NCBI GenBank assembly: GCA_025359565.1
Contig: JANYFY010000022.1
Location: forward strand, 1-64,000
Source of the DNA: Gammaproteobacteria bacterium
Lineage (GTDB): Bacteria; Pseudomonadota; Gammaproteobacteria; Steroidobacterales; Steroidobacteraceae
Reading direction: 5' to 3'
Length of the DNA: 64,000 nt
Position numbers and translations under genes: made by a program. Below are positions 1 to 64,000 of the stretch, one piece after another. The stretch's first letter is position 1; each line of letters begins with the position of its first letter. Below the pieces are notes generated by a model. The model had not been told where the DNA came from. It saw only the letters and a program-made list of their open reading frames with translations, and did no database searches.

Positions 1-102
1 ATCCGAAATTGGCGACGTATCGACGTCGTCTACTTGAATCCCGATGAAATCGATATTAAAGGAGAAACTGACACCGAAATCACCCTGCAAAAGGCTGCTT
101 AA
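1..102 (+). CDS. C-terminal end of an unidentified protein (truncated by window edge)
   Basis: An open frame enters from the left edge and ends at TAA 100-102. It encodes about 33 residues ending in ...DTEITLQKAA, a polar, strand-like tail. I do not recognise a family from this fragment. Its stop codon overlaps the end of the decayed sigma-factor gene on the other strand. The frame could be fortuitous, but the composition looks coding. Confidence 0.5.
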   Translation: MRNWRRIDVVYLNPDEIDIKGETDTEITLQKAA

Positions 103-306
103 GCAAAATGATTTATGCGACAACTAGCTTGACAACGTCCGAATTCGGTCAGCTCATTGAGGCATTGGTCCAGCGCCAGCAGGTCCGCCATGTCTCCCGA
201 GGCATCTGCGGTGCGCGATGCGGCGCAGTTCTTGGTACGCTAATTCGAACAGCTGCTGCGTTGATTGCGCAGCCAGCGGCGAATGCGAGAGGGCTTCCGT
301 CTCCAT
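99..306 (-). pseudogene. Relic of an ECF sigma factor (N-terminal region joined to a later region by deletion and frameshift)
   Basis: Reading the minus strand from ATG 306, the first 35 or so residues contain QQLFELAYQELRRIAHRR, the typical sigma region 2 start of the ECF group that begins 'LF..Y.ELRR.A'. The frame then changes near position 205. The next frame reads DMADLLALDQCLNELTEF, which resembles the segment just before region 4 in the same family. The middle (rest of region 2 and the linker) and all of the region 4 helix-turn-helix are missing. I conclude that this is an internally deleted, frameshifted remnant and not a functional sigma factor. Family assignment rests on motif recognition. 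Confidence 0.6.
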
Positions 307-465
307 AGCAACGCACTTCCAGATTCTAGGCACACTGTCCCCTAAATGGCGGGGAATCGCAAGCACGGCCAGATTCTGTAAAAAAGCCTAGGCCGATGTC
401 AAAAATACCTTTGGATTACGTATTTTTTATTGAACAAAAGATTTTTTTAACTAGGAGGCGATGAG

Positions 466-1155
466 ATGAGAAGCAACATCAGTAGATTCACGCGCGGGAC
501 GGCTTTCGCGTGCATCGCCACTCTTGTGGCGGGAATCAGCATCGGAGTGTCCCACGCGGATGATGAAGAGGATGGCGGCGAGGGCGAGCGTGCGCTGGTC
601 CGCATCGGGTTTCAGGTAGCGCCCGTGCCCTTGAACACCGCTGGAAAAAACAAAGAACTGGTCGGTCTGGGCAGCTATATCGTCAATGTGATGTCCGATT
701 GCAATGGCTGCCACAGCAAACCGCAACTGACCTTCGCGGCCGGTGGGAATCCTTATTTTAAGGGAAATCAACCCAAAATAGTTAACCCGGCCGTGTACTT
801 GGGTGGGGGGCAGGATTTCGGGCAGCTGGTTCCGGGAACGCCGAACATCGTCTCGCGCAACTTGACCCCGGATAAGACCGGAATGCCCGTTGGAGGCCGG
901 ACCTGGTCGGAGTTTCGGTCGATTCTAAAGACGGGTGTGGATCTGGATCATCTTCACCCCAACTGCTCCGCCACGGTGACAAGCAACTGTTTTGATCCGA
1001 TGCAGCCATTTAATGGCGATTTGCTGCTGGTTATGCCATGGACCGCGTTTCAGAGCATGACGGAGCATCAGATGCGCGCGATCTATGAGTACGTGAGCGC
1101 CATCCCGTGCATCTCAGGGCCGCCTTCGGGCGTGTTGCATAACGAGTGTAGTTAG
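466..1155 (+). CDS. Secreted c-type cytochrome (single haem)
   Basis: 229 residues. An N-terminal signal peptide (residues 1-31, ending near SHA) sends it to the periplasm, followed by a very acidic stretch (DDEEDGGEGE). The haem attachment motif CNGCH is at residues 79-83, and the MPW motif in the C-terminal third probably supplies the axial methionine, followed by a helix resembling the cytochrome c C-terminal helix (QMRAIYEYVSAIP). The start is well supported by AGGAGG at 453-458, eight bases before ATG. It stands alone, so its electron partner is unknown. It resembles the small cytochromes associated with periplasmic dehydrogenases. Confidence 0.85.
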   Translation: MRSNISRFTRGTAFACIATLVAGISIGVSHADDEEDGGEGERALVRIGFQVAPVPLNTAGKNKELVGLGSYIVNVMSDCNGCHSKPQLTFAAGGNPYFKGNQPKIVNPAVYLGGGQDFGQLVPGTPNIVSRNLTPDKTGMPVGGRTWSEFRSILKTGVDLDHLHPNCSATVTSNCFDPMQPFNGDLLLVMPWTAFQSMTEHQMRAIYEYVSAIPCISGPPSGVLHNECS

Positions 1156-1511
1156 TCGTTTCTAGTTGATAAGTTTTTGTCCTCTGAAGGCGGGAGGTTC
1201 GCGTACGCGGCCCTCCTGTAAGTCGGCGTGGTTGTCGCGTATTCATCGATTCGCTTGAGCGTCAGCGCCCGAAAAATGTGACGGCGATATCCCAACTTAA
1301 TATTGTCAAAACCACTAACCATATCGATCGCGCGAACCAGTAAGTTGCTGCGCTCGGTACGCTAGATTTATCTCCCGGAGTGCTCATGCATCACACTTTA
1401 ACCAACTGATGGATGGGTCGATATGGGGCATTCACTTTATAATTTTTTGTCATAACCCAACCACAATAATTGCAACAACCTGGCGCGAACGCGCTTAGAC
1501 TACGCGGCGCT
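1156..1511. other. Intergenic region between cytochrome c and uup
   Basis: 356 bases without a convincing gene. A short inverted element lies at about 1190-1217 (GGAGG...CCTCC around the palindrome CGCGTACGCG), but it has no T-tract. The stretch before 1512 presumably carries the uup promoter. I see nothing else. Confidence 0.4.
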
Positions 1512-3410
1512 ATGCCTATCGTACGCCTCGACAAAGTGAGTTTAAGTTTTGGTCTAAAACCCTTGCTGGATGGTGTGGGTTTGCATATCCGGAAGGGTGA
1601 ACGCGTGTGTTTGCTCGGCCGTAATGGCGAGGGAAAATCCTCACTCTTGAACTTGATCACCCGACAAATTGTGCCCGACAGCGGGGAGGTGTGGGTGCGT
1701 CCGGGTGCTAGGGTCACGAGCCTGGCACAGGAAGTATCGAGCACCAGCGATGAAACCGTGCAGCAAATCGTCATGGGCGGAACAGTAAGCGGTGGGTCTG
1801 ACGGCGACTGGCAAGCCGAATTACAGGTCGACCAAGTCATCGCGCGCCTAGGTCTGGACCGTGACGCTACTTTGAGTTCTTTATCCGGCGGATGGCGGCG
1901 CCGCACGATGCTGGGCCGGGCGTTGGTTTCGTCGCCGGATTTACTCTTGCTCGACGAGCCGACCAATCACCTGGATATTGAAGCCATCACGTGGCTTGAA
2001 GATATGATGAAGGAGTTTGAAGGAGCCCTGCTGTTCATCAGCCATGACCGTACTTTCGTGCGCCGCTTAGCGACGCGAATCGTTGAATTGGATCGGGGTC
2101 AGTTGCGGGTATGGCCTGGCAACTACGATGATTATGTCCTGCAAAAACGCGCGGCCCTTGAAGTGGAAGCCAAGCATGCCGCGCTGTTTGATAAAAAATT
2201 AGCCCAAGAGGAAGTTTGGATCCGCCAGGGCGTGCAAGCGCGTCGTACCCGCAACGAGGGTAGAGTCAGGGCGCTCAAACAATTGAGAGTACAGCGTAGC
2301 GAGCGCCGCGAGCGAATCGGCCAAGTGGACGCTCGAGTGCAAGATGCGTCCCCTTCCGGAAAACTCGTGTTCGAGGCGACCCACGTCCGGCAGACCTTCG
2401 GCGACAAATTATTGATTGCGGATTTTTCCGCCCGCATTATGCGCGGTGATCGTATCGGGATCATTGGTCCGAACGGTTGCGGTAAGACAACGCTGATCAA
2501 ACTCTTGGTGGGCGATATGGAACCCACCAGCGGTTCGATTTATCGCGGCACCTCACTAAAATCGGCGTACTTCGATCAGCAGCGCGACGCACTCGATCCG
2601 GCAGCATCTATTATGGATAACGTTACGGGGGGTAGTGGCGATACCATCACCATTGACGGGCATGCGCGCCACGTATCGGCTTATCTACGGGATTTTTTAT
2701 TTCCGCCAGAACGTTTGCGAGCGCCCGTGAGCATGCTTTCCGGCGGCGAACGTAATCGACTATTGCTCGCGAAGTTATTTGCCAAACCCAGCAATTTATT
2801 GGTGATGGACGAACCCACTAATGACTTGGACGTCGATACTTTAGATCTCCTCGAAGAGCTTGTCGCGGACTATCCAGGTACGTTGTTACTCGTGAGCCAC
2901 GATCGCGCCTTTCTCGACAATGTCGTGACTAGCACGTTAGTGTTTGAAGGCGAGGGTGAACTTAATGAATACGTGGGCGGCTACACCGATTGGCTACGGC
3001 AACGAAAGCCTACGCGTGCGACGGGAGCCATCGCGAGCGTCACCGCTGCCAGTGCCGCGAGCGCTGCCAAGAAGCCTTTGCTACCCAATCCGCCCGTGTC
3101 AGCAGCGCTTGGATCCGCAGCGCTTGGGTCCGCAGCGCGCAAGGCGACTCCCGAGGAAGCTCCGGTTCCGGTCTCCACCGCCCTTAAAACGCGTAAGCGT
3201 CCTTTCAAAGAACATCAGGAATTGGTTGCGATGCCGGCTAAAATCGCGCAGCTTGAACTCGAACAGACCGAGCTTCAGACGCTCATTAACGATCCGGATT
3301 TCTTTCGCAAAAATCCTGCAGATGCAGCCGCCACTTTGAAAAGACTCGAGTCGCTGGTAGCCCAACTCGAATCGGTTTATGCAAGGTGGGACATTTTAGA
3401 GTCTTCGTAA
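1512..3410 (+). CDS. uup: ABC-F ATPase Uup (ribosome-associated, DNA-binding C-terminus)
   Basis: A soluble protein with two ABC cassettes and no membrane segment. Cassette 1 has Walker A GRNGEGKSS (residues 36-44), signature LSGGW (124-128) and Walker B LLLLDEP. Cassette 2 has Walker A GPNGCGKTT (about 319-327), signature LSGGE and LLVMDEP. The final 70 or so residues form a predicted coiled coil (KIAQLELEQTELQTL...), diagnostic of Uup among ABC-F proteins. ATG 1512 is preferred because MPIVRLDKVSLSFG matches the family start; an upstream in-frame extension to 1470 is unlikely. The Ala-rich linker before the coiled coil carries a duplicated 15-bp unit (3102-3131). Known role of the family: ribosome-linked ATPase that also limits transposon precise excision. 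Confidence 0.93.
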   Translation: MPIVRLDKVSLSFGLKPLLDGVGLHIRKGERVCLLGRNGEGKSSLLNLITRQIVPDSGEVWVRPGARVTSLAQEVSSTSDETVQQIVMGGTVSGGSDGDWQAELQVDQVIARLGLDRDATLSSLSGGWRRRTMLGRALVSSPDLLLLDEPTNHLDIEAITWLEDMMKEFEGALLFISHDRTFVRRLATRIVELDRGQLRVWPGNYDDYVLQKRAALEVEAKHAALFDKKLAQEEVWIRQGVQARRTRNEGRVRALKQLRVQRSERRERIGQVDARVQDASPSGKLVFEATHVRQTFGDKLLIADFSARIMRGDRIGIIGPNGCGKTTLIKLLVGDMEPTSGSIYRGTSLKSAYFDQQRDALDPAASIMDNVTGGSGDTITIDGHARHVSAYLRDFLFPPERLRAPVSMLSGGERNRLLLAKLFAKPSNLLVMDEPTNDLDVDTLDLLEELVADYPGTLLLVSHDRAFLDNVVTSTLVFEGEGELNEYVGGYTDWLRQRKPTRATGAIASVTAASAASAAKKPLLPNPPVSAALGSAALGSAARKATPEEAPVPVSTALKTRKRPFKEHQELVAMPAKIAQLELEQTELQTLINDPDFFRKNPADAAATLKRLESLVAQLESVYARWDILESS

Positions 3411-3441
3411 TCGCTATGCGGGGTATCCTCTTAAGCGATGA

Positions 3442-6033
3442 GTGAATGATCACCCTGATAGAATAGCCAGCGTGATCTCCGTCAAACCAACTCGGAAGTT
3501 TGCGGCCTGGCCGACCCTTTTCGGGGTCGTCCTATTTGGGTTGGTCATTTTTTGGCTAAGTCATGTGCTCGCGCAATACCGCTGGGTGGATATCGTCGCG
3601 CATGCGTATGCAATCCCCACGGCACAATTAATACGCGCTGCAGGCTTCGCCATCGCCGGATATAGTATTTTGACGCTTTATGATTTCCTGGGCACACGCT
3701 TTGCGTGCGTCAAATTACCCTATCCACGCGTAGCGTTGATAGCGTTCATGGCCTGTGCGATCGGCCATAACGTTGGATTCAACATGCTCAGCGGGGGTGC
3801 GATTCGTTTGCGCGGCTACGGGGTGTTGGGTCTCAAGGCCGCAAGCATTGCCACCATTATCGCCTTCGGGACGCTGACATTCGCGCTTGGAATTGCAAGT
3901 CTGCTAGGGACATCGTTGCTATTTGAAGCCGATTCAGCGGCAATTTTAGGCTTGCCACCCGCAGTTATTCGATTTTTAGGGATAGTACTGCTGGTTGCCG
4001 TAATGAGCTATTTAGGATTGACGTGGCGGCGGCGTGCCCCTATAAAATTTCCCCGTTTCGAAATTCCGATACCTCGAACGCGTTACGCACTGGCGCAAAT
4101 CGCCATCTCCTGCGGTGATCTGTTGTGTGCCGCAGGGGTCCTGTATTCACTGCTGCCCGACCACCAAAAAATCGGATTCGTAGCATTTGCGGGAGTCTAT
4201 TTGATTGCCATTGCCGCCGGTGTGATTAGTAATCTTCCGGGTGGCGTCGGCGTATTTGAATTAGTGCTTTTATTGTTATTACCCGGGGTGCCGCGCGACC
4301 AATTGCTCGGAGTGTTACTGGTCTATCGTGCGATTTATTATTTAGCTCCTTTAGGCATTGCCTTGCTGTTGCTAGGACTGCATGAGCTATCGGTGCATCG
4401 CGGGCCATTGGCGCGCCTCGCAAAATTGTCGAAGACTTACATCAACGCATTTACCCCGCAGGCTGTCGCAATCGCGGTCTTTGGCGCGGGCTCAGTACTG
4501 GTATTTTCGGGTGCGACGCCCGGTTTAAGCTCACGTTTGGTGTTTTTACGCGAGATTATTCCTCTGCCCGTGCTGGAGCTGTCACACCTTCTCGGCAGCG
4601 TAGTCGGGGTCGGTTTAATGATCCTTGCTAACGGCCTGTATCGTCGCCTGGATGCCGCGTGGTGGCTGACGGTTTGGTTACTGTGCGCGGGCGTAATGCT
4701 GTCGTTATTAAAAGGCTTTGACTACGAAGAAGCGCTTAGCTTGAGCCTCATCATTGCATTTTTGATATCCGCGCGGGCGCGTTTTCAGCGGCGTGCCTCG
4801 CTACTAGAGCAAAATTTTTCATTCTCATGGATTGTCGCAGTTTTGTTGGTACTAGGAACCTCGGTTTGGCTAGTGATGTTTGCCTACCGGCATATTCCGT
4901 ACTCGCACGAGCTTTGGTGGCAGTTCGCCTTCGAAGCTCCCGCCCCCCGCAGCTTACGTGCCTTAGTGCTGGCGGTAGTGACCGCCGCTGCCTACGGATT
5001 GTGGCGTTTGTTGCGTCCCGCCGCGTTGAGTTTAACGCCGCCAAGTCCCGACGATCTAGTCAGTGTCACAACAGTGTTACCGCATACCTCGGATACCACT
5101 GCCAATCTTGCGTTGCTCGGTGATAAAAACCTTTTGTTCAACGAGGATCGTACCGCATTCATCATGTATCAGGCATCCGGTAGTAGCTGGGTGTCCATGG
5201 GTGATCCTATCGGCCCAGAACAAGCGCGCGAATCATTGGCGTGGCGCTTTTTAGAACTCTGCGACGCTAAGGCGGTAGAGCCGGTGTTTTATCAAGTCAC
5301 GCCCGAGAATCTTCCTCTGTATATCGACTTAGGCCTAAATCTTAGTAAATTGGGTGAAGAGGCGCGAGTACCTCTTGCCACATTTTCCTTAGAAGGGGGC
5401 GCGCGCGCTGATCTTCGGCAATCGCATCGACGCACGATTCGCGACGGGGCACAATTTGAGGTCGTACCGCGTGCGCGGGTGGCCCAAATATTGCCGCAAT
5501 TACGCGCTATTTCGGACGCGTGGTTAGAAAATAAAGATGCCGCTGAGAAACGCTTTTCGATGGGCTTCTTCGCGGATGATTATCTATTGCAATTTGATTG
5601 TGCCATCGTCAGGCTTAACTCCGCTATCGTGGCATTTGCGAATATCTGGCGTGCCGGTGACAGTGAAGAGCTGTCCGTCGATCTCATGCGTTATAACAAA
5701 GAAGCGCCTAAGGGCGTAATTGACTACTTACTGATTGAAGTCATGCTATGGGGACGCGATGAGAAATTTGCGTGGTTCAATTTAGGTATGGCACCTCTTG
5801 CCGGCCTTGAAGAGCATTCGTTAGCACCGACTTGGCATAAACTCGGCCGCATGGTGCAGCGTTATGGCGAAAACTTTTATCCGTTTGAAGGATTGCGTAA
5901 GTTCAAAGAGAAATTCGCTCCCGTTTGGCGACCCCGCTACTTAGCGGCACCGGGCGGTCTTGCGATGGCCGGTGTATTGTTAGATGTCACGACGTTGATT
6001 TCCGGCGGAGTGGGTAAGGTTTTACGGAAGTAA
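3442..6033 (+). CDS. mprF: MprF, bifunctional phosphatidylglycerol aminoacyltransferase and flippase
   Basis: 863 residues. The first 530 or so are strongly hydrophobic, with more than ten predicted membrane helices (LPG synthase/flippase domain). The C-terminal 300 or so form the soluble DUF2156 catalytic domain, seen in RTAFIMYQASGSSWVSMGDP and the HRRTIRDGA segment. The family transfers lysine or alanine from aminoacyl-tRNA to phosphatidylglycerol and flips the product, lowering net negative membrane charge and conferring resistance to cationic peptides and acid. The start is GTG 3442, directly after an in-frame TGA. The gene lies 21 bases before an AcvB/VirJ-type gene, the known lpiA-atvA/acvB pairing. 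Aminoacyl specificity cannot be read from the sequence. Confidence 0.92.
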   Translation: MNDHPDRIASVISVKPTRKFAAWPTLFGVVLFGLVIFWLSHVLAQYRWVDIVAHAYAIPTAQLIRAAGFAIAGYSILTLYDFLGTRFACVKLPYPRVALIAFMACAIGHNVGFNMLSGGAIRLRGYGVLGLKAASIATIIAFGTLTFALGIASLLGTSLLFEADSAAILGLPPAVIRFLGIVLLVAVMSYLGLTWRRRAPIKFPRFEIPIPRTRYALAQIAISCGDLLCAAGVLYSLLPDHQKIGFVAFAGVYLIAIAAGVISNLPGGVGVFELVLLLLLPGVPRDQLLGVLLVYRAIYYLAPLGIALLLLGLHELSVHRGPLARLAKLSKTYINAFTPQAVAIAVFGAGSVLVFSGATPGLSSRLVFLREIIPLPVLELSHLLGSVVGVGLMILANGLYRRLDAAWWLTVWLLCAGVMLSLLKGFDYEEALSLSLIIAFLISARARFQRRASLLEQNFSFSWIVAVLLVLGTSVWLVMFAYRHIPYSHELWWQFAFEAPAPRSLRALVLAVVTAAAYGLWRLLRPAALSLTPPSPDDLVSVTTVLPHTSDTTANLALLGDKNLLFNEDRTAFIMYQASGSSWVSMGDPIGPEQARESLAWRFLELCDAKAVEPVFYQVTPENLPLYIDLGLNLSKLGEEARVPLATFSLEGGARADLRQSHRRTIRDGAQFEVVPRARVAQILPQLRAISDAWLENKDAAEKRFSMGFFADDYLLQFDCAIVRLNSAIVAFANIWRAGDSEELSVDLMRYNKEAPKGVIDYLLIEVMLWGRDEKFAWFNLGMAPLAGLEEHSLAPTWHKLGRMVQRYGENFYPFEGLRKFKEKFAPVWRPRYLAAPGGLAMAGVLLDVTTLISGGVGKVLRK

Positions 6034-6054
6034 TTATTAGAGGGACGTATTTCG

Positions 6055-7482
6055 GTGATTTTCACAAAGACAATCGTTGCGAGTGTGTGGGTTTTAGTAA
6101 CTGCAACAGTGCCTGCGACGGGCGTCGCCGCCCCGAGCGAGCATTTTACTTACGGTCGCTTTGGCGAGGTGACTGTATACCGCGCTGCTGCTGAACCGCG
6201 TGATGTAGTGCTGTTTGTGTCCGGCGATGGCGGTTGGAATTTAGGGGTAGTGGCAATGGCTGAGCGCCTCGCCGCCGCGGGCGCGTTAGTGGCGGGCATC
6301 GACATACGCCACTATTTGGCTCAAGTAGAAAAATCGAGCGAGAAATGCGTCTCACCTGCGGTTGATTTTGAAAATTTAAGTCATTATTTGCAGGCTAAGC
6401 TGCAGATTAAATATTATTTGCAGCCGACCTTGATTGGCTATTCCTCGGGGGCAACACTCGTGTATGCAACCCTCGCCGAAGCTCCGGAAGGCTTGTTTAA
6501 AGGTGCGTTGAGTATTGGATTTTGTCCGGATCTCGATTTGCTTAAACCCGTTTGTAAAGGCTCTGGTATTGAAGCACTGCCGCGACTGGAAAAAGGCCGA
6601 CTAAAAGGCGTGAATTTCCTGCCCGCGAAACAGCTGTCGGGGAAATGGATTTCATTGCAGGGCCAGATCGATCAAGTGTGTCCTGCCCCTCTCACAACGA
6701 AGTTCATCGAGAAAATTCCCGGTGCGGAAATTGTCGATTTACCTAGAGTGGGTCATGGCTATTCGGTGGAAAAAAACTGGGTTCCGCAGTATATGGCCGC
6801 TTTTGCGCGAATTACTGCGGCTCGTTCAGAGGAAGCCACCCCTGCGGCAGTATTGCCGGCGCCGGTTGCCGATTTGCCGTTGACCATTGTACCGGCAGAG
6901 GGCACGGCGGTCCCTTGGCTGGCCGTGTTTCTATCCGGTGACGGGGGGTGGGCGGGATTAGATCGTGGCGTTTCAGCGGCCCTTGCCAAGCACGGGGTCG
7001 CCGTCGTCGGTTGGGATTCCCTAAAATATTTTTGGTCGCCACGCACCCCCGGGGGAGCCGCAGCCGATTTGGACCGAGTGTTACGGCATTACACACGCGA
7101 GTGGAACAAGCCACATGTATTGCTGATCGGATATTCTCAAGGTGCCGACACGCTGCCCTTTATGGTGAACCGATTGCCGGCAAATTCGCATGAACTGGTG
7201 GGTCTAACCGCTCTACTGGGAATAAGTGATACTGCGACGTTTGAATTTCATCTTGCAAATTGGTTAGGAAATGCTAGCGACGGTATCCCTACGGCTCCGG
7301 AACTTGCACACTGGAAAGGTTCACGCTATCTGTGTATTTATGGCGAGGAAGATCTCGACTCCGCCTGTGCACAACAAACGGGTGGATTAGGCATCCCCGT
7401 TAAGATGGCGGGCGGACATCATTTTGGCGGAAACTATGAAGAGATTGCCCGCGAAATTCTCAAACATCTCCCTGGTCTCTAA
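6055..7482 (+). CDS. acvB: AcvB/VirJ-family periplasmic hydrolase with two VirJ domains
   Basis: 475 residues with a signal peptide (1-26, ending VAA). It has two tandem alpha/beta-hydrolase-like VirJ domains. Each opens with the strand SGDGGW (56-61 and 294-299) and carries a nucleophile elbow, GYSSG (Ser130) and GYSQG (Ser361). His234 (VGHGY) and a C-terminal GGHHFGG supply candidate catalytic histidines. The start is GTG 6055 with AGAGGGA upstream. Agrobacterium AcvB hydrolyses lysyl-phosphatidylglycerol, and the position directly after mprF supports the same synthesis/turnover role here (inference). Both domains keep an intact serine motif. Confidence 0.85.
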   Translation: MIFTKTIVASVWVLVTATVPATGVAAPSEHFTYGRFGEVTVYRAAAEPRDVVLFVSGDGGWNLGVVAMAERLAAAGALVAGIDIRHYLAQVEKSSEKCVSPAVDFENLSHYLQAKLQIKYYLQPTLIGYSSGATLVYATLAEAPEGLFKGALSIGFCPDLDLLKPVCKGSGIEALPRLEKGRLKGVNFLPAKQLSGKWISLQGQIDQVCPAPLTTKFIEKIPGAEIVDLPRVGHGYSVEKNWVPQYMAAFARITAARSEEATPAAVLPAPVADLPLTIVPAEGTAVPWLAVFLSGDGGWAGLDRGVSAALAKHGVAVVGWDSLKYFWSPRTPGGAAADLDRVLRHYTREWNKPHVLLIGYSQGADTLPFMVNRLPANSHELVGLTALLGISDTATFEFHLANWLGNASDGIPTAPELAHWKGSRYLCIYGEEDLDSACAQQTGGLGIPVKMAGGHHFGGNYEEIAREILKHLPGL

Positions 7483-7488
7483 GCGACC

Positions 7489-7533
7489 TGAGTTTCTATG
7501 AGAATTGAGTTTCTATGAGAACTGAGTTTCTAT
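7489..7533. repeat. 17-bp direct repeat, 2.6 copies, at the iclR 3' end
   Basis: The unit TGAGTTTCTATGAGAAT/C recurs at 7489, 7506 and (partial) 7523. It lies between the convergent acvB and iclR genes and supplies the last codons and stop of iclR, so the C-terminal ETQFS tail was probably set by repeat duplication. Confidence 0.85.
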
Positions 7534-8298
7534 CCGCTGAGCCGTTTCGCGCATTTTTGGCAAGAATTGTTCAATGGCTTTCGCCAGCGGGACAGCAGTT
7601 GCCGTAAAGCTCACGCTGATCGCTGCGAGAACCCGCTCTTTGACGCGCACCGGGATTGCAAGACTGATTTCTTCGGATACCCGACGCGCGCGTTGAGCAG
7701 TCGCAAATCCTTGTGTGCGAGTCTCGTTAAGCATCGCCTCAATTTTTGTTCGGTTACGCGCGCTTCCTTCAGGGCCGGACGAACGAGCGAGCAGCTCAAG
7801 CAGAGCGGTACGGTTCGGCGCATCACAGAACGCAAGGTACGCCCGTCCGGGAGCAGAACTCAACAGCGGTAGTTTAAAACCCGCGCCGTCTTGAGTGAGC
7901 GACATCGGACTGGAAGAATCGCTGCATTCTCTGACCACCATAAAGATATCGGAAAGAGTTGAAATCGCCACCGGCCAAACGAGTTTTTCACCCAATGTTG
8001 ATAGATGCGGCTTGGCCACATGCGCAATCATCGCTTTGTCGTCAAAGCCGCCCGCCAGCTCGCGAACTTTAACCGTAGGCCGATAACAATCGTCGTGCTC
8101 ATCCCGTTCCACAAAGCCCGCGAGACGCAAAGTCTCCAAGATTCGATAGATAGTCGTGCGGGGCAGGTTAACCGCCGCCGCCAGTTGATTAATGGCACCG
8201 CGCTCTAGACGGTTCAATTCGGTCAATACATCCAAGCCGCGAGCCAACGCTCTGATCGTTCGCGTGGGCTTAAGCGGCGGATTAACTGGGACGTTCAT
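7513..8298 (-). CDS. IclR-family transcriptional regulator
   Basis: 261 residues. An N-terminal winged helix-turn-helix (about residues 12-75; LAAAVNLPRTTIYRILETLRLAGFV) is followed by the IclR effector-binding GAF-like domain (residues 85-255), with the usual EEISLAIPVR motif near the end. The family binds small aromatic or carboxylic acids and often represses adjacent catabolic genes. No obvious catabolic operon adjoins it: photolyase lies upstream on the same strand and acvB is convergent. A perfect 16-bp palindrome touches its start codon, suggesting autoregulation. The target pathway is unknown. Confidence 0.88.
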   Translation of the reverse strand: MNVPVNPPLKPTRTIRALARGLDVLTELNRLERGAINQLAAAVNLPRTTIYRILETLRLAGFVERDEHDDCYRPTVKVRELAGGFDDKAMIAHVAKPHLSTLGEKLVWPVAISTLSDIFMVVRECSDSSSPMSLTQDGAGFKLPLLSSAPGRAYLAFCDAPNRTALLELLARSSGPEGSARNRTKIEAMLNETRTQGFATAQRARRVSEEISLAIPVRVKERVLAAISVSFTATAVPLAKAIEQFLPKMRETAQRIETQFS

Positions 8299-8346
8299 AA
8301 TATCAGCTGATATTGTATAGTATTACGCTGTACAAAACCTATACAA
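8299..8346 (-). promoter_or_regulatory. Palindromic operator region upstream of iclR
   Basis: A perfect 16-bp palindrome, AATATCAGCTGATATT, occupies 8299-8314 immediately before the iclR start codon. A second inverted pair, TTGTATAG (8313-8320) and CTATACAA (8339-8346), overlaps it. TACAAAAC also occurs twice (8331-8338, 8343-8350). This fits a dimeric-regulator binding site that would block the iclR promoter or start. Which protein binds is inference. Confidence 0.55.
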
Positions 8347-8362
8347 AACGCATCTCTCGGGC

Positions 8363-9799
8363 TTAAGGTTGCAGAGTAGCCAACGCCGCCAGCGCCTCCA
8401 GTCGTGCAATATCGTGTTGCACAATGGGGAACGGGTAAGTTTTGCCCAAAGTTATTCCCGCAGATTTGAGGACCTCCGGTGTTGCGGTCCAGGGTTGATG
8501 AATAAATGAGTCGGGAAGTTGCGCAATTTCCGGCACCCAGCGACGCACGTACACGCCCTGCGGATCGAATTTAAGCGCTTGAGTGGTCGGATTAAAAATT
8601 CGGAAATAAGGCGCAGCGTCCGCACCGCAGCCCGCCACCCACTGCCAGCCGAGGGTATTACTGGCTAAGTCTGCATCGACCAAAGTATCCCAAAACCATT
8701 GGGCGCCCTGCTGCCACGGGAGCAGTAAATCTTTAACTAAAAATGAGCCGGTAATCATACGTACTCGGTTGTGCATCCACCCGGTGTGCCACAGTTCTCG
8801 CATTCCAGCGTCCACAATCGGGTACCCCGTGACGCCACGTTGCCACGCTTTCAGAGTTCCCGAGTCTGACTTCCAAGGGAAGCGAGCGTAATTGGTTCGC
8901 AGTGGATGAGCGGGAGTGTCGGGGAAATAAAACAACAAATGATGCGCAAATTCCCGCCAGCCCAGTTCGAACAGAAAATGGGATCGACGCCACGTCGTGT
9001 GTTGACCGTTTTGCTGCGCAAATTTTCGGGTGGCGTGCCAGACTTCACGAGGGCCGATCTCACCGAAATGCAGATAGGGTGAGAGACGCGAAGTCGCGCG
9101 CAAGGCGGGGCGATCGCGGTTGCTTTGATAGTGCTCAAACGAATCCGTTAAAAATTGCTGCAAACATTGATGCGCCGAGGCGGCTCCCGGGGTCCAGTGA
9201 GCGAGGAATCCGTCCGCCCAATCAAGGCGCGGCAATAGTTTTAATTCGTCTAGCTCATGAGAGTGCGGCGCGGTTGCGACGCTTTGGATCCTTTGCGGTG
9301 CCGGTGTGGGCTCTGGAGGGTCAGGCAAGGATAAGCATTGGCGCCAAAACGGCGAAAAGACCTGGTACGGCTTGCCGGTTTTGTTTTTGATTGACCAGGG
9401 TTCAAACAACAGTGCGCTGTTGTAACTAATCGCAGTAAAGCCTGCATCGCTCAAGGCCGCCTTAATGACTTGGTCGCGCGCACTAATCGCAGGCTCGTAG
9501 CGCCGATTCCAAAGGATACGCGTGATCCCGCATTCGCGCGCCACGCGCAGCAGCTCTGCTTGAGTGTTCTGTGCGTTGCGCAGACAAAGCGCTACACCGA
9601 GGTTTTGTAAATCAAGGTCCAGTTGTCGCAGACTATGATGCAACCACCAGCGGCTAGCGGCACCCGGCCTCCAGATACTCTCTTCATCGGGTGCAAAAAT
9701 ATACAGCGGTACTATAGGTTCGCCAAACTGAAGCGCTGCGGTGAGTGCTGCATTGTCGCGCAGGCGAAGATCTTGGCGAAACCAAACGAGCGTTGTCAT
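8363..9799 (-). CDS. phrB: Deoxyribodipyrimidine (CPD) photolyase, class I
   Basis: 478 residues, full family length. The N-terminal antenna-binding Rossmann domain starts TTLVWFRQDLRLRDNAAL. The C-terminal FAD domain carries RDRPALRATSRLSPYLHFGE, the HNRVRMITGSFL motif and the WFWDTLVDADLASNTLGWQW tract that includes conserved tryptophans. It uses blue light to split cyclobutane pyrimidine dimers. ATG 9799 is clear. Divergent from the reductase gene at 9893, it shares a 93-base intergenic region with it. Confidence 0.95.
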   Translation of the reverse strand: MTTLVWFRQDLRLRDNAALTAALQFGEPIVPLYIFAPDEESIWRPGAASRWWLHHSLRQLDLDLQNLGVALCLRNAQNTQAELLRVARECGITRILWNRRYEPAISARDQVIKAALSDAGFTAISYNSALLFEPWSIKNKTGKPYQVFSPFWRQCLSLPDPPEPTPAPQRIQSVATAPHSHELDELKLLPRLDWADGFLAHWTPGAASAHQCLQQFLTDSFEHYQSNRDRPALRATSRLSPYLHFGEIGPREVWHATRKFAQQNGQHTTWRRSHFLFELGWREFAHHLLFYFPDTPAHPLRTNYARFPWKSDSGTLKAWQRGVTGYPIVDAGMRELWHTGWMHNRVRMITGSFLVKDLLLPWQQGAQWFWDTLVDADLASNTLGWQWVAGCGADAAPYFRIFNPTTQALKFDPQGVYVRRWVPEIAQLPDSFIHQPWTATPEVLKSAGITLGKTYPFPIVQHDIARLEALAALATLQP

Positions 9800-9892
9800 G
9801 TTGTAATTGTACGTGAATTAGAGTCCGCATCACCGCGGCTGGATAGGCTACAATTTAAGGATACTTGACAGTTTTTGACAACAGAGATCGTT

Positions 9893-10963
9893 ATGACGGA
9901 ACTTCCCAGCACAGAACCCCCTAATACAGAACACCGTGTCGACGCGTTGATTATTGGCGCGGGTCCCGTAGGATTATTTCAAATATTTGAATTAGGCTTA
10001 CTAGGTATTAATTCGCATATCGTCGATTCATTGGCATCCGTCGGCGGCCAATGCACGGAGCTCTATCCCGATAAGCCGATCTATGATATTCCGGCCTTGC
10101 CGATTTGCGGAGCTCAAGAGCTGATTGACCGCTTGGTGGAGCAGGCAAAACCTTTTAAGGCAACTTTCCATCTGGGTCAAGAGGTCAGCGCGCTGCAGCC
10201 GCAACCGGGGGGTCGAATACGGGTGGCGACCTCTCTTGGAACACGCTTCGATGCGGGTGCCGTCGTTATTGCAGGGGGCGTGGGCTCGTTTCAACCACGG
10301 CGTTTGTCCGTTCCTGGTATTGAACTCTTTGAAGGTAAAAGTATTCACTATCGGGTAAAGGCGGCCGCAGATTTTTATAATCAGCACCTAGTCATTTGTG
10401 GCGGCGGAGATTCCGCGCTGGATTGGACCGTGGCGTTATGCGAGAAAGCGAAATCGCTGACCTTGGTTCACCGTAGGCCAGAGTTTCGCGGCGCACCGGC
10501 CACTGCCATGCGTATGCGTGAATTGGTGGCTGCTGGGAAAATGCGTCTCATCGAGGGCAACGCCGCTGAGCTTCATTCCGAAGACGACAAAATGATTGCC
10601 ATGACCCTGCAAAAGCGCGACGGTAGCACAGTGCGCGTAGAGGCTGATCAAGCGTTAGCTTTTTTCGGGTTACATCCAAAATTAGGGCCCATCGCTGAAT
10701 GGGGTCTTGAGCTTGAGAAAAAAGCACTCAAGGTAGATACCGAAAAATTTCAAACCAGCGTGCCTGGAATTTTCGCTATCGGCGACATTAATACCTATCC
10801 CGGCAAAAAAAAGCTCATCCTGAGTGGATTTCACGAGGCAGCGTTGGCGGCATTCGCTATTCAACACCATTTGCACCCTGAACAACGTCAATTTCTGCAA
10901 TACACCACCACTAGTCCGATTATGCAAAAGCGCCTGGGCGTCACCCATGTTGAATCCCATTGA
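9893..10963 (+). CDS. Ferredoxin/flavodoxin-NADP(+) reductase, type 2 (thioredoxin-reductase-like)
   Basis: About 356 residues. The FAD motif IIGAGPVGLF is near the N-terminus, the NADP motif CGGGDSALDW in the middle and the FAD-binding AIGDINTYPG near the C-terminus. It lacks the CxxC redox pair of thioredoxin reductase, which defines the type-2 FNR group that moves electrons between NADPH and ferredoxin or flavodoxin. ATG 9893 is preferred; TTG 9875 is an in-frame alternative. The last four bases overlap the tesB start, so the two genes are co-translated. Confidence 0.9.
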   Translation: MTELPSTEPPNTEHRVDALIIGAGPVGLFQIFELGLLGINSHIVDSLASVGGQCTELYPDKPIYDIPALPICGAQELIDRLVEQAKPFKATFHLGQEVSALQPQPGGRIRVATSLGTRFDAGAVVIAGGVGSFQPRRLSVPGIELFEGKSIHYRVKAAADFYNQHLVICGGGDSALDWTVALCEKAKSLTLVHRRPEFRGAPATAMRMRELVAAGKMRLIEGNAAELHSEDDKMIAMTLQKRDGSTVRVEADQALAFFGLHPKLGPIAEWGLELEKKALKVDTEKFQTSVPGIFAIGDINTYPGKKKLILSGFHEAALAAFAIQHHLHPEQRQFLQYTTTSPIMQKRLGVTHVESH

Positions 10964-11823
10964 ACCAGCTCCTAGTAGATCTAATTAAGGTTTTAACGCT
11001 CGAGCGGCTGGAGTTAAATTTGTTTCGCGGCGAGAGCCGCGATATTGGCAGCCCGCAAGTGTTCGGAGGTCAGGTGCTGGGGCAGGCGTTGATGGCCGCA
11101 ACGGGGACGGTCGAGAACCGAATGGTGCATTCCTTGCACGCGTATTTTTTACGCCGAGGAGATTTTAGCGCACCCATCGTATACGAAGTCGATCGTGCGC
11201 GAGATGGCGCACATTTTTCCACGCGGCGCATCGTAGCGATTCAACACGGTGAGCAAATTTTTAATATGTCGGCGTCATTTCAGGTGGCTGAGGCGGGGAT
11301 GGATCACCAATTAACCATGCCTAAGGTGCCACCGCCGGACGGACTGCGGGACATAGAAAGTTACTTTAGCGATATTATTGATCGTGTACCGGCCAAAGCG
11401 CGTCGTTTTATCGAAAAACGACGTCCTTTTGAGTTTCGTCCCGTTGAGCCGCCGAACTATTTACAGCCGGTAAAATTGTCACCGCACAAGAACATTTGGT
11501 TTCGTACGGTGGACGTGCTACCAGACGAAGAGTCGTTACATCGTTGCCTACTCGCGTATGTTACCGATTTTAATTTGCTCGATACTGCGATGATGCCGCA
11601 CGGAGTAAATCCCCTGGTATCGAATATGAACTTAGCAAGCATTGATCATGCCATGTGGTTTCACCGAAATGTGCGCGTTGACGAGTGGTTATTGTATTCC
11701 ACCGATAGCCCGAGTGCTTCCGGAGCGCGCGGCTTCACACGCGGGAGCGTATTTGCACAAGACGGCACATTAGTGGCTAGCACGGTACAAGAAGGGCTAC
11801 TGAGGCGGATAGAACCATGTTAA
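10960..11823 (+). CDS. tesB: Acyl-CoA thioesterase II
   Basis: 287 residues with a double hotdog fold. The N-terminus, LTLERLELNLFRGES, matches the TesB signature, and GGQVLGQALMAA and NLASIDHAMWFH (catalytic Asp region) are present. It hydrolyses medium- and long-chain acyl-CoAs to free acids. The start is TTG 10960, overlapping the reductase stop (TTGA), supported by the family-like N-terminus. It overlaps the next small gene by seven bases. Confidence 0.93.
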   Translation: MNQLLVDLIKVLTLERLELNLFRGESRDIGSPQVFGGQVLGQALMAATGTVENRMVHSLHAYFLRRGDFSAPIVYEVDRARDGAHFSTRRIVAIQHGEQIFNMSASFQVAEAGMDHQLTMPKVPPPDGLRDIESYFSDIIDRVPAKARRFIEKRRPFEFRPVEPPNYLQPVKLSPHKNIWFRTVDVLPDEESLHRCLLAYVTDFNLLDTAMMPHGVNPLVSNMNLASIDHAMWFHRNVRVDEWLLYSTDSPSASGARGFTRGSVFAQDGTLVASTVQEGLLRRIEPC

Positions 11824-11993
11824 GAGCAATAGTGATAATTGTGATCGTGATCGGCGTGATTGTGGGAGGCCTTCTCACGCTACGCAACAGTGCTTCGACC
11901 GGTCTTCCGGATGATGCAGTGCTAAAGCGCGCCCAGCAACGTGCGCGGGAATTAGCGGAGGCGGAAAAAAAGCAAGCGGATAAAGATCGCTGA
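11817..11993 (+). CDS. Small single-TM membrane protein, DUF2897-like
   Basis: 58 residues from ATG 11817 to TGA 11991. An N-terminal transmembrane helix rich in Val and Ile (residues 3-21) is followed by a short charged alpha-helical cytoplasmic tail (KRAQQRARELAEAEKKQ). Size and layout match DUF2897 of Gammaproteobacteria, whose function is unknown. The start lies inside the last codons of tesB, implying translational coupling. Confidence 0.7.
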   Translation: MLRAIVIIVIVIGVIVGGLLTLRNSASTGLPDDAVLKRAQQRARELAEAEKKQADKDR

Positions 11994-12005
11994 ACGGAGT
12001 AGGGT

Positions 12006-12599
12006 TTATGCTGTGTGGGAATTGTGGGTGGAGTGGGTAGCGCTCGTGCGCGATGCGTCCCACACCTCGCGTGGCAGACCAAACAGATGGCAATCCCACC
12101 AGCGATTCTTAAGCCGTCGGTGTTTTCGGAATGTCGCTTCCCAGCGCATGCCTATTTTCTCGAGTACTTGAATCGATGCCTTGTTGTTGATATCAACAGT
12201 GGCAATGACCTGGGTTGCGGCCAGGTCGTTAAAAGCCGCCTCAAGTAATTTTAGAGCAATTTCTGTCGCATACCCTTGGCCCCAGTGCTCAATGCCTAAC
12301 ATGTAACCTAAATCCACGACATGTGCTTCGATTAACGAAAGATCACACGCACCGATAACCCGACCCGAGGCGATTTCTTGCACGGCTAACTCGAAACGAG
12401 TTCTCGGCCGTTCTTTTTGGGATACTAACAGATCTTGCAAATACTCCGTGGTCGCGTCGGCATCGCGCGGTCCGAAGAATAGATAACGCGTAACTTTAGG
12501 GTGATTAGAATATTGATATACGGAATCAAAATCAGTCGCTAAAAACTCACGTATGTGGAGACGCTTCGTTCGAATGGGGAGACGGAGTTCGCGAGCCAT
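12006..12599 (-). CDS. GNAT N-acetyltransferase, RimJ/RimL type
   Basis: 197 residues. The N-terminus (RLPIRTKRLHIREFLATDFDSVYQY) and the acetyl-CoA-binding region (LGYMLGIEHWGQGYATEIALKLLEAAF, with the Q/RxxGxG/A-like loop) are typical of the RimJ/RimL acetyltransferase family, which modifies N-termini or small amines. The ATG at 12599 overlaps the preceding stop by one base (TGATG), so it is the last cistron of the lipid operon. The substrate is unknown; a lipid amine or a housekeeping target are both possible. Confidence 0.85.
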   Translation of the reverse strand: MARELRLPIRTKRLHIREFLATDFDSVYQYSNHPKVTRYLFFGPRDADATTEYLQDLLVSQKERPRTRFELAVQEIASGRVIGACDLSLIEAHVVDLGYMLGIEHWGQGYATEIALKLLEAAFNDLAATQVIATVDINNKASIQVLEKIGMRWEATFRKHRRLKNRWWDCHLFGLPREVWDASRTSATHSTHNSHTA

Positions 12600-14020
12600 C
12601 AAAGAAAAACCTTGCCGGGGTTTAAAATTCCTTTGGGGTCCAGCCCACGTTTAATATTGAGCATGACATTCAGTTCAATCGGGTCGGCGCGCTGGGCGAA
12701 TTCGGCGGCTTTTAGGCGCCCAATACCGTGTTCAGCGCTAATACTCCCGTTAAGACTTTCTACTAGATCAAATATGGCACTTTGCAATGCACTGCCACGA
12801 TTTTTAAATGCGACAAGATCACTACCGACTAGTTGACTGACATTAAAATGTAGATTGCCATCGCCTAAATGTCCGTAAGCAATGACTTCCCCTTCCGGCA
12901 CGAGTCGTCGGATGATTGCCGAGCCCGCTTCAATTAATGTCGGAATCGCCGACAAGGGCACCGAAATATCGTGTTTGAGACTCGCGCCGTGTCGTCGTTG
13001 CGCCTCCGGTATCGACTCTCGCAATTTCCACATCGCGGCAGCTTGCGTGAGCGAAGTGGCTATCACGCCATTCTGCACCACCCCGGCGCCGAGCATCTCT
13101 GCAAGCTCCGTGCTCAAAAGCTCAGCGAGCGAGTGGGTCAGGTTTGAGGAGGTGAGTTCAATTAAGAGATACCAAGGCGCCGGCTGATCAACAGGATTGG
13201 CGACGCCTTCGATATACGCACAAGCAAGCTCAACCGCGCGTCGTGGCATAAGCTCGAAGGTACTCAAGGTATCGCCTGAGCTTCGCCTGAGGCGATCAAA
13301 AAGATTTAGGGCATCCCTAGGACTGGCAACGCCGATCACGGCGGTGGCCGAGGCGGTTGGCAAGGAATATAGCTTGAGCGAGGCGGCTGTGATCACCCCT
13401 AAAGTTCCCTCGGCCCCTATAAACAGAGACTTAAGGTCATAGCCGGTATTATCTTTGCGTAAACTCTTAAGGGATGAGAGGACGCGTCCGTCCGCTAACA
13501 CAACTTCTAAACCGAACACTAGATCTCGCATCATCCCGTAGCGTAGGACCGCGGTACCGCCGGCATTGGTCGATAAATTGCCGCCGATTTGTGCCGTACC
13601 TTCGGATCCTAGACTTAAAGGAAATAAACGATCAGCATCGCGGGCAGCGGCGTGTACTTCGGCAAGGGTGCAGCCCGCTTCGACGATCATAGAATTGTTG
13701 CTGGCATCCACTTCGCGGATTTTTTTAAGCCGCCGCATCGATAGCACAATTTGAGATCCACTTTCATCAGGAGTGGCCGCACCGCAGTAGCTAGTATTGC
13801 CGCCCTGCGGCACCACCGCTATTTCATATTGATCGCAAAATTTAAGTATCTCGGATACTTGGTCGCTACTGCGAGGCAATAGTACTAATGGAGTATTGCC
13901 TTGATAGAGTCCACGGAAATCTCGAGTAAAAGACGTTACGTCGCCGCCAGTAAGCCAGCTGTCCGTGCCAACCAGATCTTTGAGCGCAGCGAGTGTGCTA
14001 CTTTTAAGTGGGCGGGGCAT
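12599..14020 (-). CDS. FAD-linked oxidase, D-2-hydroxyglutarate/D-lactate dehydrogenase family
   Basis: 473 residues. The N-terminal PCMH-type FAD domain (PQGGNTSYCGAATP, GGNLSTNAGG, GAEGTLGVIT) is followed by the FAD-oxidase C domain with YGHLGDGNLHFNV and SAEHGIGR, the metal/substrate motifs of D-2-hydroxyacid dehydrogenases. It oxidises a D-2-hydroxyacid to the 2-oxoacid. It overlaps the upstream methyltransferase gene by 17 bases. In actinobacteria, FAD-binding oxidases of a broader related fold pair with Cfa-like methyltransferases to make 10-methyl fatty acids. Here the C-terminal domain argues for the hydroxyacid role, so a lipid role is only a hypothesis. Confidence 0.88.
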   Translation of the reverse strand: MPRPLKSSTLAALKDLVGTDSWLTGGDVTSFTRDFRGLYQGNTPLVLLPRSSDQVSEILKFCDQYEIAVVPQGGNTSYCGAATPDESGSQIVLSMRRLKKIREVDASNNSMIVEAGCTLAEVHAAARDADRLFPLSLGSEGTAQIGGNLSTNAGGTAVLRYGMMRDLVFGLEVVLADGRVLSSLKSLRKDNTGYDLKSLFIGAEGTLGVITAASLKLYSLPTASATAVIGVASPRDALNLFDRLRRSSGDTLSTFELMPRRAVELACAYIEGVANPVDQPAPWYLLIELTSSNLTHSLAELLSTELAEMLGAGVVQNGVIATSLTQAAAMWKLRESIPEAQRRHGASLKHDISVPLSAIPTLIEAGSAIIRRLVPEGEVIAYGHLGDGNLHFNVSQLVGSDLVAFKNRGSALQSAIFDLVESLNGSISAEHGIGRLKAAEFAQRADPIELNVMLNIKRGLDPKGILNPGKVFL

Positions 14021-15257
14021 GAATCGTAGTGATCGCTGCGCGGCGAGAGCGGGGTTTAGTTAACAGCATTTGTACATTGCCCAACTGTCGCTCGTCGAAC
14101 CCACCTTCGCAATAGCTCAAATAGAATTCCCACATACGGATAAAAGTATCCGGATAACCAAGACTTCTCACCTCTTCTAAGCGCGCCGCGAAGCGCTCAC
14201 GCCAAAGCTTGAGGGTACGAGCATAATGAGGCCCGATATCTTCCAAATGATACACTTTCATGTCGGTGACGCGCGCGACCGAGGCTAATATCACTCCCAC
14301 CGAGGGAATGAAGCTACCCGGAAATATAAAACGTTTGATGAAGTCTACTGATCGTCTCGCTTGGTTGTAAAACTGGTCTTGAATAGAAATTGCTTGTAAC
14401 AGCATCGCGCCATTGGGGTTCAATAGTTGGCTGCATTGCCGAAAATAGGTATCTAGGTATTCATGTCCGACCGCTTCAATCATTTCTATCGACGCTAACG
14501 CATCATATTTACCTTTCAAATCGCGATAGTCTTCAAGCAGTAAAGTGACTTGATCACTAACCCCCGCGCGCGCGATTCGTTCTTTCGAGAACTCATATTG
14601 TTCACGCGAAATAGTAGTGGTCGTGACATGACAACCATAATGTTTTGCGGCGTGGATGGCCAACCCTCCCCAGCCGGTACCAATCTCCAGTAATCGCTGG
14701 CCAGGTTTTAAGTCTAGTTTGCTGCACACTGCATCAAATTTAGCCGTCGATGCCTGAAATAGCGAGGCATGTTGATTGGGAAAAATCCCGCACGAATAGG
14801 CCATGGTCTCGTCTAAAAAAAGTGCGAAAAATTCGTTACCAAGATCATAGTGTGCGGCGATATTGCGCTGGCTGCCGGATTTGTCGTTCCGATTAAGCCA
14901 ATGCACGAATTTGAACAAGGGAGCGCTAACACGCGACCAGCCTGAATCTACGTCATTCATCAGATCGCGATTGAATACCATGAGGCGAACTAAGTCGGTC
15001 AAATTGTCGCATTGCCAGTGCCCGTTAATGTACGCCTCTCCGGAGCCTAGAGTTCCCGCCAACACGACATCGGAATAGAAGCGCGAGTTAAGCACTTGAA
15101 TCGTGACATCAAAGGGACCCTCAGGAGTGATTTTGCCGAATACGTATTCAACCTCATGATCTATCAGTCGTAACCGTCCATGCTGAATTTTCTTAAGTTG
15201 ATTTTTCAACAAAAATCGGGTTAGCCGCGTCAGTGAGGAGAGAGTGCCGCTTTTCAT
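14004..15257 (-). CDS. cfa: Cyclopropane-fatty-acyl-phospholipid synthase-type methyltransferase
   Basis: 417 residues. The C-terminal SAM domain contains LEIGTGWGGLAIHAA (motif I) and the family signature around SIEMIEAVGHEYLDTYF. The N-terminal lipid-binding region precedes it. The family methylates double bonds of phospholipid acyl chains using SAM, giving cyclopropane (or in relatives methyl or furan-type) chains. ATG 15257 overlaps the DUF1365 stop by four bases. It sits in an operon with a desaturase that could provide the double-bond substrate. Confidence 0.92.
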   Translation of the reverse strand: MKSGTLSSLTRLTRFLLKNQLKKIQHGRLRLIDHEVEYVFGKITPEGPFDVTIQVLNSRFYSDVVLAGTLGSGEAYINGHWQCDNLTDLVRLMVFNRDLMNDVDSGWSRVSAPLFKFVHWLNRNDKSGSQRNIAAHYDLGNEFFALFLDETMAYSCGIFPNQHASLFQASTAKFDAVCSKLDLKPGQRLLEIGTGWGGLAIHAAKHYGCHVTTTTISREQYEFSKERIARAGVSDQVTLLLEDYRDLKGKYDALASIEMIEAVGHEYLDTYFRQCSQLLNPNGAMLLQAISIQDQFYNQARRSVDFIKRFIFPGSFIPSVGVILASVARVTDMKVYHLEDIGPHYARTLKLWRERFAARLEEVRSLGYPDTFIRMWEFYLSYCEGGFDERQLGNVQMLLTKPRSRRAAITTIHAPPT

Positions 15258-15988
15258 GGATGATCAAAGATGGGCGTGCGTTTTAGCCATAAACGTAGTG
15301 CTTGCCAATGAATGGCGAAAATAATCCGTAACGTTATGAACGGGTAGGCAACTAGGCAAGTCAGTAGCGCCGCAGGGCTCAGGGCTTGTTGTTGTAGGGC
15401 CAGGGTGGCTTCGAAAAGACATTGGTCGGCACGGAAATTACGCATGTTCACAAATAATTCTGGACCAGGCCGGCTAAATTGCCATTGATACTGGATATCC
15501 ATGGGCATAAAAGGCGATACATGAAAAGATTTTTCAAATTTAAATTGCATGGCTTGCCCATGGGCGCTCACCGGCAACACATATTGGTGACGTTCGCCCC
15601 AGGGTGTATTGGTTATTTCGGCGACTATTGCCTCAATGTCTTCGCCGTTCTCGTTAAAACAATAATAGAAGCTCACGGGATTCATGCAATAACCGAAATA
15701 ACGCAAGTGAGTTAACAAGCGAATGGGCCCACGGGGTCGCCGATTCAAACGTTGTTCCACTAAATTGCGTATTGCAGTATCAAGCGGCAAATCGGCAGCG
15801 CCAAAATAATCACTGCGCCTAAACCAGGCGAGCGCTGGGCGTCGCGCAGACCAAAAGGGTACTGTATCGAATAATTGCGGCAATTCAGCTAAATCTAAGT
15901 AAAGCATGAATAGATAATAGCGAAATTTATGCTGGGTCGGCGTTTCACGCCGGTGATTAACCCACCCTTTGTAGATGCGACTGTGCAT
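15254..15988 (-). CDS. DUF1365 protein
   Basis: About 244 residues from ATG 15988 (MHSRIYKGWVNHRRETP, the usual start of the family); a GTG ten codons upstream (16018) is possible. The conserved NPVSFYYCFNENGE motif and KSFHVSPFMPMDIQYQW are visible, with a hydrophobic stretch near the C-terminus (LLTCLVAYPFITLRIIFAI). Function is not established. DUF1365 almost always accompanies an FAD amine-oxidase-like protein and a Cfa-like methyltransferase, as here. The start lies 32 bases inside the upstream flavoprotein gene. Confidence 0.9.
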   Translation of the reverse strand: MHSRIYKGWVNHRRETPTQHKFRYYLFMLYLDLAELPQLFDTVPFWSARRPALAWFRRSDYFGAADLPLDTAIRNLVEQRLNRRPRGPIRLLTHLRYFGYCMNPVSFYYCFNENGEDIEAIVAEITNTPWGERHQYVLPVSAHGQAMQFKFEKSFHVSPFMPMDIQYQWQFSRPGPELFVNMRNFRADQCLFEATLALQQQALSPAALLTCLVAYPFITLRIIFAIHWQALRLWLKRTPIFDHP

Positions 15989-17231
15989 GATTTTGACTGC
16001 GAAAGGCCTCGAGTGCACTCAAAGCGCTACTAACACCATCCTCGTGAAATCCATAGCTCCAGTAGGCGCCGCAATAATAAGTGCGTTGCGTGCCATTGAT
16101 CTCGTGGCGCCGACGTTGAGCCGCAACGCCCGCTAAGGAGTACACCGGATGTCGATAGCTGTAGCTTCCTAATACTGTTTCAGCAGCAACGGCAGCGCTG
16201 TGATTGAGCGTTAGCAAAAATTGCACCGGCGCTCGTATAGACTGTAAAATATTCATATTATAAGTGACAGTGACCTGATCGTGGGGTTCCACCGGCAGAT
16301 GATAATTCCAAGCCGCTCGCGCAAGCGGCCTACGCGGAATTAACCGACTATCCGTATGCAAGAGCGCCTCGTTCGACTGATAACGTATAGCGCGCAGAAT
16401 TTCGCGCTCTTGCGGCGTGGGGTCCGCTAACAGCCGCAAGGCCTCATCGCTATGGCAAGCCAGAAATACCTGATCGTAGTGAGCCACGCTGCCGTCTTTG
16501 AGTCTTAGGGAAACTTGGGTAAGCTGACGTTTCAGCGATACCACCGGCGTGTTGAGGTGAATACGATCGCGGTACGGTGCCGTCAGTTTGTCCACATAGG
16601 CACGGGATCCGCCTCGAATAACCCGCCAAGTGGGACGTTCGTTTACGCTTAAAAATCCGTGATTAGCAAAAAATTCCACAAAAAAACGTGCCGGGAAATT
16701 CATCATGTCAGAAGGGCGCGATGACCAAATAGCAGCGCCCATGGGCACGATGTAGTGATTAATAAAGTAGCTTGAATAACCGTCCCGATTTAAGTATTCA
16801 CCCAAGGTGGTGTGATTATCAGGACTCTCTAATAAGCTTGGCGCTCGACGATTGAATTTTACGATATCAGCAATCATCCTCAAAAAGGACGGCCTCGCGA
16901 GATTGCGGCGTTGCGCGAATAGCGAGTTTAGTGAAGTACCATTATATTCCAAGCCGCTTTTGTCACACCGTACGCTAAAACTCATATCGCTCGGTTGCCA
17001 TGCAACCCCTAATTCCTCTAATAGCGCGACGAAGTTAGGATAGGTCCAATCATTGAAAACGATGAAGCCTGTGTCTATGGCGTAAGAGTTTCCGGCGTAG
17101 GGTATGTCCACCGTATGGGTATGGCCACCAATGTGCTGGGCGGCTTCATAAACCGTAACATCATGTTCCCGATGGAGGTGGTACGCCGCAACCATGCCGG
17201 AGATACCGGTGCCGACAACCGCGATTCGCAT
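15957..17231 (-). CDS. FAD/NAD(P)-binding amine-oxidase-like oxidoreductase
   Basis: 424 residues from ATG 17231, four bases after the desaturase stop. The N-terminal Rossmann motif is VVGTGISGMVAAYHL, followed by HTVDIPYAGNSYAIDTGF typical of the amine oxidase/protoporphyrinogen oxidase-like group that travels with DUF1365 and Cfa. The C-terminal FAD-contacting segment YYCGAYWSYGFHEDGV is present. In related clusters such enzymes are linked to modified (for example furan) fatty acids. The reaction here is unproven. Confidence 0.88.
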   Translation of the reverse strand: MRIAVVGTGISGMVAAYHLHREHDVTVYEAAQHIGGHTHTVDIPYAGNSYAIDTGFIVFNDWTYPNFVALLEELGVAWQPSDMSFSVRCDKSGLEYNGTSLNSLFAQRRNLARPSFLRMIADIVKFNRRAPSLLESPDNHTTLGEYLNRDGYSSYFINHYIVPMGAAIWSSRPSDMMNFPARFFVEFFANHGFLSVNERPTWRVIRGGSRAYVDKLTAPYRDRIHLNTPVVSLKRQLTQVSLRLKDGSVAHYDQVFLACHSDEALRLLADPTPQEREILRAIRYQSNEALLHTDSRLIPRRPLARAAWNYHLPVEPHDQVTVTYNMNILQSIRAPVQFLLTLNHSAAVAAETVLGSYSYRHPVYSLAGVAAQRRRHEINGTQRTYYCGAYWSYGFHEDGVSSALSALEAFRSQNHAQSHLQRVG

Positions 17232-17235
17232 GCGG

Positions 17236-18288
17236 CTAGAAACGCTTTCCCACACCGTCACGCACGGCAGCAGGCACGGGCTTTAAGTCCCAGATAATGC
17301 CGACGTAAGATAGCAATTTCAGCAAGTAAAAAGTGATATCAAATTCCCACCAATAAAATCCCTGGCGCGCAGCGGATGGGTAGTGGTGATGATTGTTGTG
17401 CCATCCCTCGCCGAGGGTAATAATCGCCAACCACGGGTTATTCCGGCTCGCGTCTCCCGTTCTGTAGCGTTGGCGTCCGAAGACATGTGATAGCGAATTG
17501 ATGGTATAGGTACCGTGATACAGCGCAATCGTGGATATAAAGAAGCCCCACACCAGCATTTGCCCACCGCTGGTGCCGAGTGCGGGCGCTACGTGTTGCA
17601 GTAAAACACCTAACAGAAAAACACCGACGCCCATGATGGTTGGAATAACAATATCAAATCGATCAAGGAAGCGCAGTTCAGGGTATTTGAGTAAATCTTT
17701 AACTCGCGAAAGGTCGGCGGTAAAAAACTTGTGAGACATGAACCAGCCCATATGGCTCCAAAAAAATCCATGCTGTACCGGAGAATGCACGTCCTCGGGT
17801 TTATCGGAATATACGTGGTGGTGTCTATGGTGGGCAGCCCACCATATAGGTCCGCGTTGAACGGCGGAGGCACCTAACACCCCAAAAATAAATTGACCGG
17901 CGCGGGAAGTCTTGAATGTACGGTGTGAAAAATAGCGGTGATAAAAACCGGTAATGGCAAACATCCGGATTACATAAAAACCAATCGCAGCCGCCACCGC
18001 TACGAAGCTGGTGCCCACCCAAAATACCGCTAGACACGCAACATGCATTAATAGGAAAGGCAGCACGCGTGCCCAATCTACATGACGCTCACTATCGAGC
18101 TGATGCGCGGAATTCAGCCGCGCGGAATCTAGCCGCACGGAATCTAGCGGTGCGGCAACCGCCGGCTCTACGCCATGATTGGCCGAAGCTTTACTTAGGC
18201 GTTCGCCGTTTCCGATCCAACGCGCCAGATCTAACCTTAAGCCGGACGCGGCGGGCGCAGATAGGGGCAATTCTTGCGGTTCTGACAT
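17236..18288 (-). CDS. Membrane acyl-CoA/acyl-lipid desaturase (delta-9 type)
   Basis: 350 residues. The three di-iron histidine boxes are HRYFSHR (117-123), HRHHH (154-158) and HNNHH (297-301), with hydrophobic helices around 75-105, 130-145, 215-232 and 245-262. The family inserts a cis double bond into a C16-C18 acyl chain using O2 and electrons from a cytochrome or ferredoxin. It is the first gene of the six-gene minus-strand operon. The first 70 residues form an unusual extension containing a 15-bp-unit repeat (LDSVR/LDSAR/LNSAH), probably disordered. Confidence 0.93.
   Translation of the reverse strand: MSEPQELPLSAPAASGLRLDLARWIGNGERLSKASANHGVEPAVAAPLDSVRLDSARLNSAHQLDSERHVDWARVLPFLLMHVACLAVFWVGTSFVAVAAAIGFYVIRMFAITGFYHRYFSHRTFKTSRAGQFIFGVLGASAVQRGPIWWAAHHRHHHVYSDKPEDVHSPVQHGFFWSHMGWFMSHKFFTADLSRVKDLLKYPELRFLDRFDIVIPTIMGVGVFLLGVLLQHVAPALGTSGGQMLVWGFFISTIALYHGTYTINSLSHVFGRQRYRTGDASRNNPWLAIITLGEGWHNNHHHYPSAARQGFYWWEFDITFYLLKLLSYVGIIWDLKPVPAAVRDGVGKRF
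18107..18151. repeat. Three 15-bp tandem repeats inside the desaturase N-terminus
   Basis: Units GCGGAATTCAGCCGC, GCGGAATCTAGCCGC and ACGGAATCTAGCGGT run head to tail and keep the reading frame, encoding repeated LDS-x-R pentapeptides. Confidence 0.85.
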
Positions 18289-18471
18289 TTTTTCCTGAAT
18301 AAGCCTTTAAAAGTGGGTAATCCATCCTAAATACAGTATGGCGTACTCCGGAGGTCGGGACGATACTATTCAATTTCAAGTAGAGTAAGGCTCGCGGGGT
18401 TGGTAACCGCCACGTGGGCGAATACCGCAAAGTATTGTTAACATTAGAGTTTTAAGGGAACAAGGTTCGGC

Positions 18472-19335
18472 ATGCAGTTTAAGGATTATTACGAAACTCT
18501 GGGGGTGGCGCGAGCTGCCGATGGCGCTGCGGTGAAGCTTGCGTATCGCAAGTTGGCTCGAAAGTATCATCCCGATGTCAGTAAAGAGAAAAATGCTGAA
18601 GATAAATTCAAAGCCGTACAAGAAGCCTATGAGGTCTTAAAAGACCCAGAAAAACGCTCGGCCTACGATCAATTGGGTCGCGATTATCGGCAGGGACAGC
18701 AATTTCGTCCGCCCCCGGATTGGCAACAACGGTTTGAGCATTCCGGCAATCAGCAATTTTCTGATGCCAATGGCTTTAGCGATTTTTTTTCGAGCCTTTT
18801 TGGAGGTGCAGCGGAACCGCCTGCTGCGTCGGCAGACGCAGGCTTTCTGGATGTCACGATCGAGGAGGCATTTGGTGGTACCAAGCGACGTCTGACGGTT
18901 AGTGAAAATGGTCGCACTCGGCCTCTCGAGGTTCAAATTCCCGCCGGTGTTAGCGAGGGACAGGCGATGCGCGTAGCTGGCGTCGGGAATCGGCCGGCCT
19001 TGGTATTTCGTATTAGATTTAAAACTCATGAGTTGTATACGCTGGAAGGTAAAAATGTATTGATCAACCTGCCGTTGGCACCTTGGGAAGCAGCTCTGGG
19101 GGCCAAAGTGGCGGTGCCTACCCTGAAGGGTACTGTCGAACTGACCATTCCGGCGGGCTCTCAAGCGGGGCAGAAGCTTAGACTGCGGGGTCGCGGCTTT
19201 CCGGGCGATCCCAGCGGAGATCAATTTGTGATTCTGAAAATTGTGACGCCGCCAGCCGATTCCGCAGAGGCTAAGAAAGCCTATGCACGCATGAAAGATG
19301 ATTTTAAATTCGATGCTCGCGCCGAATGGCCGTAA
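18472..19335 (+). CDS. cbpA: J-domain co-chaperone of the CbpA type (no zinc finger)
   Basis: 287 residues. The N-terminal J domain (4-70) contains the HPD tripeptide in KYHPDVS. A short Gly/Phe-type linker is followed by two C-terminal peptide-binding domains (FLDVTIEEAFGGTKRRLTV; GKNVLINLPLAPWEAALGAKV). No cysteine zinc-finger modules are present, so it is CbpA/DjlA-like and not canonical DnaJ. It stimulates DnaK ATPase. No CbpM modulator follows. htpG starts 51 bases downstream, suggesting a shared chaperone transcript, though I do not see a clear heat-shock promoter. Confidence 0.9.
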   Translation: MQFKDYYETLGVARAADGAAVKLAYRKLARKYHPDVSKEKNAEDKFKAVQEAYEVLKDPEKRSAYDQLGRDYRQGQQFRPPPDWQQRFEHSGNQQFSDANGFSDFFSSLFGGAAEPPAASADAGFLDVTIEEAFGGTKRRLTVSENGRTRPLEVQIPAGVSEGQAMRVAGVGNRPALVFRIRFKTHELYTLEGKNVLINLPLAPWEAALGAKVAVPTLKGTVELTIPAGSQAGQKLRLRGRGFPGDPSGDQFVILKIVTPPADSAEAKKAYARMKDDFKFDARAEWP

Positions 19336-19386
19336 GATATTTCACTGTTCAACTTCAAAAGCACTCACGATAAAGATACCCACTCT

Positions 19387-21258
19387 ATGACTACCGATGC
19401 GCCTCAGGTAAAAGAATTTCAAGCTGAAACTAAAGAAGTTTTAAAGCTTGTCATTCATTCATTGTATTCAAATAAGGAAATTTTCCTCAGAGAATTAATT
19501 TCAAATGCCTCAGATGCCTGTGAGAAATTGCGTTTTGCAGCGCTCGCCGATGTGAAATTATTAGGAACGGAACCCTTATCGGTTACCCTAACTCCGGACG
19601 CAAGTGCCGGGACGTTGACTATCAAAGATAACGGCATTGGAATGAGCCGTGATGAAGTCATCGACAATCTCGGCACGATAGCTCGCTCGGGCACTAAGAA
19701 ATTTCTGGAAGCGTTAAGTGGTGATTCGGCCAAGGATGCACAGCTAATAGGGCAATTTGGGGTGGGATTTTATTCCGCATTCATTGTGGCCGATCAGGTG
19801 ACGGTGCTTACGAAGCGCACGGATAGCGAGGCCGTTCGCTGGGATTCCAAGGGCGAGGGCGACTACGAAATACAAACGAGTGATAAACAAGAGCGCGGTA
19901 CCGAAGTCACATTGCACTTGCGTGTTGAAGATAAAGAATTTCTCGAGGCTGGCCGCTTACGCGCCCTGGTCCGCAAGTATTCCGACCATTTAAGCATCCC
20001 GATTATTCTGGTGACGGGTGATACCCAGGATACGCTTAATCAGGCCAAGGCTTTTTGGACCAGGCCTAAGTCTGAACTTACGGATGAGGACTACCAAGCT
20101 TTTTATAAACACATCACCCATGACTCCGAGGATGCGCGTGCTTGGGCGCACAATAAAGTAGAAGGTAATCTTGAATACACTTCGCTGTTGTATTTGCCGA
20201 AACGCGCGCCCTTTGATTTATTTGAACGCGAGCAGCGAGGCGGCATTCAGTTGTACGTCAAGCGTGTGTTTATTATGGATAAAGCGGCTGAATTGTTGCC
20301 GCCATGGCTGAGATTTATGCGGGGTCTGGTGGACTCAGATGATTTGCCGCTCAACGTATCGCGTGAATTATTGCAAAATAATCGGACCATCGAGAAAATT
20401 AGGGCGGCCCTTGTCAAACGTAGTTTAGACATGTTGGAAGATTTAGCGGCCAATAAGCCCGAGGAATACGCTCAATTTTGGAATACCATGGGCGTCGTGC
20501 TTAAAGAGGGCGTTCTCGATGATGCTGGCCATAAAACACGAATCGCCAAATTATTGCGGTTTCATTCAACGCAGATACTAGGCGACAAGGCGGAAGTCAC
20601 GCTTGAGGACTACATCTCGCGTATGAAATCCGATCAGAAGTCGATTTATTTTATCACTGCCGATACGCTGTCAACCGCGCGCAATAGCCCGCATCTAGAG
20701 GGTTTTCGGGCCAAAGGCATTGAAGTTTTGTTGCTGACTGATCGCGTTGACGAATGGGTCGCGGGTCATTTGCACGAGTTTGAGGGCAAAACGCTTGCCA
20801 GTGCGGCAAGTTCTGCCGCGGATATCGCTTCGCTCATTGAGACACCCGAACAGGCGGCGGCAGAGTCAAGTTTTAAGGATACTCTGGATCGCTTGGCCAA
20901 AATCCTTACGGGGAAGATTGCAAGCGCACGTGTTTCTGCCCGCTTGACGGATTCGCCCGCCTGCTTAGTGGCGGGTGAATATGGAGTAAGTCTGCGAATG
21001 GGTCGAATCTTGAAACAAGCGGGTCAGTCTAATCCTTTTGCGACTTTGCCCTTGCTGGAAATCAATCCCGCGCATGCACTGGTGGCGCGTCTCAAAGATT
21101 GCACGGATGAAACGGTGTTTACCGATCTTGCCAACGTCCTATACGATCAGGCATTGCTGGCGGAAGGTGGAGAGCTTGATGACCCTGCGATTTTCGTGCG
21201 GCGAGTCAACAAGCTCATTGTCGAGGGAATTTCGACGGCACCTAAACTGATTATTTGA
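19387..21258 (+). CDS. htpG: Hsp90 chaperone HtpG
   Basis: 623 residues, full length. The N-terminal GHKL ATPase domain shows LISNASDACEKLRF, the DNGIGMSRDEVIDNLGTIA loop and GQFGVGFYSAF. The middle domain has the catalytic arginine region (LPLNVSRELLQNNRTI), and a dimerisation domain closes the protein. It is a cytosolic ATP-dependent chaperone acting with DnaK/J proteins. It ends 11 bases from the convergent TPR gene. Confidence 0.97.
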   Translation: MTTDAPQVKEFQAETKEVLKLVIHSLYSNKEIFLRELISNASDACEKLRFAALADVKLLGTEPLSVTLTPDASAGTLTIKDNGIGMSRDEVIDNLGTIARSGTKKFLEALSGDSAKDAQLIGQFGVGFYSAFIVADQVTVLTKRTDSEAVRWDSKGEGDYEIQTSDKQERGTEVTLHLRVEDKEFLEAGRLRALVRKYSDHLSIPIILVTGDTQDTLNQAKAFWTRPKSELTDEDYQAFYKHITHDSEDARAWAHNKVEGNLEYTSLLYLPKRAPFDLFEREQRGGIQLYVKRVFIMDKAAELLPPWLRFMRGLVDSDDLPLNVSRELLQNNRTIEKIRAALVKRSLDMLEDLAANKPEEYAQFWNTMGVVLKEGVLDDAGHKTRIAKLLRFHSTQILGDKAEVTLEDYISRMKSDQKSIYFITADTLSTARNSPHLEGFRAKGIEVLLLTDRVDEWVAGHLHEFEGKTLASAASSAADIASLIETPEQAAAESSFKDTLDRLAKILTGKIASARVSARLTDSPACLVAGEYGVSLRMGRILKQAGQSNPFATLPLLEINPAHALVARLKDCTDETVFTDLANVLYDQALLAEGGELDDPAIFVRRVNKLIVEGISTAPKLII

Positions 21259-21269
21259 GACTAGGCGGC

Positions 21270-22070
21270 TTAGCTCCAATCGCCGCCGCCGCCCCCGAAA
21301 TCGCCGCCGCCCGAACTATCATCCCATGAACTGGGCGAGTCAACGCCAAAGTCGGTGCCACCCATGTCGGAATTTGAAGAAGGCTCCTCACTGGGATTGT
21401 TGACCGAGCGGCCATTATCCCGTCCGCCGTCCAAGAAATGACGCGCGATTTCTTCACCGGCGACAACGCCCGCTCCGACTGCAAGACCCGAAGCGAGTCC
21501 GCCCATGATGCCTGAACCCATGCCGCCAACCGCCCCGGCTCCCGCACCACCCGCCGGACCGCCATAACCCGGGCCACCCAAGGTGCCCGGCGGACGACCC
21601 GCGACCGCCCCAATTGGATATTGAGGGGGCGCACTGCGCCGCCGAAACAACAACCATAGGACCCCGATGGCCGCTACTAATACCAGAACCATACCCCACG
21701 GAAACGCGGATGCCCCTCGTGCACCTCGGTTAGCGACCTGGCCACCCAAACCAATCTCGCCCTTCAATGCTTGAACGGCACGCGGTTTCGCAAAAGCAAG
21801 TCCTGGGTCGAGTTGCTCAGCAATTCCTAGTTCAGAGCGCGCAGCAACGTTTCTGCCGCCTTTTGCGGCTATTTCAGCCGCGACGAAATGCGCCTTGGCA
21901 CTTTTTGGATGATCTTTTACCACCTGATCGATCATTTGTTGGGCCTGGTCGAGATGCCCGGTCTGAGCGGCCTCAAAAATCTGATGCATGCTAGGGTCGC
22001 TGTCGGCAAAGGCCGGCGCCATCAGGGCTGAAGCCATCAATAAAACAGCTACGAGTGAAGATTTAAGCAT
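21270..22070 (-). CDS. TPR-containing membrane-anchored periplasmic protein with Gly-rich tail
   Basis: 266 residues from ATG 22070 (GGGA upstream). Signal peptide 1-22 (AFA) is followed by TPR-like helices (EAAQTGHLDQAQQMIDQVVKDHPKSAKAHFVAAEIA), one TM helix (FPWGMVLVLVAAIGVLWLLF) with flanking RRR, a Gly/Ala-rich region and a final DFGGGGGDWS. The Gly-rich end resembles the tails of TPM/YgcG-like envelope proteins. Function is unknown. Longer upstream starts would bury the signal peptide and were not chosen. Confidence 0.75.
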   Translation of the reverse strand: MLKSSLVAVLLMASALMAPAFADSDPSMHQIFEAAQTGHLDQAQQMIDQVVKDHPKSAKAHFVAAEIAAKGGRNVAARSELGIAEQLDPGLAFAKPRAVQALKGEIGLGGQVANRGARGASAFPWGMVLVLVAAIGVLWLLFRRRSAPPQYPIGAVAGRPPGTLGGPGYGGPAGGAGAGAVGGMGSGIMGGLASGLAVGAGVVAGEEIARHFLDGGRDNGRSVNNPSEEPSSNSDMGGTDFGVDSPSSWDDSSGGGDFGGGGGDWS

Positions 22071-22160
22071 AGCAATTCCCTGTAATTGGTCGATTTGAAC
22101 TACCTTCGCGGTAGCTATTAATAGTCTTAGATAAGGCCGACATTGCAAAGTTCAATGCCT

Positions 22161-23138
22161 TCAAGGGAGTAAAACAGTGGCGCCCACGGTTTTACGACTC
22201 TCTAATTGTTTATGAGCTAGAGCTGCGTCTCGAAGCGCGAATTTTTGCCCTACGTGTGCCTTGACTTCGCCGGTTGCCAAACGGGCAAATAAATCACTGG
22301 AACGATTTTTCAGTTCAATGGGGCTTTTGATGTAATCGAATAATACCGGTCGCGACGCGAATAAAGAACCGCCGGCCGCTAGATCCGACAATTTGAAGTC
22401 GGGAATCAATCCAGAGGATTGACCAAAGCTTACAAACATTCCGCGGGTCCGCAAACACTGCAGTGATCCGCGCCACGTGTCTTTGCCCACTGAATCGTAA
22501 ACCACGTCAACGCCCCAGCCGCCGGTAATTTCACGCGTGCGCGTGACGAAGTCCTCGCTACGATAATCGATCACATGGGAGTATCCATTGGAGCGAGCCA
22601 ACGCGATCTTTTCCGGCGATCCGACGGTACCTATGGCAATGGCACCGAGAGCGTTTAACCATTGACCCATCAATAATCCTACGCCTCCGCTCGCCGCGTG
22701 CACTAAAACCCAGTCACCTTGCTTAATGGGGTAGGTGCTGGTGAGCAGAAATTGTGCGGTCATACCTTTGAGCATACTGGAGGCGGCGATTTCAAACGAG
22801 ACGCTCTCAGGGATTTTAACGAGTCGTTCGGCAGCGACAACGCGAGTGCTGCGGTAAGCCCCCAGCGGCAATACATAGGCGACGCGATCACCTACTTTGA
22901 AGTCGTTGATATTCTCGCCGAGCGCCTCGACCACGCCCGCGGCTTCGCTACCCAGAATCAGCGGCGTTGTCGGCCACGGGTACAAACCGTTCCGATAATA
23001 GATATCGATAAAATTTACGCCGATGGCTTTTTGCGAAATGAGAACTTCGCCAATACCCGGGTTGCCGGCGTCTAACTCAGATCCCTGCAGCACTTCCGGT
23101 CCACCCGCACTCTCTACCCGTATTCCAAAATTGCTCAT
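22161..23138 (-). CDS. NADPH:quinone oxidoreductase (zeta-crystallin type)
   Basis: 325 residues, medium-chain dehydrogenase fold without zinc ligands. GVNFIDIYYRNGLYPWP and the NADPH motif HAASGGVGLLMGQWLNALGA identify the quinone oxidoreductase QorA group. It reduces quinones by one or two electrons. It overlaps the aminotransferase stop by four bases (ATGA), so it is the second cistron after aruH. Its link to arginine breakdown is unclear. Confidence 0.9.
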   Translation of the reverse strand: MSNFGIRVESAGGPEVLQGSELDAGNPGIGEVLISQKAIGVNFIDIYYRNGLYPWPTTPLILGSEAAGVVEALGENINDFKVGDRVAYVLPLGAYRSTRVVAAERLVKIPESVSFEIAASSMLKGMTAQFLLTSTYPIKQGDWVLVHAASGGVGLLMGQWLNALGAIAIGTVGSPEKIALARSNGYSHVIDYRSEDFVTRTREITGGWGVDVVYDSVGKDTWRGSLQCLRTRGMFVSFGQSSGLIPDFKLSDLAAGGSLFASRPVLFDYIKSPIELKNRSSDLFARLATGEVKAHVGQKFALRDAALAHKQLESRKTVGATVLLP

Positions 23139-24307
23139 GCTGTTCCTAATGAGTTAACGAAGCGACGTATACGTGTGCATGCTTCACGCAGAGAGGTCTC
23201 ATCCGTCGCAAAACATACCCGCACGAAATCCTGCGTTGAGGCGCCAAACGCTCCGCCATCGAGCACCGCTACGCCTTCGGCTGCAAATAACTGACGTGCA
23301 AAATTCTGTCCTGATAATCCAGTCGCGCTGACGTCAATTAATATAAACATACCGGCATCGGGTGCGTTGAAGCGCAGCTTGGGTAGGTCCTTTAACGTGG
23401 CGATTAAGAGGTTACGTCGCTTGGCACAGTATTCGCGGATGCGCGATTCAGCAGCGGGCGCCACTTGTAATGCGGTGATGGCAGCTTCCTGCACAAAGCC
23501 TGGTAGACCAAACAACATGCACATGGCTAGCGCCTCGGCGTGCGCAATTAATGATTTTGGCCCGACCATCCATCCGGCACGCCAACCGGGCATCGCATGG
23601 GATTTGGATAGACTGCTGACTGTAACAACTTGTTCCGGTAATGTTGCCGCAATGCTTGGAACCCGACCCTGCGGTGCTAAACCTGCATAGACCTCATCGC
23701 AGACTACCCATAGGGAATGGCGAACTGCCAATTGCGCAATACCCAGCATGTCTGCTTCGCTAAAAACGACTCCGCTTGGGTTATTGGGCGTGGCAAAAAA
23801 AATGGCGCGGGTGCGCGTCGTAATAGCCGCCTCAAGGTCAGCTAATTCAAGTCGAAAACCGCGAGCAGCTGAGCTTGCTACACGCACCATATGCGCTCCC
23901 GACACCTCTAGCATGGCGGGATACGACGGATACAGTGGCTCGAGCGCGATTACCTCATCGCCGGGACCTGCGAGGCAGAGTGAGGCCGTAAAAAGAGCAT
24001 TTTGTGCTCCCGCCAAAAAAATAACATTGTCCACTCCGACTCTTTGACCGCTGCGAGAGTAGTGCAAGGCAGCGATAGCACTCCGCAAAGTATCGCGTCC
24101 GGAAGCGGGCGTGTAGTGAGTATCACCAGCCCGCAATTTCGCGATCGCTTGCTCAGTTACTTCAATCGGTGTGTCTAAGTCAGGATCGCCAACACTCAGC
24201 AAAATGACGTTTTCACCGCGCTCTTGGGCCGCACGAGCGGCATAGTGGATTTGCCAGGCATCGGAGCCTTCGCCCGTGATGCGATCCACCAGTGGCGAGA
24301 ATTTCAT
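23135..24307 (-). CDS. aruH: PLP-dependent aminotransferase, probable arginine:pyruvate transaminase
   Basis: About 390 residues. It is a class I/II aminotransferase with THYTPASGR near the N-terminus and the PLP lysine in SLSKSHAMPGWRAGW. Several stretches match AruH of Pseudomonas as I recall it (ILLSVGDPDLDTP, LAGAQNALFTASLCL, ALAMCMLFGLPGFVQEAA). ATG 24307 gives the family N-terminus. An upstream ATG (24349) is possible but lies so close to a TATAAT that it would be leaderless. The divergent neighbour is a thiamine-diphosphate decarboxylase resembling AruI, supporting the arginine transaminase pathway (arginine to 2-ketoarginine to 4-guanidinobutyraldehyde). Confidence 0.8.
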   Translation of the reverse strand: MKFSPLVDRITGEGSDAWQIHYAARAAQERGENVILLSVGDPDLDTPIEVTEQAIAKLRAGDTHYTPASGRDTLRSAIAALHYSRSGQRVGVDNVIFLAGAQNALFTASLCLAGPGDEVIALEPLYPSYPAMLEVSGAHMVRVASSAARGFRLELADLEAAITTRTRAIFFATPNNPSGVVFSEADMLGIAQLAVRHSLWVVCDEVYAGLAPQGRVPSIAATLPEQVVTVSSLSKSHAMPGWRAGWMVGPKSLIAHAEALAMCMLFGLPGFVQEAAITALQVAPAAESRIREYCAKRRNLLIATLKDLPKLRFNAPDAGMFILIDVSATGLSGQNFARQLFAAEGVAVLDGGAFGASTQDFVRVCFATDETSLREACTRIRRFVNSLGTA

Positions 24308-24358
24308 GGGTAAGGGGGAGTTCTTGCTTGATTTAAGGTCGGCTTGCATACTCGCACA

Positions 24359-24364
24359 ATTATA
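24359..24364 (-). promoter_or_regulatory. Candidate -10 box for aruH-qor
   Basis: On the minus strand a perfect TATAAT lies at 24364-24359. The start of transcription would fall near 24350, leaving about 43 bases of leader before ATG 24307. I see no good -35 box, so activation by a regulator is possible. Confidence 0.4.
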
Positions 24365-24388
24365 GTCTAAACCGGCAAGTGAGCCTGT

Positions 24389-25984
24389 ATGTCTTCAACC
24401 GTGGGATGTTATGTAGTTGACTTATTGATCGCCAATGGTATCGATACCGTGTTCGGTATTCCGGGTGTGCATAACATTGAGCTGTATCGTGGTTTAAGCG
24501 CGGAGGGTATTCGGCATGTTTTAGTGCGTCATGAGCAAGGCGCCGGCTTTGCGGCGGACGGTTTTGCGCGTATGTCGGGCAAGCCCGCTGCGGCGTTCGT
24601 AATCTCAGGGCCTGGCTTGACCAATATATTGACTGCTGCCGCTCAAGCGTCTTCGGATTCGGTTCCTTTGTTGGTAGTCGCAACGACGCCGGTGAGTAAA
24701 TCGCTGGGTAAGCGCTGGGGCGTATTGCACGAATTGCACAATCAATATGCGGTCGCCCTTGGAGTCTTTGGCGTCGCGCGTGCGGCCCGTACCGCAGAAG
24801 ATGTGCGCGACCATTTGCGTGCCTGCTTGGCCTCGCTGGTGGTGGGAAGGGCGCGTCCCGCGTATTTGGAAATTCCCCTCGATTTATTGTCGGAGAATAC
24901 GGACTTAGTGGCAGCGAAGTTCAGTCATTGCATTTCATTGCCACAGCCTGAAACTCATCAAATCGAGGCAGCGGTGAACTTATTGGCCGCAGCCGAGAGA
25001 CCGCTGATTATTGCAGGAGGGGGTGCTCGTTGTGCCGCCCTCGAATTGCAGCGTTTAGTGGAAAACATCGATGGGTTTTTAATGACCACAGTTGCCGGGA
25101 AAGGGGTCATTAATGAGAAACATACCGCTAATTTGGGCGCTTGTTTGCCGTACGCCCCCGCACAAGCGTTAATTGCACAAGCCGATGTGATTTTAGCGGT
25201 GGGTACAGAACTTGCTGAAACCGATTTCTACAGTGGCATGCGGCTGTCATTTTCTGCACGATTGATACGGGTAGATGTCGACCCTGCGAAACTCTCCGAC
25301 CACTACGGAGCCGAGATCGCTATTTGGAGTGATGCAACGACTGTCTTGCGCGCCCTTAATCACGCGTTGAGTGCTAGAAAGGGTTGGCGCACTCGAGTCG
25401 GCACGACTTTTAATATGCGTGCGCAGATTGAGAGTGAATTTGACGCGAAAACACGAATGATGCAAGTTGCGCTGGCAGCGATTCGGATTGCGCTGCCGGC
25501 CGAGGCTGTCGTATTTACTGACATGACTCAGATCGCGTACCTTGGCAATTACGCGTATCTTACGGAATCACCGGGACTATGGTTTCACCCTTCTGGCTAC
25601 GGCACTCTAGGTTTTGCGTTGCCAGCGGCGCTAGGTGCTAAAATTTCCAGTCCAACACGCGCTGTCGTAGCGCTTGCGGGTGATTTCGGAATTCAATTCA
25701 CGTTAGGGGAATTGATGACCGCGATCGAGGCGGGTTTGAGCTTGCCCATTATTGTCTGGAACAACTCGACGCTGGGCCAAATTCGTGACGACATGCTGGG
25801 CGCCCATATTGCGCCGGTGGGAGTGGTCGCACGCAATCCGGATTTCATCGCATTGGCGCAAGCCTGTGGCGCGGTTGCGGTGCGAGCGCGCAGCGCGCGT
25901 GACTTAAGTCAAGTGGTTAGAGACGCATTGACTCGCGCTGGCCCCACTTTGATTGAAGTAGTCTCTAATGATTTTTCAGAGTAG
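24389..25984 (+). CDS. aruI: Thiamine-diphosphate enzyme, probable 5-guanidino-2-oxopentanoate decarboxylase
   Basis: 531 residues with the three-domain acetolactate-synthase-like fold. The N-terminal catalytic glutamate is in VRHEQGAGFAADG, the central FAD/nucleotide-like domain follows (PLIIAGGGARCAALELQ), and the ThDP motif starts ALAGDFGIQFTLGELMTAIEA and ends in WNNS. Divergence from aruH across a short promoter region and the overall match to AruI suggest that it decarboxylates 2-ketoarginine. An acetolactate-synthase-like or other 2-oxoacid decarboxylase remains possible. kauB and gbu genes for later steps are not in the window. Confidence 0.78.
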   Translation: MSSTVGCYVVDLLIANGIDTVFGIPGVHNIELYRGLSAEGIRHVLVRHEQGAGFAADGFARMSGKPAAAFVISGPGLTNILTAAAQASSDSVPLLVVATTPVSKSLGKRWGVLHELHNQYAVALGVFGVARAARTAEDVRDHLRACLASLVVGRARPAYLEIPLDLLSENTDLVAAKFSHCISLPQPETHQIEAAVNLLAAAERPLIIAGGGARCAALELQRLVENIDGFLMTTVAGKGVINEKHTANLGACLPYAPAQALIAQADVILAVGTELAETDFYSGMRLSFSARLIRVDVDPAKLSDHYGAEIAIWSDATTVLRALNHALSARKGWRTRVGTTFNMRAQIESEFDAKTRMMQVALAAIRIALPAEAVVFTDMTQIAYLGNYAYLTESPGLWFHPSGYGTLGFALPAALGAKISSPTRAVVALAGDFGIQFTLGELMTAIEAGLSLPIIVWNNSTLGQIRDDMLGAHIAPVGVVARNPDFIALAQACGAVAVRARSARDLSQVVRDALTRAGPTLIEVVSNDFSE

Positions 25985-26034
25985 CCTTTTAAACAATTAA
26001 ATCTTACCAAAAAACCTTTTGAGGAGAAAATGCC

Positions 26035-26469
26035 ATGATGAAGCAGATTGCTGGGATTTCGATGCTGGTGAGCCTGTTTGTAGCGGTGCCTGCACTTGCC
26101 GCGCAAAAAATTAAGTTGGTGGAGCGCCCAATCGACGAGAAAACCATTGATTTGGGTGCCAAAGGGGATTCGATCGGTGACCTTCTGGTGTTTGGTAATC
26201 CAATCTTTGATGCCGCTAATAAAATTCAGCTGGGTACCGATCAAGGGTTTTGTGTTCGAATTATTGTCGGCAAGAGTTGGGAGTGCAATTGGACACTGAC
26301 CTTGAAGGAGGGGCAGATAGTCATTGAGGGGCCGTACTTGGATAGCGGAGATTCTGTGTTCGCTATCACCGGGGGTACGGGTCAGTACGCGGGGGCTAAA
26401 GGAAGTATGACCTTACATCCACGCGACGCGAAGAGTACGAGCTACGACTTTACCTACGACTTACTATAA
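26035..26469 (+). CDS. Secreted allene-oxide-cyclase-barrel (dirigent-like) protein
   Basis: 144 residues. Signal peptide 1-22 (ALA) is followed by a beta-rich domain with DSIGDLLVFGNPIFDAANK, GTDQGFCVRI, CNWTLTLKEGQIVIEGPY and ITGGTGQYAGAKGSMTL, the pattern of the AOC/dirigent barrel. Plant members cyclise allene oxides or steer phenoxy coupling; bacterial roles are unknown. ATG 26035 follows GAGGAG; the ATG at 26031 reads straight into a stop. It overlaps the aminotransferase start by one base (TAATG), an unusual pairing of an exported protein with a PLP enzyme. Confidence 0.82.
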   Translation: MMKQIAGISMLVSLFVAVPALAAQKIKLVERPIDEKTIDLGAKGDSIGDLLVFGNPIFDAANKIQLGTDQGFCVRIIVGKSWECNWTLTLKEGQIVIEGPYLDSGDSVFAITGGTGQYAGAKGSMTLHPRDAKSTSYDFTYDLL

Positions 26470-27698
26470 TGGCGTATGGAATAGCAGAAGCGAGGCGTTG
26501 TCGCCAGGATTTCCCAGCACTGGCACGACAATACAATGGACACGATCTCGTTTATCTAGATGGTCCGGGTGGCACGCAGGTACCGAACGCCGTTATAGAC
26601 GCGATGCGGGATTTCTACGCCGTGTGTAATGTGAATACGCATGGAAATTTTCCGCCTTCTCAAGAAGTAGACCGACGTATGTGGAGTGCTCGCCAAGTGG
26701 TGGCGAGCTTTCTAGGAGCACAGGGACCCGAGTGCATTTCATTCGGGTCTAACATGACCACATTAAATTACTCGCTGAGCGCGGCCATTGGTCGTACCTT
26801 GAAAGACGGTGATGAGGTATTGGTAACGCAACTTGATCACGAGGCCAATCGTGGGCCGTGGTTGCGTCTACAAGATTCAGGAGTAACCGTTAAAGAAGTC
26901 AAGTTGCTCACCTCAGGTCAACTAGATCCCGTGGATATGGCTGCAAAAATTACTCCACGCACCAAGGTTTTCGCTTTGGGAGGATCGTCTAACGCTCTCG
27001 GTACGGTCAATGATCTGGCGCTCGCGCGTCGATTGACGCGTGAAGTGGGTGCGCTTATGGTCGTTGATGCGGTTCACTATGCGCCGCATTTTGCGCTAGA
27101 CGTTCAAGCCATTGGAGCGGATTTTTTATTGTGTTCAGCGTATAAATTTTATGGTCCACATGTGGGTGTATTGTATTCGCGACCGGGGGCATTGGATGCC
27201 CTACCCACCGACCGGCTGAGTGTTCAAGACCCGGCAGCACCGTATCGCATTGAAACCGGTACATTGAATCATGCGGCGATCGATGGTGTGCGCGCAGCAG
27301 TAGAGTATTTGGCGAGTTGGGGTAACGGTACCGCACTGCGTCAGCGTGTTGTCGATGCCATCAGTTCTATATCGACATACGAGCATTCATTGGCCAAGTT
27401 TTATTACGAGGCCGTGAGTCGTTTGCCAGGCGTGACAGTGCATGGAATGGATTTTTCGACTACAACTCGGGCACCGACCGTATCGATTACCTTTGAGAAT
27501 CATACTCCTGCGGCTGCGGCGGCTCAATTAGGGGCTAAGGGTATTTGTGTCTGGGACGGAGATTTTTATGCCGTTCGAGCGGTTGAAATTCTCGGCCTGA
27601 CGGCTCGGGGTGGGTTACTACGCACCGGTGTCTCGATGTACAGTAATCAGCAGGATTTAGAGCGCTTGGTGGCGGGTATCGCAGCGCTGATTCACTAA
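26469..27698 (+). CDS. Class V aminotransferase, cysteine-desulfurase-like
   Basis: 409 residues. The PLP lysine lies in LLCSAYKFYGPHVGVLY, and ISFGSNMTTLNYSL and VVDAVHYAPH are typical. It belongs to the SufS/IscS-like branch whose members often lack proven desulfurase activity. No sulfur acceptor genes (sufE, iscU) adjoin it. It is sandwiched between the AOC-like gene (1-bp overlap) and bkdA1 (18-bp gap), so it may act on an amino or keto acid in this catabolic block. Confidence 0.85.
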   Translation: MAYGIAEARRCRQDFPALARQYNGHDLVYLDGPGGTQVPNAVIDAMRDFYAVCNVNTHGNFPPSQEVDRRMWSARQVVASFLGAQGPECISFGSNMTTLNYSLSAAIGRTLKDGDEVLVTQLDHEANRGPWLRLQDSGVTVKEVKLLTSGQLDPVDMAAKITPRTKVFALGGSSNALGTVNDLALARRLTREVGALMVVDAVHYAPHFALDVQAIGADFLLCSAYKFYGPHVGVLYSRPGALDALPTDRLSVQDPAAPYRIETGTLNHAAIDGVRAAVEYLASWGNGTALRQRVVDAISSISTYEHSLAKFYYEAVSRLPGVTVHGMDFSTTTRAPTVSITFENHTPAAAAAQLGAKGICVWDGDFYAVRAVEILGLTARGGLLRTGVSMYSNQQDLERLVAGIAALIH

Positions 27699-27716
27699 TG
27701 GCATCACGAGCATCCC

Positions 27717-28952
27717 ATGAATAAGCGTTCTCGTTTGCATCTTCCGGCGCCGCCCGCGCGGCCCGGCGAGCGTCCTGATTTTAGCTATGTTCAGATATCG
27801 CCAGCGGGAGCAGTGGCGCGGCCTGAAATTAGTGTGCGGGCGCGCGATATCGATTATTTAGCGCATGAGCTGGTACGGGTTCTTGGCGATGATGCAGAAG
27901 CGGTCGGACCTTGGAATCCGCATTTAGATCCGTCTGACTTGCAAATGGGATTGCGACATATGTTGCTGGTGCGTATTTTCGATGAGCGCATGCAACGCAC
28001 GCAGCGAGCTGGCAAGATTTCATTTTATATCCGCTCCTTGGGCGAGGAAGCCGTATCGGTGGCGCAGTGCATGGCGTTGCTGCCGGGCGATATGTTGTTT
28101 CCCTCCTATCGAAATCAGGGCTTGCATATCACTCGTGGTATGCCGATCGTGGATCTTATGTGTCAGCTGTTGTCCAACACGAGAGACATGTGTAAGGGTC
28201 GCCAACTCCCGGTCATGTATCACTCTAAAGCGAACAATATTTTCACGATCTCTGGCAATTTGGCGACTCAGTTTCCGCAGGCGGTCGGTTGGGCGATGGC
28301 TGCTGCGATTAAAGGCGAAGATCATTTAGCCGCCAGCTGGTTAGGGGATGGGAGCACTGCCGCCGCTGATTTTCACCACGCCTTGACGTTTGCTGCAGTC
28401 TACCAAGCACCGGTTATTTTGAATGTGGTAAACAACCAATGGGCAATCTCGACTTTTCAAGGGTATGCGGGGGGAGAGCAACGCTCCTTCGCGGCTCGTG
28501 GTTCGGGTTACGGGGTCGCATCGATTCGAGTCGATGGTAACGACTTTCTAGCAGTGCACGCTGTGACGCAATGGGCAGCGGCGCGGGCGCGAACCGGGGC
28601 GGGTCCAACGCTAATTGAGTTGGTGACCTATCGAGTGGCTGGACATTCGACCAGCGATGACCCGTCACGCTATCGAGCTAAAGATGATCATAAATTCTGG
28701 CCGCTAGGGGATCCCATCCAAAGACTCAAGGCGCATTTAATTCGCTTAGGCGAATGGTCTGAAGACCGGCATGAAACGCTCATTGCTGAGCTTGACGCAT
28801 TAGTGGCGAAAAGCTGGCAGGAGGCCGTTACTTACGGCACCTTGAATGAGGGTCCCAGGCTTAATGCTGACCTGATGTTTGAAGATGTATTCAAAGAAAT
28901 GCCGCAGAACTTATTAAGGCAGCGAGCCGCCATGCGCTTGCAAAGGACTTAA
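27717..28952 (+). CDS. bkdA1: Branched-chain 2-oxoacid dehydrogenase E1 alpha
   Basis: 411 residues. The ThDP motif spans WLGDGSTAAADFHHAL to VVNNQ. The phosphorylation-loop-like RVAGHSTSDDPSRYR and the substrate region LPSYRNQGLHITRG-type sequence (FPSYRNQGLHITRG) fit E1alpha of the branched-chain complex. It decarboxylates oxoacids from Val, Leu and Ile and, with E1beta, acylates the E2 lipoyl group. Four bases separate it from E1beta. Confidence 0.95.
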   Translation: MNKRSRLHLPAPPARPGERPDFSYVQISPAGAVARPEISVRARDIDYLAHELVRVLGDDAEAVGPWNPHLDPSDLQMGLRHMLLVRIFDERMQRTQRAGKISFYIRSLGEEAVSVAQCMALLPGDMLFPSYRNQGLHITRGMPIVDLMCQLLSNTRDMCKGRQLPVMYHSKANNIFTISGNLATQFPQAVGWAMAAAIKGEDHLAASWLGDGSTAAADFHHALTFAAVYQAPVILNVVNNQWAISTFQGYAGGEQRSFAARGSGYGVASIRVDGNDFLAVHAVTQWAAARARTGAGPTLIELVTYRVAGHSTSDDPSRYRAKDDHKFWPLGDPIQRLKAHLIRLGEWSEDRHETLIAELDALVAKSWQEAVTYGTLNEGPRLNADLMFEDVFKEMPQNLLRQRAAMRLQRT

Positions 28953-28956
28953 AATC

Positions 28957-29973
28957 ATGGCTCATATGAATATGATTCAAGCGCTAAATTCTGCAATGGA
29001 TGTCATGCTGGCGCGTGATCCAGCGGTGGTTTTGATGGGCGAGGACATTGGTTATTTCGGCGGCGTGTTTCGTGCGACCGAGGGGTTGCAGCGTAAATAT
29101 GGGGAACACCGCGTTCTCGATACTCCGATTGCTGAAGGAGGCATCGTAGCCACGGCCATCGGGATGGGTGTCAACGGATTGCGGCCGGTGGCGGAGATCC
29201 AATTTGCTGACTATATCTACCCCGGTATTGATCAAATAGCGAGCGAGCTTGCTCGCTTGCGCTTTCGCAGCGCAGGAGATTTTTTTGCACCCGTGACTAT
29301 TCGCACGCCTTGTGGCGGCGGTATTCGCGGCGGACAGACTCACTCTCAGAGTCCCGAAAGTATTTTTACGCATATTTGTGGTATCAAAGTGGTGATGCCT
29401 TCAAACCCTTATGACGCGAAAGGGTTGTTAATCGCGTCAATTGAGGATGATGATCCCGTAGTGTTCTTTGAGCCTAAGCGGTTGTACAACGGACCCTTTG
29501 ATGGTGATCCGAATAAACCGGCGGTGCCTTGGACTTCGCATCCTAAAGGTCAAGTGACTGAAGGTTATTACACGGTACCACTGGGTAAGGCTGAAATTGT
29601 TAGAGCGGGAAGTGATGTGACGATCATTACCTATGGCACGATGGTATTTGTTGCCGTGGCAGCCGCCGCCGCATTGGGGCTCGATGCTGAGATTATTGAT
29701 TTGCGGACGCTGGTGCCGCTGGATGTTGACGCACTGTGTACGTCGGTGAAGAAAACGGGACGTTGCGTAATCGCGCATGAGGCGACGCGTTTTTCGGGCT
29801 TTGGTGCTGAAATACTCGCTGTTGTACAAGAAGAATGTTTTTGGGATCTAGAGGCACCGATTCAACGGGTGGCCGGTTGGGATACGCCGTATCCGCACGC
29901 GTTTGAATGGGAATACTTTCCCGGTCAAGCACGAGTATCTGAAGCGCTCAAGACCGTGATGGAGGTGACGTGA
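28957..29973 (+). CDS. bkdA2: Branched-chain 2-oxoacid dehydrogenase E1 beta
   Basis: 338 residues. The transketolase pyrimidine domain starts NMIQALNSAMDVMLARDP with the EDIGYFGGVFRATEGL motif, and the C-terminal domain is present (ADVTIITYGTM-type; VTIITYGTMVFVA). It forms the alpha2beta2 E1 component. It ends inside the E2 start (GTGA), giving translational coupling. Confidence 0.95.
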   Translation: MAHMNMIQALNSAMDVMLARDPAVVLMGEDIGYFGGVFRATEGLQRKYGEHRVLDTPIAEGGIVATAIGMGVNGLRPVAEIQFADYIYPGIDQIASELARLRFRSAGDFFAPVTIRTPCGGGIRGGQTHSQSPESIFTHICGIKVVMPSNPYDAKGLLIASIEDDDPVVFFEPKRLYNGPFDGDPNKPAVPWTSHPKGQVTEGYYTVPLGKAEIVRAGSDVTIITYGTMVFVAVAAAAALGLDAEIIDLRTLVPLDVDALCTSVKKTGRCVIAHEATRFSGFGAEILAVVQEECFWDLEAPIQRVAGWDTPYPHAFEWEYFPGQARVSEALKTVMEVT

Positions 29974-31202
29974 GTCAATTCATATTTAAAATGCCTGATC
30001 TCGGCGAAGGGACCGTAGAGGCTGAAATTATTGCCTGGCACACGCAGCCGGGAGATTCTGTGATCGAGGATCAAATTATTGTCGAGGTCATGACTGACAA
30101 GGCCGCGGTGGAAGTGCCGGCTCCGGTTACGGGACGCGTACTATCCATCTCGGGTGCGCCGGGTGACAAAGTAGCCGTGGGTTCACCGCTCATTGTGTTT
30201 GAGACGCAAGCCCCGGCGATCGTTACCAACACGGCAACTGTAACTGGGACTGCGACCGCGCCTGGGACCGCGATCGCGCGTGCGCCTGCGACCGCGCCGG
30301 TGCTCGCGACCACGGCAGCTGAGGCCTTGCCGGCGGTTAAATCGAGTGAATCCCCGCGGGTCAAGTCATCGCCGGCGAATCGACGTCGTGCAAGCGAAGC
30401 GGGTATTGATCTTGCAGCCATCGCAGGTTCAGGGCCGGGTGGCCGGATCTTAACTCGCGATCTTCCCGTAAGGAGCGACTCGCCCGCTGCCTCTACTCCA
30501 TTACCACTCGTGACCGAAGTGAGGGTTATCGGCGTGCGGCGTCTCATAGCGCAACGGATGACTGAGGCGATGAGGACTATTCCACACTTTGCCTACGTGG
30601 AAGAAGTGGACATCACGGAATTAGAGTCACTGCGACTACATTTGAATAGTAAGTTGAGCGCGGACGAGTCATCGTTGACTTATTTGCCGTTGGTACTGAC
30701 TGCGTTGATCCGAGTATTGACGGACTACCCGCAGTGCAATGCCTTGTACGACTCGGAGCGAGAAGTGCTATTGCGGCACGCTGCGGTTCATGCCGGCATC
30801 GCCACGCAGACTACAGAAGGCTTGAAGGTGCCGGTGATACGAGATGCGCAATCGCTAGGAATTTGGGAGCTTGCCGCAGAGATTCGGAAAGTTAGCGCAG
30901 CGGCGCGATCTGGGTCGGCGAAGCGCGACGAGCTACGCGGCTCGACTATTACAGTAACCAGTTTGGGGAAACTCGGTGGCATCGCCTCGACCCCTATCAT
31001 TAATTCACCCGAGGTGGCCATTATTGGACTTAATAAAGCGGTCGATCGGCCGGTGGTACACCAAGGTGTGGTCGTTGTGCGTCGAATGATGAATTTATCG
31101 TCGTCTTTCGATCATCGTTTCGTGGACGGTTATGATGCTGCTGCAATGATTCAGTCGTTGAAAGAGCGGCTAGAACACCCAGCAACTCTATTTATTAATT
31201 AG
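29970..31202 (+). CDS. bkdB: Branched-chain 2-oxoacid dehydrogenase E2 (lipoyl acyltransferase)
   Basis: 410 residues. A single N-terminal lipoyl domain (lipoyl lysine in MTDKAAVEVPAP) is followed by an Ala/Thr/Pro linker (residues 88-115) built from small repeated GTAT/APGTA-like units, a peripheral subunit-binding domain (SPANRRRASEAGIDLAAIAGSG) and a catalytic domain ending with DHRFVDGYDAA. The start is GTG 29970. No E3 (lpd) gene follows, so the complex must use an E3 encoded elsewhere. Confidence 0.94.
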   Translation: MSQFIFKMPDLGEGTVEAEIIAWHTQPGDSVIEDQIIVEVMTDKAAVEVPAPVTGRVLSISGAPGDKVAVGSPLIVFETQAPAIVTNTATVTGTATAPGTAIARAPATAPVLATTAAEALPAVKSSESPRVKSSPANRRRASEAGIDLAAIAGSGPGGRILTRDLPVRSDSPAASTPLPLVTEVRVIGVRRLIAQRMTEAMRTIPHFAYVEEVDITELESLRLHLNSKLSADESSLTYLPLVLTALIRVLTDYPQCNALYDSEREVLLRHAAVHAGIATQTTEGLKVPVIRDAQSLGIWELAAEIRKVSAAARSGSAKRDELRGSTITVTSLGKLGGIASTPIINSPEVAIIGLNKAVDRPVVHQGVVVVRRMMNLSSSFDHRFVDGYDAAAMIQSLKERLEHPATLFIN

Positions 31203-31234
31203 CCAGTCGGTGCAAAAGTTTAAGTGAGATTTCT

Positions 31235-32245
31235 ATGACCGTTCAACCGCAAAGACCCGCATTCGGTTCTGTTTTAACCTCGCACATGGCGGCCGCTTTT
31301 TTTAAGAATGGCCAGTGGAGCGATACCGAAATAAAACCCGTGGCGCCCATTGAGTTAAGTCCTGGTGCGCATGTGCTTCATTATGCGAGTTCTTGTTTCG
31401 AGGGATTCAAGGCATTCAGGCACGCCGACGGATCGGTTCATGTGTTTCGAATGGACCGACATATAGAACGTCTCCGTCAAAGCGCTAGAGCGTTGGTATT
31501 ACCGGAACCGGATCCGAAGCAGCTGGCCGATATGGTGCGTGCGGTAATCAGTCGGTGCCGAGATGCGGTTCCCGAAACACCCGGTGCTCTGTACTTAAGA
31601 CCCATTTTGTTTGGTACGACATCTAACATTGGAGCGGCTGCAACACCTACTAGCGAATCTACGTTGTTGGTGCTGGCAAGCCCGGTGTGGGATTATTTTG
31701 CGGGCGGCATGAAACCCTTGCGTATATTAGTTGACGCTGAACATACTCGCTCAGCGGCACAGTTTGGTATGGTAAAAACCGGCGGCAATTATGCGGCTGC
31801 ACTGGGGCCTACTCTGGCTGCACGCGCTAAATATCAGGTCGACCAGGTGTTGTTCTGTCCGGGCGGAGAGGTGCAAGAGACGGGAGCCGCCAATTTCTTA
31901 TTAGTGCGTGATGGGCGGTTATTAACTCGAAGTTTGGATGCGAGTTTTCTGCATGGCGTTACGCGCGATTCTGTACTGCAACTCGCACGTGATATGGGAT
32001 ATGAGGTCGTGGAGCGAGTCTTTGATGTACCCGAAATGCTCGATTGGGTTAAAACCGGCGAGGCTACTCTTTCTGGGACCGCGGCAGTACTAGCAGGGGT
32101 GGGTACTCTCATTTATCTAGGAGCTGAGCATCGAGTCGCTGACGGTGAGGTAGGTCCCTTGACGCGCGCATTACGTACCCGATTGATTGGCATCCAGCAG
32201 GGTGAGGTTCCCGATAGTCACGGATGGCTAGAGCGAGTTTACTGA
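31235..32245 (+). CDS. ilvE: Branched-chain amino-acid aminotransferase
   Basis: 336 residues, fold type IV PLP enzyme. The PLP lysine is in MVKTGGNYAAALGP, and the FEGFKAFR and EVQETGAANFLLV motifs are clear. It interconverts Val, Leu, Ile and their 2-oxoacids. It follows bkdB by 32 bases, so the same transcript can deaminate branched-chain amino acids and feed their oxoacids to the dehydrogenase complex. Confidence 0.94.
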   Translation: MTVQPQRPAFGSVLTSHMAAAFFKNGQWSDTEIKPVAPIELSPGAHVLHYASSCFEGFKAFRHADGSVHVFRMDRHIERLRQSARALVLPEPDPKQLADMVRAVISRCRDAVPETPGALYLRPILFGTTSNIGAAATPTSESTLLVLASPVWDYFAGGMKPLRILVDAEHTRSAAQFGMVKTGGNYAAALGPTLAARAKYQVDQVLFCPGGEVQETGAANFLLVRDGRLLTRSLDASFLHGVTRDSVLQLARDMGYEVVERVFDVPEMLDWVKTGEATLSGTAAVLAGVGTLIYLGAEHRVADGEVGPLTRALRTRLIGIQQGEVPDSHGWLERVY

Positions 32246-32286
32246 GTACTGCGACTTAGGATTGATCCCAAGTAAGGAGTTCTTTT

Positions 32287-32592
32287 GTGAAGCGTTTATC
32301 GATGACGTTGGCTTGCGTACTGATGGTTTCGGCGGCAATGGCGCACTATGAAGATAAGCCCATCAACACAGCCAGTGAGCTTAGGGACTGGTGTGAGGCG
32401 GTGTCTGAAGCATCGTTTATTGGCAAAGGGGTTCGACCGTCCAATTGGAGCGCGACTTTTTGGTCGGAAGGCAATGTTTTGCTGGTCAAAGGTAGCTGGC
32501 GCGTTGAGAGCCAGGAAGTGACGGTGGAATGTCGGATTGCGCGCGGTGCGCAGACTCGCTACGCGACCATCGCGTATTCTGGCGGTCCTTGA
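32287..32592 (+). CDS. Small secreted protein of unknown function
   Basis: 101 residues from GTG 32287, preceded by AAGGAG. The signal peptide (1-19, ending AMA) is followed by 80 mostly beta-prone residues with two cysteines (in RDWCEA and VECRIA) that could form a disulfide. I do not recognise a family. Confidence 0.65.
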   Translation: MKRLSMTLACVLMVSAAMAHYEDKPINTASELRDWCEAVSEASFIGKGVRPSNWSATFWSEGNVLLVKGSWRVESQEVTVECRIARGAQTRYATIAYSGGP

Positions 32593-32642
32593 GGGCCTCG
32601 CGGGTCGCTTATACTGTGCCTAAATCGCAAGGATAAAGATCA

Positions 32643-33125
32643 ATGAAGATACATTTTTTGATTGGAATTATGCTCGCACTGGTTACGGTGTCCTGCGCGC
32701 CGTCGTCGCATATTCTCACGGGAGTGGCCAGAGCACCGATATCTCCGTCCGTTGTGAAAATTTATTCGACGCCACCGGTGCGGTTTGAAGAAATCGCGTT
32801 ATTGGATGCGTCCAGTAAAAGTGTTTTTTTACCGGGCGGTCAGAGATCGATGGATAAAGTTATTGAACGTCTGAAAATTCAAGCGGCACAATTGGGAGCT
32901 AATGGAGTCATCCTCGAGGATGTTCAAGACCATCAAACCGGAGCAATCGGCACGGGTGTAGGTTCGGATTCCTATTCAAGGCACTCCTCGGTCGGGTTAG
33001 GCATCGGCGGCTCCCTGGGTATTTACAGTAAATCGGGTAAGGGGCGCGCAATCTATGTGCCTGAAGGAACAGCGGCGCCTGCGCCTGCACCTGCACCTGC
33101 ACCTGCACCTGCACCTTCTCCGTGA
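32643..33125 (+). CDS. Outer-membrane-type lipoprotein with Ala-Pro repeat tail
   Basis: 160 residues. The lipobox (LVTVSC, Cys18) marks lipid attachment. A compact domain (VRFEEIALLDASSK... IERLKIQAAQLGANGVILEDV) resembles small Rcs-type/YbjQ-like envelope domains that contain a helix and the GAN(G/A)V motif; this is a fold impression only. The C-terminus is (Ala-Pro)7 encoded by a hexanucleotide repeat and could span the periplasm. Confidence 0.7.
   Translation: MKIHFLIGIMLALVTVSCAPSSHILTGVARAPISPSVVKIYSTPPVRFEEIALLDASSKSVFLPGGQRSMDKVIERLKIQAAQLGANGVILEDVQDHQTGAIGTGVGSDSYSRHSSVGLGIGGSLGIYSKSGKGRAIYVPEGTAAPAPAPAPAPAPAPSP
33075..33116. repeat. Hexanucleotide repeat (GCG/GCA CCT)7
   Basis: Seven in-frame copies of GC[G/A]CCT encode the Ala-Pro tail of the lipoprotein. 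Perfect GCACCT units at 33087-33116 make it prone to slippage. Confidence 0.9.
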
Positions 33126-33348
33126 CCGGTGATTGTCGTGTTGCACTCAGCCGAGTAGCGCAAGCCGTAACCATTACCGCAAGTTTTTGCAGCAATTTCA
33201 CCTGGTGCAATCGATGAGCCAGAAGGGCGATCGACTATCGATCACCCGCGAACTTCGAGCGCAGCCTGCAAGCTGCGTGAGTCTGATGTACGGGGAACCG
33301 AGGCAGGGTCAATGTCCGACAGATAAAATCCTAGCTTTAACGGATTGC

Positions 33349-33678
33349 CTAGTATTCCTCGCGCTTCTCGTTTAAATCGTCATCCTCGTCGTCTTCGTCC
33401 TCGTCATCCTCATCGTCGTCCTCATCTTCATCTTCTTCTTCATCCCATTCCTCATCGTCGTCATCGTCATCCTTCGATCCCGACCAGCCTTCCGGCTCCT
33501 CGGTGAGGTCTAGGTCCATTTCTGCCCAACCATCGGTATCCAATTCTTCGGTTTCGCCATCCAAATGTTGTATCTGGATGGTTTCCCCATCTTCATCGAC
33601 CTTGAGAACTTGGAACGTTTCGTCGTTTTCCAAGTCCTCATACCATTGCCCGACGACGGGTTCGTATTCTCTGCCCAC
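33349..33678 (-). CDS. Small acidic protein, probable DUF6763 family
   Basis: 109 residues from GTG 33678. The first 65 form a small beta-rich domain (VVGQWYEDLENDETFQVLKVDEDGETIQIQHLDG) with a modest resemblance to DUF6763 of Gammaproteobacteria. The last 45 are almost pure Asp/Glu (low-complexity GA-rich DNA at about 33370-33470). Function is unknown. The 223 bases between this gene and the lipoprotein (33126-33348) contain a hairpin at 33225-33247 and nothing else I can name. Confidence 0.65.
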   Translation of the reverse strand: MGREYEPVVGQWYEDLENDETFQVLKVDEDGETIQIQHLDGETEELDTDGWAEMDLDLTEEPEGWSGSKDDDDDDEEWDEEEDEDEDDDEDDEDEDDEDDDLNEKREEY

Positions 33679-33770
33679 GGAGGTTGTCCTTTGTTAAAAC
33701 GGATGCGCTACACCCGCCTGCGAATATTAGGGGAGGCCAGCTGCTTAAGTAAATGGCAATATGACATTTG

Positions 33771-34925
33771 ATGAGTGACTTAGACAACAAAATTTTCGGT
33801 AGTCGTATATCGCTTGCCAAACGAGTGGTGGTCAAGGTGGGTTCGGCGTTGCTCGTTGACGCTAAAAGCGGACATTTGAACCGCGCGTGGCTGGAAAGTC
33901 TGGCGGCGGACGTCGCACGCATGAAAAAACGCGGCCAAGAAGTTATCTTGGTCTCTTCAGGTGCCATCGCGCTGGGTCGGCGTCACTTGGCGCTGGCGAG
34001 TGGCAAACTGCGGCTTGAGGAAAGCCAAGCCGCCGCCGCGGTGGGACAAATTCGACTTGCGCACGCCTATAAAGAGCTATTGGAGGGGCACGAGCTGACC
34101 GTGGCGCAGATTCTTTTGACTTTGGGTGATACCGAGCAGCGTCGACGCTATCTGAACGCACGCGGCACCCTCAATACTCTGCTTTCGTTGGGTGCAGTAC
34201 CCGTTATCAATGAAAATGACACGGTAGCGACCGCTGAGATTCGGTATGGCGATAATGACCGCCTGGCGGCGCGAGTAGCACAAATGCTAAGTGCAGACTG
34301 CCTAGTGCTTCTGTCGGATATCGACGGACTGTACACCGCCAACCCCAATATCGATCCTAAGGCCCAGTTTGTCGGTCGTGTGCTGCACGTGACGCCGGAA
34401 ATTGAGGCTATGGCCGGTGGGACGGGTAGCGATGTGGGTAGCGGCGGTATGCACACTAAGCTGGCGGCTGCCAAAATAGCCATGGGCGCCGGTTGTTATT
34501 TGTGTATCTCCAAAGGGGCCTACCAGCATCCGCTGCAACGAATTGAGGACGGTGTGCGTTGCACGTGGTTCGTACCCGCCTCAACGCCGATAGCAGCCCG
34601 CAAGCAGTGGATTGCCGGGACATTAGCGCCAGCGGGGTCCATTGGTATTGATGCAGGCGCGGTCAGCGCATTGGCGCGCGGTAAAAGTCTATTGCCGGCG
34701 GGCGTCACGCGTACGGTCGGTCGTTTTGATCGTGGCGATACGGTCAGCATTAAGGGACCCGATGGTGTCGAAGTGGCGCGGGGTATGGCGGCTTATTCGG
34801 ATGACGATGTGGCGCGTATCATGGGCCGGAAAACTGCTGAGATTGAACAGGTGCTCGGATTTCGCGGCCGTGATGAAATAGTGCATCGCGATGACCTTGT
34901 GTTGTTGAATATTGTGGAAGAGTGA
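33771..34925 (+). CDS. proB: Glutamate 5-kinase
   Basis: 384 residues. The N-terminal amino-acid kinase domain ([41 protein letters not shown]) is followed by a C-terminal PUA domain (about 285-365). It phosphorylates glutamate in the first, feedback-controlled step of proline synthesis. ATG 33771 is chosen over the preceding TTG. proA follows after four bases. Confidence 0.96.
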
Positions 34926-34929
34926 GGCT

Positions 34930-36192
34930 ATGTCGGATGCGCTCGCGCTGAAAATGCGTCAATTGGGATTGGATGCCGTAAATGCCGCGGAGCAGCTTGC
35001 GCAGGCGACGCCTGTCCAGAAAAATCGCGCGCTTGAATTCGCAGCGTTAGATCTGCGGTCTTGTACAAACCAGATACTGTCAGAAAATACCGCAGACATC
35101 AGCGAAGCCGTTGCGCGCGGACTGGCGAATGCATTGCTCGATCGTTTGAAACTCGACGCCACGCGGATCGAGGCCATGGCTCGCGGTCTTGAGGAGATTA
35201 CGCAGCTCGCAGATCCCATTGGCACTATATTGGCGCAGTGGACTCGACCTAATGGTCTGGTGATCCAGCGAATTCGAGTGCCCCTGGGGGTGATCGGAAT
35301 TATTTACGAAAGTCGCCCCAACGTAACTGCAGACGCAGGCGCTCTTTGTTTGAAATCGGGCAACGCGGTGATTTTGCGCGGTGGTTCAGAAAGCATGCGT
35401 TCCAACGCGGCGATTCACGCCTGTCTCGTGCGCGGTCTGCGGGCCGCGGGGTTGCCGGAGGCCTGTATTGCGCTCGTCCCCACCACGGATCGCGCTGCCG
35501 TAGGGATTATGCTGGGTCAGATGGGTGAATTTATCGACGTGATTGTGCCGCGTGGGGGCAAGAGTTTGGTTGCGAGGGTGCAAGCGGAAGCGCGAGTGCC
35601 GGTTATCGGGCATCTGGAAGGCATTTGTCATGTCTATGTGGACGGCGATGCCGATCTGACAATGGCTAAAAATATTGTATTGAATGCAAAAATGCGCCGT
35701 ACGGGTATTTGCGGGGCCGCAGAAGCCTTGCTAGTTGATCGGGCGGTGCTCGCGAATTTGACCGCGTTGATCAAGATGTTATTGGAGGCGGGCGTCGAGG
35801 TGCGGGCGGATGCAGAAGGTTGCCAAGTTGATTCGAGAGTCTTGCGCGCAACGGAGGAAGATTGGAGTACCGAATATTTGGACGCCATTATATCGGTTCG
35901 GGTGGTGGCGGGGGTTGATGGCGCGATCGCCCACATTAAACGTTACGGTTCAGCGCATACGGAATCGATAGTGACTGAGAATAATGCGACCGCAGAAAAA
36001 TTTTTAAGCCGTGTGGATAGCGCTATTGTTTTGCATAACGCTTCAACCCAATTTGCCGATGGGGGTGAATTTGGGATGGGTGGGGAAATCGGGATTAGCA
36101 CCGATAAGTTTCACGCGCGAGGGCCCGTCGGCGTGGAGCAATTAACGAGCTACAAATACGTAGTACGCGGTGAAGGGCAGATTCGTGATTAA
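34930..36192 (+). CDS. proA: Gamma-glutamyl phosphate reductase
   Basis: 420 residues from ATG 34930, with GTGAGG upstream. It has the aldehyde-dehydrogenase fold, with the catalytic cysteine in [14 protein letters not shown] and the family motifs [13 protein letters not shown] and [23 protein letters not shown]. It reduces glutamyl-5-phosphate to the semialdehyde for proline synthesis, forming a two-gene operon with proB. Confidence 0.96.
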
Positions 36193-36210
36193 TCGGGTCT
36201 GTGCTGTGGC

Positions 36211-38037
36211 CTAAATCATCGCCTCCCATGGGCGACTCAAGCGTAAAGCGCTGATAATGACGCCCACCATGCTGTAGGTTTGTGGAAAATTACCCCATTG
36301 AAGGCCACTGACGGGATCGATATCTTCAGACAATAACCCGACGCTATTACGCCGCGACAATAATCGCTCGAACAATTGGCGTGCTTCGACGAGGCGACCG
36401 ATGCCCGCGAGTGCGTTCACATACCAAAAAGAACACATAGTAAAAGTGTTGGAAGGCTCGCCAAAATCGTCGGCATGTACGTAGCGATACACCAAATCAC
36501 CCCGTACTAATTCGCGCTCAATCGCTTTTACGGTACTCACAAATCGGGGGTCGTCTGCCGCAATGAACCCTAAGTCCGGCAGCAATAGGGCAGTAGCATC
36601 CACATCGTCCTCTCCAAATGCGCTAGTGAACGATTGTTTGGTTGAACTCCACGCACGCGAACTGATTTGCTCATGCATATACCGCGCGCGCTGGTTCCAA
36701 AATTCGGCTCGTGCGGTATTTTTAAGTTCGGTGGCAATACGGCCGAGTCGATCACAGGCGGCCCAACACATGACGCTGGAGAACGTATGGATTCTTGCAA
36801 TTCCACGAAATTCCCACGGGCCCGCATCGGGTAATGCAAATACCTCAGTGGCGTGTTGTCCAAGCACTTCGAGGCGAGCAAAGAGCGCACTATCACCTCG
36901 TTGTGTGAGGCGCTGGTCGAAAAATAATTGGCGGGCCGCCAGTACTACCGAACCGTATACATCGTATTGTGTTTGTTGGTAGGCAAGGTTACCGACTCGT
37001 ACCGGTCCCATGCCGCGAAAGCCCGCAAGCGAGGTAAGCTCACGCTCCTCAATGTTTGCTTCACCGGTAATGCTGTACAGCGGCTGCAATACGCCGGTGG
37101 CTGAACGCGCCACGACATGATCTAAATAGCGTAAATAGCTTTCCATCGTATTCGTGGTGCCGAGCCGGTTTAGTGCGGAGACTACAAAAAAACTATCCCG
37201 TAACCAACAATACCGGTAGTCCCAGTTGCGAGCGGTATTCGCCATTTCTGGTATCGAAGTGGTCAACGCTGCGACGACGGCGCCGGTGTCTTCATAGGTG
37301 CACAGTTTTAAAGTAATCGCCGCCCTGATCACCGCTTCTTGCCAATCGTAGGGTACTGCTAGACCCCGGATCCACTCGTGCCAATACCGACGCGTTTCTT
37401 CCAGCCAGCTGCGTGCGAGTGCCAGCGGGGTTTCCTCGATCGTTTCATCCGTCGACAGAATGAATGCAAGTGGCGCGTCAAGAACTATGGTGCTCCCATC
37501 AAGGAGTGCCGATACCGATCCGTTAGTGGTCACCCGATAGGACAATTGCGGTGAAATAAAGCGAACGTGATGACTACCTGAGATTTTATCAGGACTCTTT
37601 GCTCCATAGTCGTAGCAGGGGTTGAACCTTAAAGTGACGAGCGGATGACCTTGTACGGGTTCGATGATACGCACTAAACTCATGGGCCTGAAAATTCTGC
37701 CCCGTGTGCGAAAACGTGGGCAAAAATCCGTGATGCGCAATTGGTTGCCGTGAGAATCGCTCAGTTGTGTCTCAACCACGGCGGTATTGCGTTGATACTG
37801 ACTAGTAGACGTTGCAAGATCCGCGAGATCCACCGCAAAGACGCCTTTCGCATTTTCGCCGCCTTCAGTCGAGAGCAGCGAGCAAAAAACCGGGTCGGCG
37901 TCGAGACGAGGAAGGCAGGCCCATACCATTCGGCCCAGAGGATCGATAAGCGCCGCGATTTGGCAATTCCCGATGACCGCAAGATCTAAATTGCCTTTGC
38001 GCGTATCGTTGTCGTGGTCCAGGTTTTGGCCTTGCAT
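36211..38037 (-). CDS. Glycoside hydrolase family 15 protein (glucoamylase/trehalase-like)
   Basis: 608 residues. The N-terminal beta domain (AALIDPLGRMVWACLPRLDADPVF) and the alpha/alpha-barrel (TARNWDYRYCWLRDSFFV; SGLQWGNFPQTYSMVG) define the GH15 group that often neighbours otsA/otsB. The enzyme probably hydrolyses an alpha-linked glucoside such as trehalose, but specificity cannot be read. The start codon overlaps the otsB stop by one base. No signal peptide is seen, so it acts in the cytoplasm. Confidence 0.9.
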   Translation of the reverse strand: MQGQNLDHDNDTRKGNLDLAVIGNCQIAALIDPLGRMVWACLPRLDADPVFCSLLSTEGGENAKGVFAVDLADLATSTSQYQRNTAVVETQLSDSHGNQLRITDFCPRFRTRGRIFRPMSLVRIIEPVQGHPLVTLRFNPCYDYGAKSPDKISGSHHVRFISPQLSYRVTTNGSVSALLDGSTIVLDAPLAFILSTDETIEETPLALARSWLEETRRYWHEWIRGLAVPYDWQEAVIRAAITLKLCTYEDTGAVVAALTTSIPEMANTARNWDYRYCWLRDSFFVVSALNRLGTTNTMESYLRYLDHVVARSATGVLQPLYSITGEANIEERELTSLAGFRGMGPVRVGNLAYQQTQYDVYGSVVLAARQLFFDQRLTQRGDSALFARLEVLGQHATEVFALPDAGPWEFRGIARIHTFSSVMCWAACDRLGRIATELKNTARAEFWNQRARYMHEQISSRAWSSTKQSFTSAFGEDDVDATALLLPDLGFIAADDPRFVSTVKAIERELVRGDLVYRYVHADDFGEPSNTFTMCSFWYVNALAGIGRLVEARQLFERLLSRRNSVGLLSEDIDPVSGLQWGNFPQTYSMVGVIISALRLSRPWEAMI

Positions 38038-38783
38038 TAAGATGCCGAGGAGTTTTCACGCAAGCTACTGAGCCAGGTACGCACCGCCGCGGGATCCTCT
38101 AAACGCCATTGGGCCTGCACGCGATCACCGACCGCGATCGACATGCCGTCACAATCTTCAACGGCTCGAAAGCCATCGCGATCCGTTAGATCATCACCAA
38201 TGAATATTGGCAAGCGGCCCGAAAATGGCTGTTCTTTCAAAAAAGCTTTGATCGCGGTCCCTTTAGAAAATCCGCTAGGTTTAATTTCCAGCACGAAATG
38301 TCCTTCTTGAATATGATACTGGCTACCCAGTCGCGCAACCGCATCCACAAATATTTTCCGAATGGTTGGCTCTTGTTCAGGGTCGTTACGAAAATGCATC
38401 GCGATCGCACGGCCTTTATCTTCGAAATGAGTGTTGGGATGAGCACTGGTTATTTCTTGTAATGCAACTTTTAGCGAGTTTAGGCGAGAGTCGCCGAATC
38501 CGGCGCCGCGCAACGATCCGTTTAAATCGCGACGTTCAATACCATGCAACCCTGCCGCGGCAAACCGCAAGGGTGCAAAAAGTCGATCCAGACTCACAAT
38601 GCTTCGCCCGCTTACCAACGCAAGCGCACCATCGAGTTTATTAAGAATAGTCGTCAGCAAAAATTTCAATTTTTCGTCGACGACACTCTCTTCGGGCGAA
38701 TCAGAAAACTCGATGAGTGTTCCATCTACGTCTAAGAATAGGCAGCAATCAAGAGTCAGTGGTGGCGGAGAATTTTTTCCCAT
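38037..38783 (-). CDS. otsB: Trehalose-6-phosphate phosphatase
   Basis: About 248 residues from ATG 38783; GTG 38846 would add 21 residues. HAD-superfamily motifs are FLDVDGTL, ALVSGRSI and GDDLTDRDGF. It dephosphorylates trehalose-6-phosphate to trehalose. It is transcribed away from otsA and overlaps the GH15 gene downstream, giving an otsB-GH15 operon divergent from the synthase. Confidence 0.93.
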   Translation of the reverse strand: MGKNSPPPLTLDCCLFLDVDGTLIEFSDSPEESVVDEKLKFLLTTILNKLDGALALVSGRSIVSLDRLFAPLRFAAAGLHGIERRDLNGSLRGAGFGDSRLNSLKVALQEITSAHPNTHFEDKGRAIAMHFRNDPEQEPTIRKIFVDAVARLGSQYHIQEGHFVLEIKPSGFSKGTAIKAFLKEQPFSGRLPIFIGDDLTDRDGFRAVEDCDGMSIAVGDRVQAQWRLEDPAAVRTWLSSLRENSSAS

Positions 38784-38895
38784 TCGGGACCATAACTGAA
38801 CCAACTCGGATTGCCAATAGTTCACTGCATAATTTCCAGGGTACACTGGTATGCTGTGGAACTTCTCATAGCAACAGCTGTCCTTAGACCTGTTG

Positions 38896-38965
38896 GTCGC
38901 AGGCCGGGGGTTAGTCGCAGGCCGGGGGTTAGTCGCAGGCCGGGGGTTAGTCGCAGGCGGAGTTA
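38896..38965. repeat. Four tandem copies of an 18-bp unit in front of otsA
   Basis: Perfect GTCGCAGGCCGGGGGTTA units start at 38896, 38914 and 38932; a shortened fourth (38950-38965, GTCGCAGGCGGAGTTA) supplies the GGAG ribosome-binding site of otsA. There are no spacers, so this is not a CRISPR array. Confidence 0.92.
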
Positions 38966-38968
38966 GAT

Positions 38969-41221
38969 ATGTTTCGTACGGTGCTCTTGCGATTGATTTT
39001 GCCTCTTATCGCCGCTTCTGTGGTGGTAGCGTACGTAGGCTTGCCCTATATCGAACGGTTGCTGAGCGAGTGGTTTCGTTCAGACGTCGAACTTCGGGCT
39101 CAACTGGTGATGCATTCCACTGAAGATCAACTCAGTGAACTTGTTGCGAAGAGTGCGGAGAAAGGTGCGGAGAAAGGTGCGGAGAAAGGCAGCGACGCTC
39201 GCCTGCGCGCGTATCTGTCGAAGATTACCAGTGACGAGCGATTGCTTGGAATTTTGGTCTGTCGTGTTGACGGCACGCTGATAGCAAAAACGGACCGGAC
39301 TCCTGCGTCAATTGCCTGTGATGCCAGTAATGATCCGCTAGCAACTCGTATTTTGAAGCTTCGGTCTGGATCCATACAGATTTCCCAATTTAGATTCGGT
39401 ACGGATTTTTCAGCCTTTCGGGTCCTGTTGCTGCACGATTTGAGTTTTGTTGACCATCGCCAAAGAACTGCGCGTGACTTTCTTTTGGTTTTCGTTGGCA
39501 TTTCCGTATTGCTGCTAGCATTGTTAATCGTTTTGACCGGGTGGCTACAACTGCGCCGTTGGATCCAGTCGTTAGTGGGCGATATTCGTGGCCAACGATT
39601 TCTCGATGATGCAAGGTCACCGCGTGCTTCATTGCCCATTCTTTCGGAAGTTCGGCAAGCCATGGCCGAAGCGGAGGAGAAGCAAAGACTGGAGATTGAT
39701 TTCCGCGAAAATTGGACGCCTCAGGCGTTGCGGCAAATCGTCGATGATTATCTACAGGCGTCGCAGGTGATGATTGTCGCCAATCGCGAGCCGTATATTC
39801 ATAGCTATGATGCGGAAGGTAAAGCGGTAGTCCAAGTTCCCGCGAGCGGCATGGTGACAGCTCTCGAACCGATTATGCGTGCGTGCTCCGGCGTGTGGAT
39901 AGCGCACGGCGCCGGTACTGCGGATCGGGCCACGGTGGATCGCTTCGATCAAATACGAGTGCCACCCGATGATCCCACCTATACCTTACGTCGAGTGTGG
40001 TTGACGCCGGAGGAGGAGGCTGGCTATTACTACGGATTCTCGAATGAAGGGCTATGGCCGTTGTGTCACTTGGCATACGTGCGGCCGGCTTTTCGTGCGG
40101 GTGATTGGCGGGTGTACACGGAAGTCAACGCCAAATTTGCTGATGTAGTTGCGGCCGAAGCTACCACCGATAGTCCGGTGATTTTAATTCAGGATTTTCA
40201 TTTCGCGTTGTTGCCTAAACTCATTCGAGCCAAAATGCCCAAAGCTACCGTGGTGTTGTTTTGGCATATTCCGTGGCCTAATGCCGAGACGTTTGGTGTT
40301 TGCCCTTGGAAGAGTGAGATGCTGTTGCATATGCTCTCCGCCGATATTCTAGGTTTTCACACGCGCTATCATTGCCAGAATTTCTTAGACGCCGTTGATC
40401 GATTTATGGAATGTCAGATAGATCATGAGCACATGACCGTCACGTTCCAGGGCCATATCTGCAAGGTTGCACCGTATCCTATTTCGATTGAGTGGCCTCC
40501 GCGCTGGCTTAAAGACGTGGCGGACGTGGCCACCTGCCGTGCCGCGGTTCGTCAGAGATACCAAATTGGTACGAATGTATTTTTAGGTTTAGGGATTGAG
40601 CGCTGGGATTTTACCAAAGGCATTGTTGAGCGTTTTCACGCATTAGAAGCTTTGCTAGATAGAAACCCGCGACAGCGCGGTAGAGTCACGCTATTACAAG
40701 TCGCGGCTCCGTCACGCAGCGAATTACCGGCCTACGCGGCATTGCAAAAAATGACCTATAGCGAAGTAGAGCGGATCAATGCCAAGTTCGGAGAAAATGG
40801 TTGGTTACCGATCGTTCTGATTGATAAACATCAAGAGCCCCAACAGGTCTTTGAGTTGTACCGTGCGGCGGATTTCTGTTTGGTGAATAGTTTGCATGAC
40901 GGTATGAATTTAGTGGCTAAGGAATTTGTCGCCGCTCGCGACGATGAAGATGGTGTGCTCATTTTGAGCAGTTTTGCGGGCGCTTCGCGCGAACTCATCG
41001 AAGCCGTGTTGGTTAATCCTTTTGATGTAACGGAAACTGCTCAGGCGATGGAGACAGCAATGCGCATGGGCAGAGATGAGCGCCGCAATCGCATGAATTT
41101 AATGCGTCGAACCGTTAAGGAGAATAACGTGTACCGCTGGGCTGGGAGCATGCTGATGGATGCTGCGCGGATCAGGCAACGGCAAAGCTTGCCGAGTGTG
41201 GGTCGTGACGCGAATCGCTAG
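38969..41221 (+). CDS. otsA: Trehalose-6-phosphate synthase with N-terminal two-TM sensor-like module
   Basis: 750 residues, against about 470 for ordinary OtsA. TM1 is at 6-26. An extracytoplasmic stretch of about 140 residues includes [19 protein letters not shown], reminiscent of PAS/Cache sensor strands. TM2 is at 170-192, followed by a HAMP-like amphipathic stretch to about 250. The GT20 catalytic domain runs from [10 protein letters not shown] (about 267) through [25 protein letters not shown] and [18 protein letters not shown]. It joins UDP-glucose to glucose-6-phosphate. The layout implies a membrane-tethered enzyme able to sense periplasmic conditions. A 12-bp repeat (39153-39188, [13 protein letters not shown]) lies in the periplasmic part. 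ATG 38969 is preceded by GGAG. Confidence 0.9.
39153..39188. repeat. Three 12-bp repeats within otsA
   Basis: GTGCGGAGAAAG occurs three times head to tail, encoding the GAEK tetrapeptide repeat in the predicted periplasmic loop. Confidence 0.9.
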
Positions 41222-41768
41222 GCCGGTGGAATCAGATCGGAGGTCGCCGAGTTTTTCGATCCCGTGAATTTGCGCGCGTCCACCGAGAGCGCTTGCGGCA
41301 GAACGGCTACTTACAAGGAGTGGTCAAAGGCTGGTTAATAGCATCTAGCCCCAGTATTGCGCGCCGCCGTCGATAGATCTTGTTGTGCGTGCCGGCTTAA
41401 TCGCTGCGTCGACCCTTGCGGCCTATCGTAGTGAACTCGTGTTCCTGCGCACATCACGGTACGTGCCTCCTCGATGGGAAGAGGTAAGTGATGAGATGGC
41501 AGCGTTGTTCGATCTTTTGGAGACGGAACCGGAACCGGAGCCGGAACCGGAACCGGAGCCGGAACCGGAGCCGGAACCGGAACCTAAGGTGCGTGCGGTA
41601 TTAGGCCATTGGCTATTGGGATATATTCATCTGTACGGGGACGCCAATGGTCGAATGGCTCGCTATCTGATGAACGTGATGCTGGCTTCGGGCGGCTATG
41701 CATGGGCAGTTATTCGCATCGAAGATCGCTCCGAATATCTTCGCGCGCCCTTAAAGTTAGGGCGTTAG
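41221..41768 (+). pseudogene. Decayed Fic-family gene (AMPylation domain) with Glu-Pro repeat expansion
   Basis: Frame 1 (41221-41376) reads REFARVHRERLRQNGYLQGVVKGWLIASSPS, typical of the N-terminal region of a Fic family with a winged-helix start. It stops at TAG 41374. Another frame (to TAG 41768) reads STLAAYRSELVFLRTSRYVPPRWEEV, then ten Glu-Pro units, then GHWLLGYIHLYGDANGRMARYLMNVMLASGGY, clearly a Fic core. The canonical HPFxDGNGR is degraded (HLYGDANGR) and the C-terminus is lost. I conclude it is a broken gene. Its 3' end overlaps moaE by 12 bases on the other strand. Confidence 0.8.
41526..41585. repeat. Hexanucleotide repeat (GA[A/G]CC[G/T])10
   Basis: Ten in-frame copies encode a Glu-Pro tract inserted between the PPRWEEV segment and the VRAVLGH helix of the Fic relic. 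Related Fic proteins have only a short acidic turn there. Confidence 0.9.
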
Positions 41769-42197
41769 CGCAGCGGCCGCGCAGTGTTCGCAGTTCACCC
41801 AGCCAGAGTCACCATTTCGGTAGTGCTCTTTTTTCCAAATGGGTACGCGATGCTTGACTGCATCGATGATATGACGACACGCATCAAAGGCTGCACCGCG
41901 GTGTACTGCGCACACGCCGACCCATACCGCTATTTCGCCAAGATTCAAATTGCCTACACGGTGAATGCACAGAGCTCTTTTAATAGGATATTGCAACGAC
42001 GCTTGCTCAATAATCCGCTCGCCTTCTTTGACCGCCAGGGCTTCGAACGCTTCATACTCTAAGCGCAGGACTTCTTGGCCCTCGTTATAGTCGCGTACCC
42101 AGCCTTCGAAGCTTGCATAGCCGCCCGCGCTCACATCGAGTAGTTCGCGTCGTGCCGAATCAGTGTCAATAGCCGACGTTGTAAAACGAAAAAGCAT
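41757..42197 (-). CDS. moaE: Molybdopterin synthase catalytic subunit
   Basis: 146 residues from ATG 42197, overlapping the moaD stop by one base (TAATG). The motifs GGYASFEGWVRDYNEG, HRVGNLNLGEIAVWVGV and the C-terminal VPIWKKEHYRNGDSGWV with the active-site lysines are present. It transfers sulfur from MoaD-thiocarboxylate to cPMP, making molybdopterin. Confidence 0.94.
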   Translation of the reverse strand: MLFRFTTSAIDTDSARRELLDVSAGGYASFEGWVRDYNEGQEVLRLEYEAFEALAVKEGERIIEQASLQYPIKRALCIHRVGNLNLGEIAVWVGVCAVHRGAAFDACRHIIDAVKHRVPIWKKEHYRNGDSGWVNCEHCAAAALTP

Positions 42198-42436
42198 TAG
42201 CCACCCGCGACCGGTGGGATGAAAACGACGACGTCGCCTTCTTTCAAGGCGAGCGACCATTCTGCGAATTCTCCGTTCACCGCGACTTTCAATTGTTCAT
42301 GTCGTAAAGTGAAAGCGCAGCGGATGCGCAATTCGGCATACAAATCCTGAGGCGTTGCGGCCGTAGTCTGTATAGATTCTTCGGAGTGGCCAGATTGCTC
42401 GCGCAGGATTGCGTAGTATTGAATTTTTAAATGCAT
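42197..42436 (-). CDS. moaD: Molybdopterin synthase sulfur carrier
   Basis: 79 residues, ubiquitin-like fold, ending in the essential Gly-Gly (FIPPVAGG). The C-terminal glycine is thiocarboxylated and donates sulfur in the MoaDE complex. It lies six bases after mobA and is translationally coupled to moaE. The activating enzyme MoeB is not in the window. Confidence 0.93.
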   Translation of the reverse strand: MHLKIQYYAILREQSGHSEESIQTTAATPQDLYAELRIRCAFTLRHEQLKVAVNGEFAEWSLALKEGDVVVFIPPVAGG

Positions 42437-42442
42437 AAGTTT

Positions 42443-43093
42443 TTAAAGTTCTAACAAGCGGTGCGCGTGGGCGTATTCATCCGGCGTATTCACATTATCA
42501 AGCGCTGTGATTTCCATAAGATCAACCAGCTTGCTTGGATGGCGCACCAAAAATTTGCGGGGACATTGGCCGCCGCTCGCCTGGTATCGCGCCAATGCGG
42601 CACTTGCCGAAGGTTCCCAAATCGCGCACAGCGGCTCGGGTAGGCCGTCGTGGGCGCTACGAAAGGCGGTGGCGAAGACCGTCGGATCGCGCGCTGTCAG
42701 TAGGGCACTAAGGGTCATTTCCGACAAAAACGGTAGATCGACGGCTATTACCAACCAGGCGACATTCGCATGCGCCTCAAAGGCTGAGCGTATACCGACC
42801 ACGGGTCCGCCGCCCGGAACGGAGTCCACAATCAAGGGCCTGCCCGCGCGAGTAGGATTACCTATTTGGTTAACGCGTATTGACACAAAGGTGCGTTCTA
42901 CTAGCGGGCTTAGTAGCGCGAAGGCTCGATCAAGTTGGTTGCTGCCCTGGTACAGTAATGCGGCTTTGTCCCGCTGCATGCGCGTACTGGCGCCGCCGGC
43001 CAGAATGAGGCCATAGATTGTCGCGGCGCGGGTGTGCGCACGTGCGGCCTTGGAAGTTACCGCATCGGCAATGTCGCCATGAATCGAAGTCAT
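42443..43093 (-). CDS. mobA: Molybdenum cofactor guanylyltransferase
   Basis: 216 residues. The nucleotidyltransferase motif is LAGGASTRMQRDKA, with VAVDLPFLS (the metal-binding VDLP) further on. It attaches GMP to Moco to give the bis-MGD form used by DMSO reductase-family enzymes. The gene sits directly against moaC, inside the moa operon rather than with mobB. The C-terminal third is shorter than usual but the core is intact. Confidence 0.87.
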   Translation of the reverse strand: MTSIHGDIADAVTSKAARAHTRAATIYGLILAGGASTRMQRDKAALLYQGSNQLDRAFALLSPLVERTFVSIRVNQIGNPTRAGRPLIVDSVPGGGPVVGIRSAFEAHANVAWLVIAVDLPFLSEMTLSALLTARDPTVFATAFRSAHDGLPEPLCAIWEPSASAALARYQASGGQCPRKFLVRHPSKLVDLMEITALDNVNTPDEYAHAHRLLEL

Positions 43094-43570
43094 TTAATTC
43101 ACTTCGTTTGCGATATCGCTTTTGCCACCCTGCTTCGATACCAGTCGTGTGCTGCCAATGACGATGTCGTGCGAGAGTGCTTTGCACATATCATAAATAG
43201 TGAGTGCGGCGATACTCGCGCCCATGAGTGCTTCCATTTCAACGCCGGTTTTATGAAATACATTAACGGTGCAACGAACAATCGCTTCATCGCCGATGAG
43301 CTCAATATTAATTTGGCAATTCTCAATACCCAGCGCGTGACAAAACGGAATCAATTCGTGCGTGCGTTTCGCACCCATGACGCCCGCCACGATCGCAGTA
43401 TCAAACACGGGACCCTTCGCTGATTGCAAAGCGTTTTCGCGGAGCGCCGCGGCAACATGCGCTGGGAATTGCACTCGTGCTTCGGCAACGGCGGTGCGCT
43501 GTGAGGGCACTTTACCGCTGACATCCACCATGCTGGGACGTCGGTCGGCATCAAGGTGCGAAAAAGTCAT
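43094..43570 (-). CDS. moaC: Cyclic pyranopterin monophosphate synthase
   Basis: 158 residues. The N-terminus [17 protein letters not shown] and the catalytic/substrate region [16 protein letters not shown] plus [24 protein letters not shown] are hallmark MoaC sequences. It converts the MoaA product into cPMP. Three bases separate it from moaA. Confidence 0.96.
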
Positions 43571-43573
43571 TGG

Positions 43574-44623
43574 CTACCCACCGATGTAGTACATTTCGAT
43601 TTTCTTCATTCCAGGTTCGCTGCGACGGAGTGCCTCACGCTGCTCACTGTAGCGATCCGTGCGCGTATTCCAAATGCCGCGCAGTAACTGTTGCAAATCA
43701 TCGTCGCTAGCACCGGCTCTCAAAGGCGCGCGCAGATCAATGCCCTCTTTTGCGAATAGGCAGGTAAAAAATTTTCCTTCCGATGAAATGCGAGCACGAC
43801 TGCAGTCCCCGCAAAACGGTTGAGATACCGACGATATAAAACCGACTTCACCCGCGCCGTCGTCAAATTGCCAGCGGGTCGCCACTTCACCTGGGTAATT
43901 GCGCGAAATGGGTTGCATGGGCCACCGCGCTTGGATGCGAGCCACTAATTCGCGTGAGGGCACGACCGACTCTGCGCGCCAGGCATTGCGATTTCCCACA
44001 TCCATAAATTCGATGAACCGCACGATCACTGGCGAGCCGCGAAAATGTTCGATGAGATCGAGTGCCGTATGATCATTGACCCCTCGCTCGATAACGGCGT
44101 TAATTTTGATGGGGGTAAGTCCTGCGGTAATCGCAGCATCAATGCCTTTGAGGACTTGCTCGAGTGCACCAAAACCGCCGCTCATAGAGGTGAAAATCTC
44201 AGGGTTGAGCGTGTCTAGGCTCACGGTGACTCGTCGCAATCCGTTTGCCTGTAGATCTACGGCATGTTGATCGAGTAAAACTCCGTTGGTGGTGAGTGCA
44301 ATGTCTTCAATTCCGGGAATGCCAGTGAGGTCACCCACTAAATCGGCGAGATTCGCCCGGAGTAGGGGTTCGCCCCCAGTGAGTCGAATTTTGCGCACGC
44401 CCAGTCCTGCGAACACGCGGGTCAACCGCACGATCTCATCGAAAGAAAGGCGTTCTTGAGATTTTAGAAATTGATAATGGGAGTGAAATTGATCTTTAGG
44501 CATGCAATAGGGACAGCGGAAATTGCAACGATCCATGACTGAAATGCGTAGGTCATGGAGGGGTCGACCCATTTTGTCGAGTGGGACTTTCGGTCTGCGA
44601 AAATCGTGAATCGTGGAGATCAT
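43574..44623 (-). CDS. moaA: GTP 3',8-cyclase, radical SAM
   Basis: 349 residues. The N-terminal radical SAM motif is CNFRCPYC, the second 4Fe-4S site is CGDCSRARISSEGKFFTC, and the protein ends with the catalytic Gly-Gly (YYIGG). It converts GTP to 3',8-cyclo-GTP in the first Moco step. It lies 12 bases after moeA. Confidence 0.97.
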   Translation of the reverse strand: MISTIHDFRRPKVPLDKMGRPLHDLRISVMDRCNFRCPYCMPKDQFHSHYQFLKSQERLSFDEIVRLTRVFAGLGVRKIRLTGGEPLLRANLADLVGDLTGIPGIEDIALTTNGVLLDQHAVDLQANGLRRVTVSLDTLNPEIFTSMSGGFGALEQVLKGIDAAITAGLTPIKINAVIERGVNDHTALDLIEHFRGSPVIVRFIEFMDVGNRNAWRAESVVPSRELVARIQARWPMQPISRNYPGEVATRWQFDDGAGEVGFISSVSQPFCGDCSRARISSEGKFFTCLFAKEGIDLRAPLRAGASDDDLQQLLRGIWNTRTDRYSEQREALRRSEPGMKKIEMYYIGG

Positions 44624-44635
44624 GGTGGGGCGCAG

Positions 44636-45850
44636 TTACCAGCGGTGAACACTGGTGAGGAAGCCTTTTGGATAGGTATTAGGTCCGGGCGGCAATTCGA
44701 CGAATCCGTCGGTTCCGGCGAGGCTGAGAAAATCACCGGACCCGTTGGGCGGCTGTGGAGTGGCCCACGGACGGCCCCAATCGTCGTACGCGAGCGTAAC
44801 GGGTAAAAAATAGGCAAGCGGTTGTTGAAATGTGACCGGCTCTGCGAGCGCTAGGCGCTCGGGGCTTAAGTGCTGGGTGCCCATGGCTACGCGCATCGCG
44901 GGGATGACATAACGGATAAGGCAAACCAACGTCGATACTGGATTTCCGGGTAGTCCGAACACTGCTTGGCCCTGGGGGCCGATACCGAACCACATTGGTT
45001 TCCCGGGGCGTTGTGCTATGTGATGAAATACTTGTTGTACGCCTAGCTGCATTAGGACCTTAGGTACTAAATCAAATTTGCCCATGGACACGCCACCACT
45101 GACGACCACAAAATCGTGCGTGGTGAGATGCGAGGTGAGTCGTTCGCGTAACAGGGTTTCGTCGTCACGCACGTGGTCATCGCCGATGCGACCGAAACTT
45201 TTTTTGCGCAAGGTCGCGGCGATGGCGTAGGCATTGGAGCGGCGTACTTGATAATCAGCAATGGGTTCGCCAGGCTCAACAAGTTCATCGCCGGTCGATA
45301 TGATCATGACCGCGGGTTGGCTGCTAACCCGTATACGTGCCATACCTGCCGAGGCGGCGACTGCGATTTCGGGTGCGCGCAGCAAGATACCGGCTTTAAG
45401 CAACAACTCGCCTTGACGGCCGTCGGAGCCGCGGCGATGCACGTTGTGAAACACCGCGGAATTAATATGTGTTGACAAAGTGGCTGTTGCATCGCTTACG
45501 GTGATTTGTTCGACGGGTATGACGTTGTCGCAACCTTGTGGTAACACAGCGCCTGTCATGACTTCAATGGCGTGGTCGCGGTGTGCGAGTTTGAGAGGCG
45601 GCATTCCAGCTGCTTGCGTGCCCTGGATCTTGAAATGCCGTAGGCCGCGGCGAAGGGTTTCGCTATCGACGGCAATGCCATCCATGGTGACGCGATCAAA
45701 GGGTGGTTGATCGCGTTCCGCGTAAATATTCTCCCTCAAAGTTCCGCCCACGCATTGCGTTAAAGGCAAAGATTCGATGGGTAAACTCGTCAGGCGTGAG
45801 TGAATTGCCTCGTCGGCCTGACGCGGGGTGATGAGCGTGCCGGCCTGCAT
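44636..45850 (-). CDS. moeA: Molybdopterin molybdenumtransferase
   Basis: 404 residues. MTGAVLPQGCDNVIPVE, ISTGDELVEPG and the GVSMGKFDLV segment identify MoeA, which inserts molybdate into adenylylated molybdopterin. It is the promoter-proximal gene of the minus-strand Moco operon. A strong hairpin ends nine bases before its ATG and no obvious Shine-Dalgarno lies between. Confidence 0.95.
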   Translation of the reverse strand: MQAGTLITPRQADEAIHSRLTSLPIESLPLTQCVGGTLRENIYAERDQPPFDRVTMDGIAVDSETLRRGLRHFKIQGTQAAGMPPLKLAHRDHAIEVMTGAVLPQGCDNVIPVEQITVSDATATLSTHINSAVFHNVHRRGSDGRQGELLLKAGILLRAPEIAVAASAGMARIRVSSQPAVMIISTGDELVEPGEPIADYQVRRSNAYAIAATLRKKSFGRIGDDHVRDDETLLRERLTSHLTTHDFVVVSGGVSMGKFDLVPKVLMQLGVQQVFHHIAQRPGKPMWFGIGPQGQAVFGLPGNPVSTLVCLIRYVIPAMRVAMGTQHLSPERLALAEPVTFQQPLAYFLPVTLAYDDWGRPWATPQPPNGSGDFLSLAGTDGFVELPPGPNTYPKGFLTSVHRW

Positions 45851-45859
45851 AGTGTAGAC

Positions 45860-45888
45860 GGGCGCGGCGAATTTATTCGGCCGCGCCC
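45860..45888 (-). terminator. Strong GC hairpin between a small secreted-protein gene and moeA
   Basis: GGGCGCGGC and GCCGCGCCC form a perfect 9-bp stem around an 11-base loop. No T-tract follows on the minus strand, so it is an imperfect terminator candidate for the upstream gene. It may also act on the moeA leader, since it occupies the space where a ribosome-binding site would be. Confidence 0.55.
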
Positions 45889-45895
45889 TTAAGGT

Positions 45896-46273
45896 TTAAG
45901 CCTTTGGCTTAGCTTTGAAAATCTTCAACTGTTCGTTGAAGCGGCCTACTACTGCCTGGAGTTCATCTACTGCAGCATTATTTTTTTGAGTCAGGATTTT
46001 GAGTTGGTCATCGGACTTCTTTTTTGCGTCCGCCGTAAGCTTGCTCGCATCCTTGGGAGTCGCGGCATCCATTTCGAGTTTGATGCAGTCGAGATAGGAA
46101 TTCATCTCGGTGTTGTAACGATCAAAATCCTTTTTAGCGGTAATCATTTCGGCCAGTGCCGCGGTCGCGCCGTCGGGTGGCGTACCGGGTGCGCTCGGGT
46201 ACGTGCAAATTGCGTGGGCATGTGCGGTAGCGCATAGAGACAAAGCCAGTGTCAGGGGTAACCAAGCCTTCAT
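45896..46273 (-). CDS. Small secreted helical protein of unknown function
   Basis: 125 residues. The signal peptide (1-20, AHA) is followed by Cys23 and Cys63, which could bond two helices. The remainder is lysine/alanine-rich and predicted as long helices or coiled coil (KKKSDDQLKILTQKNNAAVDELQAVVGRFNEQLKIFK). I recognise no named family. Confidence 0.7.
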   Translation of the reverse strand: MKAWLPLTLALSLCATAHAHAICTYPSAPGTPPDGATAALAEMITAKKDFDRYNTEMNSYLDCIKLEMDAATPKDASKLTADAKKKSDDQLKILTQKNNAAVDELQAVVGRFNEQLKIFKAKPKA

Positions 46274-46504
46274 CGGAAATCCTCTCTCTAAATTAAGGGT
46301 GTAAACTTAAGGGTCTGGGTCCAAGCTGCAATCTTAACTTCTTTGAGGGTATTTCGGCCAGCAATACAAGATTAGAATGAGTTCACGGTGTAATTTGTTA
46401 TTGGCACCTTGGAAATCTGGAATAGATACTATAATCAAGGGGTTATTTAGTCAGTTGCGGCACAAGCCCACTTTCAAATTCGCTTTAGGCTAGACTGGCC
46501 GCCT

Positions 46505-46581
46505 GCGCTCGTAGCTCAGCTGGATAGAGCACCTGGCTTCGAACCAGGTGGTCGGCGGTTCGAATCCGTCCGAGCGCACCA
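46505..46581 (+). tRNA. tRNA-Arg (anticodon TCG)
   Basis: Full cloverleaf: acceptor stem GCGCTCG/CGAGCGC, D-arm GCTC...GAGC, anticodon stem CCTGG/CCAGG with loop CTTCGAA (anticodon TCG at 46539-46541), five-base variable loop, T-arm loop TTCGAAT, and encoded CCA (46579-46581). It reads CGA and probably CGG arginine codons by wobble. A short T-tract follows at 46585-46591 and may end transcription. Confidence 0.97.
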
Positions 46582-46634
46582 CAATTTTTTTGGGTTTTAG
46601 AATCGCCCTTGTTTATTGACCCTTTACTGTATTA

Positions 46635-46776
46635 ATTCGAACCGCCGACGGAAAACAAGCCTGGTTCGACGACAGCGGAGCGTAAGCGACGCTGGCGATC
46701 GCCCTTTAGGGCGACCCCGCGAGGGGTGAGCGCGCAGCGCGAATAATCCGTCCGGGTAGACGCAACTAATGTTGCG
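46635..46776. repeat. Inverted tRNA-Arg fragment followed by five consecutive hairpins
   Basis: 46635-46649 is the exact reverse complement of the tRNA T-arm region 46551-46565 (15/15), and 46660-46669 (CCTGGTTCGA) repeats part of the reverse-complemented anticodon arm. Hairpins follow at 46679-46693, 46699-46714, 46714-46727 (GCGA tetraloop), 46731-46741 and 46761-46776. It looks like a small structured repetitive element. Its wider copy number is not known from this window. Confidence 0.6.
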
Positions 46777-46934
46777 CCTAGATTCATTATGCAGGACAGC
46801 ACTTGTGGCGAACCGAATACCCGACAACGCCCTGACGGACATCGAGGAGGTCATAAGGCTCCGGACGGGCGCAGTCTCAAGCCCCCGACATGCTACGCGC
46901 GTTGCCGACACTGATTCCTCGGCGCACGCTTTAG

Positions 46935-47310
46935 TATCGCCTAAAACGCCTCATTGAGTTTGGGGAAGAAGCTGAGGGACGTGCACACCTCGAAGCACAA
47001 ATGATTCTCAACCATAAAGATGCAATCGAATTTCTTGTTAGCGCCGCCGCCGATGTCGGCTTCAACCGTTACACCATTCTAAATTTGCACGCGCTGCTGG
47101 CTGACTGCGTTACATTGCGGTGGGGATAGAGCGATCCGCCTTCCATCCATTAGAAGTACCTCAACTTTTCGGGTCGCTCCAAGTGACAGCGCTCATTTTA
47201 TTTAGAGCGCGGAAGCTGAATTGATGGGCCTACATGAAGGTAATTTTGCACGTTATCAGGTGCGACCATCGGAGTTCGCGGCTTGGCGGAAGGTCTGGGA
47301 TATAAAATGA
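46935..47310 (+). pseudogene. Second decayed Fic-family gene (different subfamily)
   Basis: Three successive frames carry parts of one protein: 46935-47129 (YRLKRLIEFGEEAEGR then AQMILNHKDAIEFLVSAAADVG and FNRYTILNLHALLAD), 47123-47224 (RSAFHPLEVPQLF) and 47224-47310 (LHEGNFARYQVRPSEFAAWR). These match, in order, segments of a Fic-family protein; the catalytic core between the last two is absent. At least one frameshift and a deletion make it non-functional. The region before it (46777-46934) holds no gene that I can identify. Confidence 0.7.
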
Positions 47311-47316
47311 CATTGA

Positions 47317-47436
47317 GGGCAGCCAGTCTCGGACTTCGGCACCCAGCTGGCGCAGGCGGCGAACCTGGTGACGTTGTACAAGGCGCTGGGAGGCGGACTC
47401 AAGGAGATGACTGGGACGCTTGACGCGGGTCGCTAA
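47317..47436 (+). pseudogene. C-terminal scrap of an RND efflux outer-membrane factor (NodT/OprM type)
   Basis: The frame GTQLAQAANLVTLYKALGGGLKEMTG ends at TAA 47434. The NLV.LYKALGGGW-like ending is the characteristic C-terminus of NodT/OprM outer-membrane efflux lipoproteins. The other 400 or so residues are missing. It lies three bases from the convergent MFS gene. Confidence 0.6.
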
Positions 47437-47438
47437 CC

Positions 47439-48647
47439 CTAGGACGCGCGATTCTTGAGCCTGCTGAGTGCCGCAAGTCCCAAGATGACGCCGGCGGTAA
47501 TGAAGGCGACCGAGACGGTGTAACGGTCCGCCACCAGCCCCCACACCAGGGCGCCGAGCGGGGCGACGCCGTTGAATAGCATCACGAACAGGCCGCTTAG
47601 CCGCCCACGTAAATCCTCGGGCACGCTGTTTTGTATCACGATATTGCCGCCGGAAACCACTAGAGTAAGCATGAAACTTAGCCCGCTGTTAATGGCTAGT
47701 AGTACGATCGCCGGCAGGCTCTGACCCGCGAGGCCCAGTAGCAGTAGACCGATCGCTGCCATGAATAGCGCCAACGGCACAAACCCCTGCAGGGCTATAT
47801 CGGTTTGAAACTGAGCGACTAGGAGGGCGGCCGCTAGTGCGCCCACACCGGCGGCCACCATCAACACCGGGTAGCTAATCGGCGCAGCAGGAGACCAGAG
47901 CTGCGCTGCCGCCGGTAATAGGCTGGTGTAAGGAATCGCGAGAAAGCTCGCTATAGCAATCCACGTGAGGCTCTGTCGAGTGGCCCTGTGCGTGGTGCTG
48001 TAAGCCCATGCGTCGCGCAAGCTCTGCAGGGATAACCGTCGGATCGGCTCGTGCGCTTGGACCCGCAGACGTAGTAATACGAACAGAAAAAACGCGCAAG
48101 ATAATGCATTGGTGCCGAAACAATAGCGGGCATCCCCACGCATCAACAACAGGGCGGCGAGCGCCGGACCGAGCAGGCGGGCTAAGTGAATACCGGCGGC
48201 GTTTATGGCAATCGCGCTTCGAATTTCGGTCCGTCGCGGTACCAGCGACGCCACGATCGACTGGCGCGCGGGTAGGTCGAGCGCGTTAATCACACCGGCA
48301 CAGAGCGACAGGGCAAACAGCGCAGTCCATTCGAGCCTTCCTAGCATCAATACGCCCAACATGCTGAGAGCCTGCATGAGGCCTGCAAGCTGAGTGCACA
48401 TTAGGACCTGACGGCGATCATAGCGATCGTTAATAGCGCCGGCTAACGGCGCCAAAGCTAATATTGGCAGTTGCGTGCACACCAGCGCGGCGCCGACCGC
48501 AAGCGAAGAGCCGGTCACCCGAAAAGCAAGCCAGGCCACGGTGGTTTGTTGAATCCACGTTCCCGTCAGCGACACCCACATACCCACAAGATAGAGACGA
48601 AATGTCGGTGACGAAAGCGCCGGAAATCTGCGGAAGGCTAGCCGCAC
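47439..48647 (-). CDS. MFS transporter (EntS-like), last gene of the pqq cluster
   Basis: 402 residues with 12 predicted TM helices, including the conserved loop INDRYDRRQVLM between TM2 and TM3. It belongs to the EntS-like MFS_3 group that often exports siderophores or metabolites. The start is GTG 48647, six bases after pqqE, so it probably shares the pqq transcript. A role in exporting PQQ or its precursor is a guess from context. Confidence 0.85.
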   Translation of the reverse strand: MRLAFRRFPALSSPTFRLYLVGMWVSLTGTWIQQTTVAWLAFRVTGSSLAVGAALVCTQLPILALAPLAGAINDRYDRRQVLMCTQLAGLMQALSMLGVLMLGRLEWTALFALSLCAGVINALDLPARQSIVASLVPRRTEIRSAIAINAAGIHLARLLGPALAALLLMRGDARYCFGTNALSCAFFLFVLLRLRVQAHEPIRRLSLQSLRDAWAYSTTHRATRQSLTWIAIASFLAIPYTSLLPAAAQLWSPAAPISYPVLMVAAGVGALAAALLVAQFQTDIALQGFVPLALFMAAIGLLLLGLAGQSLPAIVLLAINSGLSFMLTLVVSGGNIVIQNSVPEDLRGRLSGLFVMLFNGVAPLGALVWGLVADRYTVSVAFITAGVILGLAALSRLKNRAS

Positions 48648-48653
48648 AAGGCG

Positions 48654-49808
48654 CTATTCCAATGTAGCCAAGCCACCCATGATCATTCTGGAGTTTTCCG
48701 GCGAGCGGAACAACAGCGGCTTAAGGGGTGCGCGTTCGCCGGCTTCAATGGCGGCAAGGACGATGCCATGGTCCGGTGATTTATCGCAAACCGGGTCGGT
48801 GGCATTGACGTTTCCGGTCAGAAGATAGGCCTGACAGCGACACCCGCCATAGTCGACACCACGCTCGGGGCATTGGCGACAAAGCGCTGGCATCCAAGAT
48901 TCGCCCCGAAAACGCTTAAACGCCTCCGATTCATACCAGATATCGCGCACGCTCACGGCGCGAACGGATGGAAATGACATGTCCGGCAACATTCGCGCCG
49001 CTTGACAGGGAAGAGCCGTGCCCGCCGGATTTACGCAGAGAATGGTGGTCGCCCAACCGTTCATGCAACGCTTGGGGCGACCCTCAAAATAGTCTGGGAC
49101 TACAAACAATATTTTCAAGCGTGTGCCTAAGGCGGCACGTTTTGCAGCGACCGTAGCTTCGGCACGACGCAACTGGTCGCGGCTCGGGATAAGATGATCG
49201 CGATTGCGCAACGCCCAGCCGTAATATTGCGTGTTCGCGAGTTCCAGATATTCGGCACCGATTTCTGCGGCCAGATCGATGATTCGGTCGGCGTGATCGA
49301 TGTTTAGCCGGTGTATGACGCAGTTCATCACCATTGGGAAGTCGTGACTCTTGATCAATTGCGCCACGCGACGCTTAAGGTCAAAGGTACGGGCGCTGGA
49401 GAGAAAATCGTTCATCTCGCGCGTTGAGTCTTGAAAAGATAATTGAATGTGATCAAGGCCAGCGTCTTTTAAGGCGCGAATACGCACCTCGTTTAATCCC
49501 GCTCCGGAGGTAATTAAATTGGTGTAGTAACCCAGGCGGTGGCCTTCGGCCACAAGCAATTCTAGATCTTTGCGCATGAGCGGCTCGCCCCCGGAAAAGC
49601 CGAGTTGAACGGCGCCGAGCGCGCGCGCCTCTTGCAGCACCCGAATCCATTCAGTCGTCGACAGCTCCGCCTTTTCGCCCGCAAAATCCAGTGGATTGGA
49701 GCAGAAGGGACAGTGAAGCGGGCAGGAATAGGTCAATTCTGCCACCAGCCACAAGGGCGGTGTGATGACGTTGATGATTGGTTGCTCTGTATTCAGGGAC
49801 TGCTCCAT
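48654..49808 (-). CDS. pqqE: PQQ biosynthesis radical SAM enzyme
   Basis: 384 residues. The radical SAM motif is CPLHCPFC and the SPASM auxiliary cluster cysteines are in CRQCPERGVDYGGCRCQAYLLTG and DPVC. It cross-links the Glu and Tyr side chains of PqqA, presented by PqqD. It overlaps pqqD by 16 bases. Confidence 0.97.
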   Translation of the reverse strand: MEQSLNTEQPIINVITPPLWLVAELTYSCPLHCPFCSNPLDFAGEKAELSTTEWIRVLQEARALGAVQLGFSGGEPLMRKDLELLVAEGHRLGYYTNLITSGAGLNEVRIRALKDAGLDHIQLSFQDSTREMNDFLSSARTFDLKRRVAQLIKSHDFPMVMNCVIHRLNIDHADRIIDLAAEIGAEYLELANTQYYGWALRNRDHLIPSRDQLRRAEATVAAKRAALGTRLKILFVVPDYFEGRPKRCMNGWATTILCVNPAGTALPCQAARMLPDMSFPSVRAVSVRDIWYESEAFKRFRGESWMPALCRQCPERGVDYGGCRCQAYLLTGNVNATDPVCDKSPDHGIVLAAIEAGERAPLKPLLFRSPENSRMIMGGLATLE

Positions 49809-50080
49809 TCAACCCAGCCCTTTTCGGTAGCCGCTGTCAAGAATGACTCCACGTCCGCAGTAAGGCCCGTGGTTGCGAAGGTAACCTCCAGCTCGGCGAC
49901 AATGACTGCCATAGGTCGCTCGCCGTTGCAGCGGCGCAAAATCTCCCCCGCGCTGCCGTTCAATTTGATCATGCCTTCCGGAAACAGCAGCACATGCGCT
50001 TGTTGTGCCTCCTCCCATTGCAGCCTATAAAGGCGCGCGATGCGCGGCCGTGAGCCCGCGTTGTCGGGCTGCTCGATCAT
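49793..50080 (-). CDS. pqqD: PQQ biosynthesis peptide chaperone
   Basis: 95 residues with the winged-helix RRE fold ([38 protein letters not shown]). It binds PqqA and delivers it to PqqE. It is coupled to pqqC by a 4-bp ATGA overlap. Confidence 0.95.
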
Positions 50081-50787
50081 TCGATCGTCCCGTAGTGTAA
50101 CTGAATGGCATCAAGCATCGACCAGAGTATATCGAGCTTGAATTGCAAGATCTCGAGTGCTCGATCTTGGGCTGCGCGCGAAGTGAAATAACCCAACGTC
50201 ACCTTGAGTCCGTGGTCCACGTCGCGCTTAGCCAGTGGAATCCGCGAGCGAAAATAGTCGAGTCCGGAACTTTCGATCCAGGGATAGTGGATCGGCCAAC
50301 TTGCCAGTCTATCCTTGTGAATTTGTGGAGCAAATAATTCGGTCAGCGAGGCGCATACTGATTCCTGCCAGGGTTGTTGCCGAGCGAAATTGACGTAGGC
50401 GTCCACTGCGAAACGGACACCCGGGACCACTTCATCCATGGACCATAATTGGTCACGCGACATACCGACTGCTTCGCCTAATTTGACCCAAGCCTCGATG
50501 CCACCCGCCTCGCCTTCGTGGCCGTCATGATCCAAGATTCGTTGCACCCATTGGCGGCGAGTATCGCGATCTGGGCAGTTGGCAAGCACGGCCGCGTCTT
50601 TGCGTGGGATATTAACTTGATAATAAAAACGATTGGCAACCCAACCGCGCACTTGGGCGGGACTCGCGCCACCCTCGTTCAAACGGCGATTGAACGGGTG
50701 ATGTATGTGATAGGACTGACCCTTGGCCCTCAGCGCCCGCTCAAAGGTTTGTGTGTCCCAACCTGTAGTCGGCACCGGCGCCGTCAT
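50077..50787 (-). CDS. pqqC: Pyrroloquinoline-quinone synthase
   Basis: 236 residues, all-helical haem-oxygenase-like fold. [27 protein letters not shown] and the WIQR-type helix [12 protein letters not shown] are typical. It catalyses the final cofactor-free eight-electron oxidation and ring closure to PQQ. It overlaps pqqB by four bases. Confidence 0.97.
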
Positions 50788-51698
50788 AACTGAATTTCCA
50801 TGCCGTCGAGTGCGACCTCGACGCCTGCTGCGTCAAGCGTAGCGCGTTCGCTACTATCGTCGTTGAGGATGGGGTTAGTGTTGTTAATGTGGATCAGGAT
50901 GCGGCGCGTATCCGCTGACAAATCTTCTAAGACTGCGAGCATTCCGCCAACCCCGCTTTGTGGCAAGTGCCCGAGTTCGGAAGCACGCTTGGAAGAAACT
51001 CCTGCCTCGATCATTTCATCTTCACTCCAAAACGTACCGTCCACCAAGACACATTGACTCTCCTGCATCAGGCCGCGAATGCCCGGCGTCACTGCGGCAA
51101 GACCTGGCGCATAAAACGCTTGGCGGCCTGTGCGCATGTCGCGAAATGTCACGGCGACATTGTCTCCCTGTCGTGGAGCATTGCGATAGCGAGAATAGGG
51201 TCCGGGCTTACCGTTCACTGGTATAACCTTCACTTCGATGTTCGCAAGGCTTGGAATTTGCAGTGTTACGTCAAGTGCAAGCGGGTGCCACTGGATACCG
51301 CAATAATGCTCTAGCACCGATAGTATGGGCAAACCGGAGGTAAGGTCTTCGTGGACGGGCAACGTCGTCCAAACGTCTAGCGGAGTCGAGTTTTCGCGCA
51401 GCAGCAATAGACCGATGCTGTGGTCGATCTGGCCGTCGACAAGGAGCACCGCCGCGATCGGAGTATGACGAGCGCCGACACGCGGCTGCAGAATGGAATT
51501 GGCGCTTATTTGCCGATGTAAGTCAGGAGACGCGTTGCATATCAACCACCGCTCCCCATCGCTCGAAATTGCAATGGACGATTGGGTTCGAGGGCTTGCT
51601 TTGATTGCGCCCGTACGAACGCCACGGCAGTTTCGACAATTGCAATTCCACTGCGGAAAGCCACCGCCGGCCGCTGACCCGAGGACTCGTATAAGCAC
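50784..51698 (-). CDS. pqqB: PQQ biosynthesis protein PqqB (metallo-beta-lactamase fold)
   Basis: 304 residues. The N-terminus [20 protein letters not shown] is the family hallmark, and [15 protein letters not shown] and HINNTNPIL provide metal-site histidines. It is thought to act as the hydroxylase that prepares the PqqC substrate. It starts 94 bases after pqqA. Confidence 0.96.
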
Positions 51699-51792
51699 AA
51701 ACTAGATTGTCGCAGACCAGGCCGGAGTCAACCCGAAGGATCTAGCTTCGATAGCGGCGGCGCTCAAGAATTTTGAACGCCGCCTCGATACT

Positions 51793-51867
51793 TCAACGAA
51801 CCGAAACGTAGGAATTGATTTCCATTCCCAATCGTAGTTCGACTGCCGTTGGTTTTTCCCATTTCAT
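51793..51867 (-). CDS. pqqA: PqqA precursor peptide (24 residues)
   Basis: MKWEKPTAVELRLGMEINSY followed by VSVR. The conserved Glu16 and Tyr20 with three residues between them are the atoms from which PQQ is built. AGGAAATAC precedes the ATG at 51867. The gene is too short for most gene callers and is located, as expected, just before pqqB. Confidence 0.95.
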   Translation of the reverse strand: MKWEKPTAVELRLGMEINSYVSVR

Positions 51868-52155
51868 GCTGTATTTCCTCTTGACGCTCTGTTGCAAGAA
51901 CTAGTATCGCTCGGGACAATCCGGAAGGCAACGGCTAGGCGGCAACCCGCGCACCCCCAATTATTTGACATATTCAACAAACTGGGGGACCTGCCCTTGC
52001 TTGCGAAAACATGGCAGGCACTACCCGGTGGGCGTACTTATTAAGCTGCCTGCTAACTCAGCAAACTTGCGTGATTTCACAGTTTTAAACTTTAACCCTA
52101 GCAACTACGCCCCGGTGGATGGCAAGCTATCTGTTAAATAGCAGGGGGAAATAAA
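51868..52155. other. Intergenic region between pqqA and PilZ gene (divergent)
   Basis: 288 bases that must hold the promoters of both. An inverted pair, CCCCCA/TGGGGG, encloses an AT-rich TTTGACATATTCAAC segment at about 51954-51988. I cannot assign a regulator, and no riboswitch family is recognised. Confidence 0.4.
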
Positions 52156-52515
52156 ATGGTATCAATTGAACAACGCATTCATCCACGCTATCCGCTAGTT
52201 CGTCCTCCTGAAGGCGAGTTTCAGTTACTAACCCCAACCGCCCGATATGTCATCAAAGTCATCAACAATATTTCAAGCTTTGGTATTCGAATTTATGTCG
52301 ATGCGCTATTAGCTGACCGACTTAAAGTTGCGGTCGAGTTTACCGGGCCACAAATTAAATTGGCGGTAAACGGTACCGTGGCATGGTGTGCCGCCCGAGA
52401 AGAAAACCAAAAGACTGACGGCTCGGGGCGGTTTCTGGCTGGCATTCACTTATTTAGTCCAATGCTCCTGACCGCATTGTCAGGAGCATACCAATCAGAT
52501 CAAACTTTATCGTAG
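52156..52515 (+). CDS. PilZ-domain-like protein
   Basis: 119 residues. RIHPRYPLVRPPEG at the N-terminus resembles the RxxxR part of PilZ c-di-GMP-binding domains, although the D/NxSxxG motif is modified (NNISSFGIRI), followed by beta strands and FLAGIHLF. AGGGGG precedes ATG. It could bind cyclic di-GMP or be a degenerate receptor. It is convergent with the TonB receptor gene. Confidence 0.7.
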   Translation: MVSIEQRIHPRYPLVRPPEGEFQLLTPTARYVIKVINNISSFGIRIYVDALLADRLKVAVEFTGPQIKLAVNGTVAWCAAREENQKTDGSGRFLAGIHLFSPMLLTALSGAYQSDQTLS

Positions 52516-52534
52516 GCTAGATCGAAATCCTTGG

Positions 52535-55273
52535 TTAAAATTTTAAAGTCATTCCCGCCGTCAGTGTGGTTGAATAAAATTCGCGCTGGATGACGCGATT
52601 TTCGCCTTCGCCCTCGGTAAATTTCAGCGGAGTATTGGTGAGATTTTTGACGTTGAAATAGACCGCCAACATATCCGACACGTGATATTGACTTCCGAAG
52701 TCCAGTGAAATGCGGTCCTGGGTCCAAATTTCTGCCGCAGCGTTTGAATTCACGCCGAAAATATTGCGGCTGGTATAGTAGGCGCCGAGCGATAAATTTA
52801 ATCCTGAGCGATCGTACAACAGCTCAAAATTTGCAGTATTGCGCGAAGTTGAGGGCAACACGGAATTTCGCGTCATGCCAGTCGTTAGCCCATTTGCGTC
52901 CGGAATGGGTAGCTTATATAACGATGTAGCCCAGGTCCAATTGGCAGAAACGCCGAGCCCCGCAAGTGCTCCCGGCCATTGTTTGAAGTGCTGTGAATAA
53001 TTAAGCTCGGTGCCAAAGACGTGAGACTTTGGCGCATTCGAGTAACTAAAAATATCGACGATGCCAAGATTGCCACCCGATTTCTGAGGGCCACCCACTA
53101 CTTGCTGGGCGTTGGTCACAATATAGTCATGAATGTCTTTGTAAAAGAAACCAACCGAGGCAATACCGGCGTCTGGTAAATACTGCTCAATGGCTACATC
53201 CAGACCTGTCGAACGAGTAGGCTTTAAGCCGGGGTTGCCGGTGATTATATTGCCTGCAGAATCTACAGTAGTCGCTGCCGTCACCTGCTGAAAACCCGGT
53301 CTAGCAATGGTGGACGAAATCGCCGCACGAGCAATTAGATCAGGGCTGAATTCGTAACGAGCTTGAATAGTCGGAAAGTAGTTTGTGTAGTTGTTGTCTT
53401 GGGAGACAGGGCAAACATGAGTTGCCGGAATTGCGGGGGTAGGCGGAGTAGTGGTGTTGTCGGCCGGAACTGCGGCTGCCAAAATAGGACAGTTGGCGCT
53501 CGCAAGGCTGTTTGATATGTCGGATTTGAAGCCTGCGTAAGTGGCTTTGGTCTTTTCAACACGGACACCGGCAACAATGCCCAAAGCGCCCCAGCCAAAT
53601 TGATACTGGCCGTAGGCCGCATACACATTCTCTTTGTCGTGCACCGATGCGAGCTGATTGGCGACTGCGTTGCCGTTTGTTATTGAAAAGGGGTCGGTTG
53701 CGATGGCACCCGCAGCGAGATCCGCTGCATAGATGGCGCGAATCGCTGCAGGGTCTACATTAGGGCCGTTCAAGTAGTGACCTTGGTAGAAGCGAACATT
53801 ATTGCCAATAATGAGCGAACTTAAGGATTGCCCTAAAGCCGATCCGTCCCCATAAGTAGTTTGATCGCCTGTTTTGTCACGAATTCGGGCATTCAAGCCG
53901 AACTTGAGTTCCTCGTTGGAGCGATCCGTGTAGTGAGTCGGAATTTTTAGATTGGCACCGACACCCAATTCGTGATCATTGGAATGCTGCGTAGAATTAC
54001 CGATGCCGGTGAGCACATAGCCCGCAGGGTCGCTTGGATTGATGGCAACGGTACCATTGCTGGTGCTACCAGGTTGTGTTTTGAATAGCGGCCAGTTTGG
54101 GTTGGTGGTGTTGTCATAAGAGGCGTTGGCGACTGCTGGATTCTTGAAAGTCGAGTTGTAGTCGAAGGGCTTGTTGTAAGTGCCCTTGGTATAGCCCACG
54201 TGGTAATCCACAGTATTGCCACTAATGATGTTTTTCCCGCCTATCTCAAATACCTTGGAATCGAGAAACTCTTTTTCATCCCGCAAGGATTTGGCGAATT
54301 TTACGGTATCGAGGAATCCATTGGGATTGGTAGGATCCACAATCGATGGACCGATAAAATTCCAAACCAATCGATTGCGAATGACCGTCTCAGAATAACC
54401 GGCGTCGTAGGCTCTGATGAAATATTGATTAGACTCATCAGGGGCATATCCAAGATCGATACCGTACCCATGACGCTCGCGGTGATATCGATAATAACGT
54501 TGCTCAAATCCGGCGAATGCTTTGTCCGGAATCCCACTTGCCTGACCGTCAACAAAACCCGCCTCGGCGTCATCAATGCCCCGCCGATCAGTATAGGTTG
54601 AGGCAATCACTAGTACGCTGAAAGGGTTATAACCGCCTTGTCCACCAAAACGCGTTCCCGCAGTTCCCGCAAGATCGGTAATCCAAGTGTGACGCTGCAG
54701 TTCTTGCCCTGTTCCGATTTTTAGGTCCGCAAAGGGCCGTCCATCAGCCGGCGCGGTCTTAGGAGTGATGTCGATGGTGCCACCGATGGCTTCCGCGTCT
54801 TGTTCCGGTAAATTACTCTTGGTGACGGTGATAGCACCTACAAAGCCTGAAGGAATGGAGTCAAATGCAACCGCCCGGCCCGCCCCGGATGGGGAACTAT
54901 TGTTGGTCGGAGGTAGGCGCAGCCCTCCAAATGTCGTGCTGTTTAAGTCGGCATCAAGGCCGCGAATGTTGATATAGCGGCCTTCCCCAGTGTCGGTTTC
55001 GAGGGATATTCCGGGAATGCGTCGCACGGCTTCACCGGTGTTGACGTCGGGCAATCGCAACATTTCATCCACGGTCATTAGGTTTACGAGGTTAGCGGCG
55101 GCCCTTTGGGCGGCGCGTGCAGCCTCTACAGTGGTTCGTTGGGCCAGGATTACAATTTCGTCAAGAGCGTCTGCGCCAGACCGTCCCTCTACGGCTGAGG
55201 CACGTGACGTACACAATCCTATTGTGCAAGTGATTATCACGACTTTAAAGGTACAAGAATTTATCAAATACAT
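52535..55273 (-). CDS. TonB-dependent outer-membrane receptor (Caulobacter/Xanthomonas type)
   Basis: 912 residues from ATG 55273. A signal peptide is followed by DEIVILAQR (TonB-box area), the plug domain (MTVDEMLRLPDVNTGEAVRRIPGISLETD; YINIRGLDADLNSTTFGGLRLP) and a 22-strand barrel ending in the aromatic STTLTAGMTLKF. This subfamily usually imports carbohydrates or other large substrates. The ligand is unknown, and no transport or degradation partner lies next to it. Confidence 0.92.
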   Translation of the reverse strand: MYLINSCTFKVVIITCTIGLCTSRASAVEGRSGADALDEIVILAQRTTVEAARAAQRAAANLVNLMTVDEMLRLPDVNTGEAVRRIPGISLETDTGEGRYINIRGLDADLNSTTFGGLRLPPTNNSSPSGAGRAVAFDSIPSGFVGAITVTKSNLPEQDAEAIGGTIDITPKTAPADGRPFADLKIGTGQELQRHTWITDLAGTAGTRFGGQGGYNPFSVLVIASTYTDRRGIDDAEAGFVDGQASGIPDKAFAGFEQRYYRYHRERHGYGIDLGYAPDESNQYFIRAYDAGYSETVIRNRLVWNFIGPSIVDPTNPNGFLDTVKFAKSLRDEKEFLDSKVFEIGGKNIISGNTVDYHVGYTKGTYNKPFDYNSTFKNPAVANASYDNTTNPNWPLFKTQPGSTSNGTVAINPSDPAGYVLTGIGNSTQHSNDHELGVGANLKIPTHYTDRSNEELKFGLNARIRDKTGDQTTYGDGSALGQSLSSLIIGNNVRFYQGHYLNGPNVDPAAIRAIYAADLAAGAIATDPFSITNGNAVANQLASVHDKENVYAAYGQYQFGWGALGIVAGVRVEKTKATYAGFKSDISNSLASANCPILAAAVPADNTTTPPTPAIPATHVCPVSQDNNYTNYFPTIQARYEFSPDLIARAAISSTIARPGFQQVTAATTVDSAGNIITGNPGLKPTRSTGLDVAIEQYLPDAGIASVGFFYKDIHDYIVTNAQQVVGGPQKSGGNLGIVDIFSYSNAPKSHVFGTELNYSQHFKQWPGALAGLGVSANWTWATSLYKLPIPDANGLTTGMTRNSVLPSTSRNTANFELLYDRSGLNLSLGAYYTSRNIFGVNSNAAAEIWTQDRISLDFGSQYHVSDMLAVYFNVKNLTNTPLKFTEGEGENRVIQREFYSTTLTAGMTLKF

Positions 55274-55499
55274 AACTATCAATGCTCCGAGTTTTTAAGT
55301 GCCGCAGGTGCGCGATGCAACGCTGGACGTAAATTTTTTACTTATTCTTGCGATTGCAAAGTGCCAAGCTTTGTAGAGTGCCTGGAGAAGGTTGCGGTTT
55401 TGTTACGAAGAGCCGTTTAGGTCAGCGCGGCGGTACCGTCCTGGTAAGCTGATGTCGAAAAAACAACTCATGCTTCACTCGCACAGGAATTTTGCGGCC

Positions 55500-57407
55500 A
55501 TGCCATCGATTCAGTCCTCTGACAGCACTTCCAATGACAGCACTACCAATCACAACCCACTTTCGATCGGCACAGGCCTCGCCTCTCTAGGTATTGTCTT
55601 TGGTGATTTAGGCACCAGCCCGCTTTACACCCTACAAACCATAGCGAATGCCAATGGCGGTCATTTCACGAATGCCAGTGCCTTAGGCGTGATGTCGTTG
55701 ATTTTTTGGTCGCTGATGGTGACAATTTCCATTAAATATTGCGGTTTTGTTTTGCGCGCCGATAATAAAGGTGAGGGGGGTATTTTGGCGTTAATGGCTT
55801 TGGTGGGCGCCGGTACCTTTAGGAGCGGATTGAAGCTGCTCACGGTCATGGGATTGTTAGGCGCGGCGCTTCTTTATGGGGATGGTGTTATAACTCCCGC
55901 TATCTCGGTGTTGAGTGCGTTAGAAGGCGTCAACGTCGTTACGACGTTTCTAAAGCCTTTTGTTATGCCAGCGGCGGTCATTATTTTAGTGGCGCTATTC
56001 GCAGCACAGCGCTTCGGCACGGAAAAAATTGGGCGGGCTTTCGGACCGGTGATGCTGTTGTGGTTTGCAGTGATTGCGGTGCTTGGCGGTATAGCGGTCG
56101 CGCGTCACCCGGGGGTGTTGGTTGCGATTAATCCTTGGTACGCCCTAGATTATATCGCTCACGCGGGCTCGAGGGGGCTACTCATATTGGGTGGCGTATT
56201 TCTATGTGTTACGGGTGGGGAAGCTCTATATGCGGATATGGGGCATTTTGGTAAAGCGCCAATACGTTGGTCATGGTACGGATTGGTGCTGCCCTCGCTG
56301 TTGCTGAGCTACGCGGGCCAAACCGCCTATATAATGGATAAGGGAAATATCACCGGCAATCCGTTTTTTCAGATTGCCCCCTCATGGACCATATACCCCC
56401 TGGTCCTGCTTGCCACCCTCGCTACCGTAATCGCGAGCCAGGCGATTATTACCGGATCTTTCTCAATGACGCGTCAAGCTATGCAACTAGGCTGGTTACC
56501 GGGGCTTGCGATTCGGCAAACCTCTGACAAAGTGTATGGCCAGATCTACGTGCCCGTGGTCAACTGGTTGATGATGGTGGCAACGGTCGGCACGACGGTT
56601 GGCTTTGGAAGCTCGGATCGACTGGCGGGAGCTTACGGTACAGCGGTTGCGACCACGATGCTGTTGACTACGGGCTTGTTGTTCCAGGTCATGCGTCAAG
56701 TGTGGAGTTGGCCTGCAATTTTGGCCTTTGGTGTGGGGGGCTTGTTCTTGATTGTTGATGGGGTGTTCTTTTCGGCCAATGTGATAAAAATTGCGGATGG
56801 TGGATGGCTGCCTTTAAGTTTCGCGGGGTTGCTGTTTTTGATTATGCTTACCTGGCGAACGGGGGTAGATGCCATTCGTGCGTCAATACAACAAGCCGCT
56901 GAACCCGTCGATCGTTTTTTAAGCGATCTTGCCAAGGGCGTCATTCCACGTGTTGATGGTACTACCGTGTTTTTAACTCGCAGTACTCAAAAAGTTTCAC
57001 GACTTATTATGGATCATGCGCATTTCGTGGGCGTGCTACCTAGAAATTCTATTGCGCTGAGCATTGAGTTTACCAATACCCCGCGAATTTACGGGCCGGC
57101 CTGTCACTTAGTGGAAAAGGTAGGCGAGGGTCTTTGGCATGTCATTGCTCGTTTCGGGTTTATGGAAATCCCAGACTTGCGAGCGGCGCTACGCAGTGCT
57201 GATGGTTTTGATGCTAACATTGATTTTGATCAAGCTATGTTTGTAGGTACTCGCGACTTGGTAGTACGCAAGCCCTCAGGCTCCATCTTCAGTCGCTGGC
57301 AGTTAGAGTTATTTTCGTTCCTGTATCGGAACTCTGCAAAAGTGGTCGATCGATTTGATTTACCGCCCCATAATGTGGTGGAAATTGCGCGACTGATTGA
57401 GATTTAG
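55500..57407 (+). CDS. kup: Low-affinity potassium uptake protein Kup
   Basis: About 635 residues. SLGIVFGDLGTSPLYTLQTI is the Kup hallmark, followed by 12 TM helices (last near 490) and a cytoplasmic C-terminal domain. It imports K+ with H+. ATG 55500 (AGGAA 11 bases upstream) gives a normal length; ATG 55452 would add a polar 16-residue leader. A small GMC oxidoreductase gene starts 12 bases downstream, so the two may share a transcript. Confidence 0.93.
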   Translation: MPSIQSSDSTSNDSTTNHNPLSIGTGLASLGIVFGDLGTSPLYTLQTIANANGGHFTNASALGVMSLIFWSLMVTISIKYCGFVLRADNKGEGGILALMALVGAGTFRSGLKLLTVMGLLGAALLYGDGVITPAISVLSALEGVNVVTTFLKPFVMPAAVIILVALFAAQRFGTEKIGRAFGPVMLLWFAVIAVLGGIAVARHPGVLVAINPWYALDYIAHAGSRGLLILGGVFLCVTGGEALYADMGHFGKAPIRWSWYGLVLPSLLLSYAGQTAYIMDKGNITGNPFFQIAPSWTIYPLVLLATLATVIASQAIITGSFSMTRQAMQLGWLPGLAIRQTSDKVYGQIYVPVVNWLMMVATVGTTVGFGSSDRLAGAYGTAVATTMLLTTGLLFQVMRQVWSWPAILAFGVGGLFLIVDGVFFSANVIKIADGGWLPLSFAGLLFLIMLTWRTGVDAIRASIQQAAEPVDRFLSDLAKGVIPRVDGTTVFLTRSTQKVSRLIMDHAHFVGVLPRNSIALSIEFTNTPRIYGPACHLVEKVGEGLWHVIARFGFMEIPDLRAALRSADGFDANIDFDQAMFVGTRDLVVRKPSGSIFSRWQLELFSFLYRNSAKVVDRFDLPPHNVVEIARLIEI

Positions 57408-57419
57408 TAGAGATAATTA

Positions 57420-58859
57420 GTGACCGAAAAAATATACGACGCCATTATCGTCGGGTCAGGCGCGGGCGGGGCTGCGGCGGCTTATGTGTTGGCTAATGCA
57501 GGATTATGCATAGCGCTGATCGAAAAGGGCCCTGCATTGCCGCGTGACTCGAGTACGCTTGATGCCTCGCAAATCGCAACTCCGGGCCGGTTTAAGAGTG
57601 ATGAGGTTTGGCAGCAGTCAAACGGTAGACGGTTTTGTCCACAAGAGTACTTTAACCTGGGTGGTAAGACTAAGTGGTACGGAGCAGCGATGTTGCGTAA
57701 CCGGCCCCATGAATTCGATGCGGACCCGACGCATCAGTGTCTTGCGTGGCCTATTGGATATGATGATTTAGAGCCTTATTACGCACAAGCTGAAGGTTTG
57801 TTAGGTGTGCGTCAGTTCAAAATTGAACCGGATTTGCAATTGATTATAGGGAGATTGGCCAAAAGGTCGCCGACTTGGCGCCACGAACCCTTGGGCTTAA
57901 GTCTCAGCGCAGACATTCAAAAGCATTGGATCGAGGCGCGACATTTTGACGGCTTCGCATCTCCTACTGACCTTAAGAAAGATGCGCAGACGGTGTTTCT
58001 TAGTCTCATTCAGGGCCGGCCCAATGTTGATTTAATGAGTAATTTGAGTGTGACCGAATTACTCTCGCAACTCGACGCAACCCAAATTAGCGGTGTGCGT
58101 ATGTCGAATGGAATGACCATCCGCGGGCGTACGGTGTTGCTCGCTGCTGGCGCATTGCATTCGCCGCGATTGTTGCAACGCTATATTGACAAGCATGGCC
58201 TCGCCGAGCGATTACCGTGTTATGCCAATGTAGGTGCCAATCTTAAGATGCATGTATCCACCGTGATGGTGGGTGTTTCGCCGTCTGTTAAGACTGACTT
58301 GTTGCGCAAAACTACTTTATTTCTTGAAGCTTCTCTGCCGCACAGCAGCGTGCAACCCTTAGGGTTTGATGGCGAAAATATTCTTGGCTTGGTTTCTAAG
58401 TTTGTGCCGCACACGATTGCGCGTCGGATGAGTGAACGTGCCTATGCGTTTTTACTGCAAACTGAAGATGGATCACATCGTGACAATCGAGTTAAAGACG
58501 GTTCCGGTGCTACTCAAAATTTAAATTTGCTAGACTATTTAGCTTCACGCACACCGGCTGCAATTGCGGAGCACCGGCACTTAGTTCGATATTTTCGAAG
58601 TGCGCTCCTACGCGCAGGCATGTTGGGGTATTCCAGACGGGTCGGCGTCACTCATACAGCGAACGCCAGCGGCACATTGATCACGGGCAAAGATCCTTCC
58701 CACTCTGTGGTGGATTCTATGGGCCAAGTGCATGGCCTGAAATCGCTATACGTCGTGGACGGCAGCGTTCTGCCACGCCTAAGCCGCGTGGGCCCCGCAT
58801 TAACTATTTATGCCTGGGCCCTGCGTGTTGCAGAAATTCTGGCGACACGACTTAAATAA
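57420..58859 (+). CDS. GMC-family FAD oxidoreductase
   Basis: 479 residues from GTG 57420. The FAD motif is VGSGAGGAAAAYVLANAG, and the GMC C-terminal block is HTANASGTLITGKDP...SLYVVDGSVLPRLSRVGPALTIYAWALRVAE. Such enzymes oxidise alcohols (sugars, sterols or alkanols). It is smaller than choline or cholesterol oxidases, and the substrate is not evident. No TAT or Sec signal was seen. Confidence 0.9.
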   Translation: MTEKIYDAIIVGSGAGGAAAAYVLANAGLCIALIEKGPALPRDSSTLDASQIATPGRFKSDEVWQQSNGRRFCPQEYFNLGGKTKWYGAAMLRNRPHEFDADPTHQCLAWPIGYDDLEPYYAQAEGLLGVRQFKIEPDLQLIIGRLAKRSPTWRHEPLGLSLSADIQKHWIEARHFDGFASPTDLKKDAQTVFLSLIQGRPNVDLMSNLSVTELLSQLDATQISGVRMSNGMTIRGRTVLLAAGALHSPRLLQRYIDKHGLAERLPCYANVGANLKMHVSTVMVGVSPSVKTDLLRKTTLFLEASLPHSSVQPLGFDGENILGLVSKFVPHTIARRMSERAYAFLLQTEDGSHRDNRVKDGSGATQNLNLLDYLASRTPAAIAEHRHLVRYFRSALLRAGMLGYSRRVGVTHTANASGTLITGKDPSHSVVDSMGQVHGLKSLYVVDGSVLPRLSRVGPALTIYAWALRVAEILATRLK

Positions 58860-58860
58860 C

Positions 58861-59289
58861 TTACTTCAATAGATCGGCTGGAACGTTGCCGCCATTTGCC
58901 GCTAATTGTTGTAGCACCGTTTGATGTAACCACATATTCATTTGCGCTGAATCGCCCATTTTTGTCGCGGGGCAACCCAATTCAGTAGCCAAGCCTTTAC
59001 GGGCGTTAAGACTACTGTCGAGATCTAGTAGTTTTAGCAGGTCTACAATGGAGACCTTCCAATTCAGTTTCTCAGGGTTCGCGGCCGCGCGGCTGTCGAG
59101 TTGGGCGACCACATCTACCGCTGTAATAGCGGTCGGTGTCGGCGGTGTTGCAGTTTGCACGGATGCGGCAGAAGCGGGTGCGGCAGAAGTGGGTGCGGCA
59201 GAAGTGGGCGCAGCAGCGGCGGGGACAGCGGCTGATGAAGCGGCGTGTCCGAATCCGAGTTTGCCAAGAATCGTACTAAACATTCCCAT
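58861..59289 (-). CDS. DUF3597 protein with Ala/Pro/Thr-rich linker
   Basis: 142 residues. MGMFSTILGKLGFG at the start, then an Ala/Thr/Pro linker coded by 15-bp repeats (59163-59207), then the DUF3597 domain (VDVVAQLDSRAAANPEKLNWKVSIVDLLKLLDLDSSLNARKGLATELGC). AGGA six bases before ATG 59289 supports the start. DUF3597 is often next to LysM or Xkd-type phage/secreted proteins elsewhere, but no such gene is here. Function is unknown. Confidence 0.9.
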   Translation of the reverse strand: MGMFSTILGKLGFGHAASSAAVPAAAAPTSAAPTSAAPASAASVQTATPPTPTAITAVDVVAQLDSRAAANPEKLNWKVSIVDLLKLLDLDSSLNARKGLATELGCPATKMGDSAQMNMWLHQTVLQQLAANGGNVPADLLK

Positions 59290-59335
59290 GAGAGTCCTTT
59301 GATCTTAGATTTGATTAAAAAGTTATTATATACAT

Positions 59336-60766
59336 TTAGTGGGTCGCCATGGCTTTAATCAGGCGATAGGTAAATTCAATACTCTCGTCGAAAGCTTGCA
59401 CCCCCACTCGCTCATCGCGACCATGGGCGCGGTTTTCATCGGCATCCATCCACAAGCCACTCACATCGTAACTCGGAATACCCGCATTGCGCGTTTGTCG
59501 GTCATCGCTAAAACCGGTGGCCATAGAAGGCACAACTGGAACGTTGGGCCACATTGAATGAGCCACAGTTGCAATCTTCGACATAATCGCCGGTGTCAAT
59601 GCGGACTCCGGGCTCACGACTGGGGTTGAATCCATGGTAACGCTAATTTTTGGATCATTAACCTCATTGACCAGCATAGACTCTACGTGCGCTGCGGTGT
59701 CTCCTGGCATCATGCGGCACTGCATGGTCGCTTTAGCACGTTGAGGGAGTGCATTTTCAGCGTGGCCGCCGGTTATCAAAGTCGCAACACAAGTGGTATG
59801 CAGTAGCGCGTTATAAAAGACGTTTTGGCTGAGCCGCGTCGCAGCGGCGAGATCCGGTGTTGTCGTAGCGACGGCTCTGAGATCCGAACTTGACGGTCCA
59901 GTTGATAGCTCTGCCTGCTGTTTGAAGTAGCTACGTGTCGTCGGCGTAAGCATCACTGGAAATCGATAAGCCTCGATCCTGCTTAAGGCCGCAGCTAAGC
60001 GATAAATTGCGTTTTCGGGTCCCGGTAGTGATCCGTGACCGCCGGGACTCGTGGTCTCGAGAGTATAAGTAACATACGTTTTTTCACTTGTACCAATCTC
60101 AAATAGCACGGGTAGACCATTCTTAAGTTGCCCGCCGCCTCCATCCAAATTAATCGCCATTTCGGCATCGATGAGTTGTCGTTGTTCTTTTAGGAGAAAA
60201 GCCGGTCCATTGGCGTCGCCGCCGGCTTCCTCATCGGCTGTAAGCGCAACAATCAACTCTCTATCAGGTACAAATCGTTCACGCTTTAAGCGAATGAGCG
60301 ATTCCACCAGCGCGGCATCGCCATTTTTCATGTCGATAGTACCCCGACCGTAAAACCAACCGTCCTTTTGAGTGAGTCGGAAGGGATCGAACGACCAGTC
60401 GTTGGAAGCCGCCGCAACTACATCGAGATGCCCGAGAAACAGCAGGGGTTTTGCTAGCCCTTTGCCGTGATAATGCACCACGAGATTGCCCTTGGTGGGG
60501 TGATCGGGTGGGTATAACAAAATGACATCAGCGGGGAGAAACCCCGCTTTTAGTAACCAGCTCTGAATAGCTAGGGCAGCGTCGGTAGAGCCGTGATCGT
60601 GGGTGGTGTTGATCTCCACCAGACTCTTGAATATGTCTCGCGCCAATTCTTGATCCGCAGCCGGGGGTAGCCGTGAGGTGGCCTGTGTGGCCTGTGTGGC
60701 CAGTGGTGCGCTAGCGGTTACGCAAGCGACAATCATTAATAATCGTTGTAGCCGTGATCGCATCAT
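59336..60766 (-). CDS. M20-family zinc metallopeptidase, exported
   Basis: 476 residues with an N-terminal signal sequence (MRSRLQRLLMIVACVTASA). The metal ligands lie in LFLGHLDVV, GRGTIDMKNGDAALV, TADEEAGGDANGP and INLDGGGG. It hydrolyses short peptides or acylated amino acids in the periplasm. A 9-bp repeat (60681-60698, GCCTGTGTG) encodes ATQATQAT after the signal peptide. Confidence 0.92.
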   Translation of the reverse strand: MMRSRLQRLLMIVACVTASAPLATQATQATSRLPPAADQELARDIFKSLVEINTTHDHGSTDAALAIQSWLLKAGFLPADVILLYPPDHPTKGNLVVHYHGKGLAKPLLFLGHLDVVAAASNDWSFDPFRLTQKDGWFYGRGTIDMKNGDAALVESLIRLKRERFVPDRELIVALTADEEAGGDANGPAFLLKEQRQLIDAEMAINLDGGGGQLKNGLPVLFEIGTSEKTYVTYTLETTSPGGHGSLPGPENAIYRLAAALSRIEAYRFPVMLTPTTRSYFKQQAELSTGPSSSDLRAVATTTPDLAAATRLSQNVFYNALLHTTCVATLITGGHAENALPQRAKATMQCRMMPGDTAAHVESMLVNEVNDPKISVTMDSTPVVSPESALTPAIMSKIATVAHSMWPNVPVVPSMATGFSDDRQTRNAGIPSYDVSGLWMDADENRAHGRDERVGVQAFDESIEFTYRLIKAMATH

Positions 60767-60777
60767 ATTGGGTCGCC

Positions 60778-62004
60778 TTAAATTATTTTCTTCAACTGTA
60801 GCGCGTCGATTTCAATTGCGGATAAACCTAATTCCTGGGCGAGTACCTCTTGGGTATGCGCTCCCAAGGTGGGAGGAGATCGACGATAGGTTACCGGAGT
60901 GGCTGATAAACGCAGGGGATTGGCAATCAGCGGCACGGTGCCGTTAGTCGGATGTGGCATTTCAAATTGCATACCGCGGGCACGCACCTGGGGGTCAGCG
61001 AAAACGGCGTCAATCGCATTGATGGGTCCTGAGGGCACTCCCGCTTGCTCTAAGATCGCGACCCAGTCTTGGGTGGTGCGGCTCACCGTGATGCCAGAAA
61101 GCCGATCAATCAATGTGTCCCGATTTCTCACTCGCTGCGCGTTGCTGGAAAATCGAGGATCCAGCGCAAGATCCTGTTGATTAACAGCGGCACACAGTTT
61201 GGCAAATTGCAGGTCATTACCGACTGCGATGACGATATACCCATTGCTAGTGGGAAAATCCTGGTAGGGCACGATATTGGGATGGGCGTTTCCCATGCGC
61301 TGCGGCGATTGGCCGCTCACTAAATAATTCATCGCTTGATTTGACAGACAGGCGACTTGGGTATCGAGCAATGAGATATCGATGTACTGTCCCTCGCCGG
61401 TCCTATCGCGATAGTTAAGCGCCGCGAGGATCCCAACGGTGGCATACAGTCCCGTTAATATATCCGTGACAGCGACGCCCGCCTTCTGGGGTCCCGCCCC
61501 GGGTTCGCCGGTTTTTGCACCGGTTATACTCATCAGACCACCCATCGCCTGGATCAAGAAATCGTAACCGGGTCTTGCGGCGTACGGACCCGTTTGTCCA
61601 AAGCCAGTGATAGAGCAATAGATTAATTTTGGATTGAGTGCTTTGAGTGCCGCGTAGTCGAGTCCGAAACTTGCGAGGCTGCCTACTTTGAAATTCTCTA
61701 AAACGACGTCGACCTTGGTGGCCAGTGTTCGGATTAGAGCTTGCCCTTCCGAAGTCGTGAGATCGATGGTCACCGATCGCTTGTTACGGTTAGCACATAG
61801 AAAATATGCCGCGTCGGTGGTTGCCTGACCCGATTGAGTGCTTTTTAAGAAAGGAGGTCCGAATGCGCGCGTGTCATCTCCTAATCCAGGACGCTCTATT
61901 TTGATCACATCCGCACCGAGGTCTGCTAATAACTGGGAAGCCCAGGGACCCGCCAGAATTCGAGATAGGTCCAATACCTTGATATGTGAGAGTGCGTCGT
62001 TCAT
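60778..62004 (-). CDS. CaiB/BaiF family III CoA-transferase, probably glutarate-specific
   Basis: 408 residues. The family III fold is shown by ILAGPWASQLLADLGADVIKIE, NRNKRSVTIDL and PGYDFLIQAMGGLMSITG (catalytic Asp region). It is divergent from gcdH, with a 50- to 80-base promoter region between them. In other bacteria this pairing corresponds to glutarate CoA activation followed by glutaryl-CoA dehydrogenation, so glutarate is the likely substrate (inference). Confidence 0.88.
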   Translation of the reverse strand: MNDALSHIKVLDLSRILAGPWASQLLADLGADVIKIERPGLGDDTRAFGPPFLKSTQSGQATTDAAYFLCANRNKRSVTIDLTTSEGQALIRTLATKVDVVLENFKVGSLASFGLDYAALKALNPKLIYCSITGFGQTGPYAARPGYDFLIQAMGGLMSITGAKTGEPGAGPQKAGVAVTDILTGLYATVGILAALNYRDRTGEGQYIDISLLDTQVACLSNQAMNYLVSGQSPQRMGNAHPNIVPYQDFPTSNGYIVIAVGNDLQFAKLCAAVNQQDLALDPRFSSNAQRVRNRDTLIDRLSGITVSRTTQDWVAILEQAGVPSGPINAIDAVFADPQVRARGMQFEMPHPTNGTVPLIANPLRLSATPVTYRRSPPTLGAHTQEVLAQELGLSAIEIDALQLKKII

Positions 62005-62087
62005 TGCATGGATTCTAACTGGTATGTGGATCGATTCGTGGGGGCCGTGGGATGTTAATATTAGATATCTTTAAAAAAGGTCTATTT

Positions 62088-63266
62088 ATGGCGCGAGCAA
62101 ATTTCCATTGGGACGATCCGTTATTGTTGGAAAGTCAATTGACGGAAGAAGAAAAAATGCTACGAGATGCGGCTCGTGACTACTCCCAGGGACAACTGGC
62201 GCCTCGTGTGGTTGAAGCGTTTCGGAATGAGCACACGGATCCAGCCATTTTTCGTGAGATGGGTGCTCTCGGGCTGTTGGGTGCGACGATCCCGGAGAAT
62301 TACGGGGGCGGTGGGTTGAGTTATGTCAGTTATGGCCTCATCGCGCGTGAAGTTGAGCGGGTGGATTCTGGATATCGCTCGATGATGAGCGTGCAGTCTT
62401 CTTTGGTCATGTTGCCGATTTACGAGTTCGGCACCGAAGGGCAAAGGATGCAGTATCTGCCGGCTTTAGCTCGCGGCGAACTTATAGGTTGTTTTGGTTT
62501 GACGGAACCAAATCACGGTTCGGACCCTGGCAGTATGGTCACTCGCGCTCGCGCGGTGGCGGGCGGCTATCGTATGTCGGGTTCCAAGACCTGGATATCC
62601 AATAGTCCGATTGCCGATGTATTTGTAGTTTGGGGTAAAACTGACGACGGGCTGATTCGGGGATTTATTCTTGAAAAAGGTTGGAAGGGATTATCGGCGC
62701 CGGTATTACACGGTAAAGTGGGTCTGCGCGCCTCAGTCACGGGACAGATTGTCATGGATGAGGTATTTGTGCCTGAGGCGAACTTGCTTCCCGGTGTTAG
62801 CGGTTTAAGGGGGCCATTCACTTGTTTAGATTCGGCGCGTTATGGTATTTCATGGGGTACGTTAGGCGCCGCGGAGCATTGCTGGCATATTGCAAGGCAG
62901 TATGTGCTGGATCGCAAACAATTCGGTAGACCGCTTGCTGCCAACCAGTTGATTCAGAAAAAGCTCGTCGATATGCAAACGGAGATTACATTAGCTCTAC
63001 AGGCATGCTTGCGTCTCGGCAGAATGAAAGATGAAGGATCTGCGGCTGTTGAAATTACTTCGATGTTGAAACGCAACTCTTGCGGTAAATCACTCGATGT
63101 CGCACGCGCGGCGCGGGATATGTTAGGGGGTAACGGTATTTCCGACGAATATGCGGTGGCACGTCATCTCGTGAATTTGGAAGTTGTAAATACATACGAA
63201 GGTACGCATGATATTCACGCTCTTATCTTGGGAAGAGCCCAAACGGGAATCGCAGCATTTTGCTAG
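62088..63266 (+). CDS. gcdH: Glutaryl-CoA dehydrogenase
   Basis: 392 residues from ATG 62088, with AAAAAAGG upstream. [46 protein letters not shown] and the catalytic glutamate in [13 protein letters not shown] mark the glutaryl-CoA branch of acyl-CoA dehydrogenases. It decarboxylates glutaryl-CoA to crotonyl-CoA in lysine, tryptophan or glutarate catabolism. An upstream in-frame start (62052) would lose the family N-terminus. Confidence 0.95.
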
Positions 63267-63304
63267 GTACCTTAACTATACTGCGGCGCTAGTTTGATGG
63301 TCTG

Positions 63305-64000
63305 ATGAAACAACTCGCACCATTCGGTTTTTTGCGTGATTTGGCATCGGGTTGGGACGTCGCAGCGTTCGTGTTGGTGATCGGATTGATCGCCTTTCTG
63401 GGTGGGGCCGCTCATGGCGTATTAGCGCCGCTTTCTCAGCTCAGCGTGCACCCGTTATCGTTGGATCCGGCGTATCTGCCGCAGTATGCCGCTCGCACTA
63501 CGTTTCGCATGCTCGCTGCTTTATTGTTATCCCTGGTATTTACGCTGACTTATGCGACGTGGGCTGCAAAAAGTGAGCGTGCCGGTAAATTGCTCGTGCC
63601 GATTCTTGATGTTTTGCAGTCGGTGCCAATACTGGGTTTTATCTCGATTACTAGTGTATTTTTTCTATCACTTGCTCCGGGACGCGTTCTTGGAGCTGAG
63701 TTTGTGGCGATTTTTGCCATCTTCACCAGTCAAGCGTGGAATATGGCGTTTAGTTTCTATCAATCGCTTCGCACCGTTCCGGTTGAGTTATCCGAGGCGG
63801 CCGCATCATTTAGACTCTCTGCATGGATGCGGTTTTGGCGCCTCGAAGTTCCTTTCGGCATGCCGGCGTTAGTGTGGAATATGATGCTGTCGATGTCGGG
63901 CGGTTGGTTCTTTGTGGTGGCCTCGGAGTCCATTAGCGTGGGCCATTCGGCCGTCGCGCTCCCCGGGATCGGCTCCTATATCGCGCTCGCAATTGCACAG
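63305..64000 (+). CDS. ABC transporter inner-membrane permease (truncated by window edge)
   Basis: 232 residues visible from ATG 63305; the frame is still open at 64000. Hydrophobic helices and the EAA-type cytoplasmic loop (EAAASFRLSAWMRFWRLEVP) followed by PALVWNMMLSMSGGWFFVV identify a binding-protein-dependent permease of the nitrate/taurine/sulfonate type. The length before the loop suggests a double-length permease. The substrate is unknown. It starts 39 bases after gcdH and may be cotranscribed. Confidence 0.88.
   Translation, partial: MKQLAPFGFLRDLASGWDVAAFVLVIGLIAFLGGAAHGVLAPLSQLSVHPLSLDPAYLPQYAARTTFRMLAALLLSLVFTLTYATWAAKSERAGKLLVPILDVLQSVPILGFISITSVFFLSLAPGRVLGAEFVAIFAIFTSQAWNMAFSFYQSLRTVPVELSEAAASFRLSAWMRFWRLEVPFGMPALVWNMMLSMSGGWFFVVASESISVGHSAVALPGIGSYIALAIAQ

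Follow-up and report, generated by a model that had tools for sequence, protein, structure and literature searches.

A trehalose-6-phosphate synthase fused to a predicted periplasmic Cache-fold domain, a candidate one-component receptor-enzyme

Explanations of how bacteria control trehalose synthesis usually invoke transcription. For the mycobacterial trehalose-6-phosphate (T6P) synthase OtsA, metabolite allostery by 2-oxoglutarate and 2-phosphoglycerate is described in the available part of PMC6879718. Two bacterial loci offer close gene-level comparisons: Ramlibacter tataouinensis carries a GH15-OtsB-OtsA cluster (Rta_36480-36500; available part of PMC3164672), and Geobacter sulfurreducens GSU2337 is described as 'containing a domain' that shares 37% identity with the M. 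tuberculosis enzyme and is listed together with a T6P phosphatase, GSU2336 (available part of PMC2700814). On the sensory side, Cache domains are marked by a long helix that is continuous with the first transmembrane segment and by a domain that fills the stretch between the two transmembrane segments; the extracellular domain of WalK/YycG is a Cache domain, and SMP_2 is a Cache family (available part of PMC4822843). The same survey searched proteins with known signalling outputs and, in its available part, reports outputs for all families except SMP_2 (PMC4822843). In titles and the beginnings of abstracts, a search whose coverage excluded most subscription papers and all of bioRxiv, we found no description of a membrane-bound or sensor-fused T6P synthase. 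The architecture presented here is genuine and conserved and, within the reach of these literature searches, undescribed: a known enzyme family and a known sensor fold in a new combination.

The gene lies in a window of 64,000 nucleotides (the whole stretch of DNA that was analysed, positions 1 to 64,000 of contig JANYFY010000022.1) from a gammaproteobacterium of the family Steroidobacteraceae. A single ATG frame on the forward strand (38969-41221), free of internal stops, encodes a 750-residue protein identified from its reading frame, Pfam and AlphaFold as a membrane T6P synthase with a periplasmic Cache-fold domain. Hydropathy delineates two strong hydrophobic segments, TM1 at residues ~7-28 (38987-39052, +), which is continuous with a periplasmic helix reaching residue 65, and TM2 at residues ~170-193 (39476-39547, +). 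Between them lies the predicted periplasmic Cache-fold domain (residues ~30-166; 39056-39466, +), and TM2 is followed by a cytoplasmic linker (residues 194-262; 39548-39754, +) and the GT20 T6P synthase domain (residues 266-735; 39764-41173, +). The AlphaFold model of the full protein, built with 80 sequences, has a mean pLDDT of 89.4. Computation supports a predicted topology in which the protein crosses the inner membrane twice, with the N-terminus and the enzyme in the cytoplasm and the Cache-fold domain in the periplasm; mean net charges over 80 homologs (N-terminal tail, +2.4; residues 30-50, +1.2; segment directly after TM2, +2.3) agree weakly with both protein ends being cytoplasmic. 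A preliminary description of this DNA had placed two transmembrane helices ahead of an OtsA catalytic part beginning near residue 267, and both points are borne out, the Pfam GT20 match spanning residues 266-732. The PAS/Cache-like strands that it had recognized in the periplasmic part reappear in the AlphaFold model as five strands within residues 92-157, and sensor and enzyme do share a single polypeptide, as it had proposed: they form one open reading frame in the relatives read and in 4 of 4 full-module profile matches among 299 genomes. Transmembrane helices and sensor-fold similarity are both present, and the N-terminal part was never a separate gene in the relatives examined.

Modelled alone with 62 sequences, the periplasmic domain reached a pLDDT of 91.3. 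The model of the full protein shows helices at residues 2-65 and 74-86, strands at 92-99, 104-107, 126-131, 134-143 and 150-157, and then a helix at 159-207. The top five Foldseek chains, from four entries, are all extracellular sensor domains of WalK/YycG (E 8.9e-6 to 3.8e-5; TM score normalised by query 0.52-0.60), the first-ranked of which is an integrative model. KinD, DctB, TlpC, CitA and FixL PAS domains follow at lower ranks with E above 1e-3, and the list also mixes in unrelated small roadblock-type proteins of the HBXIP, dynein and MP1-p14 type, HBXIP standing at rank 8 with E 1.3e-3. In the model, the long N-terminal helix extends TM1 and the domain occupies the whole stretch between the transmembrane segments. 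These computed structures support the assignment of a Cache (extracellular PAS-like) fold to the modelled domain. An in-frame 12-bp tandem repeat (39153-39189, 3.1 copies) adds an 11-residue stretch to this domain in the window protein and is probably a recent lineage-specific expansion, since it is missing from all 15 aligned relatives.

Among Pfam models, the best match in the N-terminal domain is SMP_2 (E 0.027; 14.6 bits, below the cut-off of 28.9), which fits a Cache fold because SMP_2 is itself counted among the Cache families in the available part of PMC4822843. No Pfam Cache-family model scored over its cut-off in the window protein, and at E 0.1 no PAS, Cache-named or HAMP model matched any of 65 members (the alignments of 65 and 62 rows are subsets thinned for diversity). 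The sensor-type matches in that scan were CHASE4 in one member (E 0.051) and SMP_2 in two (0.027); it also returned Adeno_E3B in nine members and Ferritin in one, which we took for chance. A PDB sequence search with the N-terminal part, alone and as profiles, gave no credible match. When 299 genomes were searched with a profile built from the N-terminal module, at most eight candidates being scored per genome, ten weak matches outside GT20 were obtained (E 3.9e-5 to 9.9e-4), which mostly span TM2 and its surroundings. By Pfam, nine of the ten are membrane signal transducers, namely five of histidine-kinase type (L119, L121, L123, L127 and L129), three GGDEF or GGDEF-EAL proteins (L117, L124 and L128) and one chemoreceptor (L120). 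The remaining match (L126) is interrupted by a stop and overlaps a 141-residue reading frame that, as judged by eye, is hydrophobic. At the level of profile similarity, this signal-transducer company appears telling.

The periplasmic domain has diverged more quickly than the enzyme (mean pairwise identity 0.33 vs 0.64) and ranges from 121 to 148 residues in the two-TM form. Every one of the 80 aligned proteins has W35, D39, R43, C98 and C117, and near-invariance extends to R164 (79 of the 80), D157 (77), P112 (76), D89 (75) and H156 (74). Two members drawn independently of this set (L112 and L114) keep W35, D39, R43, C98, C117, H156, D157 and R164; a third (L111) is identical to L040 across the 300 residues compared. 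All 80 proteins have exactly two cysteines within the domain, C98 (39260-39262) and C117 (39317-39319), and the plain reading of their conservation is that they probably form a disulfide (putative feature at 39260-39319, +); the pair is also present in L112 and L114. Residues W35, D39 and R43 are situated on the helix leaving TM1, and H156, D157 and R164 on the stretch entering TM2; they may mark the membrane-near ends through which the Cache domain must signal. The conserved positions appear to be grouped on the first helix, near strand 1 and where the domain joins TM2; they outline no obvious conserved ligand pocket, and so would suggest no ligand.

The linker (residues 194-262) is predicted to form a helix, a short connector, a helix at 219-246 and a last helix at 251-262, with low pLDDT (54-66) across residues ~201-250; W249 and L254 are invariant. 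HAMP domains have a helix-connector-helix shape like that of this linker, and the preliminary description had called the segment HAMP-like. The helical shape is predicted by the model, but the HAMP model PF00672 matched 0 of 65 proteins at E 0.1. Likewise, the window gene is absent from the six HAMP matches of its own genome. An hhalign comparison of TM2 plus linker with 11 TM2-HAMP sequences gave 89%, but the query profile was itself the source of 5 of the 11, and a comparison with just these five gave 91%. Against HAMPs picked by the Pfam model, the values were 4% (6 sequences) and 15% (31 sequences, 67 columns), and the latter set is not wholly independent, as L161 within it and the query-found L124 are one gene. 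When TM2 was left off, the linker scored 18-60% against the sets with query-found HAMPs and 0.4% against both Pfam-picked sets. Unrelated-segment controls ranged from 0.1 to 4.8% overall (2.8% for TM1 plus helix, 4.8% for TM2 alone) and from 0.1 to 4.4% for the Pfam-picked comparisons. HAMP homology, which looked convincing at first at 89%, is a possibility that we do not claim, because 5 of the 11 reference HAMPs were query-found and the value falls to 4-15% once HAMPs are chosen by the Pfam model.

The catalytic part matches Pfam PF00982 (GT20) at residues 266-732 with E 6.5e-115 and 385 bits against a cut-off of 32.5, as do all 65 aligned proteins, and its structure matches have TM scores, normalised by target, of 0.85-0.91 among the 50 matches listed. 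The curated OtsA equivalog model TIGR02400 scores 405.9 bits against a cut-off of 564.85, and the T6P-synthase label therefore rests on active-site residues and neighbour genes. Of the substrate-binding residues of E. coli OtsA, the equivalents of R10, Y77, W86, D131, H155, R263, K268 and R301, and of D362, M364, N365, L366 and E370, are kept by all 41 two-TM proteins and all 6 single-TM proteins compared. The acceptor residues R273, Y354, D409 and R583, together with W363, are unaltered in the clade, and most donor residues are kept in 41 of 41 two-TM proteins, the exceptions being the equivalents of Gly22 and Phe340. Three changes are clade-wide (41 of 41 two-TM, 6 of 6 single-TM): Ser293 replaces Gly22, Ser641 replaces a Pro and His643 replaces an Arg. 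A fourth, Trp42 to His313, occurs in 41 of 41 two-TM proteins and 1 of 6 single-TM proteins, the other five having Tyr, and the Phe340 equivalent is replaced in most members, mostly by His. His643 (40895-40897) sits at the Arg of the RDGMNL donor loop, a position that is Arg in 15 of 15 outsiders of the alignment. Judging from the DGM motif that follows, it would correspond to Arg384 of M. thermoresistibile OtsA, which belongs to an allosteric site (available part of PMC6879718). The comparison as a whole supports, by computation, the prediction of a largely intact T6P-synthase active site.

A search for relatives covered 60 genomes, including the window's own. A match that includes the N-terminal part was obtained in 16 of 22 other genomes of the same genus and in 1 of 14 genomes from other genera of the family; among these, G013 covers only residues 1-162 and G014 is split over two contigs. 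In 15 of the 60 genomes the only GT20 proteins align from residue 291 or later, and 27 of the 60 gave no match at E 1e-3. The 15 relatives whose whole sequence was read can be aligned over their full length, with 61-80% identity, the split gene (L015) and the G013 fragment having been left out of the genus alignment. Searching genome contigs yielded at least 577 candidate relatives, of which the best 80, with matches starting at residues 1-35, were kept (L034, cut by a contig end, was left out); these are uninformative on frequency, as they were picked by similarity to the whole query. All 79 full-length homologs among the best 80 have one hydrophobic segment within residues 1-60 and another starting at 151-193. 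The N-terminal fusion is not a chance event, since it is retained across same-genus genomes and full-length homologs.

Among 299 Pseudomonadota genomes (the window's own included), 102 carry a GT20 gene. The signature SLHDGMNL, invariant in the 80-protein alignment, is present in 15 of the 299, in 14 of them inside the GT20 match; a census by signature would miss members in which it is altered. Four of the 14 signature GT20 genes encode the two-TM sensor form (own, G132, G170 and G225), nine a single-TM form and one, in G299, a protein with no transmembrane segment that is apparently soluble. The N-terminal profile found the same four two-TM genomes and five single-TM GT20 proteins. The nine single-TM members all come from one family (f64) and have no periplasmic domain; together with the apparently soluble member, they indicate that the enzyme can do without the sensor domain. 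In this sample, proteins of the receptor form are outnumbered by other GT20 proteins, and the form is not universal even within its own clade.

Single-TM T6P synthases without the periplasmic domain (L115, L116, L118, L122, L125, L131 and L175-L178) come from f64 and from the Aminobacter plasmid pAA02 (Alphaproteobacteria), where the gene comes after one for amylo-alpha-1,6-glucosidase. The Aminobacter match, the best among plasmids, begins only at residue 229 and turned out to represent the single-TM form; 359 plasmid records matched, and among the 30 matches listed none covers 80% of the query at one place. The sole pattern match in viral contigs is not a relative. The single-TM Aminobacter gene, one annotated clade member, is labelled only 'trehalose-6-phosphate synthase', which illustrates how the membrane part can pass unnoticed.

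In a maximum-likelihood tree of 62 catalytic domains, 41 of them from two-TM proteins and G299 not included, the 47 membrane forms make up one clade (100/100), and the nearest outsiders are one haloarchaeal and one Deinococcus soluble protein, both on long branches and of unsure placement. The single-TM group (100/99) is nested within the two-TM proteins. The simplest reading of this tree is that the receptor module was gained once and that the Cache domain was later lost once, with one transmembrane segment kept. Clade members are labelled as Pseudomonadota, Thermodesulfobacteriota, Myxococcota, Bdellovibrionota, Nitrospirota, Acidobacteriota, Gemmatimonadota and Cloacimonadota, eight phyla in all, with the proviso that individual labels may be wrong because many members are metagenome-assembled genomes (MAGs); the two-TM form is carried by Geobacter MAGs. 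Eleven ordinary OtsA proteins from the window's own family and order were placed far outside the membrane clade, so that the window gene was probably transferred in, or kept from a different lineage.

The divergent neighbour of the synthase gene is otsB, for T6P phosphatase (38037-38846, -; TIGR00685 140 bits against a cut-off of 68; PF02358), and downstream of otsB, overlapping it by one base, is a gene for a GH15 trehalase-like hydrolase (36211-38037, -; PF00723 and TREH_N over cut-off; TreH1 320 bits, below 820). An OtsB-like gene is found near 67 of the 80 loci and a GH15 gene near 48 (47 and 48 by BLAST alone), some loci being shortened by contig ends. For the 13 loci with neither, ten neighbour reading frames from five of them were scanned and showed no common partner; three of the ten had no family. 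The reading-frame lists of some loci (L084, L106) contained antisense frames and were not used as gene maps. Scans for promoters and terminators returned roughly as many as in shuffled sequence. The 122-bp gap between otsB and the synthase gene, where promoters should lie, holds an 18-bp tandem repeat (38892-38958, 3.7 copies, 97% matches), one of several short tandem repeats in the window (18 rows), some of them within or beside genes. Past the synthase gene, a short GTG reading frame (41385-41768) matches Fic/DOC (PF02661, E 2e-8) and encodes an EPEPEP repeat (6-bp tandem repeat, 41524-41584); it has the look of a Fic gene that has been truncated. In one relative, 77 bp separate the membrane T6P synthase gene from an upstream gene (L035:3541-4923) for a histidine kinase with a 2CSK_N sensor. 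Only one GT20 gene was found in the window genome, and neither TreS nor TreY models matched there over cut-off; a 67-residue TreS-like stretch (C20:125909-126109, L141; 79 bits, sub-cut-off) in a 148-residue open frame leaves room for a further trehalose route.

From the predicted topology and fold, the one-gene fusion, the largely intact active site, the gene neighbours and the single origin, all of which were computed, we favour the view, with some confidence, that the protein is a one-component receptor-enzyme in which a periplasmic cue tunes T6P synthesis, and its function as a switch is plausible. The signal would most likely be osmotic, desiccation or envelope state. Such a cue would act on the Cache domain, presumably in a dimer and probably stapled by the C98-C117 disulfide, and would displace TM2 together with the helical linker on the cytoplasmic side. 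The last linker helix (251-262), just past the invariant W249, runs in the model into the first GT-B strand and ends 11 residues before the acceptor-binding Arg273, and its movement could thereby tune T6P synthesis, in a direction that we can only infer. The OtsB encoded next door would then convert T6P to trehalose, which the GH15 enzyme could remove. The broader proposition, that Cache receptors have a biosynthetic output class, with a metabolic enzyme on a periplasmic sensor, one origin and a spread over at least eight phyla, is in our estimate evenly balanced.

The main rival to the receptor-enzyme is a plain membrane anchor, which would tether the enzyme to the inner membrane, for instance next to an exporter or so that T6P is channeled to OtsB, with the periplasmic domain passive or serving in packing. 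The single-TM branch, nested in the two-TM clade, keeps a transmembrane segment and the linker helix without the periplasmic domain, so membrane attachment is possible without a sensor; a mere anchor, however, would not need a domain of 121-148 residues with a Cache-fold model and five residues invariant in 80 of 80 proteins across eight phyla, and we regard this explanation as somewhat unlikely, at about one chance in four. That exactly two cysteines, both invariant, occur in the domain in all 80 proteins and in two independently drawn members might instead point to a redox or folding gate, in which the C98-C117 pair itself is sensed and T6P synthesis reports the periplasmic thiol-disulfide state and not a ligand or osmolarity. 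A structural disulfide would be equally conserved, though, and such a gate seems improbable. Least probable is that the catalytic domain makes another disaccharide phosphate and the sensor controls that product: the scores below the OtsA equivalog cut-offs, the clade-specific Ser293, His643, Ser641 and His313 and the frequent replacement of Phe340 are in keeping with it, but R273, Y354, D409, R583 and W363 are unaltered and OtsB-like genes accompany 67 of 80 loci.

If the receptor-enzyme reading is true, a receptor domain in the synthase would constitute a third, direct route of control beside transcription and metabolite allostery, and an outside cue would set compatible-solute synthesis post-translationally, without a kinase, regulator or second messenger. 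The family would also offer a clean system for studying how a periplasmic domain drives a GT-B enzyme, with the single-TM and apparently soluble clade members as natural controls.

Compared with the solved OtsA enzymes of E. coli (1gz5) and M. thermoresistibile (5jij), the protein is alike in its GT-B GT20 fold and conserved substrate residues, but those enzymes are without the 265 extra N-terminal residues (two transmembrane segments and the periplasmic domain) present here. The window clade also differs from both in having Ser293, His313, Ser641 and His643, the last in place of the mycobacterial Arg384 (available part of PMC6879718). The Ramlibacter cluster, compared by description only, has the same three gene types adjoining, and no membrane or sensor part is mentioned in the available text of PMC3164672. 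For GSU2337, likewise compared by description only, the available text of PMC2700814 does not discuss the remainder of the protein and mentions no sensor. The Cache (PDC) sensor of WalK/YycG is the best solved-structure match of the periplasmic domain, at 10-15% identity in the top five; its output is a histidine kinase, whereas here it is a biosynthetic glycosyltransferase. The Cache models of PMC4822843 were built, according to its available part, from proteins with known signalling outputs, a choice that would by its nature tend to leave this family out. Cache one-component receptors such as diguanylate cyclases, adenylate cyclases and chemoreceptors share the TM1-Cache-TM2-linker-output layout, but GT20 is not among the Cache output classes given in the available part of PMC4822843, and the output carried here on that layout is GT20, with no signalling output.
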